Virus record (IMG/VR): IMGVR_UViG_3300031951_000087
Location: 1-64,000 of that record
Strand: one strand, 5' to 3'
From: a virus
Length of the DNA: 64,000 bases
Below the pieces are notes generated by a model. That model worked only from the letters and a program-made list of their open reading frames with translations, was not told where the DNA came from and searched no databases. Shown piece by piece: positions 1 through 64,000 of this stretch; the first letter of the stretch is position 1, and each line of letters opens with the position of its first letter. Position numbers and translations under genes: made by a program.

Positions 1-2873
1 GTTTGATAGATATTAAATGGTTTTGTAATTGTACCACTACCGTTCGGATTTGCGTAACTAATATTTAAAGAAGTTGTACCTGAGGATATTGTTGTTCCAG
101 TTACAGAGTAATTATTTAACCCATTTTCTACAGTTGACGCACTTAAAATATTAACATCGTAAGTTTGAGATAAATTAACAAAGGTTATTAAATTTCCTGT
201 TTGAAACGTTGTTATGGCGTTTGCGTCTACCAAAAAAACCATTGGTTGGTCTTCATAAAACTCAGCGTTTGTGAAAGAAATTTGACCACCATTATCCAGG
301 TAATTTGGATAAACTTTAATTCTGTTGGAACCTCCACCAGGTAAAGTTTCAAAATAATGTCCTTTTGTATTATATAAGTTAATTCTTTCAGGAATTGGTA
401 ATTCGTTTTTACTCCAAAAATATTCATTTAATGTATTAGTATAAAACGGTGTACGTGCAAAGTTTTTAGTTTCAACAACGGAATTACCTGCCATTACCTG
501 ACCAAATCCAGCATTTTTCTTAATTCTTAATATTTCATCATCATCATCAATTTCTGGAAAAGATACGTAGACACCCGATAAAGTTACATCCGCCAATGGT
601 GAGGAATTAATGTCACCATTTACTAATGTATCAATTGCAAAATTATTGTCACCTGTTGTATTACAATCACATGTTGAGCAATCAGGATAGGTCATCATTG
701 GTAAATTAAATGATGGAAATTTAAATTTTTTAATTAATAAAAGAGTAATTCCAACAATAAAAGCACCATTAAGCACTATTTTACCTATAGTTGGCGCTAC
801 GTCTAATAATGTCGCCCCAAAAGTTAAAGTTGATTTAATAAAGGCATTTGCAAGGTCAACACTCAACCAATATATATTACTTACGGCGTAGGTAAGTAGT
901 AATGTAAAAAGTAAAGGTAGTAATTTATTCCATAAATATTTAACAATATGATAAACAATTATAAATAAACCACCGACAATTCCAAATATTTGGAACAAAA
1001 TTGAAATTATAAAATATAAAAGGTCAAAATTTCTTACCCCATCATTAATTGGAAATTTGTTTACCTCAGAATCACAACTTCGGTCTAATATTTCTTTGAT
1101 GGATAAGAATCTACTTCTATTAGTTCCCTTTCTATATTCATCAATTAATTGTGCTGTTGTATAAACTTTATTATAATTAAATTCATAGAAAAAATCTTGA
1201 CAGCTAATTGCGGAAGTTTTATTAGGATAATCGTCCCAATTTAAAGAAAAGGCGTAAGACCTTTGGAATAATGAAAAGTTATAATCGTAATTATCAAAAT
1301 TAATTGTGATTGTTTGTGGAGTTTCAATTACAACACCATTTACAACTTCAGTGGTTGTTTTTTTCTCAACAGTAATTTCAAGTGTTTCATTTCCGTTTGG
1401 TAAGTCAACCCATTTAGAATTATCAACAACATTATTAATTTTATAGGTAATACTTTTATATTCACCTGTAATTGATTTAATTAATAATGCTTTACCACCT
1501 GTACCAAAGTCTGAATATGTAAAAGTTCTTGTTTCTATTAATTTTGTATTATCACCAAATATTGGTGAAAAAATTGTAGTTTCACTACTTCTAGTTGCTG
1601 GGTCAACGTTACCAGTCCATCCATATTCTTTAATATTTGGAACCAAAAAGTTTCCTCTTAATAAACTACCTTTTGGGTTAAAAGCAGAAAGATTTAATAA
1701 ACTAGGTCCAATGATACTATTAGATGTCTGTACAGCACTGACTTCTTTTTCACCATCATCGGTTTTAATTTTGAATCTGTATTTACCTTTTGTTGGAATA
1801 CCAACACTTGGATTATTTGAAAATATCAATTCGCCGAATTCATTGGTTGACACATAATCTAAATTCATTGGTACATCAACAACAAAAGCACCATTTTCGT
1901 CAATGACCTTTCCACCCTGTTCTAACTGATACTGTTCTAATATTGGGTCACCATCTGTATCCACATTTATTGTTTGTCTTACCGCTAAAATTCTACCAGG
2001 TCCCGCAACCATTCCACATAAGTCACCTTGTTCTGAACTTGGTTTACAATTATTTTTTAACATAACAGAATCATTTGATGTCATGATTGACCCCATGAAT
2101 GTTGCCGTCGGTTCAATTGTTATGTTTGAATCTCTTAAATCAAAATCTACCCTTGTTATGCCAACATCACAAACATCTCCTGTTCCCCAAAAAGAAGAAA
2201 CTGAAATACTTTTTCTTTGATTGACAATTTGTGGTAATGATGCTAAATCAGATGAACTTTTAAATTGGTTACCGTCAAACTGTTTCGGGTTACCAAGATT
2301 CATTCTAATTAAATCGGTTGGTCTTAATGAGAAACAACCCATATCAGACAAATCAACATCTAAAATAACTTGTTGGTTTCCTAATGGAACTCCAACAATC
2401 ATGTAATCCCCCGACTCGTTAGTTTTAACTGTGTACTTATAATATTTTTCATATATTTGTAATACTTCTGTTCTTGTTAAAACATCCTCTCTTGTTGGAA
2501 AAGTTCCTGTGGCAGCGTGTCCTTCATATGAAGGTGTATAGGGTAGTAAATTATATCTGAACCCATCTTCATTTTTGTCCGAAACATTTTTATATGGGTA
2601 CAATGCCGATATTACGGGGTCATTTTGGTCAACTAAATCAATTGGTACAAAAACAGATACTTTGGCGTTTGGAACACCATACCCACCATTGGCAATCACA
2701 CGACCAACCACAACTCCGTAATCAGAACAAAAACTTCTATACACATCAGACTGAGTAAGTTTCAAAGAAAGAATTTCCAAGAAATCGAAATCTTGGTCAA
2801 CTTGTACTTTGATACTTTTGTCAGATTGTGTACTATTTCCTACTGATGTTCGTATCCTATAACTTTTAGGCAT
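1..2873 (-). CDS. Large baseplate/tail protein in the gp7 position, partial (3' end outside window)
   Basis: An open frame of 957 codons starts at ATG 2873 and is still open at the window edge. The N-terminal part reads like a carboxypeptidase-regulatory-type beta domain (GRVIANGGYGVPNAKVSVF near residue 55, then SGDYMIVGVPLG). Around residues 616-644, 650-668 and 690-718 there are three strongly hydrophobic stretches, the first beginning FDLLYFIISILFQIFG, which is odd for a virion protein. It follows gp25 and gp6 in transcription order, where T4 has gene 7 (baseplate wedge, about 1030 residues). Position and size fit gp7, but I do not recognise the sequence as gp7. A TATTTAT box lies 14 nt upstream of the start. 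Confidence 0.6.
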   Translation of the reverse strand, partial: MPKSYRIRTSVGNSTQSDKSIKVQVDQDFDFLEILSLKLTQSDVYRSFCSDYGVVVGRVIANGGYGVPNAKVSVFVPIDLVDQNDPVISALYPYKNVSDKNEDGFRYNLLPYTPSYEGHAATGTFPTREDVLTRTEVLQIYEKYYKYTVKTNESGDYMIVGVPLGNQQVILDVDLSDMGCFSLRPTDLIRMNLGNPKQFDGNQFKSSSDLASLPQIVNQRKSISVSSFWGTGDVCDVGITRVDFDLRDSNITIEPTATFMGSIMTSNDSVMLKNNCKPSSEQGDLCGMVAGPGRILAVRQTINVDTDGDPILEQYQLEQGGKVIDENGAFVVDVPMNLDYVSTNEFGELIFSNNPSVGIPTKGKYRFKIKTDDGEKEVSAVQTSNSIIGPSLLNLSAFNPKGSLLRGNFLVPNIKEYGWTGNVDPATRSSETTIFSPIFGDNTKLIETRTFTYSDFGTGGKALLIKSITGEYKSITYKINNVVDNSKWVDLPNGNETLEITVEKKTTTEVVNGVVIETPQTITINFDNYDYNFSLFQRSYAFSLNWDDYPNKTSAISCQDFFYEFNYNKVYTTAQLIDEYRKGTNRSRFLSIKEILDRSCDSEVNKFPINDGVRNFDLLYFIISILFQIFGIVGGLFIIVYHIVKYLWNKLLPLLFTLLLTYAVSNIYWLSVDLANAFIKSTLTFGATLLDVAPTIGKIVLNGAFIVGITLLLIKKFKFPSFNLPMMTYPDCSTCDCNTTGDNNFAIDTLVNGDINSSPLADVTLSGVYVSFPEIDDDDEILRIKKNAGFGQVMAGNSVVETKNFARTPFYTNTLNEYFWSKNELPIPERINLYNTKGHYFETLPGGGSNRIKVYPNYLDNGGQISFTNAEFYEDQPMVFLVDANAITTFQTGNLITFVNLSQTYDVNILSASTVENGLNNYSVTGTTISSGTTSLNISYANPNGSGTITKPFNIYQ

Positions 2874-2887
2874 AATTGTTCTTTCTC

Positions 2888-2894
2888 ATAAATA
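2888..2894 (-). promoter_or_regulatory. TATTTAT box, putative late promoter
   Basis: TATTTAT on the minus strand, 14 nt before the ATG at 2873. It is the same box as upstream of many other virion genes in this window. Confidence 0.45.
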
Positions 2895-2943
2895 GTTAAA
2901 GTATTATTTTACAAAAATAGTCGAAGTAATTTTCTTGTGAAGA

Positions 2944-4761
2944 TTACTGCTTAACACGAATACCAATATCTAAATTATCGTATCTAATTTGATAGAATTC
3001 TGTTGGTTGTGCATTTATAACATCATCAATCAATCTAATTTGTTTTGTTGTGGAATCTTGATATTTTTGTGCGGTCTGAGATGTTGAATATTTTCCTCCG
3101 ACTCTGTTGAAGACCTTAACATCTGATATGTTAATAACACCTTCAGTATCTTGGACCAAACTTTTAATTTCAGAAATTAAAACATCTTCACCAAATTCTC
3201 TGTTTTGTGGTAACATATAATCACTAACTTTTGTTACAACATCTGATATGATTGAATTTTGATTTGTGTTTTTTGCAATTGTAATATAAATTTCAAATGC
3301 TAAATCAATAACTTTGCCAGTATCAACACTTACATAATCATTTAACATTCTATAGTTAGACAAGAAAGATGCTATGTTATCTTTCAAAACTTTTGGAACA
3401 TTTTGAGTCATTTTACCATTATCATCTTGGCTTAACACAATTACATTAATCTTGTTGTTATTTTCCAAAATACCAACCTTAGCTGGAACACCAAATTGAC
3501 CCGGCATCTTTTGTATTAACGAGTAGTAGTCACCAAGAGTGACCGCTCTGTTTTGTGATGCAAAGTTAAATGTAACATAATTTCTAACTTCCTCTACAGA
3601 TGGTGGATTTGCCCCACCAATAGCCGCAGTAACGTTTGTACATTGGATTGAATTTCTAACAGCGTTTGCAATTTCAATCGATGGTCCATTTACATCAAAA
3701 TTTACATTACCAACAGTATTAATAATATTAACACCAACATTACTTTCAAGACCACCACCAACTCTATATTGTATAAACAAAGTTGTATTCGGTGTTGGAA
3801 TGAATCCTAAACTCAAATTGTTTTGATAATCGTTTACTCTCAAAGTCACACCTGTTCGTGCAAAGCTAGCTAATTGGTCATCAGCTGTTGTATTACCACC
3901 ACCGAAAGTCAACTTCATAAAGTTTTCAGGCGTAAACTCAGTTATAAATCTATTACCACTTTTGATGTATTTTCCAACTTTTATATTAGAGGTATCACTT
4001 GGTTTCGATGGGTCAGGAACAAAAATTGTATCTTCGGCTAATGCTTGTACTTCATACCATTTACCAACTGAACTTAAGAATTCTTGATACGATGGTATAT
4101 TATTATATTCAATTCCGTCTTTTTGTATTATTGACAATACATTAACCACGTTTCTTTCAGGTAAAAATAAACTTAAAAATGGTGTCGCATCTGCTTGTGT
4201 TATAACTTTTTTAAATACCTTTGTGATACCGTTTACCACAACCTCTCTTTTTATAATATTATAACTTTGTATGTTGTTTGACGCATCCAAAATTGGTATT
4301 ACTTTTTGATTTTTTTCTCCTGAGGAACTAAATGCTGACGCAAAATTAATGTCATTTGGATTTTCAAATGTTTGTCCCGCACCAACAAATTGTGACCCAG
4401 CTTTTAAAACACCCATGTAATCAGGGTTAGGTCTGTCACCTAAAGCGGGTACATTAATTGTTATATCACAAACCGCGATTGATGGTCTGTTTCCCGGTAT
4501 TTTCAAACCGTAAGTTCTTGCTATGTTATATATTGAACTTCTTTGTTGTGCAAATTCAAGGACAGTTTCCTGTATGCTTCTATCAATATGATAATGTAAG
4601 TTGTCTGTTACGGCAGCGTTTAAATCCATTAAAACAGAAAAAATTGATGCGTCATTGAAGTTGTCAATTAGGTCGGGATAATACTGTCTAGTATAATCAA
4701 TAAGTTCTTGTCTTATAGCGGCAAAATCTCGGACGGTATAGGATATTCTTTTTTCAGCCAT
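2944..4761 (-). CDS. 6: Baseplate wedge protein, gp6-like (J-like)
   Basis: 605 residues, close to T4 gp6 (660). The N-terminus (YTVRDFAAIRQELIDYTRQYYP, then NDASIFSVLMDLNAAVTDN) is characteristic of the gp6/gpJ baseplate wedge family. The middle and C-terminal parts carry the usual features: an NRAVTLGDYYSLIQKMPGQF segment near residue 410 and a C-terminal REFGEDVLISEIKSLVQDTEGV segment near 545. gp6 forms the dimer ring that joins wedges around the hub. It lies 5 bp downstream of gp25 in the same direction, the usual pairing in contractile phages. The start has no Shine-Dalgarno but a TATAAATA sequence at 4772-4779, the T4 late consensus orientation. Confidence 0.88.
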   Translation of the reverse strand: MAEKRISYTVRDFAAIRQELIDYTRQYYPDLIDNFNDASIFSVLMDLNAAVTDNLHYHIDRSIQETVLEFAQQRSSIYNIARTYGLKIPGNRPSIAVCDITINVPALGDRPNPDYMGVLKAGSQFVGAGQTFENPNDINFASAFSSSGEKNQKVIPILDASNNIQSYNIIKREVVVNGITKVFKKVITQADATPFLSLFLPERNVVNVLSIIQKDGIEYNNIPSYQEFLSSVGKWYEVQALAEDTIFVPDPSKPSDTSNIKVGKYIKSGNRFITEFTPENFMKLTFGGGNTTADDQLASFARTGVTLRVNDYQNNLSLGFIPTPNTTLFIQYRVGGGLESNVGVNIINTVGNVNFDVNGPSIEIANAVRNSIQCTNVTAAIGGANPPSVEEVRNYVTFNFASQNRAVTLGDYYSLIQKMPGQFGVPAKVGILENNNKINVIVLSQDDNGKMTQNVPKVLKDNIASFLSNYRMLNDYVSVDTGKVIDLAFEIYITIAKNTNQNSIISDVVTKVSDYMLPQNREFGEDVLISEIKSLVQDTEGVINISDVKVFNRVGGKYSTSQTAQKYQDSTTKQIRLIDDVINAQPTEFYQIRYDNLDIGIRVKQ

Positions 4762-4766
4762 TTATG

Positions 4767-5225
4767 TTAAATATTTATAATTATGAAATCTTTTGATTGG
4801 AAAGCGTTATCACTGATTGTGTAATCAATTCTCATCTTAGCTGTGTATTCTGAAGTATTTCTACCACCAACCCTATAAACACCATTTCCTAAGTTCTCAG
4901 AGTTTAAAGTACCAACTGACTCATATTCATCAAATGGTAAAATTATAATATCATTAATAATTAAATTAGGAATGTACTTACTTACATTATCTCTAATATC
5001 ATCTTTAATTGATTCAAATGTTACACCATCTAATGGTTCAAAAATAAATTCATAAATTTTAGTACCAAAATCAGGTAAATAATATCTACTACCTTTTCTA
5101 GTTAAAATTAAATGAATTAAATTACTTCTTATTTCTTGGTCAGGATTTTGAGACAAAGAAAGATAATCCCCCTTTAATGAATCATTAAAAGGAAAATTAA
5201 TACCATAAGTTACACCATTAGCCAT
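4767..5225 (-). CDS. 25: Baseplate wedge protein, gp25-like (GPW/gp25 family)
   Basis: 152 residues, normal for the family (T4 gp25 has 132). It shows the conserved gp25 core: NPDQEIRSNLIHLILTRKGSRYYLPDFGTKIYEFIFEPLD in the first half, including the R-G-x-R-x-x-x-P-x-F-G motif. gp25 nucleates sheath polymerisation at the baseplate and binds gp6. The next gene is gp6. ATG at 5225 is preceded after 5 nt by a TATTTAT box and has no Shine-Dalgarno. Its start overlaps the end of the small cysteine-rich gene by 8 bp. Confidence 0.88.
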   Translation of the reverse strand: MANGVTYGINFPFNDSLKGDYLSLSQNPDQEIRSNLIHLILTRKGSRYYLPDFGTKIYEFIFEPLDGVTFESIKDDIRDNVSKYIPNLIINDIIILPFDEYESVGTLNSENLGNGVYRVGGRNTSEYTAKMRIDYTISDNAFQSKDFIIINI

Positions 5226-5433
5226 TGTTTATAAATATAGTTGTATTCCCTTTTTTGTGAGCAGGAAAAAAAGGACAATGTCTACAACCATTACCACAAC
5301 AACTACCTCTCTTTAAATGAAACTCTTTTGTGAAAACATAAATTCCGTTTTCAATATAAAAATCAGAAGGGAGAAGTTTTTGACTTCCCCCTTCCGAATT
5401 ATTAATTGTTTTATTTTGATTACTTAATTTCAC
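5218..5433 (-). CDS. Small cysteine-rich protein, DUF5522-like
   Basis: 71 residues if begun at GTG 5433, which overlaps the nrdJ stop; the frame stays open to a farther start at 5463. The end of the protein has DFYIENGIYVFTKEFHLKRG followed by CCGNGCRHCPF. This four-cysteine signature resembles DUF5522, a small family of unknown function found in Bacteroidota chromosomes. The clustered cysteines suggest metal binding. It is coupled to nrdJ by overlap, so a role near ribonucleotide reduction or redox supply is possible but not shown. A strong hairpin lies inside its 5' part, so its expression may be attenuated. The true start is uncertain. Confidence 0.6.
   Translation of the reverse strand: MKLSNQNKTINNSEGGSQKLLPSDFYIENGIYVFTKEFHLKRGSCCGNGCRHCPFFPAHKKGNTTIFINNG
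5231..5237 (-). promoter_or_regulatory. TATTTAT box, putative late promoter of gp25
   Basis: TATTTAT on the minus strand, 5 nt before ATG 5225. It lies inside the end of the DUF5522 gene, so it would let late transcription of gp25-gp6 start independently of the nrdJ unit. Confidence 0.45.
5366..5394 (-). terminator. Strong hairpin after nrdJ, terminator or attenuator
   Basis: Twelve base pairs (eleven Watson-Crick and one G-U) around a 5-nt loop, followed on the minus strand by CTGATTTTTATA. It looks like a Rho-independent terminator about 25 bp past the nrdJ stop but lies inside the 5' part of the DUF5522 frame. Confidence 0.6.
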
Positions 5434-7279
5434 ACGCTCCACCAGCACATGCCAACTCACCACTCAAATCTGTGTTGTCTTGTAATTCAACAACTTTGGA
5501 TAAGTCAATTGACTGTAATTTAGAGAATAATCTTTCGTATTCTTCTTCAGTACAATCTTCAAACGGTGCTTGAATGTAACTTCCACCATCATAAGGTAAT
5601 ACTGATAGACCATTGTAAAAGTCTCGGTTTTCCCACATCCACTCACCTGCCAATTCCCAGTCTTCAGGTTTCAAACTGATTGTTGCCGATACGTTGTGAC
5701 TATTTGAACCTGTTCTGTGACCTGGTCTAACCCACTCTTGTGTGATTTTTTTAACACGGTCTAACAATTGGAAGGGTGATTCGGTTCTCAAAATAGCCCC
5801 CTCAGGTGCTTTTTGTGGAACTGAAATAACCGCTGTATCATGCGGACGGAAGAATTCATCTTCAACCAACTCAGGGTGATACATTGCCAAGTATTGGTAG
5901 ATTGCTTCATTCTTACCTACACGGACTCTACGGATGTAATAATCGTTGTGCCATGCATGGATACCTGAAGATGTTCCCAATGTCAGGGATGTTGTACCAG
6001 CGGGTTTCACAGTAGTTGTACGGGCCGACTTATTTATACCAATTAATCCTGCAACTCTTACGTTTTCTTCTTTAACCAATTTAGCAGCTTCTTTCATGTT
6101 GTAACCCAATACAACACCTGAACCGATACCCGTCATTGATACACCAATCAATGCATCTTTTTCAGTTGTACGTTTCCATATGTCTCTTAAGTAATGGAAA
6201 TCAGTGTATCCAGCTTGAAGTGTTCCAATGAACGCAGCTGCTTTAACACGGTTGTTTAAATCTTCTTGTGATTCAATGTCAGAAACATTTACCTCACACA
6301 AGTTACAGAATTGATTTGGTCTCAAAGCGATTTCACAACATGGATTGGTTCCCCAATCTTTGTCGTTTGTAAAGTAGATACCAGGTTCACCTGCTCCTGA
6401 TGCTTCAACACGTTTCCACAAATCTAAGAAAAATTCTTTTGTGATTTTGTGTCTAACCAAAGTCGCAGAATTGTTAGCTCTACCTCTTTGTGGGTTGGTT
6501 TCCCACCAAGAACCTGACTTACATGAAATCATTTCATGGTCATCAGCTGAGAACAATGAAATCAATGCCGCTCTACGAATACCACCTGCAAGAACTGCGT
6601 CTGCAATGTGACATACCATGTCGTGAACTTCAATTGGTGTCATCTTTTCACCATCTTCTTTAGCGTCCAACATACCTTTCAATTTGTGAAGACAATCTTT
6701 CAAAGGTTGAGGACCAGGTGCTTTACCACCTGATGTTACAAGTTGAGCCCCTTTTGGTCTAATATCTGAAAAATCAAATTCAGGTGTTGACAAATGTTCA
6801 CCAAAGTAAGACTTCATTAATACTTTGATTGCATCTGCCCATCCTTCAATAGAATCACCAACCAAGAATCTTCTTGTTCTATTCGGGTTTGGTTTTCTAA
6901 TTTCAGGTAGTTTTTCTACGTGATGTTTCTGTACTGAATAACCAACACCTGTTCCACCTAACAATAGGAACATACTTTCAGCAAATGCGTCCAAGTGGTC
7001 GATTGGTAAATAAGCACAGTTGTAGATTCTGTTTGGTGAAATTTCAATTGGTTTACCACCAAACTGCATTGAGCGCATTGATGGTAAAACTTTTTTATCA
7101 TAAACATACTTGTAAACTTCCACAATCTCACCTGCTAATTGTGGGAACTTTTTGATGTGCATGTTCATGTTTCTTGTTACTAACTCTTCCCACGTTTCTC
7201 TCCTGTTTACATCAGGAAGGAATTTAGCGTATTTCATATACACCGTGAGGTCTGACAATATCTTTTGTGATGCGTCCAT
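5420..7279 (-). CDS. nrdJ: Adenosylcobalamin-dependent ribonucleotide reductase, class II monomeric type
   Basis: 619 residues, shorter than the Lactobacillus RTPR (739). It should reduce ribonucleotides to deoxyribonucleotides for phage DNA synthesis using vitamin B12. Visible residues match the RTPR scheme: first redox Cys88 (YNCAYLPIDHLD), the N-x-C-x-E active-site motif N312, C314, E316 (TNPCCEIALR), the partner cysteine C325 eleven residues on, and the C-terminal shuttle pair C611 and C616 (ACAGGACEIK). A glycine-rich GGTGVGYS lies near 108. It ends the replication operon. It is one of few genes here with a clear Shine-Dalgarno (GGAG at 7291-7294, 11 nt before ATG), so it may use a different expression mode. 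Confidence 0.92.
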   Translation of the reverse strand: MDASQKILSDLTVYMKYAKFLPDVNRRETWEELVTRNMNMHIKKFPQLAGEIVEVYKYVYDKKVLPSMRSMQFGGKPIEISPNRIYNCAYLPIDHLDAFAESMFLLLGGTGVGYSVQKHHVEKLPEIRKPNPNRTRRFLVGDSIEGWADAIKVLMKSYFGEHLSTPEFDFSDIRPKGAQLVTSGGKAPGPQPLKDCLHKLKGMLDAKEDGEKMTPIEVHDMVCHIADAVLAGGIRRAALISLFSADDHEMISCKSGSWWETNPQRGRANNSATLVRHKITKEFFLDLWKRVEASGAGEPGIYFTNDKDWGTNPCCEIALRPNQFCNLCEVNVSDIESQEDLNNRVKAAAFIGTLQAGYTDFHYLRDIWKRTTEKDALIGVSMTGIGSGVVLGYNMKEAAKLVKEENVRVAGLIGINKSARTTTVKPAGTTSLTLGTSSGIHAWHNDYYIRRVRVGKNEAIYQYLAMYHPELVEDEFFRPHDTAVISVPQKAPEGAILRTESPFQLLDRVKKITQEWVRPGHRTGSNSHNVSATISLKPEDWELAGEWMWENRDFYNGLSVLPYDGGSYIQAPFEDCTEEEYERLFSKLQSIDLSKVVELQDNTDLSGELACAGGACEIK

Positions 7280-7303
7280 TTTTTATTTTTCTCCTTTAAA
7301 TTT

Positions 7304-8677
7304 TTAATTAATTTGTTGTTTTCTTTTTGCCAATAATTCATTGACTCTGTTCCTATTTCGTTCTTCTTTTTGTTCTTCAAGACCCAAGAAAGTTACTGAA
7401 CTTTCTGTATCAATTTCCATGAGTTCATTGTCAAATTTACAATTTTCAAACACGACACCATCTCGTCCAATTCTTGATTTGGTAATAGCTATTGTTGCGA
7501 GTTTCATTTCTTTTTGTTGTAAACTCTTTGCAACTGTTATGATAACGTGTCCTACTTGTGCCTTTTTAATTGAACCCCCCATTTGGTCAGTAGTTACAAC
7601 ATCTGATGATATTGAACTTCTATTTCCTTGAGTCGCAGTCCATCCTGCTACATCCAATTCGTGACACATTGCTTCAAATCCTCTCATCACGGAACCTTCA
7701 CTTTTCCATTCATCCCCTAAGTTTTTGTCAGGAACAACACAGTCAATATAATCTAAACTAATCATATCGATTTTTGTTCCTTCAGCAATCATCTTTCTAA
7801 TTTGATTTTTAATTTGATTCATTGTTAGAGTGTCAGATGCATATTTTTTCAAAATCAACTTGTTTGTTGTATTTTCTTTAATGTCTCTAACTTTTTCCAT
7901 AACAACATCTTTGTGGAATGAAAGTTCATCAGGAGCAATTCCTGTCCAAAGTGTAAAGTGTTTTCTTTGGATAATTTTTGGGTTGTCTTCAAAGAATATT
8001 TGAAGAACGTTGTAACCTAAATTAAATGCGTGGTTACAAATTTTTGTTAGTACTGTTGTTTTACCAACACCTGTTGGTGCTAAGATTACACCCAATTCAC
8101 CTTTTGCTAATCCACCTTTTAATAGATTGTCAATACCTGCGATTCCCATTGGGATTGGGTGTCTGTAATCTTCATCTAACACTTGGTCCAAATTTGTGAA
8201 AACATCATGTTCACCTTCTTCGATTTCACCAACCTGAAGAGCTTTGTTTACCATCTCTTCTAATTGGTCATAACTTTCAAAATCACCTTTATCTATAATT
8301 TTTTGAGCTTTAGTCATAACCTTTTGAAGCTCTTGTTGTTTACAGAATTTAAGTGCTTTTTCAATTACAAATTGGTGTCCTTCAAAACTTACATCACGAA
8401 TTTGAATTAGTGTGTCAAGAACTATTTTTCTTGCACTATCAGAACTAATTTCAGAACGAGTCAATTGGTCCAAAGTTTCAAACGTAGGAACACTCTCATA
8501 TTTGATGTAATACTCTTTAATCATTTGTGTAATGATTTTAAAATATTGATTATCAAAGTATTTTGAATCCAACACATCAACAATCGCACGTGCGAAATCT
8601 TTGTTAAGAATAAGTTGATTAATAAGTTGAATTTGAAATGTGTTACCTAAATACCCGAAATTTTTCTCGCTTGACAT
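7304..8677 (-). CDS. 41: Replicative DNA helicase, DnaB/gp41-like
   Basis: 457 residues, close to T4 gp41 (475). It should unwind the fork as a hexamer. An N-terminal DnaB-like helical domain spans about 1-150. The RecA-like core starts near 175 with PIPMGIAGIDNLLKGGLAKGE and Walker A APTGVGKTT at 200-208; Walker B is IDMISLDYIDCV near 305; WTATQGNRSS is motif H4-like. It belongs to the replication block with uvsX, gp32 and RNase H and ends 24 bp before nrdJ. A TATTTAT box is 26 nt upstream of ATG 8677. Confidence 0.9.
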   Translation of the reverse strand: MSSEKNFGYLGNTFQIQLINQLILNKDFARAIVDVLDSKYFDNQYFKIITQMIKEYYIKYESVPTFETLDQLTRSEISSDSARKIVLDTLIQIRDVSFEGHQFVIEKALKFCKQQELQKVMTKAQKIIDKGDFESYDQLEEMVNKALQVGEIEEGEHDVFTNLDQVLDEDYRHPIPMGIAGIDNLLKGGLAKGELGVILAPTGVGKTTVLTKICNHAFNLGYNVLQIFFEDNPKIIQRKHFTLWTGIAPDELSFHKDVVMEKVRDIKENTTNKLILKKYASDTLTMNQIKNQIRKMIAEGTKIDMISLDYIDCVVPDKNLGDEWKSEGSVMRGFEAMCHELDVAGWTATQGNRSSISSDVVTTDQMGGSIKKAQVGHVIITVAKSLQQKEMKLATIAITKSRIGRDGVVFENCKFDNELMEIDTESSVTFLGLEEQKEERNRNRVNELLAKRKQQIN

Positions 8678-8703
8678 ACTTGTTTTTGTTTTGACTTGTG
8701 TTG

Positions 8704-8710
8704 ATAAATA
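8704..8710 (-). promoter_or_regulatory. TATTTAT box upstream of the helicase gene
   Basis: GTATTTATC on the minus strand, 26 nt before ATG 8677, directly after the preceding gene. It is the only copy I noted ahead of a replication gene, so it is weaker evidence for a late-promoter role than the others. Confidence 0.35.
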
Positions 8711-8713
8711 CTA

Positions 8714-9166
8714 TTAAGCAAGTTGATAATTCATATATTGTGTAGAAAAATTTTCACCTGAAAAAATGTCAGTTAACGACTTAAGAATGTTTTTTATCTC
8801 TGGTCGTATGTCTACGGTATATCTAGCCTTCGGTGGGTACACTTTGGCATCAAAACCCCTATGACAAATTGTCTGTTCACCCATCTTGATATATAGGTTA
8901 AACCATTCAGGTCCATCAGTTTTTGACGTGTTCATGACTGAAGAGTCGTTCATAATCAACTCAGCGTTTTCATTCATGTAGTCCAAACTTTTGTCTTTCA
9001 AATATCTTTCCATGTAGTCGGCAATGTCCTTCATGTAATCATGAAGTTCTAAACTGTACTTAGCAGTTTCATTGTAACCCTTAACATTGAAAAACCTTTG
9101 AACAACGATGTTGTCGTTGAGTTTAATTACAAACTCCATTTTCGTTAAATCTTGTGTTTCTTTCAT
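8714..9166 (-). CDS. Hypothetical protein in the replication block
   Basis: 150 residues, unrecognised. The alternative start at Met9 (MEFVIKLNDNIVVQRFFNV) looks like a natural N-terminus with a beta hairpin. The rest is mixed alpha/beta with an acidic middle and no obvious catalytic motif, membrane segment or signal peptide. It sits 2 bp after the RNase H gene and just before the helicase gene, so a replication-linked role is plausible from context only. Confidence 0.7.
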   Translation of the reverse strand: MKETQDLTKMEFVIKLNDNIVVQRFFNVKGYNETAKYSLELHDYMKDIADYMERYLKDKSLDYMNENAELIMNDSSVMNTSKTDGPEWFNLYIKMGEQTICHRGFDAKVYPPKARYTVDIRPEIKNILKSLTDIFSGENFSTQYMNYQLA

Positions 9167-9168
9167 AA

Positions 9169-10176
9169 TTAATTGTTGTTATTGTATCGTTTTTTTTCTT
9201 TTCTTGTTAATTTCATAATTGGTTGAAGGAATTCTACCCAAGCGTCGTCTTGTTTTGGCAAGTACTTGAAGAATCCATCTTCAATCATCATTTTCATTAG
9301 ATTTTTATAACCTCTACCTTCGGGGTCCATATCTTCTGAATAATAAAGTTCTACTTCTTTTTTGGCTTCTTCGGTCATTAAAGGGTTTGACAGACTAACG
9401 ATTTTTTCACGAATATCGTAGTATTCCTTTCCGTAGGTACCTGACTTTGTGGTACCCGATAATAAGTTCTTAAGTGGTTTGATTGTATCATCTATGTCTA
9501 AAAGTTCTTGTGCTCTTGTACAAATATAGTCAATATTAAGTTCTTGTTCAACAACCTCAGGAAAATATTTAACTAATTTCTTTTCACCAAAACTATAAAT
9601 TCCTTCTATATTATCGGATTTATCACCTAATAAAATTTTAACTAATTTGACATTTGCAATCGGAACTTCTATTGTCCCTAATTTAACCTTGTGTTTGTCT
9701 GTAACCCATTCTTTTACAATGGGTGAGTACATGTGTACTTTTGATGTGATAAGTTGTGTAAGGTCCTTATCTGAAGAAAGAATTGTTATTTTTTCTTCTT
9801 GACTTATTTGTGTGTAATAAGCAATTAAGTCGTCACACTCGTGGTTGTCAATACCAATTTGTCTAATGAACATTTCTTCAAGATATTGTTTCAATCTTTC
9901 TTTTTGTCCATAATAAGATTCTTTCTTTTCTTCGTTCATTGTTAAACGACGGTTTTCCTTATATTCAGAAAACAGTAACTTTCTTTGGGACGAGTTATTA
10001 TTCCCGTCCCAAAAAACTATTACCTTGTCGTAGTTGTATTCCGATAGGAATCTACGAAGAACATTAACAAAGTGGAAAATACCCCCAATATGTTTTCCTT
10101 CGTGGTAGAAATCTCTAACCCCGTGAAACCCGATTTTGAATAAGTTGTCTCCGTCAACTATTAAAGTTTTTACCAC
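9169..10176 (-). CDS. rnh: 5'-3' exonuclease / RNase H (T4 rnh-like FEN family)
   Basis: 335 residues from GTG 10176; T4 RNase H has 305. I chose this start because the longer frame to 10254 overlaps uvsX by 67 bp, and the conserved fold begins at once with TLIVDGDNLF. Metal-binding acidic motifs of the FEN/5'-nuclease family are all visible: VDGDNL, VIVFWDGN, NHECDDLIAYY, ILSSDKDLTQL and LLGDKSDNIEGI (helix-hairpin-helix entrance). It should remove RNA primers and 5' flaps during lagging-strand synthesis. It lies 11 bp after the uvsX stop in the same transcript. Confidence 0.85.
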   Translation of the reverse strand: MVKTLIVDGDNLFKIGFHGVRDFYHEGKHIGGIFHFVNVLRRFLSEYNYDKVIVFWDGNNNSSQRKLLFSEYKENRRLTMNEEKKESYYGQKERLKQYLEEMFIRQIGIDNHECDDLIAYYTQISQEEKITILSSDKDLTQLITSKVHMYSPIVKEWVTDKHKVKLGTIEVPIANVKLVKILLGDKSDNIEGIYSFGEKKLVKYFPEVVEQELNIDYICTRAQELLDIDDTIKPLKNLLSGTTKSGTYGKEYYDIREKIVSLSNPLMTEEAKKEVELYYSEDMDPEGRGYKNLMKMMIEDGFFKYLPKQDDAWVEFLQPIMKLTRKEKKRYNNNN

Positions 10177-10187
10177 TTGTTTATTAT

Positions 10188-11195
10188 TTATTCTTGTTCC
10201 TTTTCCTCTTTCAATTCGAAATCCAATGATGTTACACCAAGAATATCTTTCCAATAATCGGCATATTCTTTTTTGTAATTCTCTATAGATACCTTTTCTT
10301 CTGCGGCTTCTTTACCCGCCAAGAATCCGTGTGGGGTTACAATGATTTTTCCATCCTCATATCCCAATCCATTGATGTGGTTTTTCATTACGGATACTTT
10401 TGTTCTGATTGCAAATTTAACACTTCTTTTGTCTTTTGTTGCGGTAATCTTGTTTGTTCCCGCACCTTTTTGATTACCAAATAAGAAAACCAAAGATGAG
10501 TTCAACCAAATTGCTTCACCACCTTTTGCTTTAATCTTTGGTTGACCAAATGGATTATCAGGTAATTCAACCCAAGGCTGATTAACAATAACCAAAGTGT
10601 TTTCGTATTTTGAATCCGATTTACGTGAACCTGAAATACGTTGGTTGATACCCATACCAATTTTGTCAGCAAGTACTGATGCGTTGTGTTGTTTACCACC
10701 TTTACCATCGTAAGTCATCTTACATGGTACTGAACCAACAGAATCCCACAAGAATAATAAACTGTAATCCAATTCACCTTTTTCTTGTGCATCTAACAAA
10801 CTATTGATGTAATCTGTAATTTGTTCAATGTAATCAAAATCATTATTGAAGATGTAAAATCCATCCCAATCTGATTCGCCAGTTTCTTCGTCAACAACTT
10901 CCTCACATTCAAAACCCATAATCTTTGCGTGTTCAAAAGACCATTTTTGTTCTGTAATAATGAATACAGGTAGAATACCTTTCTTTTGTGCATCAACAGC
11001 GGCTTTAACTAAAGCGGTTGTTTTTCCTGTGTCTGAGTGACCCAAGAACATGTTTAGGTGCCCAATTGCAGGACCTGGAAGTCCTACAGCGTCCAAGAAG
11101 TCAGAACCCAAATCAAAAAATCTTTGAGGTTTGTATTTTGCTGAAGTAGAGAATTTTTTCTTTACTGAACTGAAATCATTTTTTTTAATAGCCAT
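10188..11195 (-). CDS. uvsX: Recombinase UvsX (RecA-like)
   Basis: 335 residues against about 390 in T4. Walker A is GHSDTGKT at 52-59, preceded by GPAIGHLNMFL. Walker B is YSLLFLWDSVGSVP near 145. The DNA-binding loop region has GMGINQRISGSR, followed by TLVIVNQPWVELP. It forms filaments on single-stranded DNA for strand exchange and recombination-dependent replication. It lies between the ssDNA-binding protein gene and RNase H, the T4-type grouping. An extended inverted repeat sits between gp32 and this gene. The acidic C-terminal tail (ELKEEKEQE) is typical. Confidence 0.88.
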   Translation of the reverse strand: MAIKKNDFSSVKKKFSTSAKYKPQRFFDLGSDFLDAVGLPGPAIGHLNMFLGHSDTGKTTALVKAAVDAQKKGILPVFIITEQKWSFEHAKIMGFECEEVVDEETGESDWDGFYIFNNDFDYIEQITDYINSLLDAQEKGELDYSLLFLWDSVGSVPCKMTYDGKGGKQHNASVLADKIGMGINQRISGSRKSDSKYENTLVIVNQPWVELPDNPFGQPKIKAKGGEAIWLNSSLVFLFGNQKGAGTNKITATKDKRSVKFAIRTKVSVMKNHINGLGYEDGKIIVTPHGFLAGKEAAEEKVSIENYKKEYADYWKDILGVTSLDFELKEEKEQE

Positions 11196-11210
11196 ATATG
11201 ATATAAATTA

Positions 11211-11246
11211 ATCATGTATGGTACCATAGGAGATACCATACATGAT
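11211..11246 (-). other. Perfect 13-bp inverted repeat between gp32 and uvsX
   Basis: ATCATGTATGGTA and its exact complement flank a 10-nt loop, 13 bp past the gp32 stop and 15 bp before the uvsX ATG. There is no long U-run after it on the minus strand, so it is more likely an mRNA processing or stability hairpin, or a weak attenuator, than a strong terminator. Confidence 0.6.
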
Positions 11247-11259
11247 GTGTTTTAGTTTA

Positions 11260-12096
11260 TTAGAATGGTAATTCCTCGTCAGGTGACATACCTGCTTGTG
11301 GGTCCACAGGTGTACCACCGAATACTTCAGTAGCGTCATCACCGTAAACATATTTTTTAGCTTCCGAATCCCAACGTGGAACTTCACCACGAGCGATTGC
11401 TTCCAAGTACTCAACAGGTTTCTTAGAGTAAACGTCAGCCCAAGTTGTTGGGTCGTTTTTCCAAGTGTCCAATTGTTCAGGGTCTTCCGACAATTTACTT
11501 GGGTCATCATACATTACAGTTTGAATTGATGTGTATTCTTTTCCTTTTGGTGTTTTTGATTTAACCAATTGAATAATCAAATCGCGTCCTTCATTTGGGT
11601 CGGTCAAATTACCTTTAGCTCTCCAAATTGGAATGATTTTGTCCAAGATACCATCTTGCTTATAGTTGTGTTTAAATCTCCAAAATTTAACACCATCCTC
11701 TTCATGGTCTCGGTCAATGACCTTAACAATGTAAAATTTACGAGCTTTGTACTGTGCCGCCAAATCTTTGTCAGTTTGTTTGCCAGTTTTCATAAGTTCT
11801 TCGTAAACCTCAGTTAAAGGTGAACGTCCACCTTCATTTTTGTCGGGGTCATAAAATTTGTTGTAAGTACCATTTACCTGAATTTCGTGGAACCATACCT
11901 CCTTGAAAGGAGATGAACCATCGGTAGTTGGGAGGATTCTAATTCTTCTTTGTCCTGAATTTTCACCTTTAGGAAGAATAGCCGCGAAATAACGCTTCAT
12001 TCTGTCTTCTTGTGACATCATTGGTTGGTCACCAAATGGTTTTGTGTTTTGTTCGTACTGCGCCAAAACGGCATCAAATGTTTTGTCTGTCATCAT
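11260..12096 (-). CDS. 32: Single-stranded DNA-binding protein, gp32-like
   Basis: 278 residues (T4 gp32 has 301). It shows the gp32 core: RMKRYFAAILPKGENSGQRR early, RIRILPTTDGSSPFKEVWFH, then KFYIVKVIDRDHEEDGVKFWRF. It ends in an acidic tail finishing SPDEELPF, as expected for protein partner binding. No cysteine is present in the whole protein, so the T4 zinc site (His and three Cys) is absent. It coats single-stranded DNA at forks and recombination sites. It heads the replication operon and is preceded by a structured leader that may be an autoregulatory site. Met1 and Met2 are both possible starts. Confidence 0.82.
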   Translation of the reverse strand: MMTDKTFDAVLAQYEQNTKPFGDQPMMSQEDRMKRYFAAILPKGENSGQRRIRILPTTDGSSPFKEVWFHEIQVNGTYNKFYDPDKNEGGRSPLTEVYEELMKTGKQTDKDLAAQYKARKFYIVKVIDRDHEEDGVKFWRFKHNYKQDGILDKIIPIWRAKGNLTDPNEGRDLIIQLVKSKTPKGKEYTSIQTVMYDDPSKLSEDPEQLDTWKNDPTTWADVYSKKPVEYLEAIARGEVPRWDSEAKKYVYGDDATEVFGGTPVDPQAGMSPDEELPF

Positions 12097-12141
12097 AATT
12101 GTATTTTTTATCTTTTAATGTAAGATAAGTATAATACAATT
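12097..12141 (-). promoter_or_regulatory. Structured leader directly upstream of gp32
   Basis: Two nested perfect complements: an outer 8-bp pair (12097-12104 with 12134-12141) and an inner 7-bp pair (12108-12114 with 12122-12128) around a 7-nt loop. The outer stem touches the ATG, so folding would hide the start. T4 gp32 represses its own translation through a leader structure, and this could be the counterpart (inference). Confidence 0.5.
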
Positions 12142-12156
12142 TTTTCAGAAATCAAA

Positions 12157-12822
12157 TTAGTTTTGTAAACCAACGTCAAAAGATTTTCTAACATTCATCT
12201 TGTCGTAGTTTTCTACATCATCAGGTGTTAGAATATATTGTTCTTTTCCCTGTTGTTGCATTTGTGGTTCTTTTTCAGTAAAAAAATCAGACAACTTTTG
12301 ACTGTAAGGACCGGAATCTAAAGACCTTAATTCTAATTTTTCTTGTGCAGTTTTTGGTCTGTATTGTTCAACTTTATCTTCAATTGAATTAATCTTTTCG
12401 AAGATTGAATCCATCTGAGCCAATTTACCCTCTAAGTCATTTAATTTAGACATCATTGAATTCATGTATTCTTCCTGCTTTGACTGCATGTCTTTCTGTG
12501 TGGTGACCAATTCTGTAATATCCAACTCTTCAGTACCACTATCATTTTTTCCACCTTCAGAATCACCCGTTTCAATTTCTTCAACATCAGGGTCGTTTTC
12601 AATATCAATAGGTGCGCCTGTTTCAGGTGCTGCTTCTCCTTCAGGTGGTGTAGCGCCACCTAATGTTGTATCATCAGCCGCAGGTGGTGGAGGTTCAACC
12701 GCACCAGGTTCATCACCCGCTGGTGGTGGAGGTAACGCAGCGTCTTGTTCAACAATATAACTGTTGATTTGATTATATCTTTTTAATTCCTCTAATATTG
12801 TTTTTGAAACTTTGTTTTCCAT
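12157..12822 (-). CDS. Acidic proline-rich protein with C-terminal coiled coil, unknown
   Basis: 221 residues, unrecognised. After a short charged N-terminus (ILEELKRYNQINSYIVEQD), residues about 27-110 are low-complexity Pro/Ala/Gly/Glu (PPPPAGDEPGAVEPPPPA, then an acidic stretch), likely disordered. Residues about 110-165 are Gln/Glu/Lys/Leu-rich and predict a coiled coil (MNSMMSKLNDLEGKLAQMDS). No enzymatic motif is seen. It lies between the gp32 gene and a 75-residue gene. A structural or scaffold-type role is possible but only inferred. Confidence 0.65.
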   Translation of the reverse strand: MENKVSKTILEELKRYNQINSYIVEQDAALPPPPAGDEPGAVEPPPPAADDTTLGGATPPEGEAAPETGAPIDIENDPDVEEIETGDSEGGKNDSGTEELDITELVTTQKDMQSKQEEYMNSMMSKLNDLEGKLAQMDSIFEKINSIEDKVEQYRPKTAQEKLELRSLDSGPYSQKLSDFFTEKEPQMQQQGKEQYILTPDDVENYDKMNVRKSFDVGLQN

Positions 12823-12824
12823 GA

Positions 12825-13052
12825 TTATCCGTTTAATAATGTTTTAACACCCTGTGGTGTTTCTACTCTTAATGTTTTGTTTAATTTCATAGTGTTGTCC
12901 ACTCTTTCAATCAAACCATCCTTTAATCTTACAGTATAACAGTCACCAGTCTGTAAATCACAAACTTCTTTATATCCGTTACCTAAATCTTTTTCGGCAA
13001 TAACAGTATCTTTCTGTAAGTAGTTGTCCAATAAATTTTTTAAATTACTCAT
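12825..13052 (-). CDS. Small hypothetical protein
   Basis: 75 residues, unrecognised. An N-terminal helix (NLKNLLDNYLQKDTVI) is followed by a short beta-rich part (YKEVCDLQTGDCYTVRLKDG) with two cysteines. It is preceded by a TATTTAT box 13 nt before the ATG and followed after 2 bp by the proline-rich protein gene, so the two are probably co-transcribed. The length, low-complexity-free sequence and promoter box support a real gene. Confidence 0.65.
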   Translation of the reverse strand: MSNLKNLLDNYLQKDTVIAEKDLGNGYKEVCDLQTGDCYTVRLKDGLIERVDNTMKLNKTLRVETPQGVKTLLNG

Positions 13053-13065
13053 ATTGTTTTTCTTA

Positions 13066-13072
13066 ATAAATA
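13066..13072 (-). promoter_or_regulatory. TATTTAT box, putative late promoter
   Basis: TATATTTATTAAG on the minus strand, 13 nt before the ATG at 13052, in the gap between the 2101-residue gene and the small gene. Confidence 0.45.
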
Positions 13073-13090
13073 TAACGATTATTTAATTTA

Positions 13091-16000
13091 TTACAAACCT
13101 GATATTTTTGCTTGTGTGTATGCCCATCTGGTGTTTGCCAGCCAAGTATTATAATTTGTATTTTGATTATATGGTACTGTAAGTGAACCTGATGTATACC
13201 AAGTATTATAAAATAACTTTATAATTGCTTGTATTTTTTTCTCATCATCATCAGCCTGATTAAAATATTCTTGTATCCTATTTTGGTTGATGTCTCTAAA
13301 GAAGTCTATACTATCTTTGACTGTATCAAAAGTTGCAAACGGTCTAGTAAAATTTTCACCTGTTGTTAAACATCTATATTTTTTAATTAACGATGAAGTA
13401 GCGCCTGGTTGTTTAATATCCACAGTAGCACCGTATAAATTATTTTGATTGTATTGTAATCTTACATCAGTATCTGTTGGGTTGCCCATCATATATAATA
13501 CACAAAACATATACGTTTTTAATAAGGTATCTGTTGTTGAATTATTGATAAGTGTTACTAACTCATTGACAGTAATTGAACTTGAAATAAAGTTACTTGA
13601 CTCAATTAGACCATAGATTGCTTTAATATTTTCACTACAATCTTGTACTGTAATATCTGTTGTTTGTACAATAAACCCTTGATAAGGTGTTCTGGCCGAT
13701 AAAACAAGGTCTTTGGATTGCTCACCTGTGAAATACTGATTAGAATTATTATCAAAGGTAACCAAAGTATTGTTTGTTACAAATTGTTTTACTTTGTCCG
13801 ATAATTTTTTTGAAAAATCTTCATTCACACTAGCCAAATCATCGGAAACTTTTGTATTGATATTCGCAGACACCCTTTGTCCGTTGAATTCTGTATTAAA
13901 ACTTCCCGGACTAATACTATGTTTTACGTTTCTAATAATATATGTTCCATTAAACATAGGCATGTGTCTTAACACAAAATACATGGTTGGTTGAATCATG
14001 ACATTACCTAATGTTTTTATGGTACTAGAATAGGAACGGTTTTTATAAAAATCATATAGTGATGTTGTTTGTTGCATGGTTTTTTTACCAGCCCCTTGAT
14101 TTCCTAAATCAATAGTTGTTTGAATCTGTTCGGAGGATGTCACACCCTGTTCTTGATTTATATCAACAGATTTAAAAATACTTTGATTGATGGTTCCAAA
14201 ATCCACCACAAAACCAACAGCTTTATTACTATTTTTTTCATTAGTAGAACCCTGTTGAATTATTGGATTGTTTGTTGGGTCACCCAAGTCAAAAGAATCA
14301 CTTTTGAATGGATAACTTGGGTCATTTTCTAATGACAGGGTTTGCGATGGTCTATCTACGTATTGACACAAGAATTTTGGTGCAGAATTGATGTTATCCA
14401 CATATGTAAATGTACTAAAAACATCATTGGCATTGTTTACAATCGACGAGTTTCTGTTTGTGTTACTTGCTGTTGATTTACCGTAGAAATTAATATAAGC
14501 TGGCATAACAAAAAAATTCATTCTGTTATCAGCAATCACTTGTCTAACTAAGGACATAATTGAATTTGATGAATTATCCCAAGTACAATATTTTCTGATA
14601 GTATCTGTATTGATAATCAATTCATCACCAATGTCACGATTAGCTTTATCAAAAAATAAAAATTCTTCAAATAGTAGTCTTTCTTTGAAGTTTCTACCAG
14701 CCACCCATTTATCGTTTACCGCTTTAAATAATTCCCATTGTTCAAGTTTTATTATGTCACCATCCAATTTCGAATCAACATTTTGTGTTGACTGTTGTTT
14801 TGGTCCATTAATAGATGATGGGAGCTTTAATCTAAATTGTTGTTCAATCGCTGTACGTTTGGTTTCCGCAACGTTTAAAATTGTTGAAATAGCATTAGCG
14901 AACGTTGTTGGATTATATAATGGATTTATATTCTTTTGAGTTGCATAAATTCTAATTAAAGGATATAACAATTCAATATTACGACTTATAAATGGAATTT
15001 CATTATCCCTAAAGAAATCATAAACAGTTGAACCCGTATTAGTATATTCAATACCTTTAATTGTTGAAAACCCTACGTATTTTTGTAATGCTTTCCAAAC
15101 TTCGGGATATGCCGCTTTTGACTGTTCAACAGTTTTTCCACCCTCACTTGGTAATGGATTTGGGTCATTAGGATAAGAATTTACATATTGTCCACCATAA
15201 TTAAAATCGGGACCTTCTGGTTTAAATTTTGGGTTTTTAGAAAAATACCCAAATTGTTGTCTATTAAACTTTTTTGGATTTCCATTTTTTAAGTATACTT
15301 TAATATTAACAAACTTACTCAAAACATCTGTAATTTCAGCAGCTTGTTGAGCACCTAAATTAATATTGTCTTTTCCTGATTGAGGTTTGATAAGGAACAT
15401 TTTCTTAAATAAATTCACAATATTAGCATACGTTGTATTGTCACCTTCGGGTGAAAATATTTTTGATTGTCCACCCTTTTTACAGAATTCTTTAAATTCA
15501 GTTTCAAAAGAATCTAATTGGTCTTTAGAAAAAACACCAAATAAATCTTCAATTGAACTGTATTCAGTACCAATATCAAAATCAGGTTGATTTTCGGTTG
15601 TTCCTGTTCTAACATATTTCAGATATTCAAATGGTGTTGGTTGTTTAACTTTCAAATTATCAAACCATCCGTAGTTTGGCGCATTCCATAGTGTCTTAAC
15701 ACTACCGTTATACATTGGGTTTGAATTTTCAATATTTGAAATAGTTATTGGTGATGAATTTGTTGATGGTCTTAATTCAAAGTAGGATTGTTGGAATGGT
15801 TGTACACCAGAGGATGGGAATAAACACACATAACCTTCATATTGTGGTCCAAAAAAATTTGTATATTGTTGTGCAATATCAAGATATGAATAATAACTTA
15901 TAATTGGTCCCTCTGGTTTGCTAGTATAGGTAAAACTATTAACAACCACCAATCCCTCATCTAAAACAGTAGTATTGTTTAAATCATATGTCTCTGCATT

Positions 16001-19000
16001 ATTACCATCAACAAATAAATTAGTACCTGTAAAAATTTTATAAAAGTTATTTATTACTTTTGGATAAAACCCACTTTGGATACTATTAGAACCTATCAGT
16101 GTAAAATCTTGTGGTGTGGGATTTTCGTCAACGGGTATTTTATATGTTTTTTTTGGGTTTGAAGTAATTGGGTCATAATTTGTTTTGTAGTCAAAATCTT
16201 TCCAAATAGAAGTTAAGATATCTTCATTGTTTTCAATGTACTTTTTATATCGGTACCAAACTGAACCCATTTTCAATATCCAAGCGTATGGTAATTCGTG
16301 TACCGCTGAAAATTTATTTAAACTTGCAAATATATAATCCTTTTGGGTTCCATTATCACTATCGATATACTTTTCGTGAAGTGTTGAAAGTGGTAATGAG
16401 TTTAACAACAAATACCCAAGTTTTGTATATTTTTCATCTCCTGACGAATCACCCGATTCAACAATTGCATTAATAAAATACGGGGTGTTCAATAAACTTG
16501 TTGTTTGTGTAAATGTCAGATTGTTATCTGTTGTATATGTTAAGTTTCCTTCGGTATAAAACTTTTGAAGGTTGTTTCCATATCTTGTGTTATAAAAATT
16601 ATTAATAGTTGTATGGGTTGTTGATGTATTATTATAACCCGTTTTGTTAGTTTGGTTTCTAGTTAATGGTGTAATATTTGGTCCTGAAAAATTATCAATT
16701 ACTAATTTTTTGTCATTAAAACCATAACTATTAACTGTTGAATATCTATTATCTTTATTTGGTGTTCCTTGCATTTTTTGTGCAAAACTATCAATAATAA
16801 ATGGATATGTATCAAATAGTGTTGTTTCGTTAGTTGTATTAGAACTTATCGCGGCTTTAATTTTATCCAAACTTTTTAGTTTCAAGGGGTTTGGTGATGT
16901 ATTAAAAACTTTTTCACTCAGTAGTTGAAAACTATTATTAACTTGGTCGTTTATATAAGGTGTAACAAAATTCTGTAAGATAAAATTGTTCCATGTGGGT
17001 CCGGCTTGATTCTGACCAGCGGTTGTTTTTAAATAATTATATAAGGTTGTAGTGGGTAACGTATTGGAAATAACATTATTTAAATCACCAATTACTTGTG
17101 ATTGAGTAACGTTATTAATTTCAAGGTCAGACGCTGTAAAAACTAAATCTTCTGTAATACCACTGATATAATATAAACCAGAATAAAATGTGTTTAGATA
17201 TATTCTTTCATACATTTCATAAACATAGGTTTCAACAGGGACGTTTTGTTGGAGGTAAACATTGTTTTTAAACGGTATTTCAATCGCGTGTTCGGGTGTA
17301 TATTTTATAATTAATTCAGTATTTGGTTTTACATTGGTTGTAAAATTTCGGTCTTTATTTAAAACTCCTTTAAGATATTCTTCAACAAATTCAACTTCAG
17401 GCCAAATAACAGGATTATATGACTGAGTTGATTCACTAGTTGATTTAGAGCCAGGATATGTCACCTCATATTCAACTTTACCCGATGTTTCTTTTTTCTG
17501 TACAAATTGTGGCCAAGGATAAACAAAATAATTTGGATTTTTGGTTGTTGTGGTTTGTATTGTGTTCTTACCTTCCTGAGATGGATTGGTCGTCAAAATT
17601 GATTTCAATCTCGCAGTATTTTCTCTTTGATTCCACGAGTTTGTATGAACATCATCCATTAATTGATAAAAAGCATCCACAGACGCCATTATAGTACCAA
17701 TTACATTTCTTACGGTTGGTCTGAATTGTAAATCTTGTACATTGTCATTTTTTTTAATTTTGTCTTTCAAAACTTGGTTAAGTCGTTCTGATTCGTCTTT
17801 TGATTTTTGAATTATTTGTCCCTTGATATCTTGACTTGTTTTAACTTCTCTGTCAATCGTATAGTAATATAAATTACCTTTTGTAATATCAATATTGCCT
17901 TGGTTGTCAATCGAAAGTAATGTTCCATTGTTTTCCAATTCGGTTTTTAAATCTTTTTTGAATTTAATAAAATCAACGTCAGTATTTGGGTTTGTAACTT
18001 GTTTTCCTCTTTGTTGAAAGTAAGTTGCCTCGTAATTGATATCACTGTCACTAAATTTTACTTTAAAAAAGTCAACTTTGAAAGCTTTTTGGTCAAGTGT
18101 AATACTTTTACAAAGGTCTGTCGGCACAGATTGAAATTCTTTTAAACCATTGTTTAATATTGATGTTAATTCAGTTTCAACTTTTCCTGATAAATCAACA
18201 TTGCTTTGTATTTCAACACCACTTTGACTGTTTGTTAAATTTTTTAATGGGTATAATTTTAAATTGTTAACGTTTGGAACTCCCGAATTAAATTCATTAT
18301 TTAATACTAATACTTTAGAAGTTTCTAAATTAGTTTCACCCCATTGAACAATATTATTACTAAATTTATTTACTGATTCATTATATCTTTCTAATGCAAC
18401 AATATTTGTAAAATCTAATTTTTCAAATTCGAGATTAACGAATTCAGTATATTTCTTTAACCTTTCCTGCATCTCGTTCAAGGTTATTACGGGTACGTTT
18501 TTGTCGATAAGACCGGCTTTTTTGTACTGTTCAAATACTTGTTTTATTTTTGAATATCCCTTAGATGTTGGTTCGACAGTTACTTCATTGGTAATACCAG
18601 TTCCGTTTTGTTGTACAGATGCCGTGGCTGAGTTAGGTGTGTTAACAGTTGGTATATTTGGTATGCTGGTTTGACTATACATGTGAGGTAGTGCAAACAA
18701 ATACCCTAAACGAATATCATCCAACATCGCACTTGTTCTAGCAATGAACTTTAAATTGACCACATAATTACCTGTTGATGCTTCAAATGAGGCTTGAAAA
18801 TTCAATAACATCAATTCATATTTAATCGACTTTCCGTAAAATCCCTTCAGAATTAATTCAAAAAGTGGATAGGGGTAATACAAAAAAACTGAGTACGGTG
18901 AATTTCCTCCTGTTTGGAATAAACTTTTACCCTGTACGTCTACTAATGTCATTGTTACGGTTGGTACACCATTGAATTTAATATCAACATTAATGTCTCG

Positions 19001-19396
19001 TATACCTAAGATTTGGGTATCTACAAAGTTTGTTTGTTGTGGATTTTGTCCATTGTTAAATTTAATCTGATTGATACCTCTCCCTTGTGTACTACCGGCA
19101 CCAGTAATTTCATCCGTGTAACTTGTATCCAAAACATCTTTATCTTGTGGTTTAAGAAAATTTATAGATGCAACAGTTGTATTACTAATACTAGAATCCA
19201 AATCTGTACCTGAAGATAATTTTGTTCTTGGTACTGACTTCGCAATTAAATTTGCATACATGACAAGATTTTCTTGTTTGATAACACGGTCCTTTTTTAC
19301 ACCATTAGAACTTCTAACAGAGTTAGGGTCAATCAAAACAATGTTTGAATTTTCTTCATAGTATATATTTTCACTACCACCGAAATTATCTGCCAT
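13091..19396 (-). CDS. Giant tail/baseplate structural protein (2101 aa)
   Basis: 2101 residues on the minus strand. Near residues 120-235 a beta-rich segment (DINVDIKFNGVPTVTMTLVD, then SVFLYYPYPLFELILKGFYG) resembles domains of hub-type baseplate proteins. The middle is Asn/Thr/Ser-rich with no clear enzymatic motif. The C-terminal 150 residues are helical and have a layout reminiscent of peptidoglycan-hydrolase-like domains (RPFATFDTVKDSIDFFRDIN), but I cannot point to catalytic residues. It overlaps gp53 by 11 bp and follows it, so it is a baseplate or tail-tip component. I do not recognise the family with certainty. It is far larger than any single T4 baseplate protein. Confidence 0.6.
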   Translation of the reverse strand: MADNFGGSENIYYEENSNIVLIDPNSVRSSNGVKKDRVIKQENLVMYANLIAKSVPRTKLSSGTDLDSSISNTTVASINFLKPQDKDVLDTSYTDEITGAGSTQGRGINQIKFNNGQNPQQTNFVDTQILGIRDINVDIKFNGVPTVTMTLVDVQGKSLFQTGGNSPYSVFLYYPYPLFELILKGFYGKSIKYELMLLNFQASFEASTGNYVVNLKFIARTSAMLDDIRLGYLFALPHMYSQTSIPNIPTVNTPNSATASVQQNGTGITNEVTVEPTSKGYSKIKQVFEQYKKAGLIDKNVPVITLNEMQERLKKYTEFVNLEFEKLDFTNIVALERYNESVNKFSNNIVQWGETNLETSKVLVLNNEFNSGVPNVNNLKLYPLKNLTNSQSGVEIQSNVDLSGKVETELTSILNNGLKEFQSVPTDLCKSITLDQKAFKVDFFKVKFSDSDINYEATYFQQRGKQVTNPNTDVDFIKFKKDLKTELENNGTLLSIDNQGNIDITKGNLYYYTIDREVKTSQDIKGQIIQKSKDESERLNQVLKDKIKKNDNVQDLQFRPTVRNVIGTIMASVDAFYQLMDDVHTNSWNQRENTARLKSILTTNPSQEGKNTIQTTTTKNPNYFVYPWPQFVQKKETSGKVEYEVTYPGSKSTSESTQSYNPVIWPEVEFVEEYLKGVLNKDRNFTTNVKPNTELIIKYTPEHAIEIPFKNNVYLQQNVPVETYVYEMYERIYLNTFYSGLYYISGITEDLVFTASDLEINNVTQSQVIGDLNNVISNTLPTTTLYNYLKTTAGQNQAGPTWNNFILQNFVTPYINDQVNNSFQLLSEKVFNTSPNPLKLKSLDKIKAAISSNTTNETTLFDTYPFIIDSFAQKMQGTPNKDNRYSTVNSYGFNDKKLVIDNFSGPNITPLTRNQTNKTGYNNTSTTHTTINNFYNTRYGNNLQKFYTEGNLTYTTDNNLTFTQTTSLLNTPYFINAIVESGDSSGDEKYTKLGYLLLNSLPLSTLHEKYIDSDNGTQKDYIFASLNKFSAVHELPYAWILKMGSVWYRYKKYIENNEDILTSIWKDFDYKTNYDPITSNPKKTYKIPVDENPTPQDFTLIGSNSIQSGFYPKVINNFYKIFTGTNLFVDGNNAETYDLNNTTVLDEGLVVVNSFTYTSKPEGPIISYYSYLDIAQQYTNFFGPQYEGYVCLFPSSGVQPFQQSYFELRPSTNSSPITISNIENSNPMYNGSVKTLWNAPNYGWFDNLKVKQPTPFEYLKYVRTGTTENQPDFDIGTEYSSIEDLFGVFSKDQLDSFETEFKEFCKKGGQSKIFSPEGDNTTYANIVNLFKKMFLIKPQSGKDNINLGAQQAAEITDVLSKFVNIKVYLKNGNPKKFNRQQFGYFSKNPKFKPEGPDFNYGGQYVNSYPNDPNPLPSEGGKTVEQSKAAYPEVWKALQKYVGFSTIKGIEYTNTGSTVYDFFRDNEIPFISRNIELLYPLIRIYATQKNINPLYNPTTFANAISTILNVAETKRTAIEQQFRLKLPSSINGPKQQSTQNVDSKLDGDIIKLEQWELFKAVNDKWVAGRNFKERLLFEEFLFFDKANRDIGDELIINTDTIRKYCTWDNSSNSIMSLVRQVIADNRMNFFVMPAYINFYGKSTASNTNRNSSIVNNANDVFSTFTYVDNINSAPKFLCQYVDRPSQTLSLENDPSYPFKSDSFDLGDPTNNPIIQQGSTNEKNSNKAVGFVVDFGTINQSIFKSVDINQEQGVTSSEQIQTTIDLGNQGAGKKTMQQTTSLYDFYKNRSYSSTIKTLGNVMIQPTMYFVLRHMPMFNGTYIIRNVKHSISPGSFNTEFNGQRVSANINTKVSDDLASVNEDFSKKLSDKVKQFVTNNTLVTFDNNSNQYFTGEQSKDLVLSARTPYQGFIVQTTDITVQDCSENIKAIYGLIESSNFISSSITVNELVTLINNSTTDTLLKTYMFCVLYMMGNPTDTDVRLQYNQNNLYGATVDIKQPGATSSLIKKYRCLTTGENFTRPFATFDTVKDSIDFFRDINQNRIQEYFNQADDDEKKIQAIIKLFYNTWYTSGSLTVPYNQNTNYNTWLANTRWAYTQAKISGL

Positions 19397-19703
19397 AATA
19401 ATAGAATCTTGTTTGTACAGCGTTATTATAATCCTGAAGTGATGTAACCAAAGGATACGGAATTATAATAATTGAATTATCAGGAATGTCCCACTCTAAA
19501 CTACCATATTCTTGGTTTGCTTGTAAAATCAACCAATTAAAAAATGGTGAACCATAATATTCTTGACTAATTTTATCTAATCTACTTACACCCGCTCTGA
19601 AGACATATTTGATGTCGGTACTTTTTCTTGGTAAATTCAAACCAGGAACAACGGTTTGCTCACCGTTTAATAAAAATTGTCCGTATCTATTATAGTAATC
19701 CAT
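19386..19703 (-). CDS. 53: Baseplate wedge protein, gp53-like with LysM-like fold
   Basis: 105 residues against 196 in T4 gp53. The key stretch is RAGVSRLDKISQEYYGSPFFNWLILQANQ, the LysM-like pattern of gp53-type proteins, where the conserved D-x-I-x-x-x-x-Y-G is followed by WxxILxAN; it ends with IIIIPYP. gp53 clamps the wedge core in contractile baseplates. Its start overlaps the stop of the 1551-residue gene by one base and its end overlaps the start of the 2101-residue gene by 11 bp, so all three are co-translated. Confidence 0.65.
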   Translation of the reverse strand: MDYYNRYGQFLLNGEQTVVPGLNLPRKSTDIKYVFRAGVSRLDKISQEYYGSPFFNWLILQANQEYGSLEWDIPDNSIIIIPYPLVTSLQDYNNAVQTRFYYYGR

Positions 19704-22700
19704 TAGAATATTACTTTACCATTGAATGTATTTTTTTCCTCATTACGGTTTTGTCCCGTATAAAGGTCTTTTAATCTACTTATTTCAGTATCCGTTGGTG
19801 ATGTTTTAAGGGTCAAACCTGTTTTTCTTTTCTCTTTAATTAATGTTGTTACATCACCTGGCACATACGCTTTATTACTGCCTTTATTAAAGGCTTTGTC
19901 ATAATCTGAAAAAATTTGACTCATTTTCTTTTTTTCATTATCAGCTGGTACTTTATAATTTTTAGTTAAACTTTCGCTAATAAATTTTGTCCAATCTTTA
20001 GTTGTAAACGAACCTGTAACTTGTGTTTCAAACGCTTTGTAATTATTCGCTAATTGCCATCCGAAAACTAAAAAGAATCTTTTATCTGCGGTGTTTGTTG
20101 GAAAACTACCACCCTCTAAAACATAAGTTTGGTCATCAGTATATGTTGATGTTATTATTTTTTTGGTTTCTAAATTGTTTTCTAATAAATTAATTAATGG
20201 TGAATAAGTGTTCATAACAGTACCAATTTCAGTTACAGTTGTTGCACTATCTATTGTATAAATTTTTGCAACACCCTTAGTATCAATATAACCATCTAAT
20301 GTTTGAACTACATAGTTTAATTTATCTATATTTCTTGTCATCTCTAATTGAATCTTGGATAATTCATTACTTGTGTTTACCAGTTTGTCCGTAAACGCCA
20401 CTTTATAATCGTTAACTAATTTTTTCAATTGGTTGTTAAAATTGGTTTGGTCAATAGATTTAAAGTTTTGCTTTAACATTTCTTGTTGAATGGTTAGTGA
20501 ATTGTTATTGATGTCGTTTAGTAATCCACTAAATAAAGTATCGATTTTACTTTCAAACGTTGATTTACCAAAAATTGTCAAATCGGTTTGTGTTGCCGAT
20601 GGGGCACCAAATTCATTCATCTTGCCAAATTTGTAATCACGGTCTTTTGTATATAACATTAATATACCACTGTTATATTGTTCACTAATTTGTTTTAGTT
20701 TGTTAAATTCACCACTTGTAAAGTTATCAAAACTTTTTATAAAGTCATTAACAATTTCTTTATATGCAACATTAACACTTGTTCCACTATTTTGAAATTT
20801 ACCCTCTACAGAACCAATAGTAGTTCCACCTTCGTTTTGAAGATTTGTGTTTGTATTTTTAGGGGTGTCACCTGTAGGTTCTGTTTTTTCAATAAATTCT
20901 TTATTAAATGCGGAAATTTGTGAAGAATCTGTCGCTCTATCGTCATACATCTCTGTATTTGCAAAGAAATTAAACGACAAAGCATTTTGTAATTCGTCGA
21001 CTGGTCCTTTTAATCCTTGACCACCAATAAACTTGAAACCCATTGAAACACTAACAATCATCGGTTGAACACCAATACCCTCAGGGTTCAAATCAAATTT
21101 ACCATCCTCATATGAAAAATTACAACTGTCAATAACGACTTTAGAATGGTAAAAATCACCAATTCTCAACACACAAATTGGGGGTGCACCAAACGAAGTA
21201 TTTCTTGCATCTGTGTCCTTTAGTGTACCGCCAGCTTGTTTGGTTGGGACGGTGTCACCAGGTCTTGTACATTGTAACAAGAAAGTTAATCTTTCGTTCA
21301 AACCCTCAGGTGTCATTGAGTGAAACGCTGGATGAAAATATTTTAATTTTTCTTTCAAAGAATCATAAACAAAAGGATTACTTTCTTTCATAAATTTGAA
21401 GTAATCAGCCTCACTTAGTAGTTTTCTAATAACCTGTTTGTTAATTGATTCTTGTGTTGGTACACTTGGGTTGTTATTGTTGTTTCCATTTTGTCTTTGT
21501 GTTTCAGACAATAATCTATCAATAACTGATATTGGACCTGTTTCAACACCTCCGTTTGGATTGTTGATGTTTGGCAGTGGGGTCTCAATAATGTCCTCAA
21601 TAATAACCCTTCTACATCCAACAGGTCCAGCACCGTATTGGTCAGTTGTTTCTGTGCTACACTTATAATTAATTGGTTGTATAGTCTCGTCAACAGAACC
21701 ATTACTTTTTGAAATTTTTACTCTCTTGTCGTTGTTTATTAAAGATTTTATTGTGTCTTCAATACATGTATTTCTTTCCGAATCAATTCTATTTCCCTCA
21801 TTATAAGACACGTTTGAACGTAATCTAATTTCAATTTTTACATTAGCGTTTGATGATAAGACCGTTTTAATATTTTCGGTGAACGCAGTTAGAGCGTTTT
21901 CAGAAGATGAAATTAGAGTTTGTTGTGTTGGTGCTATTTTACTGAAATTACCACTTGTTGTATATGTTACAACATTGTTTGAGTAGTTTCCTCCACCACC
22001 ATCGTTATAATCAAAATAAAATTGTGTTGACTTATAACCACTTAGTTGTGGCGTATATACTTGTTGTCCAACATTTGAGTTTGAGCTTAATGAACCACCA
22101 GCTGCGTCCCCACCAATATTCAAAGATTGATTAATAACGTCTTTAATTTTTTCTGGGTTACCCGAACCGTTTATAATCTGTTGAATTTTAGATAGTTCTG
22201 TTGTCGAAAAGTTATTATATCTTTTAGATAATTCGTAAATATCAAATTTGGTTAGTCCAGCAAAGAATGAATCAATAACTTGGTCAGCAATTTGACTCGA
22301 AGCTGTATTACTCAAAACCCTATTCACCAACAAATTCATTACAGACGGATGGTCAACTATTACTTTAAAACCCAAAGTACCACCTCTACTTGTATTCTTA
22401 TAGGTATATATTTCTTCAGGTCTTCCTAAAAAAGAGTTTCCTTCCCATTGAACCGAGTTGTTTTCGGCGAATGTTAAATCATATGGTGGAAACCACATAA
22501 CTCTACCACCATTAGGACCTCTTTCTGATTCCGCTAAATCGGTGTATCTAAAACCAGGTCTTCTTGATGTTCTCCAAGCAAGGTTTTCTAATGACAACAT
22601 ATACTTCTTAACTTGCCCCCCTTCTAAAGTTGTTGAATCGGGACCTGATGTTGGGTACATATTTAAGTTATATGTCTTGTCTAAGATTGAATATGGGTTT

Positions 22701-24358
22701 TTTCTAATGTTACCATCACTTCTTACCAACTTTTGGTTGTCATAATATGGAATGTCTTTGGCAAATACTCTACCGTATTCTTCTCCTTTAAACACACCAT
22801 TGTTGTCGGTGTATCTAATTACCCTTGAACCTTTTGTTATTTCCTTATATCCATCGTTAAACACCTTAGATACTTGGTCAATGGCGTTACCAACGTGCTG
22901 TAATCTTTTTGAACCAGCGGGTTGTGAATTAATTAATCTTTGTGTATCATCCAAAATACCACCTTGTTTAAGTGGGTATTCGGTTGATTCACTTCTTGTA
23001 TAGTTCGCAGCAATTGGTTGGTATCCTGTGTCTTGTCCTTTAATGTCACCACCAACACCAACTTTAAATCCTGCGTTTCCTTTGTATTTTGGTGATACCC
23101 ATGTGAATCCACCTTGTACACCACCGCCCTCTATGGTTGGTGTTTGATTTAATCCAAATTTAAAATCAACATTGTTTTCATATAACTTACCTAAGTTACT
23201 TGGTCCGTATACGTTTGTTTCAACCTCAACACCAAATTGGTTAACAGGAATTTGTCCTGAAGGTGATAAAATATCTAATGGTTCTGATGTTCTACTACCA
23301 ATGTAGTAGTTTCCTTTAGGTGCGGTTAAATTTAAATTACTTAGGAAATTGGCTTTGTAGTCAGGTGTATAATAGTTTAATGATAAATTATTAAAAAGTA
23401 CTTTTCTTGTTCCACCACTTGTGTAAGCTAAAAATACATCTGATGAACTTTTTTTACTTGGTAATACTGCAGGAAAACCAAAAAGTCTTGATACCGCATT
23501 TACTGTTTGGTTCAACACACTTTTTTTTCCAACGTTGTTAAAATAATCACCAGGTATATATGAGTATGGTGAATAAACACCTGTGACTCTTGATATAAAA
23601 TCCAATCCCTTACCCACAAAACTATCGGGTACAGTTATGTGCCAATCAGGTTCAATAAGTGGTTGTCTACCTGTTATTAAATTTAAAATTCTATATGGGT
23701 CACTTCCTGTTTGAAGGAAGTTTGCTCTACCTACAGTTTGTTGAAGTGTTTCAAAAGCAATCGACGCTTCAAATAGTTTTCTTAGATTGGTTGCACCAAT
23801 TTGTGCCAGTGCGGAATCCTGTGATAATGTACCTAAGGTACCTGTTGGGTCTTTACTTAATAATATGTTTATTGGTGAATAACTTGAAGCTTTATATGTG
23901 TAATATTCTGCTCTTGTTGTTAATTGTCTAATTATTAATTCTAACTCTGATGATGCATCACCCCATCCATCTTGTGGTCCAAATAAGTTTTTGGTAATTA
24001 GATTTTTTTGTAAAAATTGTGATTCATCGAATTTTTTTGTTTGTGGACTTGTAAAATTAAATTCACCTTCGTTAGAATTATTTACAATAACTTCATTGTT
24101 GGCACTAGTTTTATAACCACCTTCAGGACCATATTGATTGACGGTATATAGTCGTTTTTTTTCTGAAACACCAGTATCAACCATGTCTGGCTGATTAATT
24201 AAAGGAACATCAATCCACGTTGTTTCTTTAGTATACGTAAGATTTTTGGGTACAGTTTGTGTTGAAGAACCTTTTACAAAATAAGGCTCTAAATTAGAAA
24301 CAATCAATCGTTTTCTAAATTGTTCGGATGCTGAAAATGATAATAAGCTGTCTGCCAT
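19703..24358 (-). CDS. Giant tail protein with OmpA-like segment (1551 aa)
   Basis: 1551 residues. About residues 785-925 look like a diverged OmpA-type peptidoglycan-binding domain: FYFDYN near its start, KIEIRLRSNVSYNEGNRIDS followed by ERN, which fits the N-x-x-x-S-x-x-R pattern. About residues 1055-1140 hold PPICVLRIGDFYHSKVVIDS, then SYEDGKFDLNPEGIGVQPMI and SFNFFANTEMYDDR, a tube-like beta segment seen in tail-tube-initiator or hub proteins. It comes straight after the tape measure, where hub and tube-initiator genes usually are. The exact role is inferred. A TATTTAT box lies 15 nt upstream. Confidence 0.55.
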   Translation of the reverse strand: MADSLLSFSASEQFRKRLIVSNLEPYFVKGSSTQTVPKNLTYTKETTWIDVPLINQPDMVDTGVSEKKRLYTVNQYGPEGGYKTSANNEVIVNNSNEGEFNFTSPQTKKFDESQFLQKNLITKNLFGPQDGWGDASSELELIIRQLTTRAEYYTYKASSYSPINILLSKDPTGTLGTLSQDSALAQIGATNLRKLFEASIAFETLQQTVGRANFLQTGSDPYRILNLITGRQPLIEPDWHITVPDSFVGKGLDFISRVTGVYSPYSYIPGDYFNNVGKKSVLNQTVNAVSRLFGFPAVLPSKKSSSDVFLAYTSGGTRKVLFNNLSLNYYTPDYKANFLSNLNLTAPKGNYYIGSRTSEPLDILSPSGQIPVNQFGVEVETNVYGPSNLGKLYENNVDFKFGLNQTPTIEGGGVQGGFTWVSPKYKGNAGFKVGVGGDIKGQDTGYQPIAANYTRSESTEYPLKQGGILDDTQRLINSQPAGSKRLQHVGNAIDQVSKVFNDGYKEITKGSRVIRYTDNNGVFKGEEYGRVFAKDIPYYDNQKLVRSDGNIRKNPYSILDKTYNLNMYPTSGPDSTTLEGGQVKKYMLSLENLAWRTSRRPGFRYTDLAESERGPNGGRVMWFPPYDLTFAENNSVQWEGNSFLGRPEEIYTYKNTSRGGTLGFKVIVDHPSVMNLLVNRVLSNTASSQIADQVIDSFFAGLTKFDIYELSKRYNNFSTTELSKIQQIINGSGNPEKIKDVINQSLNIGGDAAGGSLSSNSNVGQQVYTPQLSGYKSTQFYFDYNDGGGGNYSNNVVTYTTSGNFSKIAPTQQTLISSSENALTAFTENIKTVLSSNANVKIEIRLRSNVSYNEGNRIDSERNTCIEDTIKSLINNDKRVKISKSNGSVDETIQPINYKCSTETTDQYGAGPVGCRRVIIEDIIETPLPNINNPNGGVETGPISVIDRLLSETQRQNGNNNNNPSVPTQESINKQVIRKLLSEADYFKFMKESNPFVYDSLKEKLKYFHPAFHSMTPEGLNERLTFLLQCTRPGDTVPTKQAGGTLKDTDARNTSFGAPPICVLRIGDFYHSKVVIDSCNFSYEDGKFDLNPEGIGVQPMIVSVSMGFKFIGGQGLKGPVDELQNALSFNFFANTEMYDDRATDSSQISAFNKEFIEKTEPTGDTPKNTNTNLQNEGGTTIGSVEGKFQNSGTSVNVAYKEIVNDFIKSFDNFTSGEFNKLKQISEQYNSGILMLYTKDRDYKFGKMNEFGAPSATQTDLTIFGKSTFESKIDTLFSGLLNDINNNSLTIQQEMLKQNFKSIDQTNFNNQLKKLVNDYKVAFTDKLVNTSNELSKIQLEMTRNIDKLNYVVQTLDGYIDTKGVAKIYTIDSATTVTEIGTVMNTYSPLINLLENNLETKKIITSTYTDDQTYVLEGGSFPTNTADKRFFLVFGWQLANNYKAFETQVTGSFTTKDWTKFISESLTKNYKVPADNEKKKMSQIFSDYDKAFNKGSNKAYVPGDVTTLIKEKRKTGLTLKTSPTDTEISRLKDLYTGQNRNEEKNTFNGKVIF

Positions 24359-24373
24359 CTTATACTGTTTCTA

Positions 24374-24380
24374 ATAAATA
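24374..24380 (-). promoter_or_regulatory. TATTTAT box, putative late promoter
   Basis: CTATTTATTAG on the minus strand, 15 nt before ATG 24358, in the 44-bp gap between tape measure and the 1551-residue gene. Confidence 0.45.
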
Positions 24381-24402
24381 GATGTAACAGGATTTTTTAT
24401 TC

Positions 24403-26001
24403 TTATTTTTTACCAGGTGATGACGAGCCAACACTATATCCACTACTATCTGATGCGCTTACCTTGATTGATTTTGCAATCTCATTCGCAATATGTGTTT
24501 TAATAACATCTGACAATCCAACATCAATACCCGTAACCTTAACATCAATTACCGGATTACCCTCAACTTTAATAAATTTATCTTTAGAAACCGCTTGTGT
24601 GTATTCATTTATTCTATCTAAAAAAGTATCCTTATCACCAGCAGAAAAAGATGTTTTTAAATCACCAAGTATTTTAGTACCTCCTTCAATTGATTTATCT
24701 AAAATGTTTTTTACTTGTTCTTGAGCCTTAACAACCACACCTGTGTAACCTTCTAATGTAGTTGAAAAATTACCAGCCTTTAAAGTTGCCATTGAAAATG
24801 CGTTTGTTAACTGATTATTAGCTGAAATAACCGATTCTGTTGCGGATAAATTTCGTTGTATACTATCAATATTAGCTTCTGTATTATTTTTTAATTCACT
24901 ACCTGAACCTTGTATATTTGATAAAATTTCTTTTACTTTATCAGGACTTAACCCACCAATATCTTGACCTTCAATTGTTACAACTCCACCTTTTTGTAGT
25001 TGAGCATAACCTGCAAGTGTTTCTTGTTCTTCTTTAGATAATCCCTCAAACTGTGGTTTAAATTGGAATTGACTTATAATTTTTTCTTGTTTGGCTAATT
25101 TTAAAGCGGTCTCCTCAATTTCTTTAGATTCAATGCCTAAATTTTTTAATCCCCTTAATCTTAATCTTTCATTAGCACTTATTTCAAATTGACCAGTTTC
25201 TTCATTAAATGTTGCAATACCTCTAGTTGCGTTAATTAATTGGTCATTTAATCCTTTTAAGTCGTTTTGTGCCATGTACAATAACTGAGCACCATCTCCA
25301 AGTTGTGAAAATGAACCACCCAGTGTTTGAAGTTGTGCGGCGTATTCGTAAGCTTTTTCCGGACTATCCATAATTTGGTCAGCAAAACCTTGAGCAACAC
25401 TCAATGTATCACCTAAAAGTTGTGATTTGGCGACCATTGACGCTAAATCTGAAACACCTTTTGGAAAACCATACTTGTTTACTATATCTAATTTTTCACC
25501 GACGGTACCAAGAAATTTACCGACATTTAATCCATACGCCTTTGCCGTGTTAACTAATTGAATTTGTTTTTCTGTGGCGGCATCCATACCACCACCAACT
25601 TTATCAAAGAACTTAACAAAAGAATTAATAGTCTCACCTTTAACACCGTATTTTTCAATTGCTTCAACATTTTCATAAAATTGTTGAGACAAATATGTTG
25701 TTCTACCTATTTGTGAATTAATTTCGGTAAATGTTTTAATAACACCTTCCAAAGACCCACCCATTTTGATTACATTAACAGCGGCTCTTCCTAATTCGTT
25801 TTCAACACTTTTTGCGTAAGCAGCACTTTGTCCTAAATTTCTGGCACCAGAAATTAACTTGGTATCAAAATTTGATACCGTGTTAAGAGTTTCTTTAAAA
25901 TTACCTTTTAATCTTTCAGATATCTTACCAACCTTTTCAAGTTCGGCTGCAAGTCCTGTTACTTGTGTGGTTGTTTGGGTTACTTCGTTTTCTCCTGCCA
26001 T
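24403..26001 (-). CDS. 29: Tail tape measure protein (gp29-like)
   Basis: 532 residues, similar in size to T4 gp29 (590). It is helical and Ala/Gly/Leu/Lys-rich, with tape-measure features: GLAAELEKVGKISERLKGNF at the start, repeated heptad-like helices through residue 400, and a low-complexity Ser/Gly tail (SASDSSGYSVGSSSPGKK). It has no long hydrophobic segment. It lies after the tube and gp26-like chaperone, the standard gene order for a tape measure, and sets tail length. ATG 26001 has a TATTTAT box only 4 nt upstream. I did not find conserved residues beyond composition and order, so the call rests mainly on context. Confidence 0.7.
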   Translation of the reverse strand: MAGENEVTQTTTQVTGLAAELEKVGKISERLKGNFKETLNTVSNFDTKLISGARNLGQSAAYAKSVENELGRAAVNVIKMGGSLEGVIKTFTEINSQIGRTTYLSQQFYENVEAIEKYGVKGETINSFVKFFDKVGGGMDAATEKQIQLVNTAKAYGLNVGKFLGTVGEKLDIVNKYGFPKGVSDLASMVAKSQLLGDTLSVAQGFADQIMDSPEKAYEYAAQLQTLGGSFSQLGDGAQLLYMAQNDLKGLNDQLINATRGIATFNEETGQFEISANERLRLRGLKNLGIESKEIEETALKLAKQEKIISQFQFKPQFEGLSKEEQETLAGYAQLQKGGVVTIEGQDIGGLSPDKVKEILSNIQGSGSELKNNTEANIDSIQRNLSATESVISANNQLTNAFSMATLKAGNFSTTLEGYTGVVVKAQEQVKNILDKSIEGGTKILGDLKTSFSAGDKDTFLDRINEYTQAVSKDKFIKVEGNPVIDVKVTGIDVGLSDVIKTHIANEIAKSIKVSASDSSGYSVGSSSPGKK

Positions 26002-26005
26002 AATA

Positions 26006-26012
26006 ATAAATA
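26006..26012 (-). promoter_or_regulatory. TATTTAT box, putative late promoter of tape measure
   Basis: AATATTTATTATTATG context on the minus strand, with the box only 4 nt before the tape measure ATG. If it is a -10 element the transcript would be nearly leaderless. Confidence 0.45.
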
Positions 26013-26201
26013 TTATTTATTGGATTTTTCACGAGCCTCCATAATCATATCGTGTTCTTGAAGAACCTTACCAATAAAATATTTTCTTTCATATGTTGGC
26101 ATATTCATAATATCAACATATGAAAAGTTAGCGTTTTTAACTAAAAAAAATGTTTCGTCTAATAGTATTTTTTTATACTCCGAAGAAAGGGCGAAAAAAG
26201 T
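26013..26201 (-). CDS. Out-of-frame extension of gp26-like chaperone, probable +1 frameshift product
   Basis: An open frame of 62 sense codons lies in the +1 frame relative to the gp26-like gene, overlaps its last codons and ends 12 bp before the tape measure start. It has no ATG, GTG or TTG for its first half (first ATG at 26108, giving only 31 residues), yet the peptide looks coded: EYKKILLDETFFLVKNANFS, then YVDIMNMPTYERKYFIGKVL. Reading TTT TTT C at 26193-26199 with a +1 slip of tRNA-Phe onto TTC, before a CGC codon, would fuse 59 residues to the gp26-like protein and give about 303 residues. Many phages make the tail assembly chaperone extension just before the tape measure by frameshift, usually -1. 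Confidence 0.55.
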   Translation of the reverse strand, partial: TFFALSSEYKKILLDETFFLVKNANFSYVDIMNMPTYERKYFIGKVLQEHDMIMEAREKSNK

Positions 26202-26925
26202 CTACCCCAAAATTGACAGTGATGTCAATTATTTCTCCTGACGGGGTTCTGACTTGTTTGGTTAAATCCAATCTTGGCTCAACCTCTTTTAAAAATTTTC
26301 TAATAAATTTAGAATCGGCAATTGGCATTTGTTGAACATACTTTACAATAGATTCTCTATCCGAACTACCATTTATTGAAATAATCTGAGCTTCCAACTT
26401 TCTTGTAATAATTGGTGCTATCATACTTTTTGGGTAGATTTCCATTTCCTTGTCAATCATGTTCTCTTCACCATATGTTAAAAGTTTTAGTTTAACAATA
26501 TCTTTTGAAGTGGGTAATGTTGTTTCAAACAGACCTTCTTGGTCAGGTGTTAGGTCAACTTTTTTTATATTTAATTCGCTCAAATCAACCTCAGCATCAA
26601 ATCTTTGATTTGTTTTTGGGTCATATGATGACAATATATATTTTGTTCCAAATGCGGTATTTCTTAAAAAAAGTAAAATAGCTTCAATATCACCACCTAA
26701 CATTTCATCAATCCTAAAATCAGGTTCGTAAATTTTTGATTTCAATAATTGATTAATCACATTATCACTATTTGAACTCATTAGCAGATTTTCATCTTGG
26801 GCCGTCAAATATCCAACCTTAACCGATTTCTTTTTATTTTTATAAAATAAACCTTGTGAAGGTAGTGGTACCACATCGTGTGGTAAGTTAAAATTCATTT
26901 GTCCGTATTGTATTTCGTTTTCCAT
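26173..26925 (-). CDS. 26: Baseplate/tail assembly chaperone, gp26-like (PF12322-type)
   Basis: 250 residues from ATG 26925; a TTG four codons upstream also exists but lies in the T-run of the terminator after the tube gene. The family pattern is visible: LPHDVVPLPSQGLFY, then VKVGYLTAQDENLLMSS, MLGGDIEAILLFLRNTAFGT and DLSELNIKKVDL. T4 gp26 helps assemble the central hub and is not an abundant virion protein. Here it lies between tube and tape measure, the position of tail assembly chaperones generally. Its last ten codons overlap a +1 frame extension. It should act in the cytoplasm. Confidence 0.75.
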   Translation of the reverse strand: MENEIQYGQMNFNLPHDVVPLPSQGLFYKNKKKSVKVGYLTAQDENLLMSSNSDNVINQLLKSKIYEPDFRIDEMLGGDIEAILLFLRNTAFGTKYILSSYDPKTNQRFDAEVDLSELNIKKVDLTPDQEGLFETTLPTSKDIVKLKLLTYGEENMIDKEMEIYPKSMIAPIITRKLEAQIISINGSSDRESIVKYVQQMPIADSKFIRKFLKEVEPRLDLTKQVRTPSGEIIDITVNFGVDFFRPFFGV

Positions 26926-26929
26926 AAAA

Positions 26930-26954
26930 AAAGCCAAGGATTACCCCTGGCTTT
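26930..26954 (-). terminator. Rho-independent terminator after the tail tube gene
   Basis: AAAGCCA at 26948-26954 (minus) pairs with TGGCTTT at 26930-26936, with two more G-C pairs inside, followed by a run of T on the minus strand. It lies 37 bp after the tube stop and its T-run touches the start region of the gp26-like gene. Confidence 0.75.
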
Positions 26955-26990
26955 AAATATAAACTGACTTTGTTTTTTGTAAATGAAATA

Positions 26991-27479
26991 TTAATAAACT
27001 AAGATACATCTATCAGGACGAAGTGTTGCTGAGATGGTTTGTAAACCGTCATCAGTATAAGACACACCCTGAAAGTCCACGTCTGTTAGGAAACAACCTT
27101 GTAAAATCCATTTTTCAACCGCAACACCTGTCGGGTCTAACATTTCCAAAGTAATATCCTTTTTATAACCAGCAGCATATCCCATACGACCTGTTACTGA
27201 TTCAGCGTGTAAACGAACCCATTCCATAAGTGCTTGAGCAGCTGATGGTCCAATAGGGTCACGGAAAGTAACACCAATTGTTCCCCATTCAAACATACCA
27301 GCAACATAAGTTTTGGTATTTAAGAAAGGAATATCTTTTGATGCAATTGTTATTTTTGGTCTGGCAGCAGATTCTACATACCAAGAATTAATACCCAATG
27401 AAGTAGGAAACGTTAAAATAAATCGGTTTTTACGTTTTGGTTCATACGGGTCGGGCATTTTCATTAATAAGTCAGCCAT
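26991..27479 (-). CDS. 19: Tail tube protein, gp19-like
   Basis: 162 residues, matching T4 gp19 (163). It has the conserved tube features: DPYEPKRKNRFILTFPTSLG at the start, SAARPKITIASKDIPFLNTK, then WGTIGVTFRDPIGPSAAQAL and a C-terminal DVDFQGVSYTDDGLQTISAT. It forms the inner tube hexamers. A terminator follows it, which would favour high tube expression over the chaperone and tape measure downstream. The start ATG 27479 has no Shine-Dalgarno; the nearest TATTTAT box is 41 nt upstream. Confidence 0.93.
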   Translation of the reverse strand: MADLLMKMPDPYEPKRKNRFILTFPTSLGINSWYVESAARPKITIASKDIPFLNTKTYVAGMFEWGTIGVTFRDPIGPSAAQALMEWVRLHAESVTGRMGYAAGYKKDITLEMLDPTGVAVEKWILQGCFLTDVDFQGVSYTDDGLQTISATLRPDRCILVY

Positions 27480-27592
27480 TTTATTATATTTTTGTTTTAG
27501 TTATTTTAGTTTATTTACCTATAAATACTTGATTATCCAAATTTTTTCTCTTATATTATCTAGGCGTTCTAGTTTATTATTTATTTAAATAT
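27480..27592 (-). promoter_or_regulatory. 113-bp non-coding gap with TATTTAT box before the tube gene
   Basis: No convincing ORF. The minus strand carries GTATTTATAGG with the box at 27521-27527, 41 nt before the tube ATG. The rest is A/T-rich leader. Confidence 0.45.
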
Positions 27593-28447
27593 TTAATATC
27601 TAGTTTTAGTTTGAGCTTTTGTTAAATATGTAGTTACTGGATGCTCTAGACCAAATTCTTTATTTAAGAATTCTTTAACTTTTTCCACATTTCTTTCATC
27701 GTCATCTGAGAAACCTATTGAAGGTACCACGAAATTATTGGACACATCATTTTTGAACAATACTTTCCCCCCCACCTTGTTTGCAAGTTCCTTACAATAA
27801 CTGATAAACTCTCTTAATGCGTTTATTTTTCCTTCTTCAGGATTGGCTTCAGAACCAGTTCCGAAAGATACAGGGTGAAAACGACACATGTCCAAATATT
27901 CTTTAATCATTGTATTGTCATCTTTAATATCCTCACCTGTAAAATCACGGTATTTCTTTAATGATTCCACCAATTTTTCTTGGTCCAAACCACTCACATT
28001 ATTTTTGATGAGTTTGTAAACCGCTTGTTTTAAAATCATCGGATTGTGTCCACGAGCTGTGATGATGGAAAAAATTGACCCACCATTAATACACTCAACA
28101 AAATCATCCCATGATGGTCCCAAACTCGCCGACATTACATCAACCAAAAATTGTCTTTCACCCTCACCTCTAAAATTTCTAAAAGGATTTGATGCAAAAC
28201 CAACAATAGTTTTTCCGTTGTACACAAATGGTTTTTTACCCAATTCGTTTCTATATTCAGCAAAATCATCAGTAGACATACCAATCTCATTATCTTTGTC
28301 ATCTAATACCATAATTTTTGTTGGCATATTCATTACATTGTCATCCCAATCAAAAGCGTAATATTTGTGGTCAGGTAATCCTGATGGGTCCATACCCTCA
28401 GTTACCATTTCTAACAATTGTCTTCTAATTGATTTTTTTAAATTCAT
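27593..28447 (-). CDS. HAD-like protein in the tail operon, unknown role
   Basis: 284 residues. The first HAD motif is visible near residue 32 as YYAFDWDDNVMNMPT, with the two aspartates of a phosphotransferase but with D-D-N instead of D-G-T. IFSIITARGHNP near 135 fits HAD motif II (T/S plus a basic residue). GFSDDDERNVEKV near 250 fits motif IV (acidic pair). It lies between the sheath and tube genes and overlaps the preceding 48-residue gene at TAATG, so it is translated with them. A phosphatase or a structural derivative of the HAD fold are both possible; the substrate is unknown. Confidence 0.7.
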   Translation of the reverse strand: MNLKKSIRRQLLEMVTEGMDPSGLPDHKYYAFDWDDNVMNMPTKIMVLDDKDNEIGMSTDDFAEYRNELGKKPFVYNGKTIVGFASNPFRNFRGEGERQFLVDVMSASLGPSWDDFVECINGGSIFSIITARGHNPMILKQAVYKLIKNNVSGLDQEKLVESLKKYRDFTGEDIKDDNTMIKEYLDMCRFHPVSFGTGSEANPEEGKINALREFISYCKELANKVGGKVLFKNDVSNNFVVPSIGFSDDDERNVEKVKEFLNKEFGLEHPVTTYLTKAQTKTRY

Positions 28448-28593
28448 TACTTTTTGTCTTTTGATAATTTTGCAATGATACTTTCTAACTGTGATTCAGT
28501 TAAAACAATGTTTTGTGGTTTTTTAGAATAAGTTTTTTTACCATTAGTTGGTACTTCTAAACTTTCCATTAATACTTTTTTTGTAAATTCCAT
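28447..28593 (-). CDS. Small basic protein (48 aa) between sheath and HAD gene
   Basis: 48 residues from ATG 28593 to TAA, whose bases overlap the next ATG (TAATG at 28445-28449). The sequence begins MEFTKKVLMESLEV and ends with a helix LTESQLESIIAKLSKDKK. The tight stop-start overlap and a TATTTAT box 10 nt upstream support translation. It is unrecognised; the Lys-rich helical C-terminus resembles many small phage proteins. Confidence 0.65.
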   Translation of the reverse strand: MEFTKKVLMESLEVPTNGKKTYSKKPQNIVLTESQLESIIAKLSKDKK

Positions 28594-28603
28594 AGTTTTA
28601 TAT

Positions 28604-28610
28604 ATAAATA
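28604..28610 (-). promoter_or_regulatory. TATTTAT box, putative late promoter
   Basis: TATTATTTATATATAAAAC on the minus strand, 10 nt before ATG 28593, directly after the sheath terminator. Confidence 0.45.
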
Positions 28611-28613
28611 ATA

Positions 28614-28639
28614 GGGAGGGGGTTTTTATTTCCCCTCCC
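28614..28639 (-). terminator. Terminator after the tail sheath gene
   Basis: Perfect 8-bp stem GGGAGGGG/CCCCTCCC around a 10-nt A/T loop, 10 bp after the sheath stop, followed by TATTATTTATATA on the minus strand. The hairpin is very G/C-rich for this genome. Confidence 0.7.
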
Positions 28640-28649
28640 GTGTTTATTT

Positions 28650-31600
28650 TTAAATATTTTCAAACGAAGCTCCTGTTGGTGTAATCAAGAACTCAATGTC
28701 AATGAATTCAAGAGCTTTTGTTGGTTTAAGGTAAATTTTACCTGTCATTGTGTTTCTATCCAAGTCTTCAGGTGTGTTTGTTACAACAACTCTAAAGTCA
28801 ATTAAACCTCTATCTCTTCTGATTGAATCCAAAATTGGATTAACAGAGTCTAAGAAATCTTGTCTAACTTTGTCATCGTTTTGTTCAAACAACAATCTGA
28901 CAGCTACAGCTGAAATCAACTTACGAGCTTGTAACAACAATCTTCTTACGTTAATTCTATCAAGAGCAGATTCTGCGACTTGAGTAGTCTTGTTACCAAA
29001 AATTAATGTTCCAACATCAGAGAATGTTGCGATTGGGTTGATTCTACCTTGATATAATGTATCTCTATCGTCTTGTGTAAGTTTCTTACGAGCTTTAACT
29101 GAATTTACAATACCTCTTGTGTAACCTGCTGATGCGAACCAAGGGAACGAAATGTTATCAGTCAATGCTAAGTTTCTACAAACCTCAGCGGTTGGTGGAA
29201 GGTAAATTTGAGTATTATTGACAGTGTCTCTTGTTAATACCCAAGGGTAGTAAGTTGCTGTGTAGTTAGAATCAATTCCTGTTGTGTCTAAATTGTCGAC
29301 AGCTTCAGTTGGATAAATTAAATCAGTTTCGTACGATGTTGTTGTATCAACAAACATATTGTAATCAGGACAAGTCATTACATATAAAGAGTCTGCCCTT
29401 TGAGATTCAATCATATCAATTGCGTCTTCAACTAAGTTAGAGTTATTAACAAAATCGATACCCGGTGTTACAAACACGTTGATATTTGTAGCCTCAGGGT
29501 TAGCAAATGTTTGTTGACCTAGTAAGTATGCGTAGTAGTCGGTGTTAGCAAAATCAGTTGTATTACCTTCTACAGATATTTGTTTGAACGCTCCCCAACC
29601 AGTTGCACTTGGGAACTGAGTTGTTGGTGATGCACCTTTTAAGTAACCTGAACCACCTAATACAAAGTTATCACCGTTGGTTCTTGATTTTCTATAAATG
29701 TCCCAACCATCAAAACCTCCACGAGCAAACAACGTGAATTTTCTTGATTGGATTCTAAAATATGGATTTGTAGGGTCACTTGAGTCAGTTGGTCCAAAAG
29801 AAGCGTTTCCAACTTCAAAAGCAGAAGTGCCCGAAGTACTATAACCATTTGATATAGTAACAACAGTAGCACCTGAATCCATGTGGAATCCCTTAGATAA
29901 GAAATCCCAATAACTTGGTGAAGTTTCGATTGTTAAATTTGAAGGTGTGATAATACCTTTATAATTAAAATATTCAGGGTCATAACCAATTGTGTTGGAC
30001 AAACCTAAGAATACTCTATTAATTTTATCACCTGAACTTCTTTGAACAGATGATAAAGGTGGTTGGAATATAACCTCACCTGCAACATCATATTTAGTTT
30101 TATAAATTGGGAATGGTGTTGTTGAACCATAATAATTTCTCATTGAATATCCTTCGAACCCACTCGGTAATGCGTCTGTCGGTGCTTCAGAACTAATTTC
30201 TAACATTACATATTTAGACCTTACTTGATATTCACCATCACTAGTTCCAATTTTTACACCAACGAAACTGTTAGAAGCTGGGTTCATAGAACAATTTGTA
30301 TATTTTTCTAAGAACACTGGATTTGCATCTGTATCATTATATGCTCTGATACCAACATCAAAAGTACCATTGTTAAACGAAACGTTTAATATTGATATTT
30401 TTACTTCTTGGTTAGCGTCGTTACCATCAGAAATTAAAATAAACTTGAATAATTTATAAACAGTATTACCTCTCAATTCTGAAACTAAATAAGGTGTTTC
30501 AGGAGTTTGATATTTTTCTAAGTAACAACCAATAGATTGTAAAGTACCGTTATCGTCTTGAGCGGATGGTAAAGCTGTGATGGTTTCGTTAATACCTCTA
30601 ATGTAACCTTTCTTGTATGAATAATTAAGAAAATTCGTAAATTGTTCTTCAACAAATAAAGGAACTTCATCTGAAGGTTTACCGAAGTTAGAAAAACCAA
30701 ATACTTTAGAAATATAATTACTGTCTGTTGAATCCAAAGACACTTTAAATTCAAACGTACTACCATCATTAGTAACACCCGAAATTCCGAACGGTGCGTA
30801 AGGACTCATTGTTACACCACTATAAACGCCATTACTATCCAATACAACACTAGTCGTACCCGTAACTTCATAAACAGGATTTGTTCCTGTTGTATATGTT
30901 GACAGACCTCTTGAACGTAAAGTCGCAACAACAACATCATTGTATTCTGTAAAGGCAGTACCAATTTGTGTAAAAGCCGATAATTGAACCGAACCCGAAA
31001 ACGAACCTGACGCACCTGTTAAGGTGTCAATTTTTGAACTAAACGAATATCCCGAATATCCATTACCAGTTGTTGGGTTGAATTGAGCGTAGTACCAAGC
31101 GTCATTATCTCTACTTGGATAATCAGTATCAGCGTCTTTTAAACTCGGAACATCATAAACATTTGTTAATCCTGTCCATCCACCACCCGTAAGTGAGTCA
31201 TAATAAGAGTCGGGTATTGTACCAAATACGTAAGCAGTTGTTGCACTTGTTGATGCCGCAGATGCGTTAGAACCAATTACACCACTAACAAATGTCTTTA
31301 ACTCAGAACTGATAGTTGATGTTGTACCATCCGATAATGTGAATTGACTATTTAAATCAGGACTAAAAATAGTTGATGGGAATGGAGACTCAAACAAAAT
31401 AGTTGATGTCCCACCAGTTGTTCCTGTAAAAGTTACGGAAACCGACGAAAGAACACTATCTTGTGAAACTGAACCACCACTCACGTTCGCAATAGTACTA
31501 ATAGACCAAGATGGTCCCGCATCATAACCCGACAAACCAAGAATTCTTGATACGAATAATTGGTTAGATTGTGATAAGTATGATTTGGCGATATACGCCG

Positions 31601-31829
31601 CTTCGTATTTTGGTATTTGTGTATCTACAAATTTTTCAGGTGAAGTACCCCCAAAAATTGCTGAAAATTCATCGAAACTTGATACGAAGATTGGCTCAAA
31701 AGCCGGACCTCTCAAAGTTTCTCCTACAATACCTAACGTTGTAACACCTACACTCTGTGCTACAAATGATAAGTCACGTTCTGAAGTGTATACTCCAGGT
31801 GAAACGAAAACTTTATTTGATGTTGCCAT
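28650..31829 (-). CDS. 18: Tail sheath protein, gp18-like
   Basis: 1059 residues, much longer than T4 gp18 (659). The N-terminus VFVSPGVYTSERDLSF, VGVTTLGIVGETLRGPAFEP and FVSSFDEFSAIFGGTSPE is the sheath signature. The C-terminal quarter carries the conserved core: VMTCPDYNMFVDT, then RKKLTQDDRDTLYQGRINPI, RLLLQARKLISAVAVRLLFE and the last strand LEFIDIEFLITPTGASFENI. The extra 400 residues sit in the middle (about 110-650) as Ser/Thr/Gly-rich beta insertions, likely exposed on the tail surface. A strong terminator follows, fitting a highly expressed gene. The start is ATG 31829 with no Shine-Dalgarno. Confidence 0.9.
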   Translation of the reverse strand: MATSNKVFVSPGVYTSERDLSFVAQSVGVTTLGIVGETLRGPAFEPIFVSSFDEFSAIFGGTSPEKFVDTQIPKYEAAYIAKSYLSQSNQLFVSRILGLSGYDAGPSWSISTIANVSGGSVSQDSVLSSVSVTFTGTTGGTSTILFESPFPSTIFSPDLNSQFTLSDGTTSTISSELKTFVSGVIGSNASAASTSATTAYVFGTIPDSYYDSLTGGGWTGLTNVYDVPSLKDADTDYPSRDNDAWYYAQFNPTTGNGYSGYSFSSKIDTLTGASGSFSGSVQLSAFTQIGTAFTEYNDVVVATLRSRGLSTYTTGTNPVYEVTGTTSVVLDSNGVYSGVTMSPYAPFGISGVTNDGSTFEFKVSLDSTDSNYISKVFGFSNFGKPSDEVPLFVEEQFTNFLNYSYKKGYIRGINETITALPSAQDDNGTLQSIGCYLEKYQTPETPYLVSELRGNTVYKLFKFILISDGNDANQEVKISILNVSFNNGTFDVGIRAYNDTDANPVFLEKYTNCSMNPASNSFVGVKIGTSDGEYQVRSKYVMLEISSEAPTDALPSGFEGYSMRNYYGSTTPFPIYKTKYDVAGEVIFQPPLSSVQRSSGDKINRVFLGLSNTIGYDPEYFNYKGIITPSNLTIETSPSYWDFLSKGFHMDSGATVVTISNGYSTSGTSAFEVGNASFGPTDSSDPTNPYFRIQSRKFTLFARGGFDGWDIYRKSRTNGDNFVLGGSGYLKGASPTTQFPSATGWGAFKQISVEGNTTDFANTDYYAYLLGQQTFANPEATNINVFVTPGIDFVNNSNLVEDAIDMIESQRADSLYVMTCPDYNMFVDTTTSYETDLIYPTEAVDNLDTTGIDSNYTATYYPWVLTRDTVNNTQIYLPPTAEVCRNLALTDNISFPWFASAGYTRGIVNSVKARKKLTQDDRDTLYQGRINPIATFSDVGTLIFGNKTTQVAESALDRINVRRLLLQARKLISAVAVRLLFEQNDDKVRQDFLDSVNPILDSIRRDRGLIDFRVVVTNTPEDLDRNTMTGKIYLKPTKALEFIDIEFLITPTGASFENI

Positions 31830-31864
31830 TATTTGTTTTTTTTATAAGTTGTTTTATTTACTAC

Positions 31865-31871
31865 ATAAATA
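31865..31871 (-). promoter_or_regulatory. TATTTAT box upstream of the sheath gene
   Basis: AATATTTATGTAG on the minus strand, 35 nt before the sheath ATG. Bases 31872-31951 hold only A/T-rich sequence between this gene and the small plus-strand ORF. Confidence 0.4.
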
Positions 31872-31951
31872 TTATTGATTTTTGTAAAAATCTTAGTATA
31901 GGGATACTATTTATAAATCAGTATGAATAAATTCTTCCTTTTTTCTGCCCA

Positions 31952-32122
31952 ATGAAAAAAACACCCAAAAAAATAAAGAATATCAAGATATCTGAAGAAT
32001 CACACACAATTCTCAAAAAGTATTGTGAAGAAAATGGACTTAAGATTTATGGATTTTTAGAAAATATTATCAAAGAAAAATGTCGTATTAAGACCGACAT
32101 TTACGGTGACCCGTTAGACTAA
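31952..32122 (+). CDS. Small Arc/MetJ-like (ribbon-helix-helix-like) protein
   Basis: 56 residues on the plus strand, opposite to the tail genes. Its order fits a ribbon-helix-helix DNA-binding fold: a Lys-rich N-terminus, a short strand KNIKISEESH, a helix TILKKYCEENGL, then a second helix YGFLENIIKEKC. The final 9 bp overlap the end of the convergent gp15-like gene. If real it could regulate late genes, but small RHH-like ORFs also have other roles. There is no nearby Shine-Dalgarno. TATTTATAAATCAG lies 30-45 bp upstream on the same strand. Confidence 0.55.
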   Translation: MKKTPKKIKNIKISEESHTILKKYCEENGLKIYGFLENIIKEKCRIKTDIYGDPLD

Positions 32123-33178
32123 TTTAATATCAAACAAAATATTTGAATCATTATTTGTTTGACCAGTCTTTTTTTCAATTTGAATCACCAAACCAATTTG
32201 TGAACTCATTGGAAAATAAGACAAATCCTGTCCAATATACTCTTGAACACCATGAGTCAATGTATATGCACTATAATGTTCAACATTTTCAGAACTTACA
32301 AAATTAAAGTCATAATTTGTTGGTAATGAACTTTGTGTTAAAGTGGTATTTGAACCAATAAATTGATAATTTGTTGGTATATTGTTTGGATTGGGAGTCG
32401 AAGCTATTGCTTTTCTTGATTTGGTTTTAGTACTAACGTCAACCATAGTTAATACTCTTGACACCGCAGGTGCCACTTCAAACTGTTCTTCATCCAATAA
32501 AACACCTAACATTTTGAATGTATAATTCTGAATGAAGTATCTTCTTTTTTGTAATTCAACCACCGATTCATCTGAAATACTATCCATAATAATCGGAATG
32601 TATCTTCCCTTAATTAAAGCATATGATTGTCTTGATGAAAATTTATCTAAAACCTTTTGATTAAACGCATTCAACTCTCGCATTCTATTTGTAAAGATTT
32701 TTATTTCGTATGTAATATCAACAGGAATTGGTTGTGGTATTTTATAAACATCCATACCATTTCTTGCTCCGTCAAAATTGGGAACCAAAGCGTATTGAAA
32801 TAATGGTCTACCAGGTATTCTATAATTTGTTGCTCCCTGATTTGTTCCATAGGGTGTTTCAGGTTTTCTAACTGTTGCAACAAAAGGTGGTTTAATGTTC
32901 GAATCTAAATCTTGAAAATTCCAAGTTTGTGTAAACTGTGCCCAGTTCTGAGTGGTAATAATAACATCAACTGTGTTAACAACTTTTCCGTTAACACTAA
33001 TTCCTAAATCATTCTTTACAAAATCTAACATCCCCCTATCCAAATCGGCGTGATAAATTCCTTTTGGAAGATATGTTCCATCTTTTTGAATTTGTTCCAA
33101 TAATTCTTCCCTTCTAGGTTGAAGAATTTTTTTTGGTGTTAAAGAAATTGTTTTAACAAGTTTTTTTGGTGTTGCCAT
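32114..33178 (-). CDS. Putative tail completion/sheath stabiliser protein (gp15-like)
   Basis: 354 residues, against 272 in T4 gp15. The middle (about 155-250) shows the arrangement I associate with gp15-type proteins: KIPQPIPVDITYEIKIFTNR, then a helix with LNAFNQKVLDKF, IPIIMDSISDES and KRRYFIQNYTFKMLGVLLDE. gp15 caps the tail end and contacts the head-side neck. It overlaps the upstream gene by one base (TAATG type) and precedes the sheath gene, an order like T4 13-14-15-16-17-18. I am confident it is a tail-end or neck protein, less so about gp15 itself. Confidence 0.5.
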   Translation of the reverse strand: MATPKKLVKTISLTPKKILQPRREELLEQIQKDGTYLPKGIYHADLDRGMLDFVKNDLGISVNGKVVNTVDVIITTQNWAQFTQTWNFQDLDSNIKPPFVATVRKPETPYGTNQGATNYRIPGRPLFQYALVPNFDGARNGMDVYKIPQPIPVDITYEIKIFTNRMRELNAFNQKVLDKFSSRQSYALIKGRYIPIIMDSISDESVVELQKRRYFIQNYTFKMLGVLLDEEQFEVAPAVSRVLTMVDVSTKTKSRKAIASTPNPNNIPTNYQFIGSNTTLTQSSLPTNYDFNFVSSENVEHYSAYTLTHGVQEYIGQDLSYFPMSSQIGLVIQIEKKTGQTNNDSNILFDIKLV

Positions 33179-33690
33179 TATATTCCTTTAAATTCGTCTT
33201 CACTTACAGGTGTACAAACAAATGTTCTATAAAATGGTTTGTATCCACCATATGTGTGTTTATTGTCCGAAACAATCCTTCCGTCATCTGCAACAGAATA
33301 ATATCTCATCCTACTTTCAGTTTCAGGATATCCAATGTAATCACCATATGAAATTGTAATTGCTTCTTCTTCCAAATAGTGAAGATATACACTCATAATC
33401 AAATTACCTGGTTCAGTTTGACTTAATTTTGAATTACCAAAAGTCGCTTGACTTGGTGCTTCGATTTTAACAAACGCTTTAATTTCAACAGGTGCCAAAT
33501 AAGACACCGAATCTGTTAACGCCTCACCATATACATCATCTTGATTTGTTTTACTCTTGTCAACACGATATAAAACCAATGTAAAGTTCATATCACCGTA
33601 CAACCATTCCTCACCCATAGATATATTTAGGTTAAAATCCTGTTCACCAAAGAATTTGGATATTCGTGTAATTGGTACTTTATTTGTCAT
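33178..33690 (-). CDS. Putative neck protein (gp14-like position)
   Basis: 170 residues from ATG 33690; a TTG 15 bases upstream would only add MYLSI and overlap the promoter box. The sequence is beta-rich with no enzyme motif: DDVYGEALTDSVSYLAPVEI, LIMSVYLHYLEEEAITISYG, then YGGYKPFYRTFVCTP. The spacing of a YGE element and a PFYR element resembles gp14-type neck proteins, but the match is weak. It directly precedes the gp15-like gene and is divergent from the SNF2 helicase gene. A TATTTAT box is 5 nt upstream of the ATG. Confidence 0.4.
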   Translation of the reverse strand: MTNKVPITRISKFFGEQDFNLNISMGEEWLYGDMNFTLVLYRVDKSKTNQDDVYGEALTDSVSYLAPVEIKAFVKIEAPSQATFGNSKLSQTEPGNLIMSVYLHYLEEEAITISYGDYIGYPETESRMRYYSVADDGRIVSDNKHTYGGYKPFYRTFVCTPVSEDEFKGI

Positions 33691-33695
33691 TATTG

Positions 33696-33702
33696 ATAAA
33701 TA
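33696..33702 (-). promoter_or_regulatory. TATTTAT box, putative late promoter
   Basis: GTATTTATCAATAATG on the minus strand with 5 nt between box and ATG 33690. It starts the long left-hand tail operon. Confidence 0.5.
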
Positions 33703-33743
33703 CAATAAAATTGATTATATTTCTTTATTAAAACTATTTTGAT

Positions 33744-35510
33744 TTGGAAAACCCCATAATTGAAAACTCAGGATTATTAGAACAAAAAGCCCTTAATACC
33801 CTACATGATTATCAGGGTGCAAATAACTATATCCTAAAATTAAAAGGTATTTTCAACCCAAACAAACGTGGTATTCCAACAAGAAGTCAATGTGAATACA
33901 TTTTAAACCACTCAAACACAACACCAAAAGTTGCAAAAAAATGGGTTGAATTGGATGATTATTTTTCTGAAAAAATATCAAACGAAAAATTATATACAGT
34001 TCCACCAAAACAAGTGTGGATTGAAAAGTTATTAGTTGAAAAAGATAAGTCTTATCATATTTGGGGTCGTTTTTTTGATAGTGAACCTTTAACAGATTTT
34101 TGGTTACCAAAGGCGGCAATCATTAAAAACCCTGAACAATACTATAAAGAAATTGATTATTCAAAGTATTCACATAGACCACTTCTTTCACACCAAGTTG
34201 AGGCGGTAGAAAAACTTGTAAAAACAAAAAGGTTTATTTTGGCTGATGATATGGGATTGGGTAAGACAACATCAACCATTGTGGCGGCGTTGGAAACTGA
34301 AGCCAAAAGAGTTTTAATTATTTGTCCTGCGTCATTAAAGATTAACTGGCAAAGAGAAATTGAAAATTACACAAAACGCTCAACATATATCTGCGGAAGT
34401 AAAAGATATGAGGATGCTGATTTTGTAATTGTTAATTACGACATTCTAAAAAACTTTCACGACCCAAAAGATAGGGACAACTCTCGTGTTTTAAAAAGTA
34501 ATTTTGATTTGGTTATTATTGATGAAGCACATTATATTCAAAATAAAACCGCACAAAGAACAAAATTAATCAACGACTTTGTGAAGGGGGTTGACAGATT
34601 GTGGTTGTTAACGGGTACACCAATGACATCACGACCAATGAATTATTTTAATTTGTTAGAACTTATTGAATCACCCGTTGCAGCAAATTGGATGGCATAT
34701 GTTGTTAGATATTGTAATGGGTACCAATTCAAAGTTGGTAATAGAAAAGTTTGGAATGTTATGGGAGCTTCAAATTTAGAAGAGTTAAGAGACCGAACAA
34801 CAAGACAAGTATTAAGAAGATTAAAAACAGATGTATTAGATTTACCTGATAAAATTATCACCCCCGTTTATTTGAGATTAAAATCAAAAGAATATGAAGA
34901 ATTAATGGGTGAGTATTTTGATTGGTATGAAAAAAATACCGATGAGAGTTCATCATTAACCGTTCAATTTACCAAGTTAACAAAGGTACGTCAGGTAATT
35001 GCACAAGAAAAAATACGGTCAACCATTGAATTGGTTGAGAACATATTAGAACAAGATAAAAAAGTAATAGTTTTCACAAACTTTACCGATTCCCTAAATA
35101 AAATTTATGACCATTTCGGTAAACAAGCCGTTTACTTGGATGGTTCATGTTCACCAGCAAAAAGACAAAACGCTGTTGACGAATTTCAAAACAATGAAAA
35201 AATAAAAGTGTTTGTTGGTAACTTAAAAGCGGCGGGTGTTGGTATTACACTTACTGCCGCTGAGGCGGTTATTATGAATGATTTATCATTTGTTCCATCC
35301 GACCACGCACAAGCTGAAGACCGAAGTTATAGATACGGACAAAAATCAAACGTATCGGTATATTATCCAATATTTGAAAATACTATTGAGGGTACAATTT
35401 ATGATATTCTCAATAAAAAGAAAAATATTTTTGAAACCGTAATGGGTGATAACGTGGGCAGGGCAGAGATTGTACAAGAAATTATGAATCAAATTTTTGG
35501 TAAGAGGTAA
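33744..35510 (+). CDS. SNF2/Rad54-family helicase (UvsW-like role)
   Basis: 588 residues starting with TTG. The helicase core begins near residue 145 with LLSHQVEAVEKLV. Walker A is ADDMGLGKTT near 166-175, motif II is DEAH near 260, motif III LWLLTGTPM near 292. The C-terminal lobe has KVIVFTNFTDSLNKIYDHF, VGNLKAAGVGITLTAA and SYRYGQKSNVSVYY, which is motif VI of SNF2 proteins such as SMARCAL1 and Rad54. It should move along DNA to remodel forks or joints, the job UvsW does in T4. The N-terminal 140 residues have no recognised domain. It starts the plus-strand group opposite the tail operon. Confidence 0.85.
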   Translation: MENPIIENSGLLEQKALNTLHDYQGANNYILKLKGIFNPNKRGIPTRSQCEYILNHSNTTPKVAKKWVELDDYFSEKISNEKLYTVPPKQVWIEKLLVEKDKSYHIWGRFFDSEPLTDFWLPKAAIIKNPEQYYKEIDYSKYSHRPLLSHQVEAVEKLVKTKRFILADDMGLGKTTSTIVAALETEAKRVLIICPASLKINWQREIENYTKRSTYICGSKRYEDADFVIVNYDILKNFHDPKDRDNSRVLKSNFDLVIIDEAHYIQNKTAQRTKLINDFVKGVDRLWLLTGTPMTSRPMNYFNLLELIESPVAANWMAYVVRYCNGYQFKVGNRKVWNVMGASNLEELRDRTTRQVLRRLKTDVLDLPDKIITPVYLRLKSKEYEELMGEYFDWYEKNTDESSSLTVQFTKLTKVRQVIAQEKIRSTIELVENILEQDKKVIVFTNFTDSLNKIYDHFGKQAVYLDGSCSPAKRQNAVDEFQNNEKIKVFVGNLKAAGVGITLTAAEAVIMNDLSFVPSDHAQAEDRSYRYGQKSNVSVYYPIFENTIEGTIYDILNKKKNIFETVMGDNVGRAEIVQEIMNQIFGKR

Positions 35511-35524
35511 GTTTTTTGAAAATC

Positions 35525-35535
35525 TATTTATTTAT
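35525..35535 (+). promoter_or_regulatory. Double TATTTAT box, putative late promoter
   Basis: Two overlapping copies (TATTTATTTAT) lie 16 nt before ATG 35552, just after the SNF2 gene stop. Confidence 0.5.
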
Positions 35536-35551
35536 AAGATAATGATAGATT

Positions 35552-37114
35552 ATGAAATTTAAAAAATTAAAAGCCGAAATTGAAGAATTAGAAGACAAAT
35601 TAACTACCAACGAAGACCTACAAGAATCAATACAAAACGAACAAAAAGAGATTATTAATGAAATGAAAAAAATTGGGATTGAAAGATTACCATATTCATA
35701 TTCATCACTTGGTAGATTTATTGACCCAAAAACAATGAATGTTCATTACAACAAACATTATAAAGGGTATGTTGAAAAATTAAATGCGGCACTTGCAAAT
35801 CTTAAAGGTGCCGATGCTGAACTTGAAGAAATTGTAAAAGGTATTTCAAGATATAACAAAACTGTTAAAAACAATGCGGGTGGTGCCTTTAACCACGCTT
35901 TGTTTTGGAAAATGTTATCGCCAAAGAAACAAACCATTAACGGTCCTGTAGAAGAAAAAATTAAAAAAGACTTTGGTTCTTACGAAGAATTCAAAAAACA
36001 ATTCACGGAAAAATCACAAAAGAATTTTGGTTCAGGATGGTGTTGGTTGGTAATTAATGGTCAAGGTAAATTAAAAATTGTTACGACATCAAACCAAGAT
36101 AACCCATTAATGAATACCGTCAAAGATGGTGGATATCCAATATTGGGTCTTGATTTGTGGGAACACGCATATTATTTAAGATACCAAAACAAAAAAGATG
36201 AATATATAGGAAAATTTTTCTCAGTTATTAATTGGGACTTTGTTAACACACTTCTTATATCTAAAAACGAAAAAAAACTTAACGAAGAAAAGTTAGCTGG
36301 TGAATTACTTGTTGAAACAAGAGAAAGTATAGGTTGTTCAACAACAGAGGTTAAAGAAATAAACAAAATGTTTTCAATGAACACACAAGTAAAATATAAA
36401 TTCATGAATACAATCAACACAATCATGAAAGAAAAATTTTCAGAATATTGGTTTGAAAAAGACCAATATGAACCAGGTTCAATGTCAGGAATTTATAATT
36501 ACGGAAAACCAGGTCGTTCAGTTATTAACAAATTAAATACAAATTACAGTTCGTTTTGTATTTTGATGAATGATTTAAATTTTTATTTAATTAAAAACAA
36601 TATAAAACCTATATCATTTGGGGATAAAGATAAATTTGCACAAATTAAAGAAGTTGAAAGATTTACAAAATATCTTTATGATTTAAGAGACCGAATCTTT
36701 AACTTGTCAACATCTAAAACTTTTCAAAATATTGTACAGAAATTAGTACAAACCGATTCCAAAGGTGAGGAAAGAGAAGATATTACTGTTATAGCATTAA
36801 GAAAAATATTTGGAACTGAAGACGTTCACAAAATTGGTGGATTGGGTTCTGAAGAAGATATGATTTCGGGTGTTGATGCGATTATTAATAAAGATGGTCA
36901 AAGATTGACAGCACAAATTAAACCATTTAGTGGTGTAAAAGATTTTAATGATGATAGTGTTATGGTGTTCGGAGCGAGCGCACCAAAACAATATAAAACT
37001 GATTATTTAGTTTTTAATAATAAAAACAAGACAGTCGTATTCAAAAATCAAAATACAAAAATTATTGATGGTAATTATGTATTTCCAAAATCAAACATAT
37101 TTGGAGATATTTGA
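35552..37114 (+). CDS. Mn/Fe superoxide dismutase fused to a nuclease-like C-terminal domain
   Basis: 520 residues. Residues 1-42 are a charged coiled coil. Residues 45-235 are a complete Mn/Fe superoxide dismutase: LPYSYSSLGRFIDPKTMNVH, metal ligands His65, His115, Asp201 and His205 (GLDLWEHAYYL), the helix pair motif FNHALFWK, and GSGWCWLV. Gln182 in SNQDNPL is placed like MnSOD Gln146, favouring manganese. Residues about 240-400 are helical and unknown. The end (about 405-500) resembles a PD-(D/E)xK nuclease core with Asp442 and Gln455-x-Lys457 (GVDAI, LTAQIK), preceded by a helix with Arg-Glu-Asp. It sits directly before gp13, has a TATTTAT box and so is probably late. The role is unknown; protection of the virion from oxidants or DNA processing are guesses. 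Confidence 0.7.
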   Translation: MKFKKLKAEIEELEDKLTTNEDLQESIQNEQKEIINEMKKIGIERLPYSYSSLGRFIDPKTMNVHYNKHYKGYVEKLNAALANLKGADAELEEIVKGISRYNKTVKNNAGGAFNHALFWKMLSPKKQTINGPVEEKIKKDFGSYEEFKKQFTEKSQKNFGSGWCWLVINGQGKLKIVTTSNQDNPLMNTVKDGGYPILGLDLWEHAYYLRYQNKKDEYIGKFFSVINWDFVNTLLISKNEKKLNEEKLAGELLVETRESIGCSTTEVKEINKMFSMNTQVKYKFMNTINTIMKEKFSEYWFEKDQYEPGSMSGIYNYGKPGRSVINKLNTNYSSFCILMNDLNFYLIKNNIKPISFGDKDKFAQIKEVERFTKYLYDLRDRIFNLSTSKTFQNIVQKLVQTDSKGEEREDITVIALRKIFGTEDVHKIGGLGSEEDMISGVDAIINKDGQRLTAQIKPFSGVKDFNDDSVMVFGASAPKQYKTDYLVFNNKNKTVVFKNQNTKIIDGNYVFPKSNIFGDI

Positions 37115-37121
37115 TATTTAT
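37115..37121 (+). promoter_or_regulatory. TATTTAT box, putative late promoter of gp13
   Basis: GATATTTATAAAG immediately after the stop of the preceding gene, 7 nt before ATG 37129. Confidence 0.5.
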
Positions 37122-37128
37122 AAAGAAG

Positions 37129-38244
37129 ATGGCAATTATTGTAGAACCAGAAAGAAGTAAACTCTATAGAAGAATTAAAGCCCTTCTTGGTGCACCTGTT
37201 AGAGGTGTTGAGTTAGAAGATGAGCAAATGGACTCATTATTAGAACTTGCGATTGGGGATTACGAACAATATATTTTAGATTGGTTAATTGAAGCACAAT
37301 GGACTTCTTTATATGGACTGAACCTTGACGAACAGTCTTTAACAAGGGCACTTACCAAAAGAAGTTTAGATTGGGAAACACAATACACTTACGCATATTC
37401 AAAGATAGTTGGATTACAAGCTGGTGGTGATTGGGTACTTAAAAAAGATTATGTTGATTTGGTTCCGAACCAACAAATTTATGAAATACCTAAGGGTCGT
37501 GAAATTAATGAACTTTTATGGTTCATGAGAGCCGAATTAAACAATTCATTATTCGACCCATTTATGGGTGGATTTGGAGGATTTGGTGGAACTGGATTAG
37601 GTGGTCCTGGCGGATTTGCACAATTTGGTGCAAGTGGAAGTTATTTTATGATGCCAGCGTTTGACGTTGTGTTAAGAATGGCGGATAGAAATCTCAAACA
37701 AAGAATGATTGTTGGTGATTTGACATATAGAATTACAGCATTGCCTGAAGGAAAAAAAGCATTACACTTATACAACACACCTGGTGGAAGATTTGATTTT
37801 TCAAATATTGGATTTAACGAATATAGATGTTGGTATTGGTACTACGATACTGATGGTGACCGTGATGATTGTTTGGCTGCAAATCCTGACATTGTTAGAT
37901 TACCATCTGACATACCATTAGAAGCGTTAAATTGGCAGGACCTTAATACACCCGCACAACAATGGGTTAGAAGATGGTTTACCGCTTACTGTAAAGAAAC
38001 ATTAGGTCGTATTTATGGTAAATACAGTGGTAACCTTAAAACCCCTGACTCTGAACTAACATTGGACTACACATCTTTGTTAGGTGAGGCTAAAGATGAA
38101 AGAGCAAAACTTGAAGAAGAATTAAAATTACGTCTTGAAAGATTAAGTCCTGTTAAACAAATGGAAAAGGAAGCCTTAATTGCTGAAAACCTAAATAAAC
38201 AATTAAAATATAGAGCGTTCCCAAGTCCCTATAATGTAATTTAA
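37129..38244 (+). CDS. 13: Neck protein, gp13-like
   Basis: 371 residues from ATG 37129; the TTG at 37111 lies inside the stop region of the previous gene, so I reject it. The C-terminal third has the gp13 hallmark: QWVRRWFTAYCKETLGRIYG, then LKTPDSELTLDYTSLLGEAK followed by a charged helix DERAKLEEELKLRLERLSPV. A Gly/Phe-rich loop lies near residues 135-175 (GGFGGFGGTGLGGPGGFAQF). T4 gp13 with gp14 seals the DNA-filled head and docks the tail. It follows the superoxide dismutase fusion and is followed 4 bp later by a small gene. Confidence 0.78.
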   Translation: MAIIVEPERSKLYRRIKALLGAPVRGVELEDEQMDSLLELAIGDYEQYILDWLIEAQWTSLYGLNLDEQSLTRALTKRSLDWETQYTYAYSKIVGLQAGGDWVLKKDYVDLVPNQQIYEIPKGREINELLWFMRAELNNSLFDPFMGGFGGFGGTGLGGPGGFAQFGASGSYFMMPAFDVVLRMADRNLKQRMIVGDLTYRITALPEGKKALHLYNTPGGRFDFSNIGFNEYRCWYWYYDTDGDRDDCLAANPDIVRLPSDIPLEALNWQDLNTPAQQWVRRWFTAYCKETLGRIYGKYSGNLKTPDSELTLDYTSLLGEAKDERAKLEEELKLRLERLSPVKQMEKEALIAENLNKQLKYRAFPSPYNVI

Positions 38245-38248
38245 TTTT

Positions 38249-38584
38249 ATGCCAATATTAAGGAGTATACCGAGTAAAAAAATTATTAACGGAATTGAAG
38301 TAAAAACATCTGAGGTCGCTTTAATTTCCGAATCAAATTACACAACAACAGGTGAATACGCAATTGTGATTAAAACTGTTGAACATTGTGATTTGTTATT
38401 AGATAGTAAAACAACTGACCACATTGTTGTCAAAGCTCTTACCAAAGTTACAATTAGACCCGATAAGAGCAAAATTGACGAACAATATGATGAAGTTGAA
38501 ATTGGAAAAGGTGCATGTGTTGAGTTTCACTTTATAGGTGGAAACTGGTACATCTTATCTTCAGACGGTCTCAAATTGGACTAA
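38249..38584 (+). CDS. Small beta-rich protein, unknown
   Basis: 111 residues, unrecognised. It is beta-strand-rich with alternating hydrophobic residues (YAIVIKTVEHCDLLLDSKTT, then HIVVKALTKVTIRPDKSKID) and ends with EFHFIGGNWYILSSDG, a pattern reminiscent of small head- or tail-decorating proteins. It begins 4 bp after gp13 and its last 24 bp overlap the end of the convergent polymerase gene. No enzymatic motif is seen. A virion or decoration role is inferred from its place. Confidence 0.6.
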   Translation: MPILRSIPSKKIINGIEVKTSEVALISESNYTTTGEYAIVIKTVEHCDLLLDSKTTDHIVVKALTKVTIRPDKSKIDEQYDEVEIGKGACVEFHFIGGNWYILSSDGLKLD

Positions 38585-41290
38585 TTCTTGTTCCCATCCA
38601 TCTTCAGCTAAATCATAGATATAGTCAGGACTAATACCAACCCTATCCCAAAACTTCACTTCTTGTTCAGAAACCGTTAAAACATCTACCAATTTATCTT
38701 GGTCGGTATCCTCGAAAGGGTGACCATTGATTAATTGACATTGTTCTTTTGTATAGAATTCCCTCTTACTTGGGTTATCAATAATCAAAGAATCTCTAAC
38801 ATCATCTTTAAACACAACCATCAAAGGTTCAATACGTTTGTTAAATGTTGTTATTGCTCTCGCTATATTATACTCACCCAACATATCAGGATTTCTTTCA
38901 AGTTCCTCATTGTCCAATCTATAGGCATTGATTACCAATGAGTCAACTTTTTTAACAACATCACCATGTGATGCTTTTGTACCGTTGTTAACATAAAAAA
39001 TTACATCACCCAAGTTAGCCGCAATACCATCATGAATAATAAGTTCCATATGTGCTTGTCTTGACATCATACTTCCTGATTTGGTTTTTTGACCACATCT
39101 TACTTTGTAATCCTCAATAGAAATTTTAACTTTAGCACGAGACGCAATTTGTTTTAATGGAATTTGTTTGTTAAAGATTTTTTCTAAGTATTCATAATAC
39201 CACTCAACAAATTGTTGACCTTCACCCATCAATAACATTTTGATTCCTTTGTCCAAAAACGCTTCAATATACAACGGTAATTTCTTTGATTTGATTGTAT
39301 TACCAACCAATTTAATTTTACCTTTGTCAGTCATCAAGGCATAGTTCTTACGTGCTAAGTTAATACAAGATGGCCAAACACCATCATTATCCAAAGCCAT
39401 TTCACCTTTCATGAACAAGTCATTATATTCTGCAATGTCAGCTGCGGCACCCATATATTCCTTACCTTCAACCACTTTCCAATTCAAACCTTTACCAATG
39501 TATTTACGGGATTCAACATTCACAGGTGATGAAAAGTTCACACCATCCGTATCCATAACCAACGGGTCATATCCACGATTCATAAAGAACTTAATCATCT
39601 GACGTAGATATTGTCTACCTGTACAAGTAATCCTTTCACCCTGATTCATATCACCCCAGTGAAATACTTGAGGTGCTGATAAAGCTCCAAACATTGAGTT
39701 AATAAAAATCTTAATTGGTAATTGTTTACGGTCATAAGATTTAGATTTTACAGGGTCACTCTTTTCAAACTCTTCGGCCAATTGTTTATACATAATACGA
39801 GCATTTCTAAAGTACGTTAACATACCTTTCATTACTCCTGTTATATCACAATCAGGGAATACGTCGTGAACCAACTGAATTGACGGATACAGTGAACTAA
39901 AGTCAAGTTTCAATACATCGGTTGAATACCCAACTTTAACCAAACGTGACAATCCACCAACAAAGTCTTGTTTCTGTTGTTTAGCGGGAATTGCAAGTCC
40001 ATGTTTATACGACCAAGCTCTCATTTGGATTTCCCAGAGTGTTGCTGTTCCCATCGTGGCAATCCTTTGATATGTTGTTGGAACCAAAGAAGCCAACAGG
40101 AATGAACCCTGATTAAACTCTTCATCAACTCTTAATGTCTCAATTAAGTCATCGTCAAGATATCTTTCAACAATGTTATCACCTGTTGTTTTAATATAGG
40201 TATCTTCTCTTCTTTCACACACTTCATCAACCTTTGGGTCAATACCACATTTTTTGTACTTACCATTTTGGGTGTTTAACCAATAATCTTCTTTCTTGGC
40301 ATACATGGAACCAATATCGGTATGGTCAATGTAGATACGGTCAGCGTCTTCAGCTTCCAAATATTGAACAATATATTTCAAACCAGCAGATTTGATATTT
40401 GAGTTAATAGCTTGTGCACGTCTTACTGAGTGTAATGCGTCAATAACATTATAACCCCAAATTGATGTTTGAACGTAATCCTCAATTTCGTTTGCCAATT
40501 TCAACAAACCTTTTGATTGTGTAATTGATTTTTCAGGGTTAAGTGATTTACAGATTCTTTTCATATCCAATCCCAAAGCTTTTGCCCTTTCAAATATCCA
40601 ATGCCAGTCAAACGCAAATCCGTTATATGACACAATAATGGATGGTTTAATTTCATGGATATAGTTAAAAAAATCTATGATACCTTGTTTTTCCTGTTCC
40701 TCATTTGAACATTCAATAACCTTGTGAAACCCTTTGTTTGTCTTTAATCCAAACATGAATATTCTACCATCTTTTGGTTCCAAAGCGGTAGTTTCTAAGT
40801 CAAATACAAAACGGGTTACGTCATCATAACTTTCAAACCCTTTGAAAAGACGTTTTTCTTTTTGAATCAAAAATTGTTCAATCGGTGGAAGAATCAAAAC
40901 TTTTTCTTTTGCCTTTTCACCATATGGGTCAATTCCACCATCACGGAAAAATTGTAATAATGTTCTATAACCCTTCAAAGATTTAACCATAAATGATAAA
41001 CCTTCTTCAAGTCTTTTATTTCCTTCTGTTTTTAGTTTTTCAATAACAATTCCGTATTTGGACATTGCTTCTTTTTGTAACCCCTTTGAACCTTGATAAA
41101 AGTTGAGACCACGTAAATCACCAACCCAAGCAAATGGAATAAAGGTATCACGTTTAACAATCTTCCCTTTTATGGGGTCTTCAATAATTTTGTAGATGGA
41201 GTCACTAACGTAGTCAAATTCAACACTGACTATGTACTGTTCAGGGTCAGAGCCCTTCAAAAAATCTTCAATTTCTTCTGCTGGTATCAT
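38561..41290 (-). CDS. 43: DNA polymerase, family B (gp43-like)
   Basis: 909 residues, near T4 gp43 (898). The 3'-5' exonuclease has DLETT with Asp164 and Glu166, and SYNGFAFDWH near 221-230. Polymerase motif A is LKLDFSSLYPSIQ with Asp463. Motif B is KIFINSMFG with Lys527 and Asn531 (the usual Tyr is Phe). Motif C is DTD at 580-582. It should replicate the phage genome with the gp41 helicase, UvsX and gp32 encoded elsewhere in this window. It is alone on the minus strand here, separated from the other replication genes by about 26 kb, and its end overlaps a convergent small gene. Upstream 41291-41375 contains a weak 5-bp inverted repeat. Confidence 0.95.
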   Translation of the reverse strand: MIPAEEIEDFLKGSDPEQYIVSVEFDYVSDSIYKIIEDPIKGKIVKRDTFIPFAWVGDLRGLNFYQGSKGLQKEAMSKYGIVIEKLKTEGNKRLEEGLSFMVKSLKGYRTLLQFFRDGGIDPYGEKAKEKVLILPPIEQFLIQKEKRLFKGFESYDDVTRFVFDLETTALEPKDGRIFMFGLKTNKGFHKVIECSNEEQEKQGIIDFFNYIHEIKPSIIVSYNGFAFDWHWIFERAKALGLDMKRICKSLNPEKSITQSKGLLKLANEIEDYVQTSIWGYNVIDALHSVRRAQAINSNIKSAGLKYIVQYLEAEDADRIYIDHTDIGSMYAKKEDYWLNTQNGKYKKCGIDPKVDEVCERREDTYIKTTGDNIVERYLDDDLIETLRVDEEFNQGSFLLASLVPTTYQRIATMGTATLWEIQMRAWSYKHGLAIPAKQQKQDFVGGLSRLVKVGYSTDVLKLDFSSLYPSIQLVHDVFPDCDITGVMKGMLTYFRNARIMYKQLAEEFEKSDPVKSKSYDRKQLPIKIFINSMFGALSAPQVFHWGDMNQGERITCTGRQYLRQMIKFFMNRGYDPLVMDTDGVNFSSPVNVESRKYIGKGLNWKVVEGKEYMGAAADIAEYNDLFMKGEMALDNDGVWPSCINLARKNYALMTDKGKIKLVGNTIKSKKLPLYIEAFLDKGIKMLLMGEGQQFVEWYYEYLEKIFNKQIPLKQIASRAKVKISIEDYKVRCGQKTKSGSMMSRQAHMELIIHDGIAANLGDVIFYVNNGTKASHGDVVKKVDSLVINAYRLDNEELERNPDMLGEYNIARAITTFNKRIEPLMVVFKDDVRDSLIIDNPSKREFYTKEQCQLINGHPFEDTDQDKLVDVLTVSEQEVKFWDRVGISPDYIYDLAEDGWEQELVQFETV

Positions 41291-41375
41291 AATATTTTCT
41301 AGAGTGGTTTATTAGCTTCCGAACACGTCGGAGTTTACCTTGTCTAAATAAATATATGTTACAGAATTGGTATTA

Positions 41376-41756
41376 TCAACAACAGTATTGAGTTTTAATA
41401 AAAGAAGGGGTTATGTTGATAAACAAAGATTCTCTTATTGGAACAATCAATTCACCGTCAGTTGTTGTGATGCTAAACTCACCCAAATATCTACCGGGTG
41501 TTCTTGTGTCGTTTGGTGTAAAATTATAATAAATGTAATATTCTTCAGGTGCGTCGGGATTATCTAAAAACTTTTGTGTGATATACGCTGGTTTTGACGC
41601 AATTTTTAAAATACCATTATCGGAATTAATCATTGAAAATGTAATAATTGCATTCTGAAGTGTCTCCATAAAACTTCTGAAGTCGTTTCTTCCGTCTTTT
41701 ACAACTTGTAGTTTTAAAGTTGGTAAGGTTGCGTTTTGTTTTATAAAGAATTCCAT
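41376..41756 (-). CDS. Small tail or baseplate protein, BppU-like in pattern
   Basis: 126 residues. The N-terminal LPTLKLQVVKDGRNDFRSFM and ITFSMINSDNGILKIASKPA, and the middle YYIYYNFTPNDTRTPGRYLG followed by FSITTTDGELIVPI, form a single beta-sandwich-like pattern seen in small phage baseplate and fibre adaptor proteins. It follows the tail-fibre genes and precedes the polymerase. A TATTTAT box is 5 nt upstream of ATG 41756. The fibre-attachment role is inferred; no binding residues can be assigned. Confidence 0.6.
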   Translation of the reverse strand: MEFFIKQNATLPTLKLQVVKDGRNDFRSFMETLQNAIITFSMINSDNGILKIASKPAYITQKFLDNPDAPEEYYIYYNFTPNDTRTPGRYLGEFSITTTDGELIVPIRESLFINITPSFIKTQYCC

Positions 41757-41761
41757 TATCT

Positions 41762-41768
41762 ATAAATA
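41762..41768 (-). promoter_or_regulatory. TATTTAT box, putative late promoter
   Basis: GTATTTATAGATAATG on the minus strand, 5 nt before ATG 41756, just after the end of the tail-fibre gene. Confidence 0.5.
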
Positions 41769-41785
41769 CTTTAATTTTAATATTA

Positions 41786-44686
41786 TTATAAACCGTATTT
41801 TGATTTATCGGCATTAAAGTTTTGTAATACTTGTGTTGATGTTAATGATGTGTCGTACATTCTTATGACACCAATAGTTCCTTTGAACTTGTTTAGGGCT
41901 GAACTTCCGTCTGCAGTAACTCTACCAGCTATACTTACAAAATTTGTGTTACTTACTTGATTAACACCAGCTAAACTTATACTTCCCGCGGAAACACCGT
42001 TTCTATAAACCGTGAGAGTCTTGGCAACACCAAAATTAAAGACAGCAACCGCTTGTACCCAAGTATTCACCGTAAATCCCGTCATAATAATATTAGGGTT
42101 GTTAGCCCCGTCGTAAGCTGCCACGAACATATTACTTGCACCTTCATTAAATCTAATTGTGTAAGGGTATCTAAGAGGTGAGAAGCTGGTATCCCATTTT
42201 TCCAATAGTTCCGCTTCACCTGAGTTTGGTTGACCATTTGAAGGATTAAACCATATTTCAACCGTGTATTGTTCAGTATTTGTAAAGTTTGTAACACCAT
42301 TAACACTTGGGATTCTACCATAAGAAGAACTTCCATTGAAAGTAAAACCACTTAATGCGTTGTAAGTTGGACTACCCGATAAAGTTGCATCCGTACTACC
42401 CACAGTTGTGTCCCAAACAGTTCCTGAACCAACATAACTACTTGGTAATAACTGTAGTTGTAAGTTTGATGTTACAATATTAGGTGTTACTGATGGTGTT
42501 GGTGTCTGAGTATTAGTTGGTGTTATTGTATTTGTTGGGGTAACCGTAGGTGTTGATGTTGATGTAGGGGTGGGTGTTGGTTCAACAAATCTTGGAGACA
42601 AGAAATTATACTGTTGTTGTATTTCAGAAAGTGACAACTGTCTATTGTAGAAATACATGTTGGCAACATACCCCCAAGGCTGAGGAACGACATCATTATT
42701 ACCCCAACCCCAGTGTGTAGTTCCACCAGCACCAAAAGCAATTTGACTTCCAACTTCAGAACCATTTATGTAGAATTTTTGAGATGAATTTGTTCCAACA
42801 ACCGCATATTGAACCCAAACACTTGTTTCACCTGACAAGTCATACCCTGAACTTCTAAACGCACTGTCCCAATAACCCAATATATCGGAGTTATTTGGGA
42901 TGGTAATTGGAGTGTATTTAGGTGAGTTTGTATAAAGTAATGTTCTAAATGATGCAATATTATTTAATTCTAATCTTGCCCAAGTAATATATGTGTATCC
43001 TGAATTTGGTAATAAAGGTCCTGTTGCGTTGTAATTAACTCTATTAGTCCCTGTAGTACAATCAAAACATTTTATACCGTTAAGAACTGTGTAAGTTGCA
43101 CCGATTAATGTGTGATTATACCCCCCTGTTATATCATAAACTGTTGTACCTGTTCCGGGATAGCTTGAACTTGTATGTGCGTCAAGTTGGATTACCAAAC
43201 CATTTGTTACAAGATTTGGCGTTGGCGTAATTGTTGGTGTAACCGTTGGTGTTGATGTATTAGTCGGCGTAATTGTTGGTGTAACCGTTGGTGTTGATGT
43301 ATTAGTTGGTGTTGGTGTTGGACAAATATAATTTGAGGATGTGTTAATATAGTTTGAATACGTTTGTCCACTTGTTAAGGATGTTGTATAAATTTCTAAA
43401 CTACCAAGTCTGTAATCACCAAATCCTCCGTCACCCATATTTGTACCATCCTGATGTGCAAGTAAATAAAATAGTCCTGACCCGGCATTATAAGGGGCCA
43501 ATCTATTTAAGGTTATATTACCAGCACTTACACCATCAACATATGCGGTTAAAGTTGACCCATCATATGTCATACCAACATAATACCAATTATTAAGTGG
43601 TGTTGATATAGATGAGGTAAAATTAATATTTCCTGTAGTAGTCCATAAACCAAACTTAAGTGTTCCCGAAACCATTTCAATTATAGATGTGTGCCATCCC
43701 GATAAAGAATTTACAACCCCCACTTCAGAAAGTATAACCCCATCACCTTGAGGATAAATCCACATAAATATTGAAGTCACTTCAGACTTGTTTGGAGAAA
43801 CACCAGAAAACAATGAACTTAAATTAGTGTTGGTATAGATATACTGTGAAGTACCATTGAAATCTACGAAAGTTCCACATCCTGTACTACCACTTGAAGG
43901 AGAATTCACAATAGTACCATTACTATTATTTTCTAAATCAAATACGGTTGTAGTTCCTGAATATGAATTACTATCACTAAAATCGTAATATAGTATTCTA
44001 CTACTCAACACATTTGTTGGTGTTACAGTGGAAGTTGGTGTTGGGGTTGGTGTGGAATTACTCGATGTCGGCGTAATGGTTGGTGTAATAGTTGGCGTAA
44101 CTGTTGGAGTCTCCGTTGAAGTTGCTGTTGGTGTCTGAGTAGGAGTTTCGGTATTGGTAGGAGTTGGTGTTTGGGTAGGAGTTTCGGTATTGGTAGGAGT
44201 TGGCGTTTGGGTAGGAGTCTCGGTGTTAGTTGGTGTTGGTGTTTGGGTAGGAGTTTTGGTATTGGTAGGAGTTGGCGTTTGGGTAGGAGTCTCGGTGTTA
44301 GTTGGTGTTGGTGTCTGAGTTGGTGTTTCGGTATTGGTAGGAGTTGGCGTTTGGGTAGGAGTCTCGGTGTTAGTTGGTGTTGGTGTCTGAGTTGGTGTTT
44401 CGGTATTGGTAGGTGTAACCGTATTTGTTGGTGTTGGCGTTACGGTGCTAGTTGGTGTTGGTGATGGATTTGGTGTTGTAATATCAATTACAAATGTTTG
44501 GTCGGTACCTGAAAAATATATAAACACTTTACCTTGTGGTGTACCATCGGCAGGAAAATAATCAAAAGGGATAGTTTCTACTCCCAACTCAAAAGTTTCA
44601 TTTAATGTTGTATCCAAAAAGGTAACCAAACATGTTTGACCACTATATTCAGTACTTTCAACTCTAAATCCGTAATTATTTGACAT
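41786..44686 (-). CDS. Tail fibre/adhesin with Thr-Pro repeats and three LamG-like domains
   Basis: 966 residues. About residues 1-70 are a beta-rich N-terminal anchor. About residues 72-215 are a Thr/Pro linker with eight 12-residue copies of [12 protein letters not shown]. Three concanavalin/LamG-like modules follow: about 225-455 ([37 protein letters not shown]), about 495-700 ([36 protein letters not shown]) and about 745-966 ([40 protein letters not shown]), joined by shorter Thr/Pro linkers. Such modules bind glycans and the rigid linker extends them from the tail. It is in a three-gene group with another fibre-type protein and a small baseplate-type protein, and shares its start codon region with the stop of the upstream gene. 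Confidence 0.75.
44120..44407 (-). repeat. Eight 36-bp tandem repeats in the tail-fibre linker
   Basis: Eight copies of a 36-bp unit coding [12 protein letters not shown]; one copy has Lys for Glu and the last has Ala for Pro. Synonymous differences show a higher-order 72-bp pattern (alternating ggagtctcggtgttagttgg and ggtgtttcggtattggtagg types), a sign of recent unequal duplication. Confidence 0.9.
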
Positions 44687-46587
44687 TATGGTGCCGGTAT
44701 TAATGTTGCTGTAAAATCCCCACTGTTAACAATACATGCGTTATCAGGACAGTTAAAATTAAACAAACCAAATTTATTTTTTAATATTCTATAATTATGT
44801 TGTACTTGTGCAGAACCCAATGGTTCAACATACATTCTGAACTCAGATATACCGCCCATAAATGTCCCACCAAAATTTTGTTCTAATAAAATATTTGTGG
44901 TAAGTCCTGATAAACTTGTTCCACTTAATGTATTATCACACATAACTTCAGGGTCTTGGATATATGGACCTGTTGTCCCGCTACAACCACTAAATGTTAA
45001 TGATTCTCTTAATCCAAAAGTTCCACCACCCCATGATATATTAAATGGAACCCCAATTTGTTTTTCTTTAACTTCGTTCAATTCTCTTGGAATAATTTCT
45101 TCAAAATCTTCAATGGTCATAAACAATTTACCATTAACAAAGAATTTAAGTTTTCCTAATCTATATTCTCTTTGGTCTAACCATTTTCTGTTCAGTTGAA
45201 TTGTCTCAACTTTGCTTGGATAGGTATTTCCCGAGTGTGTTGCTGGTGGTCCAATTAATGATACAGTGTTACCATATGTTGATGCCGTATAAGTCATTCG
45301 TCTAATATCACCCAATCCTCCCATGTTCAATAAATCACATTCATCCCAAGTTATATTTCTTTCAAACACAACATCTAACATCAACCATTTTTCAATACCT
45401 GTTGAACCTGTTGTACATACATCATAGATTCCATCTGTTGAACATATTTCAGTAATGGTATATCCCGATTCAAAAGTTAATCCTGTTGTTTCACAAGCTC
45501 CCGTTGTTGAACAACTACCTGTTAATAATAAAAATTTAACACACAAATGTGGGTTTGATGGGTCACCCTCGAATCGTAGTGATAATGCATTTGAAAAAAC
45601 ATCATCTTCAGGATTGTGGTCTTCTTGTACTACAGTTGTTGTGGTACAATTGTGTGATATAGTAATTGCTGAAGATGGGTATAATGTATGACAATCAGAA
45701 TTAGTGAATGCAGTATTCGAACACGCACAAGTTGTTAAACAATCTGTTAATCCTGATGTCACTCTTGTGTACCCTGAAAAAGTATCAGCGGTTCCTGCTG
45801 CGTAATGATAGAATTTGTTTTCAGCTCTTGCTCCCATAAAGAAGAAGGTACCTGAATTTTCAGTATAAATGTTATTTAGATATGTTTGTCCCGATGAAGG
45901 AACATATTCATCAACCAATCTTGGTTTTAACATCATTTCTACCGTCCACCCTTTATGCATCCTTTCAGGTAAAACTTCATAATCATAACCGTATAACTTA
46001 TAAAACCCTTGTAAATAACCACCGTATAATTCATAGTATTGACCAATAGTTGTTGCTGTTTTGGATACAATATTATATAATGTTTGTGCGGTAATTCCTG
46101 AAAATCTTTGATTTGGGCTTTGAGTATAACCTGTAACAGGTCTCATTTTAAATCTCCTATCGTAATGTAATGGGTCAAACTTAAAAACATCACTAATACC
46201 CATTGAATAATATAATGTTTGTCCTGTCATTTCAGTCACAAGTCCATTATCAATTCCTGTTAATCCAACATCACAAACACCTGTAAAGGCACTATAACAA
46301 GTATCGTTTAATGGGTTAACATTATAATTGTTTAAAGAAATAATTGTATTACCTGAAAAATAATCACCATATGAATATGAAAAATTTTGTGAACAACCTG
46401 TGTTAGATAATTCAATTGATATTGGTAATCTATTACCATCATTGTATCCAATTAAGTAAGGTGAATAAATAACCTCTTGGTCATATTGTTTTTCATCGGC
46501 AACAAGAAAGAAATCGGTGTATGAACTATCATCCGCTCTTATGTCCAATCTATTAAAATAATAGTTATTTATGTTCTGTGTTGCCAT
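44686..46587 (-). CDS. Tail-fibre/virion protein with LamG-like C-terminal part
   Basis: 633 residues. The N-terminus is virion-like ([40 protein letters not shown]). Cysteines are frequent ([21 protein letters not shown]) which is unusual in this genome. The C-terminal half has a LamG-type layout: [13 protein letters not shown], then [20 protein letters not shown] and [18 protein letters not shown]. Its last base is the first base of the next gene's start codon, so the two are translated together. It is likely a fibre-proximal adaptor or an adhesin. Its ATG is 7 nt after a TATTTAT box, which is opposite the start of the plus-strand group. Confidence 0.65.
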
Positions 46588-46594
46588 TCAATAG

Positions 46595-46601
46595 ATAAAT
46601 A
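46595..46601 (-). promoter_or_regulatory. TATTTAT box, minus-strand half of a divergent pair
   Basis: GTATTTATCTATTG on the minus strand, 7 nt before ATG 46587, in the 50-bp divergent gap. Confidence 0.5.
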
Positions 46602-46613
46602 CAAACAATATGG

Positions 46614-46620
46614 TATTTAT
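46614..46620 (+). promoter_or_regulatory. TATTTAT box, plus-strand half of a divergent pair
   Basis: GGTATTTATAGATAAAC on the plus strand, 17 nt before ATG 46638. Together with the opposing copy it fills the divergent gap between the fibre operon and the small-protein operon. Confidence 0.5.
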
Positions 46621-46637
46621 AGATAAACTGTTTCAAT

Positions 46638-47369
46638 ATGTCTGAACATAAATATAAAACAAAAAAGGAAGCTTTAGACGCAGCTGAAAAACTTGGTTGT
46701 CTTGGATATCACAAAATGGGTGATGATTCGTATATGCCGTGTAAATCACACGAAAGATTTAAAAAATTAAATTCAACAAAAACTAAAGAAGAACCCGAAG
46801 GTGAACTTGAAGAATTTGTGGATGCCGATGGTACAATGTTGAATTCTAAGATTCCAATTTTAGACCCAGCATTACACCCAAGAAAAACTATGGACCAAAC
46901 CGTTCAAGCTGCAAGAAATGTTTATGACATTTTTAGAATGGGTTATAGAAGATATTTTAGTGAGTCGGCTAAAGAAATTGAAGAGCATGATATGGAACAT
47001 GCGTTTTCTTATGATGAAACCAAATTTATGAACGCCAAAGAAACAATAAAATATTTGGAAAAAGAATTAGGTTTGGATAGTGAGGATGCTAAAGACAGAG
47101 CAAAGGAAATGGGTAAAGACCCAAAGATGGATAAAAAATCTAAATTTAAAGACGATAAGAATTTTGTTAATCGTGGTGTAATTGCGGAAAAAGATGTTGA
47201 TGAAGTTAAAGAAGAAATTATTTCAAAAAAATCTAATGACCAAGAAATTACAGAAAAATCTAAAATTTCATCAAAGGTAATTTCAAGAAATGTAACCGCA
47301 CTTAAAAAACAGGCGGAAAAAGAAGGTATATCAATAAACGACTTAATAAAAATGTTGAAAAGTGAATAA
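46638..47369 (+). CDS. Charged late protein, unknown
   Basis: 243 residues, unrecognised. The N-terminal KTKKEALDAAEKLGCLGYHK followed by GDDSYMPCKSHE is a small motif with two cysteines and a histidine that I have seen at the N-terminus of other phage structural proteins. The rest is highly charged and helical (DAKDRAKEMGKDPKMDKKSK), ending with a Lys/Glu-rich helix. It heads five plus-strand genes under a TATTTAT box. A structural or morphogenetic role is inferred from the promoter and neighbours. Confidence 0.55.
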   Translation: MSEHKYKTKKEALDAAEKLGCLGYHKMGDDSYMPCKSHERFKKLNSTKTKEEPEGELEEFVDADGTMLNSKIPILDPALHPRKTMDQTVQAARNVYDIFRMGYRRYFSESAKEIEEHDMEHAFSYDETKFMNAKETIKYLEKELGLDSEDAKDRAKEMGKDPKMDKKSKFKDDKNFVNRGVIAEKDVDEVKEEIISKKSNDQEITEKSKISSKVISRNVTALKKQAEKEGISINDLIKMLKSE

Positions 47370-47823
47370 AGACCTGTATGGTAAGGAATATCAAATTCCA
47401 CCACATTTATTAAACATGATTGCGAAAGGTTTAGCTAAGTATTCAAATCAGAGTACTGAAAATGTTAAACGTGCACAAGATTTAATATCAACAGGTAATG
47501 CAACTTATCAACAATTAAAAAGAATAAAAAACTGGTTTGAATCAAACTCCAATACATCAAACCCTGAATTTCATCTTTTAGGTGGTGGAGCGTTTAAAGG
47601 ATGGGTTGACCAAACATTAGACTCAGATAGAGGGGCAATTGATTTATCTAAAAAAGCAAAGAGTGTTGCGATGTCAAATCAATACAGTGACGAACACGAA
47701 AAAAATAATGACTTGAGAAAAGATTTCAGACCAAGTCAATCACATAAAAAAAGTGGGCACAAAATAACAGGTGTTCATGAAGAAATTGAAAGAATAAACA
47801 CGTGGTTTAAAATATTAATATAA
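47362..47823 (+). CDS. Hypothetical protein, GTG start
   Basis: 153 residues from GTG 47362, overlapping the previous gene by 8 bp. Sequence: a helical first half (HLLNMIAKGLAKYSNQSTEN, VKRAQDLISTGNATYQQLKR) and a charged His/Lys-rich end. No known motif. Translational coupling by overlap on both sides (stop 47823 and next ATG 47823) supports a real gene in this small-protein operon. Confidence 0.6.
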   Translation: MNKDLYGKEYQIPPHLLNMIAKGLAKYSNQSTENVKRAQDLISTGNATYQQLKRIKNWFESNSNTSNPEFHLLGGGAFKGWVDQTLDSDRGAIDLSKKAKSVAMSNQYSDEHEKNNDLRKDFRPSQSHKKSGHKITGVHEEIERINTWFKILI

Positions 47824-48128
47824 TGAGTACACAAAACGACAGATTAGATTTTTCGCAACCTGCTGGTGACAACAATCAGTTAAGTTTTTATGCGGAACAA
47901 CAAAGAGCAAAATTATTTCCGAGAAATGATTTTAACACAAAGAATCAATACGGTCCAACAAACAAAGACGCATTAGCAGACGGTGACGCTATGGGTAGAG
48001 GGACTGGTGGATTTTTGGACGTTAACAATGATAAAATTGGAAATAGTGCTGATATTATGGATAGAATTGATAATATCAAAACAAACAAATATAACTCAAA
48101 AGCACCTTATACAACACCAACACCATAA
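47823..48128 (+). CDS. Small Asn/Asp-rich hypothetical protein
   Basis: 101 residues, unrecognised, low in hydrophobic residues (RLDFSQPAGDNNQLSFYAEQ; DADGD-type acidic stretch DALADGDAMGRGTGG). Likely partly disordered. The start and end each share one base with the neighbouring genes, a coupled arrangement. No function can be assigned. Confidence 0.55.
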   Translation: MSTQNDRLDFSQPAGDNNQLSFYAEQQRAKLFPRNDFNTKNQYGPTNKDALADGDAMGRGTGGFLDVNNDKIGNSADIMDRIDNIKTNKYNSKAPYTTPTP

Positions 48129-48535
48129 TGAAACTTTTTTCATCATTTAAAGATGTATTAACTGAAGCAGTGTCTTTTGATGACTTACAAAAAGCCATCA
48201 AAAGCTTGGATGTTATTACAATTACTTACGATGGTGATGAACCGGGCGGTAAAGGATATAGAACTGTTTACCCCGTTTGTTTGGGTAGGTCAAAATCTGG
48301 TAATTTGGTTTTAAGAGCTTATGATATTGAAGGAGCATCCCACAGAGCATCACTTGGATTAAAACCTTTACCGAGTTGGAGAATGTTTAGAATTGATAAA
48401 ACATTTACTTTTAACCGAACTGGTGAGAAATTTAATGAACTACCTGTGGACTATAACCCAAATGGAGATAAATCAATGACACAAGTTTACATAAACGCAA
48501 AACTAGGTCAAACCCCTGAAGAAATAATAGCATAA
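48128..48535 (+). CDS. WYL-domain-like small protein
   Basis: 135 residues. The pattern ITITYDGDEPGGKGYRTVYP, VCLGRSKSGNLVLRAYDIEG and LPSWRMFRIDKT matches the layout of a WYL domain: a short strand with Y, an R-x-x-x-P corner, a long strand and a terminal R-hydrophobic-D element. WYL domains bind nucleic acid or small ligands in transcription regulators and phage-defence regulators. Here it stands alone without a winged helix, in a late-type operon. A regulatory role is possible but not shown. Confidence 0.5.
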   Translation: MKLFSSFKDVLTEAVSFDDLQKAIKSLDVITITYDGDEPGGKGYRTVYPVCLGRSKSGNLVLRAYDIEGASHRASLGLKPLPSWRMFRIDKTFTFNRTGEKFNELPVDYNPNGDKSMTQVYINAKLGQTPEEIIA

Positions 48536-48536
48536 T

Positions 48537-49127
48537 ATGAGCAACGATTTAATGGCAAAATTAGCCTTATCCAAAAAAATAATGGATAGACACCAAGTAA
48601 TACCAAGAGGTAATGCAAGTGGTACCCCAAATTATAATACACCAATGGTTGAAAACTACGAAGCAGTTCCTGCAACTTATAACATACCACAAGAATACGC
48701 CTCTGATACATCTTTATCAGAAGTTAAACAACCTGAATTACCAACACAAGATAGAATTTTAAATTCAAAATTACCTGATGAAATAAAACAATTAATGATT
48801 GAAAACCCAATTGCTCAAGCAAGTTTACCGGGAACTACAAATGTTTTATCTAATGAAATTATTGAAGGAGCACAAAAGTTAATGGGAACAACACCCAAAA
48901 AACAAAGCCAACCTCAATCAAATAATACATCCGGTTTTGACATGAATGCATTAAAAACAATGATTAGAGACACTGTTAGAGACACAGTTAGAGATGTGGT
49001 TAGAGAAGAATTATCTAAATCAGGAATTATTGTTGAAAATGAACAAAAAACTAATGAATTTCTAAGTTTAAAAGTTGGTAAACATCTTTTTGAAGGTAAG
49101 GTTACAAAAATTAAAAAGATTCAATAA
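48537..49127 (+). CDS. Hypothetical late protein with C-terminal helix
   Basis: 196 residues, unrecognised. The middle is Gln/Pro/Asn-rich (KKQSQPQSNNTSG) and likely a linker. It is followed by a heptad-like helix TMIRDTVRDTVRDVVREELS and a short basic end (GKHLFEGKVTKIKKIQ). It is last of the five-gene group and begins 1 bp after the WYL-like gene. An oligomeric virion or assembly role fits the helix but is only inference. Confidence 0.55.
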   Translation: MSNDLMAKLALSKKIMDRHQVIPRGNASGTPNYNTPMVENYEAVPATYNIPQEYASDTSLSEVKQPELPTQDRILNSKLPDEIKQLMIENPIAQASLPGTTNVLSNEIIEGAQKLMGTTPKKQSQPQSNNTSGFDMNALKTMIRDTVRDTVRDVVREELSKSGIIVENEQKTNEFLSLKVGKHLFEGKVTKIKKIQ

Positions 49128-49142
49128 GGTTTGATTATTCAA

Positions 49143-49172
49143 TTAATATTTCTATATTTTAAGAAATATTAA
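49143..49172. promoter_or_regulatory. Perfect 10-bp inverted repeat upstream of the first glycosyltransferase
   Basis: TTAATATTTC and its exact complement GAAATATTAA flank a 10-nt A/T loop, 4-33 nt before ATG 49176. It is the only such element in the 48-bp gap between the late group and the glycan group. It could be an operator or a start-masking hairpin. Confidence 0.45.
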
Positions 49173-49175
49173 CAT

Positions 49176-50387
49176 ATGTCAAAGATTAAAATACTAGTTT
49201 TACCATCAGACAGAACGGGAGTTGGTAAATTTCGTTCAATCGAACCTCACATTTTTTTACAGAATAAATACCCTGAAGATTTTCACGTAGATATTGATTT
49301 TGAACCAAAAATGGATGATATATCCTATTGGACAAAATACGATATGGTTTGTTTTCACAGGAGTTTGAATCCTGATTATGATAAATCCAATACACTAATC
49401 CAAGTTTTAAATAGCTTAGGTATTATTACCGTGATGGATTTAGATGACTATTGGCTACCCACAAAAGAACATCCAGCATATCATTTAGTTGTACAACACA
49501 AAATTCATGAAAAAATTTTAGCGAACATCAAGGTCGCAAAATATGTGACGACAACTACATCTATTTTTGCAGATGAAATTAAAAAGTATAACAAAAATGT
49601 ATTTGTTTTACCAAACGCTATTAATCCAAATGAACAACAATTTATGGAACCAACAAAACCATCAGAAAAATTACGATTTGGTTGGTTAGGTGGTTCTTCA
49701 CACTTGCATGATTTGGGATTAATGAAAGGTTTTACAGATGCTATTGGTCAAGAATTTAGAGATAAGTCACAAATATTTCTTTGTGGTTTTGATACAAGAG
49801 GAACAATGACTGAAATTAACGCACAAACTGGTGAACAAAAACAAAGAGCAATTCTACCACAAGAAACTGTGTGGGCGAGATATGAAGAAATTTTTACAAA
49901 AAATTATGAATTCACAACACCTGAATACAAGGATTATTTGATGAAATTTAGACAAGACTCTTGGAATGGTAGTGAACAATTTTATAATCGTGTTTGGACT
50001 GAACCAGTGACATCTTACGCGAAAAACTACGCTAAATTTGATGTGTCTTTGGCACCAATTATGAATCACACATTTAATAGAGTTAAATCACAATTGAAGG
50101 TAATTGAAGCTGGTTTTTATAAAAAAGCAATTGTGGCATCAAATATTGGTCCTTACACAATTGATTTGAAACATTCATTGGAAAATGGTAACTTTGTTGA
50201 TGGAAATGCAATCTTAGTTGAGGAAAAAAGAAATCATTCAGATTGGGCTAAAGCAATGAAAAAACTAATTCAAAACCCAACATGGGCGGCAGATTTAGGT
50301 GAAAGATTATACGAAACAGTAAAAGACAAATACGATTTAAATATTGTTACAGACCATAGAGCACAACTTTACAAATCATTAAAATAA
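49176..50387 (+). CDS. Glycosyltransferase, GT-B fold (GT4-like)
   Basis: 403 residues. The N-terminal lobe begins KIKILVLPSDRTGVGKFRSI and reaches TVMDLDDYWLPT near residue 92; the C-terminal lobe shows RFGWLGGSSHLHDLGLMKGF near 167, a nucleotide-sugar-binding turn, and KVIEAGFYKKAIVASNIGPY near 307, where GT4 enzymes carry an EA-x-x-x-x-x-P type motif. It should transfer a sugar from a nucleotide donor. It starts the glycan group. No membrane segment or signal peptide is seen, so it acts in the cytoplasm. Confidence 0.7.
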   Translation: MSKIKILVLPSDRTGVGKFRSIEPHIFLQNKYPEDFHVDIDFEPKMDDISYWTKYDMVCFHRSLNPDYDKSNTLIQVLNSLGIITVMDLDDYWLPTKEHPAYHLVVQHKIHEKILANIKVAKYVTTTTSIFADEIKKYNKNVFVLPNAINPNEQQFMEPTKPSEKLRFGWLGGSSHLHDLGLMKGFTDAIGQEFRDKSQIFLCGFDTRGTMTEINAQTGEQKQRAILPQETVWARYEEIFTKNYEFTTPEYKDYLMKFRQDSWNGSEQFYNRVWTEPVTSYAKNYAKFDVSLAPIMNHTFNRVKSQLKVIEAGFYKKAIVASNIGPYTIDLKHSLENGNFVDGNAILVEEKRNHSDWAKAMKKLIQNPTWAADLGERLYETVKDKYDLNIVTDHRAQLYKSLK

Positions 50388-50388
50388 A

Positions 50389-51096
50389 ATGTTACCATAT
50401 CCAAAAACCAAATTATTATTCTTTGACTTGGAAACTGTTGGTGGTTATCCAACACTAAAAGAATTTGAAAAAAGTAATCCTGAACTTCATAAAGTTTTTA
50501 TGAAATATCAAGATTGGTTTATTAAAAAATTTCCTGAGGACAAAGACAAAACACCTGAGGAAATTTACGAAACAAGAGCCGCTCTTGTTCCTGAATTTGC
50601 CAAAATTGTTGTGGCAAGTTTTGCTTTTATTTCACCTGATGGAAAAATGCAAATGCAAACATTCGCGTTGGACGATGAAAAACAACTACTTAAAAATACA
50701 ATTCAACTTTTAAATAAGGTTCACAAACTTAATTTTTTTATGTGTGGACATAACATTAAAGGGTTTGATATTCCAATGTTGGCAAAACGGATGATGATTA
50801 ATGGTTTTGTACCACCGGCAATTATCCCAACCGCAGATACCAAGCCATGGGAAATTAAAGCCCTTGATACAAAAGAATTATGGAATGGTACAAACCCATT
50901 CACAATCGCGTCGTTAGAATTGATTTCAGTATCAATGGGTTGTGAATCATCAAAAGGTGGACCTGTTACTGGTGGTGTTGTTCACCACTCTTATTGGGAA
51001 GCAGGAATTCTTGATAAAATTGCGGAATACTGTGAAGACGATGTAAAAGCGTTGGTAGACTTAATAGAAAAATTTGATAAATTACAATATGTTTAA
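50389..51096 (+). CDS. 3'-5' exonuclease, DEDDy (DnaQ-like)
   Basis: 235 residues. Motif I is LLFFDLETVGG with Asp13 and Glu15. Motif II is GHNIKGFDIPMLAKR near 119-133 with the acceptor Asp. Motif III is YCEDDVKAL near 213, the Tyr-x3-Asp form of DEDDy enzymes. It should degrade or proofread DNA or RNA ends. It sits among glycan genes but is coupled by an 8-bp overlap to dUTPase, so these nucleotide-metabolism genes form an insert inside the glycan run. The polymerase has its own exonuclease, so this one probably serves repair or recombination. Confidence 0.75.
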   Translation: MLPYPKTKLLFFDLETVGGYPTLKEFEKSNPELHKVFMKYQDWFIKKFPEDKDKTPEEIYETRAALVPEFAKIVVASFAFISPDGKMQMQTFALDDEKQLLKNTIQLLNKVHKLNFFMCGHNIKGFDIPMLAKRMMINGFVPPAIIPTADTKPWEIKALDTKELWNGTNPFTIASLELISVSMGCESSKGGPVTGGVVHHSYWEAGILDKIAEYCEDDVKALVDLIEKFDKLQYV

Positions 51097-51685
51097 AAAT
51101 CTAAAACAAATGAATAGTTTAATTTCTGAAATGAAGAAATTAACAAATGACCCAAATGCTTTGAAAGACCCACAAGCAATGATGGAATCTATGGGTATTG
51201 ACCAAGATGAAATTGAAAAACAATTATCGGGTTTATTAACCAAAAAAGCAACTTTAAAATTTACCAAAATTCATCCTGATTCGGTTGAACCAAAGTATAA
51301 CTATGAAAGTGATTCAGGATTTGATTTACACTCAACCGAAGATTTGGAAGTTGGTCCATTTGGTAGAATTTTGGTACCAACAGGATTAAGATTTGATATT
51401 CCAATGGGTCATGAAATACAAGTAAGACCAAAGAGCGGTTTAGCTCTTAAACAAGGTTTAACTGTATTAAACACACCGGGAACAGTAGATGCTGGATATG
51501 ACGGTGAAGTAAAAGTTATTGTATATAATACAAATAATCACGTTGTAATAATACCAAAAGGTATGAAAATTGCACAAGCAGTTTTATGTCCAGTAATAAA
51601 TGGTAAATTTGTAACACTACACGAAGTAATCGAATTAGATGAAAAAGAACGAGGCTCAAACGGATTTGGTTCAACAGGAATCTAA
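51089..51685 (+). CDS. dut: dUTPase with N-terminal helical extension
   Basis: 198 residues from ATG 51089, overlapping the exonuclease gene by 8 bp. The trimeric dUTPase motifs are complete: SDSGFDLHS (I), PKSGLALKQG (II), GTVDAGYDGEVKVIVYN (III), GMKIAQAVL (IV), and ERGSNGFGSTG (V). About 55 residues precede motif I (LKQMNSLISEMKKLTNDPNA), an extension absent from cellular dUTPases. It hydrolyses dUTP to dUMP, keeping uracil out of the phage DNA and feeding thymidylate synthesis. Confidence 0.88.
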   Translation: MFKNLKQMNSLISEMKKLTNDPNALKDPQAMMESMGIDQDEIEKQLSGLLTKKATLKFTKIHPDSVEPKYNYESDSGFDLHSTEDLEVGPFGRILVPTGLRFDIPMGHEIQVRPKSGLALKQGLTVLNTPGTVDAGYDGEVKVIVYNTNNHVVIIPKGMKIAQAVLCPVINGKFVTLHEVIELDEKERGSNGFGSTGI

Positions 51686-52061
51686 TACTAGTCCTGTGTT
51701 GGCAAATGGTGTTAAGAACTATCTAATTGACATTGATGGTACAGTAACTGAAGATGTGCCAAATGAAGAATCTGAACGTATGGCAACTTGTTTACCATAT
51801 GAAGGTTCGGTAGATATGATTAACACTTGGTATGATGATGGACATATTATAACATTCTTCACATCGAGGACTGATGAACATGAAATAGTAACCAAACAAT
51901 GGTTAGATAAACATGGTTTCAAATACCACAACTTGTTACTTAATAAACCAAGAGGTGGAAACTATCATTGGATTGATAATCACATTGTACGAGCGACTCG
52001 TTATGATGGTAAATGGGGTGAATTAGTTAAAAAAGAACACACAATAGAAGTATTTGAATAA
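51639..52061 (+). CDS. HAD-superfamily phosphatase-like protein
   Basis: 140 residues from ATG 51639, but that overlaps dUTPase by 47 bp; GTG 51696 (121 residues) is an attractive alternative because the fold starts with NYLIDIDGTVTED right after it. DIDGT is HAD motif I with both Asp; TSRTDEHE is motif II. NYHWIDNHIVRATRYDGKWG is the C-terminal part. No cap domain is present, so it should act on large or exposed substrates. It lies between dUTPase and glycosyltransferases. Confidence 0.7.
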   Translation: MKKNEAQTDLVQQESNTSPVLANGVKNYLIDIDGTVTEDVPNEESERMATCLPYEGSVDMINTWYDDGHIITFFTSRTDEHEIVTKQWLDKHGFKYHNLLLNKPRGGNYHWIDNHIVRATRYDGKWGELVKKEHTIEVFE

Positions 52062-53701
52062 TGATTACAATTGGATATAGTACCCGAAGTTCAAAACCTG
52101 AACTACAAGAATATTTTAAAAAAACTTGTGGTGTAAAAAATATACAGGTTATTGAAAAAGTTAACCCAAATGGTCAGTCGTTGACTGACGTTTATAACGA
52201 TATTTTAAATGAATCTGAAAATGACATTGTGGTACTTTGTCACGATGACATTTATTTTGATAACAAGAGTTGGGGATTTAAGATTTTGGAACACTTTAAA
52301 AAGACCGATTATGGTATCTTAGGGGTTGCAGGTTCAACTAACTTACCTAAGTCAGGTATGTGGTGGGAAGACCGTCGCAAAATGGTTGGTATTGTAAATC
52401 ACGAACACGAGGGTAAAAAATGGGAATCAAAATATTCAAATGATTTAGGGAACAAAATTCATCAGACAGTTTTGATTGATGGATTGTTTATGGTTGTGAA
52501 TAAAAGTAGAATCCAAGAAAATTTTGATACCAATGTTAAAGGTTTTCATTTGTATGATGTTGATTTTTGTTTTAGAAATTACATTAAAGATGTAAAAATT
52601 GGTGTAATGTTCAATATTAGAATAACCCATAAATCAATTGGAATGACAAATGAACAATGGGATTTAAACAGACAAGAATTTTCAAACAAATACCAAGACC
52701 AATTACCTATTAAAATCAAAAAAACAAAAGAAGATAAATTAAAAATTCTTTTATCTTGTTTAAATTTTAAAACATTTACAGGTTCAGAAGTTTATGTTTA
52801 TGAATTAGCCAAAGGATTAGTTAAAATGGGTCACGATGTTACAGTTTTATCTGAAATTGGTGGTCCGTTAACTGATAAAGCAAAAAAGATTGGTATTAAA
52901 GTTAGACCATTTAGTGAACCGCCAGGTTTTAAAATGGGTGATGGTAAATGGTCAGTGTCAACACCAAACGGTGTTGAGGTTTCTAAAGAAGGTATGCTGT
53001 ACAAAATACAAGATATTAACTACGATATTATTCACGTTCAACATGAACCAGTTACTAATATGGTACTACAATTATACCCAAATATTGAAAAAATTGCCAC
53101 CATTCATTCAGAAGTTATTGATTTAGAAAAACCTGTGAAACATGAATCAATTAAGAGATATATCGCAATTAGACCTGAAATTAAGGAACATATTGTTGAG
53201 CAAGATGAAATTACTGAATCACTAGTTGATGTTATTTATAACCCAATTGATGATACAAGGTTTAATGAAAAAGAAACCACAGAAGAAAATGCCGTGTTGT
53301 TTGTTGGAACAATAGATTATCTAAGAGAACAAACAATTAAAGATTTGATTGAATATACTAATGAAAATCAAATGGAATTGTGGATTGTAGGTGAAAACAA
53401 ATCAGATTATTTAAATGATATTTTATTAAACAAACACGTCAAAAGATTTACACCAACTTGGAATACCGAAACATTTATTAGAAAGGCAAAAGAAACTGCT
53501 GGTATTCTTTTAGGTAGAACAACAATTGAAAGTTGGATGTGTGGTAAAAAATCTTGGATATATAACGTAGACAAATCAGGTGGCATTTTATCAAAAGAAT
53601 TGGTTTCTCCACCACAAGATATAAATAAATTTTATGGTTCAACAGTTTGTGAAAAATTGGTGGACTCTTACCTTAATATTATCAATGAAACTTTTAATTA
53701 A
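52061..53701 (+). CDS. Two-domain glycosyltransferase (GT2-like plus GT4-like)
   Basis: 546 residues. Residues about 1-225 resemble a GT2-type A-fold: DIVVLCHDDIYFDNKSWGFK near 55 with the acidic DxD-like pair, and LIDGLFMVVNKSRI. Residues about 230-540 are a GT-B lobe pair: KILLSCLNFKTFTGSEVYVY, then VLFVGTIDYLREQTIKDLIE near 405 and TIESWMCGKKSWIYNV near 485. It could add two sugars in sequence. It starts at the stop base of the HAD gene (one-base overlap) and overlaps the next gene by 17 bp. Confidence 0.72.
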   Translation: MITIGYSTRSSKPELQEYFKKTCGVKNIQVIEKVNPNGQSLTDVYNDILNESENDIVVLCHDDIYFDNKSWGFKILEHFKKTDYGILGVAGSTNLPKSGMWWEDRRKMVGIVNHEHEGKKWESKYSNDLGNKIHQTVLIDGLFMVVNKSRIQENFDTNVKGFHLYDVDFCFRNYIKDVKIGVMFNIRITHKSIGMTNEQWDLNRQEFSNKYQDQLPIKIKKTKEDKLKILLSCLNFKTFTGSEVYVYELAKGLVKMGHDVTVLSEIGGPLTDKAKKIGIKVRPFSEPPGFKMGDGKWSVSTPNGVEVSKEGMLYKIQDINYDIIHVQHEPVTNMVLQLYPNIEKIATIHSEVIDLEKPVKHESIKRYIAIRPEIKEHIVEQDEITESLVDVIYNPIDDTRFNEKETTEENAVLFVGTIDYLREQTIKDLIEYTNENQMELWIVGENKSDYLNDILLNKHVKRFTPTWNTETFIRKAKETAGILLGRTTIESWMCGKKSWIYNVDKSGGILSKELVSPPQDINKFYGSTVCEKLVDSYLNIINETFN

Positions 53702-54347
53702 ATTTCCGACAAGGTCCCGTAGAAAACAATTCTTTGAAACCTTTAACAGGTATCAAGAATACATAAGTGAACCCACCACAAGGTTTTTAATTACCATAGA
53801 TGAGGATGACTCAGACATGAACAATGATGAGGTACTGGCAATACTTGAATCATACGATAATGTATCTTTTGTAATTGGTCAAAGTAATTCTAAAATTCAC
53901 GCAATTAACCGTGATATTGATACATCAGAAGATTGGGATATTATCTTATTGGCATCTGATGATATGATACCACAAGTTAAAGGGTTTGATAAAGTTATTA
54001 ATACTTTGATGAACGCAAATTACCCTGACACAGATGGAATCCTTTTCTTTAATGATGGATTTAAAGGTCAAGAATTAAACACATTGTGTATTTTGGGTAA
54101 GAAATATTATGAAAGATTTAATTACATTTATTATCCTGAATATAAATCAGTTTGGTGTGATAATGAGTTTATGTTAGTCGGAAACTTACTAAGAAAACAA
54201 AAGTATTTCCCAATGGTTATTATCAAACATGAACACCCTGATTGGGGATATGGTAAACATGACGTAATACACAATAAAAATCATTCAGACTTGTCTTTTG
54301 ATATGAATTTATTTAAAGATAGACAATCCAAAAATTTCTACATATGA
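53685..54347 (+). CDS. Glycosyltransferase-like protein, GT-A type
   Basis: 220 residues from ATG 53685, chosen because the fold starts with LLIKFPTRSRRKQFFETFNR; the farther start at 53634 would overlap the previous gene by 68 bp. RFLITIDEDDSDMNNDEV near 35 and IILLASDDMIPQVKGFDKVI near 85 carry the acidic pairs of GT-A enzymes. The C-terminal EHPDWGYGKHDVIHNKNH is a possible acceptor-side element. It overlaps both neighbours by 4-17 bp, so it is tightly coupled. Confidence 0.6.
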   Translation: MKLLIKFPTRSRRKQFFETFNRYQEYISEPTTRFLITIDEDDSDMNNDEVLAILESYDNVSFVIGQSNSKIHAINRDIDTSEDWDIILLASDDMIPQVKGFDKVINTLMNANYPDTDGILFFNDGFKGQELNTLCILGKKYYERFNYIYYPEYKSVWCDNEFMLVGNLLRKQKYFPMVIIKHEHPDWGYGKHDVIHNKNHSDLSFDMNLFKDRQSKNFYI

Positions 54348-55003
54348 AAAAAATCATATCATTTTGTTTGTGGGGTGATAATCCAAAATACACAATCGGA
54401 GCGATTGAAAACGCCAAATTAGCAAAAACAATATATCCTGATTGGACATGTAGATTTTATGTTGGTACTTCAACACCCGATGAAATTTGGGATGAATTAT
54501 ACGACATGGACAATACCGAAATGATTAATATGGAAATTGATGGTAATTGGTCAGGAATGTTTTGGAGATTTTATCCAGCGTCTGAAAATGACGTAGATGT
54601 TTTTATTGTCAGAGACACTGATTCAAGATTAAGTCAAAGAGAAAAAGAAGCCGTTGATGAATGGTTATCATCAGATAAAGGATTACATATTATGAGGGAC
54701 CATCCTTTTCATAATAGTTTAATTATGGGTGGTATGTGGGGAATGAAAAAAGACACGTTTCCTAAAATGAAGGAACTGATTGACATCTACAAGGGAGGTG
54801 ATTTTTGGCAAGTTGACCAAAACTTTTTAAATGAAATGGTTTACCCTTTGTGTAAAAATAATACCATTATACATGACGAATTCATGAATTTTGAAAGTTG
54901 GAAAAAACCATTTCCAAGTGAAAGAAAAGACAAGGAATTTGTTGGTGATGTTTTTGATGAACATAATCAAAGACACCCAGAATATTATACATTTATACCA
55001 TGA
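54344..55003 (+). CDS. Glycosyltransferase-like protein with DxDSR motif
   Basis: 219 residues. The start KKIISFCLWGDNPKYTIGAI is followed near 90 by DVFIVRDTDSRLSQREKEAV, where Asp-Thr-Asp-Ser-Arg is a GT-A metal-binding motif. MRDHPFHNSLIMGGMWGMKK is a likely substrate pocket, and DFWQVDQNFLNEMVYP resembles the DQ-type element of sugar transferases. It overlaps both neighbours by 4 bp. It should use a nucleotide sugar; the sugar is unknown. Confidence 0.6.
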   Translation: MKKIISFCLWGDNPKYTIGAIENAKLAKTIYPDWTCRFYVGTSTPDEIWDELYDMDNTEMINMEIDGNWSGMFWRFYPASENDVDVFIVRDTDSRLSQREKEAVDEWLSSDKGLHIMRDHPFHNSLIMGGMWGMKKDTFPKMKELIDIYKGGDFWQVDQNFLNEMVYPLCKNNTIIHDEFMNFESWKKPFPSERKDKEFVGDVFDEHNQRHPEYYTFIP

Positions 55004-55860
55004 AAATACTAATAATACAAGAAGCCGGAAGAAATGAACCAAACAAAGAATTTAGAGAGGCCAAAAATTTTCATAGGGGATTTCAAAAATTAGGGATTGA
55101 TAGCGTCGTATGGGGGTTAAACCATGAAAATTTCAATATCCCTTACAATGAAATATCTAAAGATTGTGATGTTATTTTTTTATTAGAAAATTATGAAACA
55201 GGTGGATGGGTACCCGATTTATCAAATGAAAAAAAATTAAAATTGTTTTGGTCTATTGATTCTCATTGTGTACCCACATCACATTTTAACACCGCAAAAA
55301 ACCATAATATTGATATTGTACTTTATGCGGTATATAATCACGGAAAATTATTTGGTAGTCGTAAAACAATTTATTTACCTAATGCATATCCAGATGATTT
55401 AATTTACCCCATTAATGAAATTGAAAAAATTAATGATGTTGGGTTTTGTGGTTCTATTTTAAATCGACAATCACATTTAAATTTATTATCAAAAAATTTT
55501 AATTTTAAAAATGATACTTTTGTTTTGGGACAAAAAATGGTTGAGACTATTAACTCATATAAAATTCATTTTAATAGAAATTTATCTGATGATATTAATT
55601 TTAGAACGTTTGAGACTTTAGGGTGTAAAACGTTTTTAATAACAAACCCAACACCAGGTATTAATGAATTATTTGAGATTGATAAACATTTAGTTGTTTA
55701 TAAAAATAACGATGAATTAATTGAAAAAATAAAATATTATTTAGATAATGAAAATGAAAGAAAATTGATTGAAAATCAAGGTTATGAATTTGTTAGAGAA
55801 AACCACACTTATTTTCAAAGAGCTAAACAAATTGTAAAAATAATAGAAGAAAATGTTTGA
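55000..55860 (+). CDS. GT-B glycosyltransferase, CgeB-like
   Basis: 286 residues. The N-terminal lobe begins KILIIQEAGRNEPNKEFREA; DCDVIFLLENYETGGWVPD near 55 and LKLFWSIDSHCVPTSHFNTA near 85 follow the CgeB pattern. The C-terminal lobe has VGFCGSILNRQSHLNLLSKN near 146 and RTFETLGCKTFLITNPTPGI near 205, typical of PF13524-type glycosyltransferases. It overlaps both neighbours by a few bases. A sugar-adding role is well supported; donor and acceptor are not. Confidence 0.68.
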   Translation: MKILIIQEAGRNEPNKEFREAKNFHRGFQKLGIDSVVWGLNHENFNIPYNEISKDCDVIFLLENYETGGWVPDLSNEKKLKLFWSIDSHCVPTSHFNTAKNHNIDIVLYAVYNHGKLFGSRKTIYLPNAYPDDLIYPINEIEKINDVGFCGSILNRQSHLNLLSKNFNFKNDTFVLGQKMVETINSYKIHFNRNLSDDINFRTFETLGCKTFLITNPTPGINELFEIDKHLVVYKNNDELIEKIKYYLDNENERKLIENQGYEFVRENHTYFQRAKQIVKIIEENV

Positions 55861-56632
55861 TAGAATTGTCACAAGTACTAATGAAAATAGTACTTATTTA
55901 GGATTTTGGGAGCTTCAAATTTTATCCCATAAAAAGTTTTTCCCTGAAAAAAAAATAACAATAGCTTTTTTAACCGATAGAACATATGAAGATGAATTAG
56001 TTAAAGAAATGATTAGTTATGATATTGACGTACAGATATATAAACCAATTAATGGTATTCCCGAAGGAAACCATGCTAAAATATTAAGATACCTATGTGC
56101 ATCACAATATGATAATGAAATTTGTTGTATTACTGATATGGATACAATACCATTGCAAAAAGAATATTTAACCAATCAAACTAATCTTAGAGAACCAAAT
56201 AAATTATTATGTATTGGTGCCGAGGTTTATAAAAACACACCCCACTATGGTAAATTTCCCGCACACCACATGACAGCTGAAGGAAAAATATTTAAACAAT
56301 TATTTAACCCTAATAATTTAAATTATGAAGACAGTGTTAAAGAAATTTCAAATTTTAAAGTTTTTGATTCAAAAGAAAGCCTTGTTAATTCAAGGGATGG
56401 TTTTTCGGATGAATCATTAATTAGAGTTTTAATAGAAAAAAATAGTGTCCCTGTTCAACATATAGTAAGAAATGTTGACATATATAATGATTGGATTGAT
56501 AGAAGTTGGTGGAATATTGATATTGAAAAATTAAAAAATTTAAAATATATAGAGTCAAATTTATTAAGACCTTATGATGAAAATAAACAACAAATTGAAC
56601 CAATTTTACAATTTTTAAAAGATGAATCATAA
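55853..56632 (+). CDS. Glycosyltransferase-like protein with DMDT motif
   Basis: 259 residues. CCITDMDTIPLQKEYLTNQT near 92-110 has the Asp-x-Asp metal motif of GT-A fold enzymes. Upstream ITIAFLTDRTYEDEL is the first Rossmann-like strand. HYGKFPAHHMTAEGKIF near 135 may line the acceptor site. No membrane segment is seen. It overlaps its neighbours by 8 and 11 bp. Confidence 0.55.
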   Translation: MFDRIVTSTNENSTYLGFWELQILSHKKFFPEKKITIAFLTDRTYEDELVKEMISYDIDVQIYKPINGIPEGNHAKILRYLCASQYDNEICCITDMDTIPLQKEYLTNQTNLREPNKLLCIGAEVYKNTPHYGKFPAHHMTAEGKIFKQLFNPNNLNYEDSVKEISNFKVFDSKESLVNSRDGFSDESLIRVLIEKNSVPVQHIVRNVDIYNDWIDRSWWNIDIEKLKNLKYIESNLLRPYDENKQQIEPILQFLKDES

Positions 56633-57212
56633 AAAAGCGGTTTTAGAAGGATTGGAAACTGGTAAACAGTTACCACATAATGATAGATTAACACAAGTAT
56701 TTAATAACCTACTTAATATTGAAGATGGTTATTGCGTTGAAATAGGTGCGGGATACGGTGAAACTACTGTTAAATTATTAAACTCAGTTAAAAACTATAA
56801 AATAATCGTTGTTGACCCATTTGAAGATGGTTGGGGTAGTATGCCTGAGTCCTACGGAAAACCATATCCATTTTTTCTTTTTCAAAATGCAATTAAACAA
56901 TTTTCAGATAAAGTAATATTAATTAAAAAATCATCTGATGATTCATCGGTTATTGATGAATTATTAAAATACAAACCAATAATTTTTTCATTTGTTGACG
57001 GATTACAATATACCGATAATGTATTGTACGATTTAAATATGATGGATAAATTAAATTGTAAAGTAATATGTGTTGACGATTATAATAGATTAACTAACAT
57101 TAGTCAGGTCCCTTTAGCAATTGAGGAATTTATAAAAAATAATAAAAATTATGATGTTGTTTATCAAAACGACAATAAAGAAATTTATTTAGTTAGAAAT
57201 GAAAAAAATTAA
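56622..57212 (+). CDS. Class I SAM methyltransferase-like protein
   Basis: 196 residues. CVEIGAGYGETTVKLL at 38-53 is the glycine-rich SAM-binding loop; KIIVVDPFEDGWGSM carries the acidic residue at the end of strand 2; IIFSFVDGLQYTDNVLYDLN and CKVICVDDYNRLTN are later strands. The layout resembles the family-24 group found in polysaccharide clusters. It could methylate a sugar or a lipid-linked precursor made by the surrounding enzymes. It overlaps its neighbours by 11 and 14 bp. Confidence 0.65.
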   Translation: MNHKKAVLEGLETGKQLPHNDRLTQVFNNLLNIEDGYCVEIGAGYGETTVKLLNSVKNYKIIVVDPFEDGWGSMPESYGKPYPFFLFQNAIKQFSDKVILIKKSSDDSSVIDELLKYKPIIFSFVDGLQYTDNVLYDLNMMDKLNCKVICVDDYNRLTNISQVPLAIEEFIKNNKNYDVVYQNDNKEIYLVRNEKN

Positions 57213-57765
57213 ATATTTTAGATTTGATGATGTTTGTATTAATGCTGATATAGATTTGATAAACAAAATGACAACATTTATGTTTGAAAAATTTCCAGAC
57301 TGTGTTGTATTGTACGGAGTATCACCATTAGTTCACGACATGAGTTATGAAAAGAATGATGTTGAGAAACAAAGAATTTTTCCAAGAATATTAAACGCGT
57401 TATCGGATTATAAAAACTTCTATAAGGTTGACATGGCTGGATTGCCTGAGTTTCACCCAAAAGCAACATTAGCAGCACATGGATTAATACATGTTGACCA
57501 TAGATTATTACCAAAGTCAGTACAAGAAATTAGTATATTAATTAGTGCTAGTTTAGTTAAATCAAAAATATTTATTCCACCATTTAATAAATGGAATAAA
57601 GATACTGAAGAAATATGTGATGAACATGGAATTGAATTAGTTAAATTTGAAGACGGTTGGTTGAGTATGGAACATAACAATTTTTCTGATATTCATAATA
57701 AATGGTATCTTCATGCTAGAGAATTTGAGTATGAAGATTTTGTTAAATGGTTTGGAAATGTATAA
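57199..57765 (+). CDS. NodB-like polysaccharide deacetylase homolog
   Basis: 188 residues. YFRFDDVC places Asp10-Asp11 like the first NodB motif; AAHGLIHVDH gives His94 and His98 of the zinc triad with His101 nearby; FIPPFNKWN matches the R/x-P-P-F/Y motif. The fold is a short version of carbohydrate esterase 4 (usually about 200 residues). It could remove acetyl groups from N-acetyl sugars in the glycan built by neighbouring enzymes. No signal peptide is seen, so it acts in the cytoplasm. The last 8 bp overlap the dehydrogenase gene. Confidence 0.65.
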   Translation: MKKIKYFRFDDVCINADIDLINKMTTFMFEKFPDCVVLYGVSPLVHDMSYEKNDVEKQRIFPRILNALSDYKNFYKVDMAGLPEFHPKATLAAHGLIHVDHRLLPKSVQEISILISASLVKSKIFIPPFNKWNKDTEEICDEHGIELVKFEDGWLSMEHNNFSDIHNKWYLHAREFEYEDFVKWFGNV

Positions 57766-58540
57766 AGTAGGTATTGTAGGTATGGGATTTGTGGGGAAAG
57801 CTGTGTTTCACGGTTTTTCTTTATTTTGTGAAACTAAAGGGTATGATATTGACCCTAAAAAAAGTACACATACTCTTGATGATGTTTTAAATTCTGATTT
57901 TGTTTTTGTTTGTTTGCCAACGCCAGAATCTTCAAATGGCTCAGCAGATTTAACCTACATACATGATTTTTTTAATTCGTTAGAAAATAAAAATCCAATT
58001 TTTATTTTAAAATCAACAGTACCAATAGGGACAACATCTAATATTGAATCGTTGTATTCGGTTAAAATTGTTCATAGTCCAGAATTTTTATCCGCCAGAA
58101 CCGCAGACATTGATTTTATAACATCTAATCGTGTTATTGTTGGTTCTAACAATTTAGAAATTTCATTAAAAGTTAACGAATTATTCACACAAAGATTTCC
58201 AGGTATTAATACTGTCACAACAACCCCAAATGAATCAGAATTAATTAAGTATTTTTTAAATTGTTTTTTCTCAACAAAAATAACATTCTTTAATGAAATG
58301 AGATTATTATCCGATAAACTTAATTTAAGTTGGGATAGTATTATGAATGGTGTATTAAGTGATGGTAGAATTGAAAAAATGCACACGGATGTTCCTGGAC
58401 ATGACGGTAAATTTGGATTTGGTGGTGCTTGTTTTCCTAAAGACACAAAAGCCCTTAGAGACGTGTTTATTCAAAACCAAATTCAACCAATTGTTTTAGA
58501 TTCAGTTATTAAACAAAATAGTATTATTAGACATGATTGA
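57758..58540 (+). CDS. UDP-sugar dehydrogenase-like protein, lacking the C-terminal domain
   Basis: 260 residues from ATG 57758, against 390-450 for cellular UDP-glucose dehydrogenases. NAD loop VGIVGMGFVGKAVFHGF with GxGxxG at 8-13; VFVCLPTPESSNGSADLTYI; VHSPEFLSARTA with Glu109; catalytic Cys225 in FGFGGACFPKDTKAL. It ends just after the dimer helix, so the third domain that completes the UDP-sugar site is missing. It may still bind substrate with a partner protein, or act on a smaller sugar. The longer upstream start would overlap the deacetylase gene by 53 bp. Confidence 0.72.
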   Translation: MYKVGIVGMGFVGKAVFHGFSLFCETKGYDIDPKKSTHTLDDVLNSDFVFVCLPTPESSNGSADLTYIHDFFNSLENKNPIFILKSTVPIGTTSNIESLYSVKIVHSPEFLSARTADIDFITSNRVIVGSNNLEISLKVNELFTQRFPGINTVTTTPNESELIKYFLNCFFSTKITFFNEMRLLSDKLNLSWDSIMNGVLSDGRIEKMHTDVPGHDGKFGFGGACFPKDTKALRDVFIQNQIQPIVLDSVIKQNSIIRHD

Positions 58541-59012
58541 ATTAAATGATATAAATTGGGGCGGTTCAGGAATTGAAAAATGTTTATACGATTTTTTAAT
58601 TAATAAATTTCCTAAAGGAACTAAAATGTTAGAATTTGGTGGAGGTAAAGTATCAACAAATGTTTTTTCTAATTACTTTAATTTAACAACAGTTGAAGAA
58701 GATTTAGAATGGTTAAACATTTTTAAAAATAGGTACATTTATGCACCAATAAAAAATGATTGGTATGACAATGAAATATTATCTAAAGAATTAGATAATG
58801 ATTATCAAGTTATTTTTGTTGATGGTCCATTAGGCGAAGGAAATCGTGTTGGATTATTAAATAATTTAAATTTATTTAATGAAAATATTACTTGGGTTTT
58901 TCATGATACATACAGAGTATCTGAAAAAAATTTAGCGACTGAATTCTCTGAAAAAACAAACAAAAAAATAACGTTTTATTCTGAGTGTGATTATTGGGCA
59001 ATTGTAGAATAA
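58533..59012 (+). CDS. Methyltransferase-like Rossmann protein
   Basis: 159 residues. KMLEFGGGKVST at 32-43 is a glycine-rich loop; LTTVEEDLEWLNIFKNRYIY gives the acidic strand-2 end; DYQVIFVDGPLGEGNRVGLL and ITWVFHDTYRVS follow. The fold is class I SAM-dependent methyltransferase-like, though short. It overlaps the dehydrogenase by 8 bp and ends 1 bp before the WbqC-like gene. The target is unknown, presumably a glycan or its precursor. Confidence 0.5.
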   Translation: MIELNDINWGGSGIEKCLYDFLINKFPKGTKMLEFGGGKVSTNVFSNYFNLTTVEEDLEWLNIFKNRYIYAPIKNDWYDNEILSKELDNDYQVIFVDGPLGEGNRVGLLNNLNLFNENITWVFHDTYRVSEKNLATEFSEKTNKKITFYSECDYWAIVE

Positions 59013-59013
59013 T

Positions 59014-59580
59014 ATGAAAATATCTATACACCAACCTAATTTTATGCCTTGGTTACCATTTTTCAAAAAAATTGAAATTGTTGATAAATTTGTTATTTTA
59101 CAAAATTGCCAATTTGAAAAAAACAATTTTCAAAATAGATTTAATATTGAAGACAAGTGGTATACCTTAAGTACCAATAGAGGATTAGAACCAATTATAA
59201 ATAAAAAATATGTTAATCATGTTAAAGATTGGTTAAAAATTAAAAACAATCTTAAAGACTATAAAGAAGTTTTAGACATGTTTGATGATTGTATTACTGA
59301 AAATTTATCAGAAACAAATTCTAAAATTATAAAAAAAGTTTGTAATATGTTAGATATTAAAACTGAAATTGTGTTTGATTACCCGACTGATTTAAAATCA
59401 ACGGAAAGGTTACTTGATATCTGTGTTAAACATGGCGCAACTGAATATGTTGCGGGAAGTAGTGGAAAAAAATACATGGACATTAAATTATTTGAAGATA
59501 GAAACATTAATGTAATTTTTCAGTCAACAAATAAAGAAGATATGATACCAATAGTTGAGGTATTAAAAAAACAACTTTAA
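59014..59580 (+). CDS. WbqC-like family protein
   Basis: 188 residues. The start KISIHQPNFMPWLPFFKKIE, followed by DKFVILQNCQFEKNNFQNRF near 30-50, is the clear signature of WbqC-like proteins (PF08889), which occur in O-antigen and other surface polysaccharide clusters with an unknown biochemical role. It ends the contiguous glycan group; 30 bp later PhoH begins. Its presence supports that the run makes an unusual sugar or aminosugar. Confidence 0.82.
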   Translation: MKISIHQPNFMPWLPFFKKIEIVDKFVILQNCQFEKNNFQNRFNIEDKWYTLSTNRGLEPIINKKYVNHVKDWLKIKNNLKDYKEVLDMFDDCITENLSETNSKIIKKVCNMLDIKTEIVFDYPTDLKSTERLLDICVKHGATEYVAGSSGKKYMDIKLFEDRNINVIFQSTNKEDMIPIVEVLKKQL

Positions 59581-59610
59581 TTTTTAAAAAAAAATAATAC
59601 TTTATATATA

Positions 59611-60357
59611 ATGGATAAAAAACCTAGAAGAACCCCTACAGTATCTGTAGAAGACTCAAACCAACAACACAAATCAAAAAAAGAAATTATCGGTACTTTG
59701 ATTAAGAAAAAAACAAAAGATAAATTTTTATCAGATAGTCAAAAAGAGTATTATGAAATATTACAAAACAATCAGATAACAATTTGTTCAGGTCCTGCAG
59801 GTGTAGGTAAATCATATATTGCAATGAAAGCCGCAATTGATTTATTAGCCGACCCCAACAATTCTTACGAAAAATTAATTATTGTAAGACCCGCAGTTGA
59901 AGCCGAGGAAAAACTTGGTTCACTACCTGGGAATGTTGAAGAAAAATTAGACCCGTATATTTTTCCGTCTTACTATCTTTTAAATAAAATTATTGGAAAA
60001 GATGTTAGGGAAAAATTAAAAAATATGGAAATTATTGAAGTTTTCGCCTTGGCTTATATGAGAGGTATGAACATTGATAACTCAATTCTTATTTTTGAAG
60101 AAGCACAAAACTGTACACCAAAACAAATGAAACTTCTTTTAACAAGAATTGGTTTTAACAGTAAATTTTTTATATCTGGTGATTTAGAACAAACTGACCG
60201 ATATAAGGACAAAACACATTCAGGACTATGGGACGCTTTAGAAAAGTTTAAAAACATTGATGATATAGGAACTTTTACATTTAAAGATTCTGACATTGTT
60301 AGAAATGCGATAATTACAAAAATATTAAAAAAATACGAAGATGAAGTTCGCTTTTGA
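59611..60357 (+). CDS. phoH: PhoH-like ATPase
   Basis: 248 residues. Walker A GPAGVGKS at 61-68; KLIIVRPAVEAEEKLGSLPG near 90-109, the PhoH motif; Walker B SILIFEEAQNCTPKQMKLLL near 152-170; FISGDLEQTDRYKDKTHSGL near 185. PhoH is common in phages; it is an RNA-binding ATPase/helicase-like protein of unclear function. A charged N-terminal tail (PRRTPTVSVEDSNQQHKSKK) precedes the core. It overlaps the next gene by 17 bp. Confidence 0.88.
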   Translation: MDKKPRRTPTVSVEDSNQQHKSKKEIIGTLIKKKTKDKFLSDSQKEYYEILQNNQITICSGPAGVGKSYIAMKAAIDLLADPNNSYEKLIIVRPAVEAEEKLGSLPGNVEEKLDPYIFPSYYLLNKIIGKDVREKLKNMEIIEVFALAYMRGMNIDNSILIFEEAQNCTPKQMKLLLTRIGFNSKFFISGDLEQTDRYKDKTHSGLWDALEKFKNIDDIGTFTFKDSDIVRNAIITKILKKYEDEVRF

Positions 60358-60952
60358 TACCGATGAAGTTTTAAGAGACACAATCTCTAAAATGAAAGCT
60401 ACTTATGAAAAGTTTTTTATTGAGGACTATGTTTCTGAAGAAGGTGAAGAAGAGTTTGAGTATAAAATAATTGAACCAATTACTTCACACAAATTTTCAG
60501 AACATTTTTTATTCCCATCTGAAAGTGACTATATTAATTTTTTATACTTGGATTTCCCAATGAATATTTTTGGTCACTCACCATCAATGTCGGCAAATAC
60601 ATTTAACACTTTTTCTGAAATTCAAAAAAATGTTTTATCTAAAAGAGACAAATTAAGTGTTATAGGAATGGGTGTGGCAAAAATAAAACCAGCATCATTA
60701 TTTTTTTACTCAAAATATGGTATGGAAGTAGACAACATACAATTTTACAATAAAAAAACCATCAAAAAAATATGGTCTAAATTTGATGTTATAGTTACAG
60801 CAAACCCAGATTTACTTGAAATTAAACCAAAAAACAAAACATCAATTAAAATAAACACGGATTATAACCAAAACTATGAGTCTGATTATTCAATTGATTC
60901 TATTGAAGGTTTTACTTCGGTATATAATCAATTAAAATTAAAACATGCTTAA
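60341..60952 (+). CDS. HAD-like protein (nucleotidase-like start)
   Basis: 203 residues. The N-terminus FAFDTDEVLRDTISKM has the DxD of HAD motif I, in the variant with Glu at the position usually Gly; LSVIGMGVAKIKPASLFFYS is consistent with motif II region; IWSKFDVIVTANPDLLEIKP may be motif III. A large insertion (about 40-90) is negatively charged. It is most like phage-encoded HAD proteins of the 5'-nucleotidase type; the substrate cannot be named. It is coupled to PhoH and to a small gene by overlaps. Confidence 0.6.
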   Translation: MKFAFDTDEVLRDTISKMKATYEKFFIEDYVSEEGEEEFEYKIIEPITSHKFSEHFLFPSESDYINFLYLDFPMNIFGHSPSMSANTFNTFSEIQKNVLSKRDKLSVIGMGVAKIKPASLFFYSKYGMEVDNIQFYNKKTIKKIWSKFDVIVTANPDLLEIKPKNKTSIKINTDYNQNYESDYSIDSIEGFTSVYNQLKLKHA

Positions 60953-61211
60953 TATATTTGGAGAAACATATCACATTGATTTTGATAAAATTGAGAATTT
61001 AATTTCTATAAAACAAACAGACACTGGTGATACTAAACAAAATGTTAGTATCGTTAAATTTGAACTTATTAAAACAATGTTAGATGTTGTTCTTTCAGAG
61101 TCGGGTGAAATTGATGAAAAGATGGGTTTAAAAGGTAGTAATGATTTAACTATTCCCTTTAAAATTGCTTTTAATACATTATTAAGATACGAAATATTAC
61201 AAACATTATGA
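60945..61211 (+). CDS. Small hypothetical protein
   Basis: 88 residues, unrecognised. Mixed beta/alpha with SIVKFELIKTMLDVVLSESG in the middle and IPFKIAFNTLLRYEIL at the end. Overlaps of 8 and 4 bp with neighbours support translation. No motif. Confidence 0.55.
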   Translation: MLNIFGETYHIDFDKIENLISIKQTDTGDTKQNVSIVKFELIKTMLDVVLSESGEIDEKMGLKGSNDLTIPFKIAFNTLLRYEILQTL

Positions 61212-62263
61212 ACACAGAACTTATAACAAAATTAGAATTATCAATTAGTAATTTGGAAGAAAAAAAATCAAGAATATATTTTTTAGTTCAAGATACTAAA
61301 GGTAACGCCAAAGCTTCTATTAGAGTAATTTATGAAATGGCTTACCATTTATTTGAAAATGGTTACAACGCAATTATTATGCATGAACAAACTGACTATA
61401 AAGGTGTTTCATCTTGGTTAGATGAAAAATACATGTCATTACCACACAAACCAATTGAGGGACAAAACTTAGAAATTTCACCTGAAGATTTTATGATAAT
61501 TCCTGAATTATATGGACACGTAATGGAACAAGTTTCAAAATTTCCATGTGGTAAGATTGTATTATGTCAATCATATGATTACATAATGGAAACATTAAGT
61601 CCCGGTACATCTTGGTCACAATACGGATTTTTAAAGTGTATCACAACTAGCGAAGAACAAAAAAAATATTTGGAAAAAATAATGAAAAATGTTTCATTTG
61701 ATGTTATTGAACCAACAATTTCAAATTCATTCGAAAGAAAACCAATACCGTCAAAACCAATAGTGTCTGTTCACACAAGAGACCAAAGGGACACTATGAA
61801 GTTGATTAAAACTTTTTATTTAAAATACCCACAATTTAGATGGATTACTTTTAGAGATATGAGAGGTTTGAGTGAATTAGAATTTGCAACAATACTAAAA
61901 GACTCTTTTGTGTCTATATGGGTTGATGACATTTCAGGTCTTGGGACATATCCATTAGAATCAATGAAAACAGGTACACCTGTGATTGGAAAAATACCTA
62001 ATTTAAAACCTGATTGGATGAATGAACACAATGGTATTTGGACAAATGATACAATAAACATGGTTGATATATTAGCGGAATTTACACAAAACTGGCTTGA
62101 GGATAACATTTCAGAAAAACTTTACGAATCAGGTTATGAAACAGCTGAAAAATTTACAAATACTGATGATTTCAAATCAAAAGTTTTAGAACGTTTTTCA
62201 TCATATATAAACACGAGATTAAGTAATTTTAATTCTCAATTAGAAAAATTAAAAACAAATTAA
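61208..62263 (+). CDS. Glycosyltransferase, GT-B fold
   Basis: 351 residues. N-lobe: IYFLVQDTKGNAKASIRVIY and HLFENGYNAIIMHEQ, then FMIIPELYGHVMEQVSKFPC. C-lobe: KPIVSVHTRDQRDTMKLIKT near 185, FVSIWVDDISGLGTYPLESM near 236-255, and GTPVIGKIPNLKPDW, the family pattern for the sugar-nucleotide site. It belongs to the same functional group as the block above, separated by PhoH and two small genes. Donor unknown. Confidence 0.65.
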   Translation: MNTELITKLELSISNLEEKKSRIYFLVQDTKGNAKASIRVIYEMAYHLFENGYNAIIMHEQTDYKGVSSWLDEKYMSLPHKPIEGQNLEISPEDFMIIPELYGHVMEQVSKFPCGKIVLCQSYDYIMETLSPGTSWSQYGFLKCITTSEEQKKYLEKIMKNVSFDVIEPTISNSFERKPIPSKPIVSVHTRDQRDTMKLIKTFYLKYPQFRWITFRDMRGLSELEFATILKDSFVSIWVDDISGLGTYPLESMKTGTPVIGKIPNLKPDWMNEHNGIWTNDTINMVDILAEFTQNWLEDNISEKLYESGYETAEKFTNTDDFKSKVLERFSSYINTRLSNFNSQLEKLKTN

Positions 62264-62265
62264 TT

Positions 62266-63075
62266 ATGGAAAATAAAGTAGATATTTCAGTTATATTACC
62301 AATCGCATCATCATTTGGAAAAGATTTTGACATTCTTTTTGAAAAAGCGATTGACTCAATAAAAAAACAACAAGTTTCAATTAATGAACTTATTATTGTT
62401 CATTCGGATGAAGAATCATTATGTACTAAATTAAATTCATTTGATTTTGGTGATTTAAATGTTGTTAAAGTATTAAACACATCAGAACATACTGATTACG
62501 CATCACAAGTTAATCTTGGTGTCAAAAACGCATCATCAACATGGGTTAGTTTCTTTGAACACGATGATGAATATTCGTTTATATGGTTTAAAAATGTGAA
62601 TGATTATATTAAATACCACCCTGAGTGTGATGGATTTTTACCAATCGTTGTTGATGTTGATGAAACAGATGTATTCGCGGGATACACAAATGAAGCAACA
62701 TTTGCGGCTTCATTCAACACTGAAATTGGTATTCTAACTAATGAATTGTTAAATCAATATCAAAATTTCCAAACAAGTGGAATGGTTGTTAAAAAATCAA
62801 TTTTGGATAATTTTGGTGGTTTTAAAAAATCAATGAAACTAACATTTGTTTATGAATTTTTATTAAGATTGACATATAACTCAGCAAGAATAATGACTAT
62901 TCCAAGATTGGGATACAAACATGCTAACATGAGAGAATCATCAATTTTTTGGGGATATAAAAACGGAAAAAATGTTTTGACCGACAACGAGGTTAAGTTT
63001 TGGATTGATACAGCAAAAAAAGAATATTTTTTTACAAATGACCGTGACATAAAATACGAAGAAACCACTAATTAA
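62266..63075 (+). CDS. Glycosyltransferase family 2-like
   Basis: 269 residues. ISVILPIASSFGKDFDILFE at 6-25 is the GT2 start; SSTWVSFFEHDDEYSFIWFK near 87-105 has the DxD-like acidic pair; FQTSGMVVKKSILDNFGGFK near 165 and YEFLLRLTYNSARIMTIPRL follow the usual GT2 C-terminal half. It starts 2 bp after the GT-B gene and its stop overlaps the sigma factor ATG by one base. Confidence 0.75.
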   Translation: MENKVDISVILPIASSFGKDFDILFEKAIDSIKKQQVSINELIIVHSDEESLCTKLNSFDFGDLNVVKVLNTSEHTDYASQVNLGVKNASSTWVSFFEHDDEYSFIWFKNVNDYIKYHPECDGFLPIVVDVDETDVFAGYTNEATFAASFNTEIGILTNELLNQYQNFQTSGMVVKKSILDNFGGFKKSMKLTFVYEFLLRLTYNSARIMTIPRLGYKHANMRESSIFWGYKNGKNVLTDNEVKFWIDTAKKEYFFTNDRDIKYEETTN

Positions 63076-63830
63076 TGATAGTTTCCGAAACAATTCCAAG
63101 CGGGAACACTGAATCCGCAGACTCAAAACGCAGTAAAAAAATTAAGTCAAATAATTATTTTGACGTAAGAGAAGAGACTGCGGTTGTTATGTTTTTGGAA
63201 GCTGAAACTATGAAAGAAAGAAACGAAATTTATAATGAGTTTCTTAAAAAACCAATAGAAAAAATGGTTTCTTCTATAATTAGAAGATACAAATTATATA
63301 GAAAGGACATGTCATTTGATGAAATATTAAATGACACCCATTCTTTTTTAATTACAAAATCAGACAAGTTCAAACCAGATAAGAACAAAAAAGCATATTC
63401 TTATTTTGGTACGATTTGTAAAAATTATTTGATGGGTCAAATTATAAAAGACCAAAAGGATACCAATAGAAAAGTATCTTATGAAGATATTTCATCTAGT
63501 TTAGAAGAAAGACCTGATTTGGTGTATTACATTGAAGATGACATAATTGAAACTGATAAAATAATAATAGATTATATCGCTCAACTAAAAACGTTCATTG
63601 ACGTATCATCATTAAACGAAAATGAGGTTAAATTAGGTTATGCTTTGTTAGAATTATTTGAAAATTATGATTCAATTTTTGTTGGTAATGATAACAAAAA
63701 ATTTAACAAAAATTTGGTTTTAATGTCAATTCGTGAAATGACAAACCTTTCAACAAAAGAAATTAGATTAAGTATGAAAAAATACAAAAAACTATATTTT
63801 GATTTTGTTAAAAGTATTGATAACAGATAA
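63075..63830 (+). CDS. 55: Late-transcription sigma factor, gp55-like
   Basis: 251 residues, larger than T4 gp55 (185). The sigma region-2-like segment is KAYSYFGTICKNYLMGQII at 106-124, the -10 binding/core-binding helix that defines gp55-type factors; upstream SSIIRRYKLYRKDMSFDEIL is the helical entrance; the C-terminal half (about 135-251) is helical and may hold a partial region 4 (MTNLSTKEIRLSMKKYKKLY). It directs host RNA polymerase to phage late promoters. The TATTTAT boxes in this window are the obvious candidates for its targets. Confidence 0.72.
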   Translation: MIVSETIPSGNTESADSKRSKKIKSNNYFDVREETAVVMFLEAETMKERNEIYNEFLKKPIEKMVSSIIRRYKLYRKDMSFDEILNDTHSFLITKSDKFKPDKNKKAYSYFGTICKNYLMGQIIKDQKDTNRKVSYEDISSSLEERPDLVYYIEDDIIETDKIIIDYIAQLKTFIDVSSLNENEVKLGYALLELFENYDSIFVGNDNKKFNKNLVLMSIREMTNLSTKEIRLSMKKYKKLYFDFVKSIDNR

Positions 63831-63844
63831 AATCCGTTGTTAAA

Positions 63845-63851
63845 TATTTAT
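63845..63851 (+). promoter_or_regulatory. TATTTAT box, putative late promoter
   Basis: AATATTTATAAGTATG on the plus strand, with 4 nt between box and ATG 63856. Confidence 0.5.
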
Positions 63852-63855
63852 AAGT

Positions 63856-64000
63856 ATGTCTAGACCGAAGAAAAAAGAAATATCATTAAATAAAGAATCT
63901 GTATTATCATTAATGCAGGAAATATATAATGAGCTTGTTGAACAAAGAGCAACCGCATTAAGAATTCAAAACAAAATGTTGGCTTTAATGAAGGATTCTT
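63856..64000 (+). CDS. Truncated ORF, start of an unknown late-type gene
   Basis: 48 codons visible, open at the window end. A basic N-terminus (SRPKKKEISLNKE) leads into an amphipathic helix (VLSLMQEIYNELVEQR). It is preceded by a TATTTAT box 4 nt before the ATG. Function cannot be judged. Confidence 0.5.
   Translation, partial: MSRPKKKEISLNKESVLSLMQEIYNELVEQRATALRIQNKMLALMKDS

Follow-up and report, generated by a model that had tools for sequence, protein, structure and literature searches.

Alt of phage T4 is packaged, cleaved and injected, L/I-x-E is the motif after which the T4 prohead protease gp21 cuts, and when the T4 targeting leader is attached to foreign proteins, these too are packaged and delivered (PMC9026906). 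The closest general concept for the gene described here is that of the polyvalent proteins of phages and conjugative elements, for which separation of the domains upon deployment has been proposed (PMC5512222); the words 'superoxide' and 'dismutase' are absent from that text. Among viral superoxide dismutases (SODs), the Cu/Zn enzyme of chlorovirus PBCV-1 is expressed late, is carried in the virion and is associated with reduced superoxide in infected cells (PMC7019647).

The window (the whole stretch of viral DNA analysed, 64,000 nucleotides) encodes a protein in which an SOD is fused to a predicted nuclease. What is new here is that the SOD and nuclease parts are bounded by candidate cleavage motifs of the gp21 type, [LI]-x-E. 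The features of the locus are as follows.

33744..35510, + strand: SNF2-type helicase gene, the constant upstream neighbour (domain and PHROGs matches, synteny)
35525..35535, + strand: overlapping TATTTAT boxes, late-promoter-like, 23-27 nt 5' of the ATG
35552..37114, + strand: SOD-nuclease fusion gene, 520 aa (ATG 35552, stop 37114; syntenic in 155/155 loci)
35552..35662, + strand: charged helical leader (residues 1-37) with [IL]-x-E37 at its end; candidate head-targeting propeptide
35654..35662, + strand: candidate prohead-protease site 1, I-N-E37/M (pLDDT <50 at 33-38)
35663..36271, + strand: Mn/Fe-type SOD domain, residues ~38-240, ligands H65, H115, D201 and H205 (Pfam and PDB matches)
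36278..36286, + strand: candidate prohead-protease site 2, L243-N-E245/E (S, T, E or G in relatives), inside linker 241-257
36308..36316, + strand: candidate prohead-protease site 3, L253-V-E255/T (relatives mostly G, T, S or A; conservation)
36323..36751, + strand: residues 258-400, a conserved helical stretch of the nuclease part carrying a GRSVINKLNTNYSxFC-type signature
36764..37111, + strand: predicted PD-(D/E)xK nuclease core, residues 405-520, with E409, D442, Q455 and K457 (model, conservation)
37115..37121, + strand: TATTTAT box preceding the gp13-like gene
37126..38244, + strand: gp13-like head-tail adaptor gene (Ad2, phrog_211), the downstream neighbour (PHROGs match, synteny)

Like the T4 internal head proteins and Alt, this protein has an N-terminal leader and L/I-x-E sites, and a gp21 protease is encoded by the same phage. 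Unlike them, it joins an SOD to a nuclease with predicted internal cuts, its packaging is a prediction, no sequence relation to them was detected, and we take its leader to be unlike the T4 targeting peptide. The likeness to polyvalent proteins lies in disparate enzymatic domains within one late phage polypeptide: at least two such domains characterize that class and two are present here, while the one indication of lateness is the TATTTAT box. In contrast to that class as described (PMC5512222), our protein holds two enzymes only and has no metallopeptidase domain of its own; the prohead protease would separate them. PBCV-1 likewise has a late-expressed viral SOD, but it is a virus of eukaryotic algae, its SOD belongs to an unrelated family and is not described as a fusion (PMC7019647), and packaging of the phage protein is predicted. 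The phages of the PA5oct group and Vibrio phage 2.275.O also encode Fe/Mn SOD homologues; however, these share 26-27% identity with the SOD part only and leave the nuclease part unmatched. The proteins of the PA5oct-group phages and of MG592671.1 (H15-H26) are separate, divergent SOD-like proteins at 26-27% identity.

The open reading frame of the preliminary description was recovered with the same start and stop, and the TATTTAT box and the gp13 gene that it had placed around this frame were found again. The order SNF2 helicase followed by the fusion gene was kept in all 155 loci checked, and gp13 came next where it was detected (150 loci). Since this gene order is common to 155 loci, the fusion gene is neither a product of chance nor a misassembly; it has one match within its 85-kb virus record. 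The gp13 protein of this phage, used as a query, gave no match among named phages. TATTTAT occurred within 70 nt upstream of the gene in 103 of the 113 unique relatives forming the promoter set, mostly 20-29 nt before the ATG. In the window, 12 of 37 TATTTAT sites stand 8-60 nt before an ORF on the same strand, versus 3.4% for 7-mers of the same composition. The SNF2 gene is not preceded by TATTTAT, unlike the fusion gene and gp13. Because the box also precedes several minus-strand genes within positions 24380-46601 of the window, including that of the tail sheath (31871), it looks like the late signal of this phage, and its position suggests late expression of the fusion gene.

The SOD part was identified by Sod_Fe_N at residues 44-123 (E 7e-21) and Sod_Fe_C at 131-232 (E 1.7e-39) in Pfam, both far above the cut-off, and residues 43-235 matched MnSODs in the PDB with E-values down to 1e-58. 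The conservation set comprised 117 full-length proteins, mostly from fragments of uncultured phages. The four metal ligands named in the preliminary description (H65, H115, D201 and H205) and the C-terminal Q182 were invariant in all of them, the second-sphere residues were invariant or nearly so, and the Asp-2 position (G199 in the window protein) was Gly in 110. Both Pfam domains, the three His and one Asp ligands and the water-coordinating Gln that characterize the SodFM family are thus present. By the published metal-preference rules for this family (PMC10172142), the C-terminal Gln together with Gly at Asp-2 points to a Mn-preferring enzyme. These are the features of SodFM1-type SODs, but here the domain follows a phage leader, precedes a nuclease and falls into a phage clade of its own: in a quick, unrooted tree, the phage SODs occupied one side of a starred branch and the 80 best cellular matches, mostly from Bacteroidota, the other. 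The single phage clade fits one acquisition of the SOD, probably from a Bacteroidota-like source.

Residues 240-520 had no significant match in Pfam or PHROGs. The Foldseek matches listed for the full-length model were all SODs, and the nuclease part was therefore modelled alone. The preliminary description had proposed a PD-(D/E)xK-like end, and the fold of this end was the test set beforehand. The model of residues 256-520 (pLDDT 90.9, pTM 0.81) had PD-(D/E)xK enzymes as its 12 best PDB matches, namely I-Ssp6803I and archaeal Hjc, with Foldseek probabilities up to 1.00. The E-values themselves were modest (0.007-0.28), and the assignment is made because the list is consistent and the catalytic residues fit. 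D442 and the pair Q455-x-K457, which the preliminary description had singled out, were invariant in 117/117 proteins, as was E409. The spacing of D442, Q455 and K457 equals that of D42, E55 and K57 in Hjc (PMC6555300), with 13 residues from D to Q. We conclude that the C-terminal domain has, as modelled, a PD-(D/E)xK fold and is a predicted DNA cutter. Its likeness to I-Ssp6803I and Hjc lies in the predicted fold and the E..D..QxK arrangement, whereas sequence similarity was not detectable and a further conserved helical region of ~140 residues is present here. A profile search of PDB sequences with the nuclease part gave no Hjc match at E up to 10, so that the likeness to Hjc is by modelled fold only and does not extend to sequence homology with the Hjc family. 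The matches of that search, mostly to tyrosine phosphatase SHP-2, were all rejected as chance-like.

The coiled-coil N-terminus seen earlier appeared in the full-length AlphaFold model as a coiled-coil-like leader, a helix at residues 2-39. Confidence dropped below pLDDT 50 at 33-38 and 241-257, and also at 318-320. The strict motif [LI]xE occurred at position 255 in 117/117 proteins, at 245 in 113/117 (E245 itself in 117/117) and at 37 in 96/117, so that site 37 falls outside the strict motif in about 18% of them. Glu is conserved at 98% or more in five columns, namely E204, E245, E255, E367 and E409. L or I stands at -2 for 24% of all Glu in the family proteins, and in five neighbouring control proteins 5 of 41 conserved Glu columns carried a conserved [LI]xE. 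Considering these 5/41 columns, the motif alone is weak, and its placement in both putative linkers is a stronger point than the motif itself. A gp21 homologue (PF03420, E 1e-23) is encoded in the same record, as is a gp23 with a conserved LINE/A near residue 60. The propeptide of T4 gp23 has 65 residues, a comparable position. Beside gp23 in record G000, a minus-strand gene (L110:1426-2313) encodes a conserved DLAVWFG(T)KKKPKGSKQP domain, which is preceded by a conserved Glu junction, E/DLAVWFG, in 8 relatives; this is another candidate head protein.

The search for relatives of the same domain order, proposed in the preliminary description, yielded 174 stretches for the full protein and at least 451 for the nuclease part in viral contigs. 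The earlier statement that no such fusion was known held for named phages, but not beyond them: the fusion is the common form in a large environmental clade of T4-like phages, and the nuclease model matched a 501-aa protein of an uncultured Caudovirales phage (UniProt/BFVD A0A6J5L953) already named 'superoxide dismutase'. A direct search with the nuclease part of the window gave no relative among named phages, and a search of prokaryotes with a single pattern, in which one genome stood for each species, gave none either. With other members as the query, the nuclease part was matched at 25% identity in the 735-kb uncultured phage LR756503.1, in which E, D and QxK are apparently kept (by eye). 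That homologue (L367:8950-9822) is a stand-alone protein of 290 aa with no SOD and no similar leader.

Among the loci gathered, the nuclease also occurred without the SOD in 65 ORFs (26 distinct), and the SOD-less loci checked had the same surrounding gene order as the fusion loci. The SOD-less leaders are about 30 residues long, with an LSE end abutting the nuclease. Most of these forms keep [LI]xE, and short-leader forms such as L261 and L235 have no clean site. In L246, an in-frame deletion of 203 aa relative to L249 has removed the SOD and left both junctions (SINE/MKKIEIEKL...ISE/GKSERC); MAFFT misplaced the alignment of this pair around the deletion, where the junction in the protein was located by visual inspection. 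A quick tree of 62 nuclease domains, with no root inferred, placed the SOD-less forms among SOD-bearing ones and required two changes for them; in it L246 was sister to L249 on a starred branch. Since the SOD-less forms are nested, the SOD start MKKIEIEKL is left in L246 and the SODs form a single clade, loss is preferred over gain, and a single entry of the SOD, followed by two or more losses, is probable. An SOD elsewhere was found neither in 11 records of SOD-less phages nor in five further ones (178-318 kb); these records may be incomplete. Natural SOD-plus and SOD-minus phages thus exist for comparison.

From these features we infer packaging, cleavage, injection, enzyme activities and targets, and consider it slightly more probable than not that the gene product is made late, is packaged in the head and is split by the prohead protease, giving a Mn-type SOD and a nuclease that are probably injected. 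The N-terminal helical leader would bring the fusion protein into the prohead core. A gp21-type protease would then cut after [L/I]-x-E at about E37 and E245/E255 during head maturation, removing the leader and releasing a Mn-preferring SOD and a PD-(D/E)xK nuclease as separate enzymes. Both would remain in the head and probably accompany the DNA into the cell. Of the two, the nuclease would be the constant function, with host or branched DNA as its probable target, and the SOD an added cassette that may clear superoxide in the surroundings of the packaged genome or in the cell just after infection. Packaging and delivery of this kind have precedents, because foreign proteins with the T4 leader are packaged and the chlorovirus SOD is packaged in the virion. 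The broader proposal is a class of head cargo whose single precursor unites an antioxidant enzyme with a DNA-cutting one; prohead-protease sites would join the two, which would be cut apart in the maturing head and co-injected, the enzyme between the sites being a removable cassette. This proposal has in our view slightly less than an even chance of being right. It suggests that the particles of some phages may contain an enzymatic defence against reactive oxygen, for which the chlorovirus with its unrelated SOD is a parallel, and that a prohead protease can make several delivered enzymes from one precursor. Domains bounded by [LI]xE behind a late box may serve as a sequence signature for head cargo in uncultured T4-like phages.

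Of the two roles offered in the preliminary description, that of a virion enzyme is the better supported, because of the conserved prohead-protease-type [LI]xE sites between the parts, with packaging itself a prediction; that of an SOD fold serving as a nuclease scaffold was not supported. Both SODs and Hjc-type nucleases are commonly dimeric, which would suit a mere scaffold or dimerisation module. Nevertheless, the SOD ligands and second-sphere residues are invariant or nearly so in 117 proteins and relatives shed the SOD cleanly while keeping the nuclease, and we regard this role as very improbable. Several points count against head cargo released by cleavage: the weak motif, the imperfect site 37, the short-leader forms with no clean site, a leader unlike that of T4 and the leaderless homologue of the 735-kb phage. 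The weakness of the motif and the base rate of conserved [LI]xE in the neighbours, together with the adjoining gp13 gene, would also fit a protein that is packaged and stays uncut as one chain, a structural or ejected head-neck protein whose linker motifs cap helices or serve as flexible binding elements. The position and invariance of the motifs, the gp21 homologue in the same phage and the modular loss of the SOD speak against such a protein, which we consider improbable.

The strongest rival is a late Hjc-like junction resolvase that acts inside the cell, is not itself packaged and, together with the neighbouring SNF2 helicase, processes branched DNA ahead of packaging or in its course; fusion to the SOD would then serve co-expression or local protection. 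The best PDB matches of the nuclease model include Hjc, which shares the spacing of its catalytic residues, the SNF2 helicase is the constant neighbour, and the 735-kb phage carries the nuclease with neither leader nor SOD. Endonuclease VII, RuvC and RusA were not detected in the related records, which are possibly incomplete, the Endonuclease VII search having had no positive control; because of this result a resolvase role keeps some weight. But such a role leaves unexplained why an invariant Glu with L/I at -2 occurs twice in the low-confidence linker, why the motifs are kept in the SOD-deletion form, and why there is a leader; moreover, TATTTAT precedes the fusion gene and gp13 and not the SNF2 gene. 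A resolvase that is never packaged is therefore unlikely in our judgement, though worth keeping in view, and head cargo cut by the prohead protease is the reading that we prefer.

Among named phages, Flavobacterium phage immuto is one of the closest to this phage in its major capsid protein (about 42%), and the host is therefore likely to belong to Bacteroidota. SOD matches in 'phage' records of Staphylococcus, Salmonella, Enterococcus, Listeria and Acinetobacter were set aside as probably host DNA. The same nuclease fold is contained in a 1113-aa protein of an uncultured marine phage (BFVD A0A8D9CCA0). In one relative (L026:3317-4880) the gene lies in two frames, broken near residue 215, through decay or assembly error. 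L023/L130 carry a shortened copy of 368 aa whose matches skip residues 426-493, a gap that would take out D442, Q455 and K457, and this shortening too may reflect either decay or assembly error.
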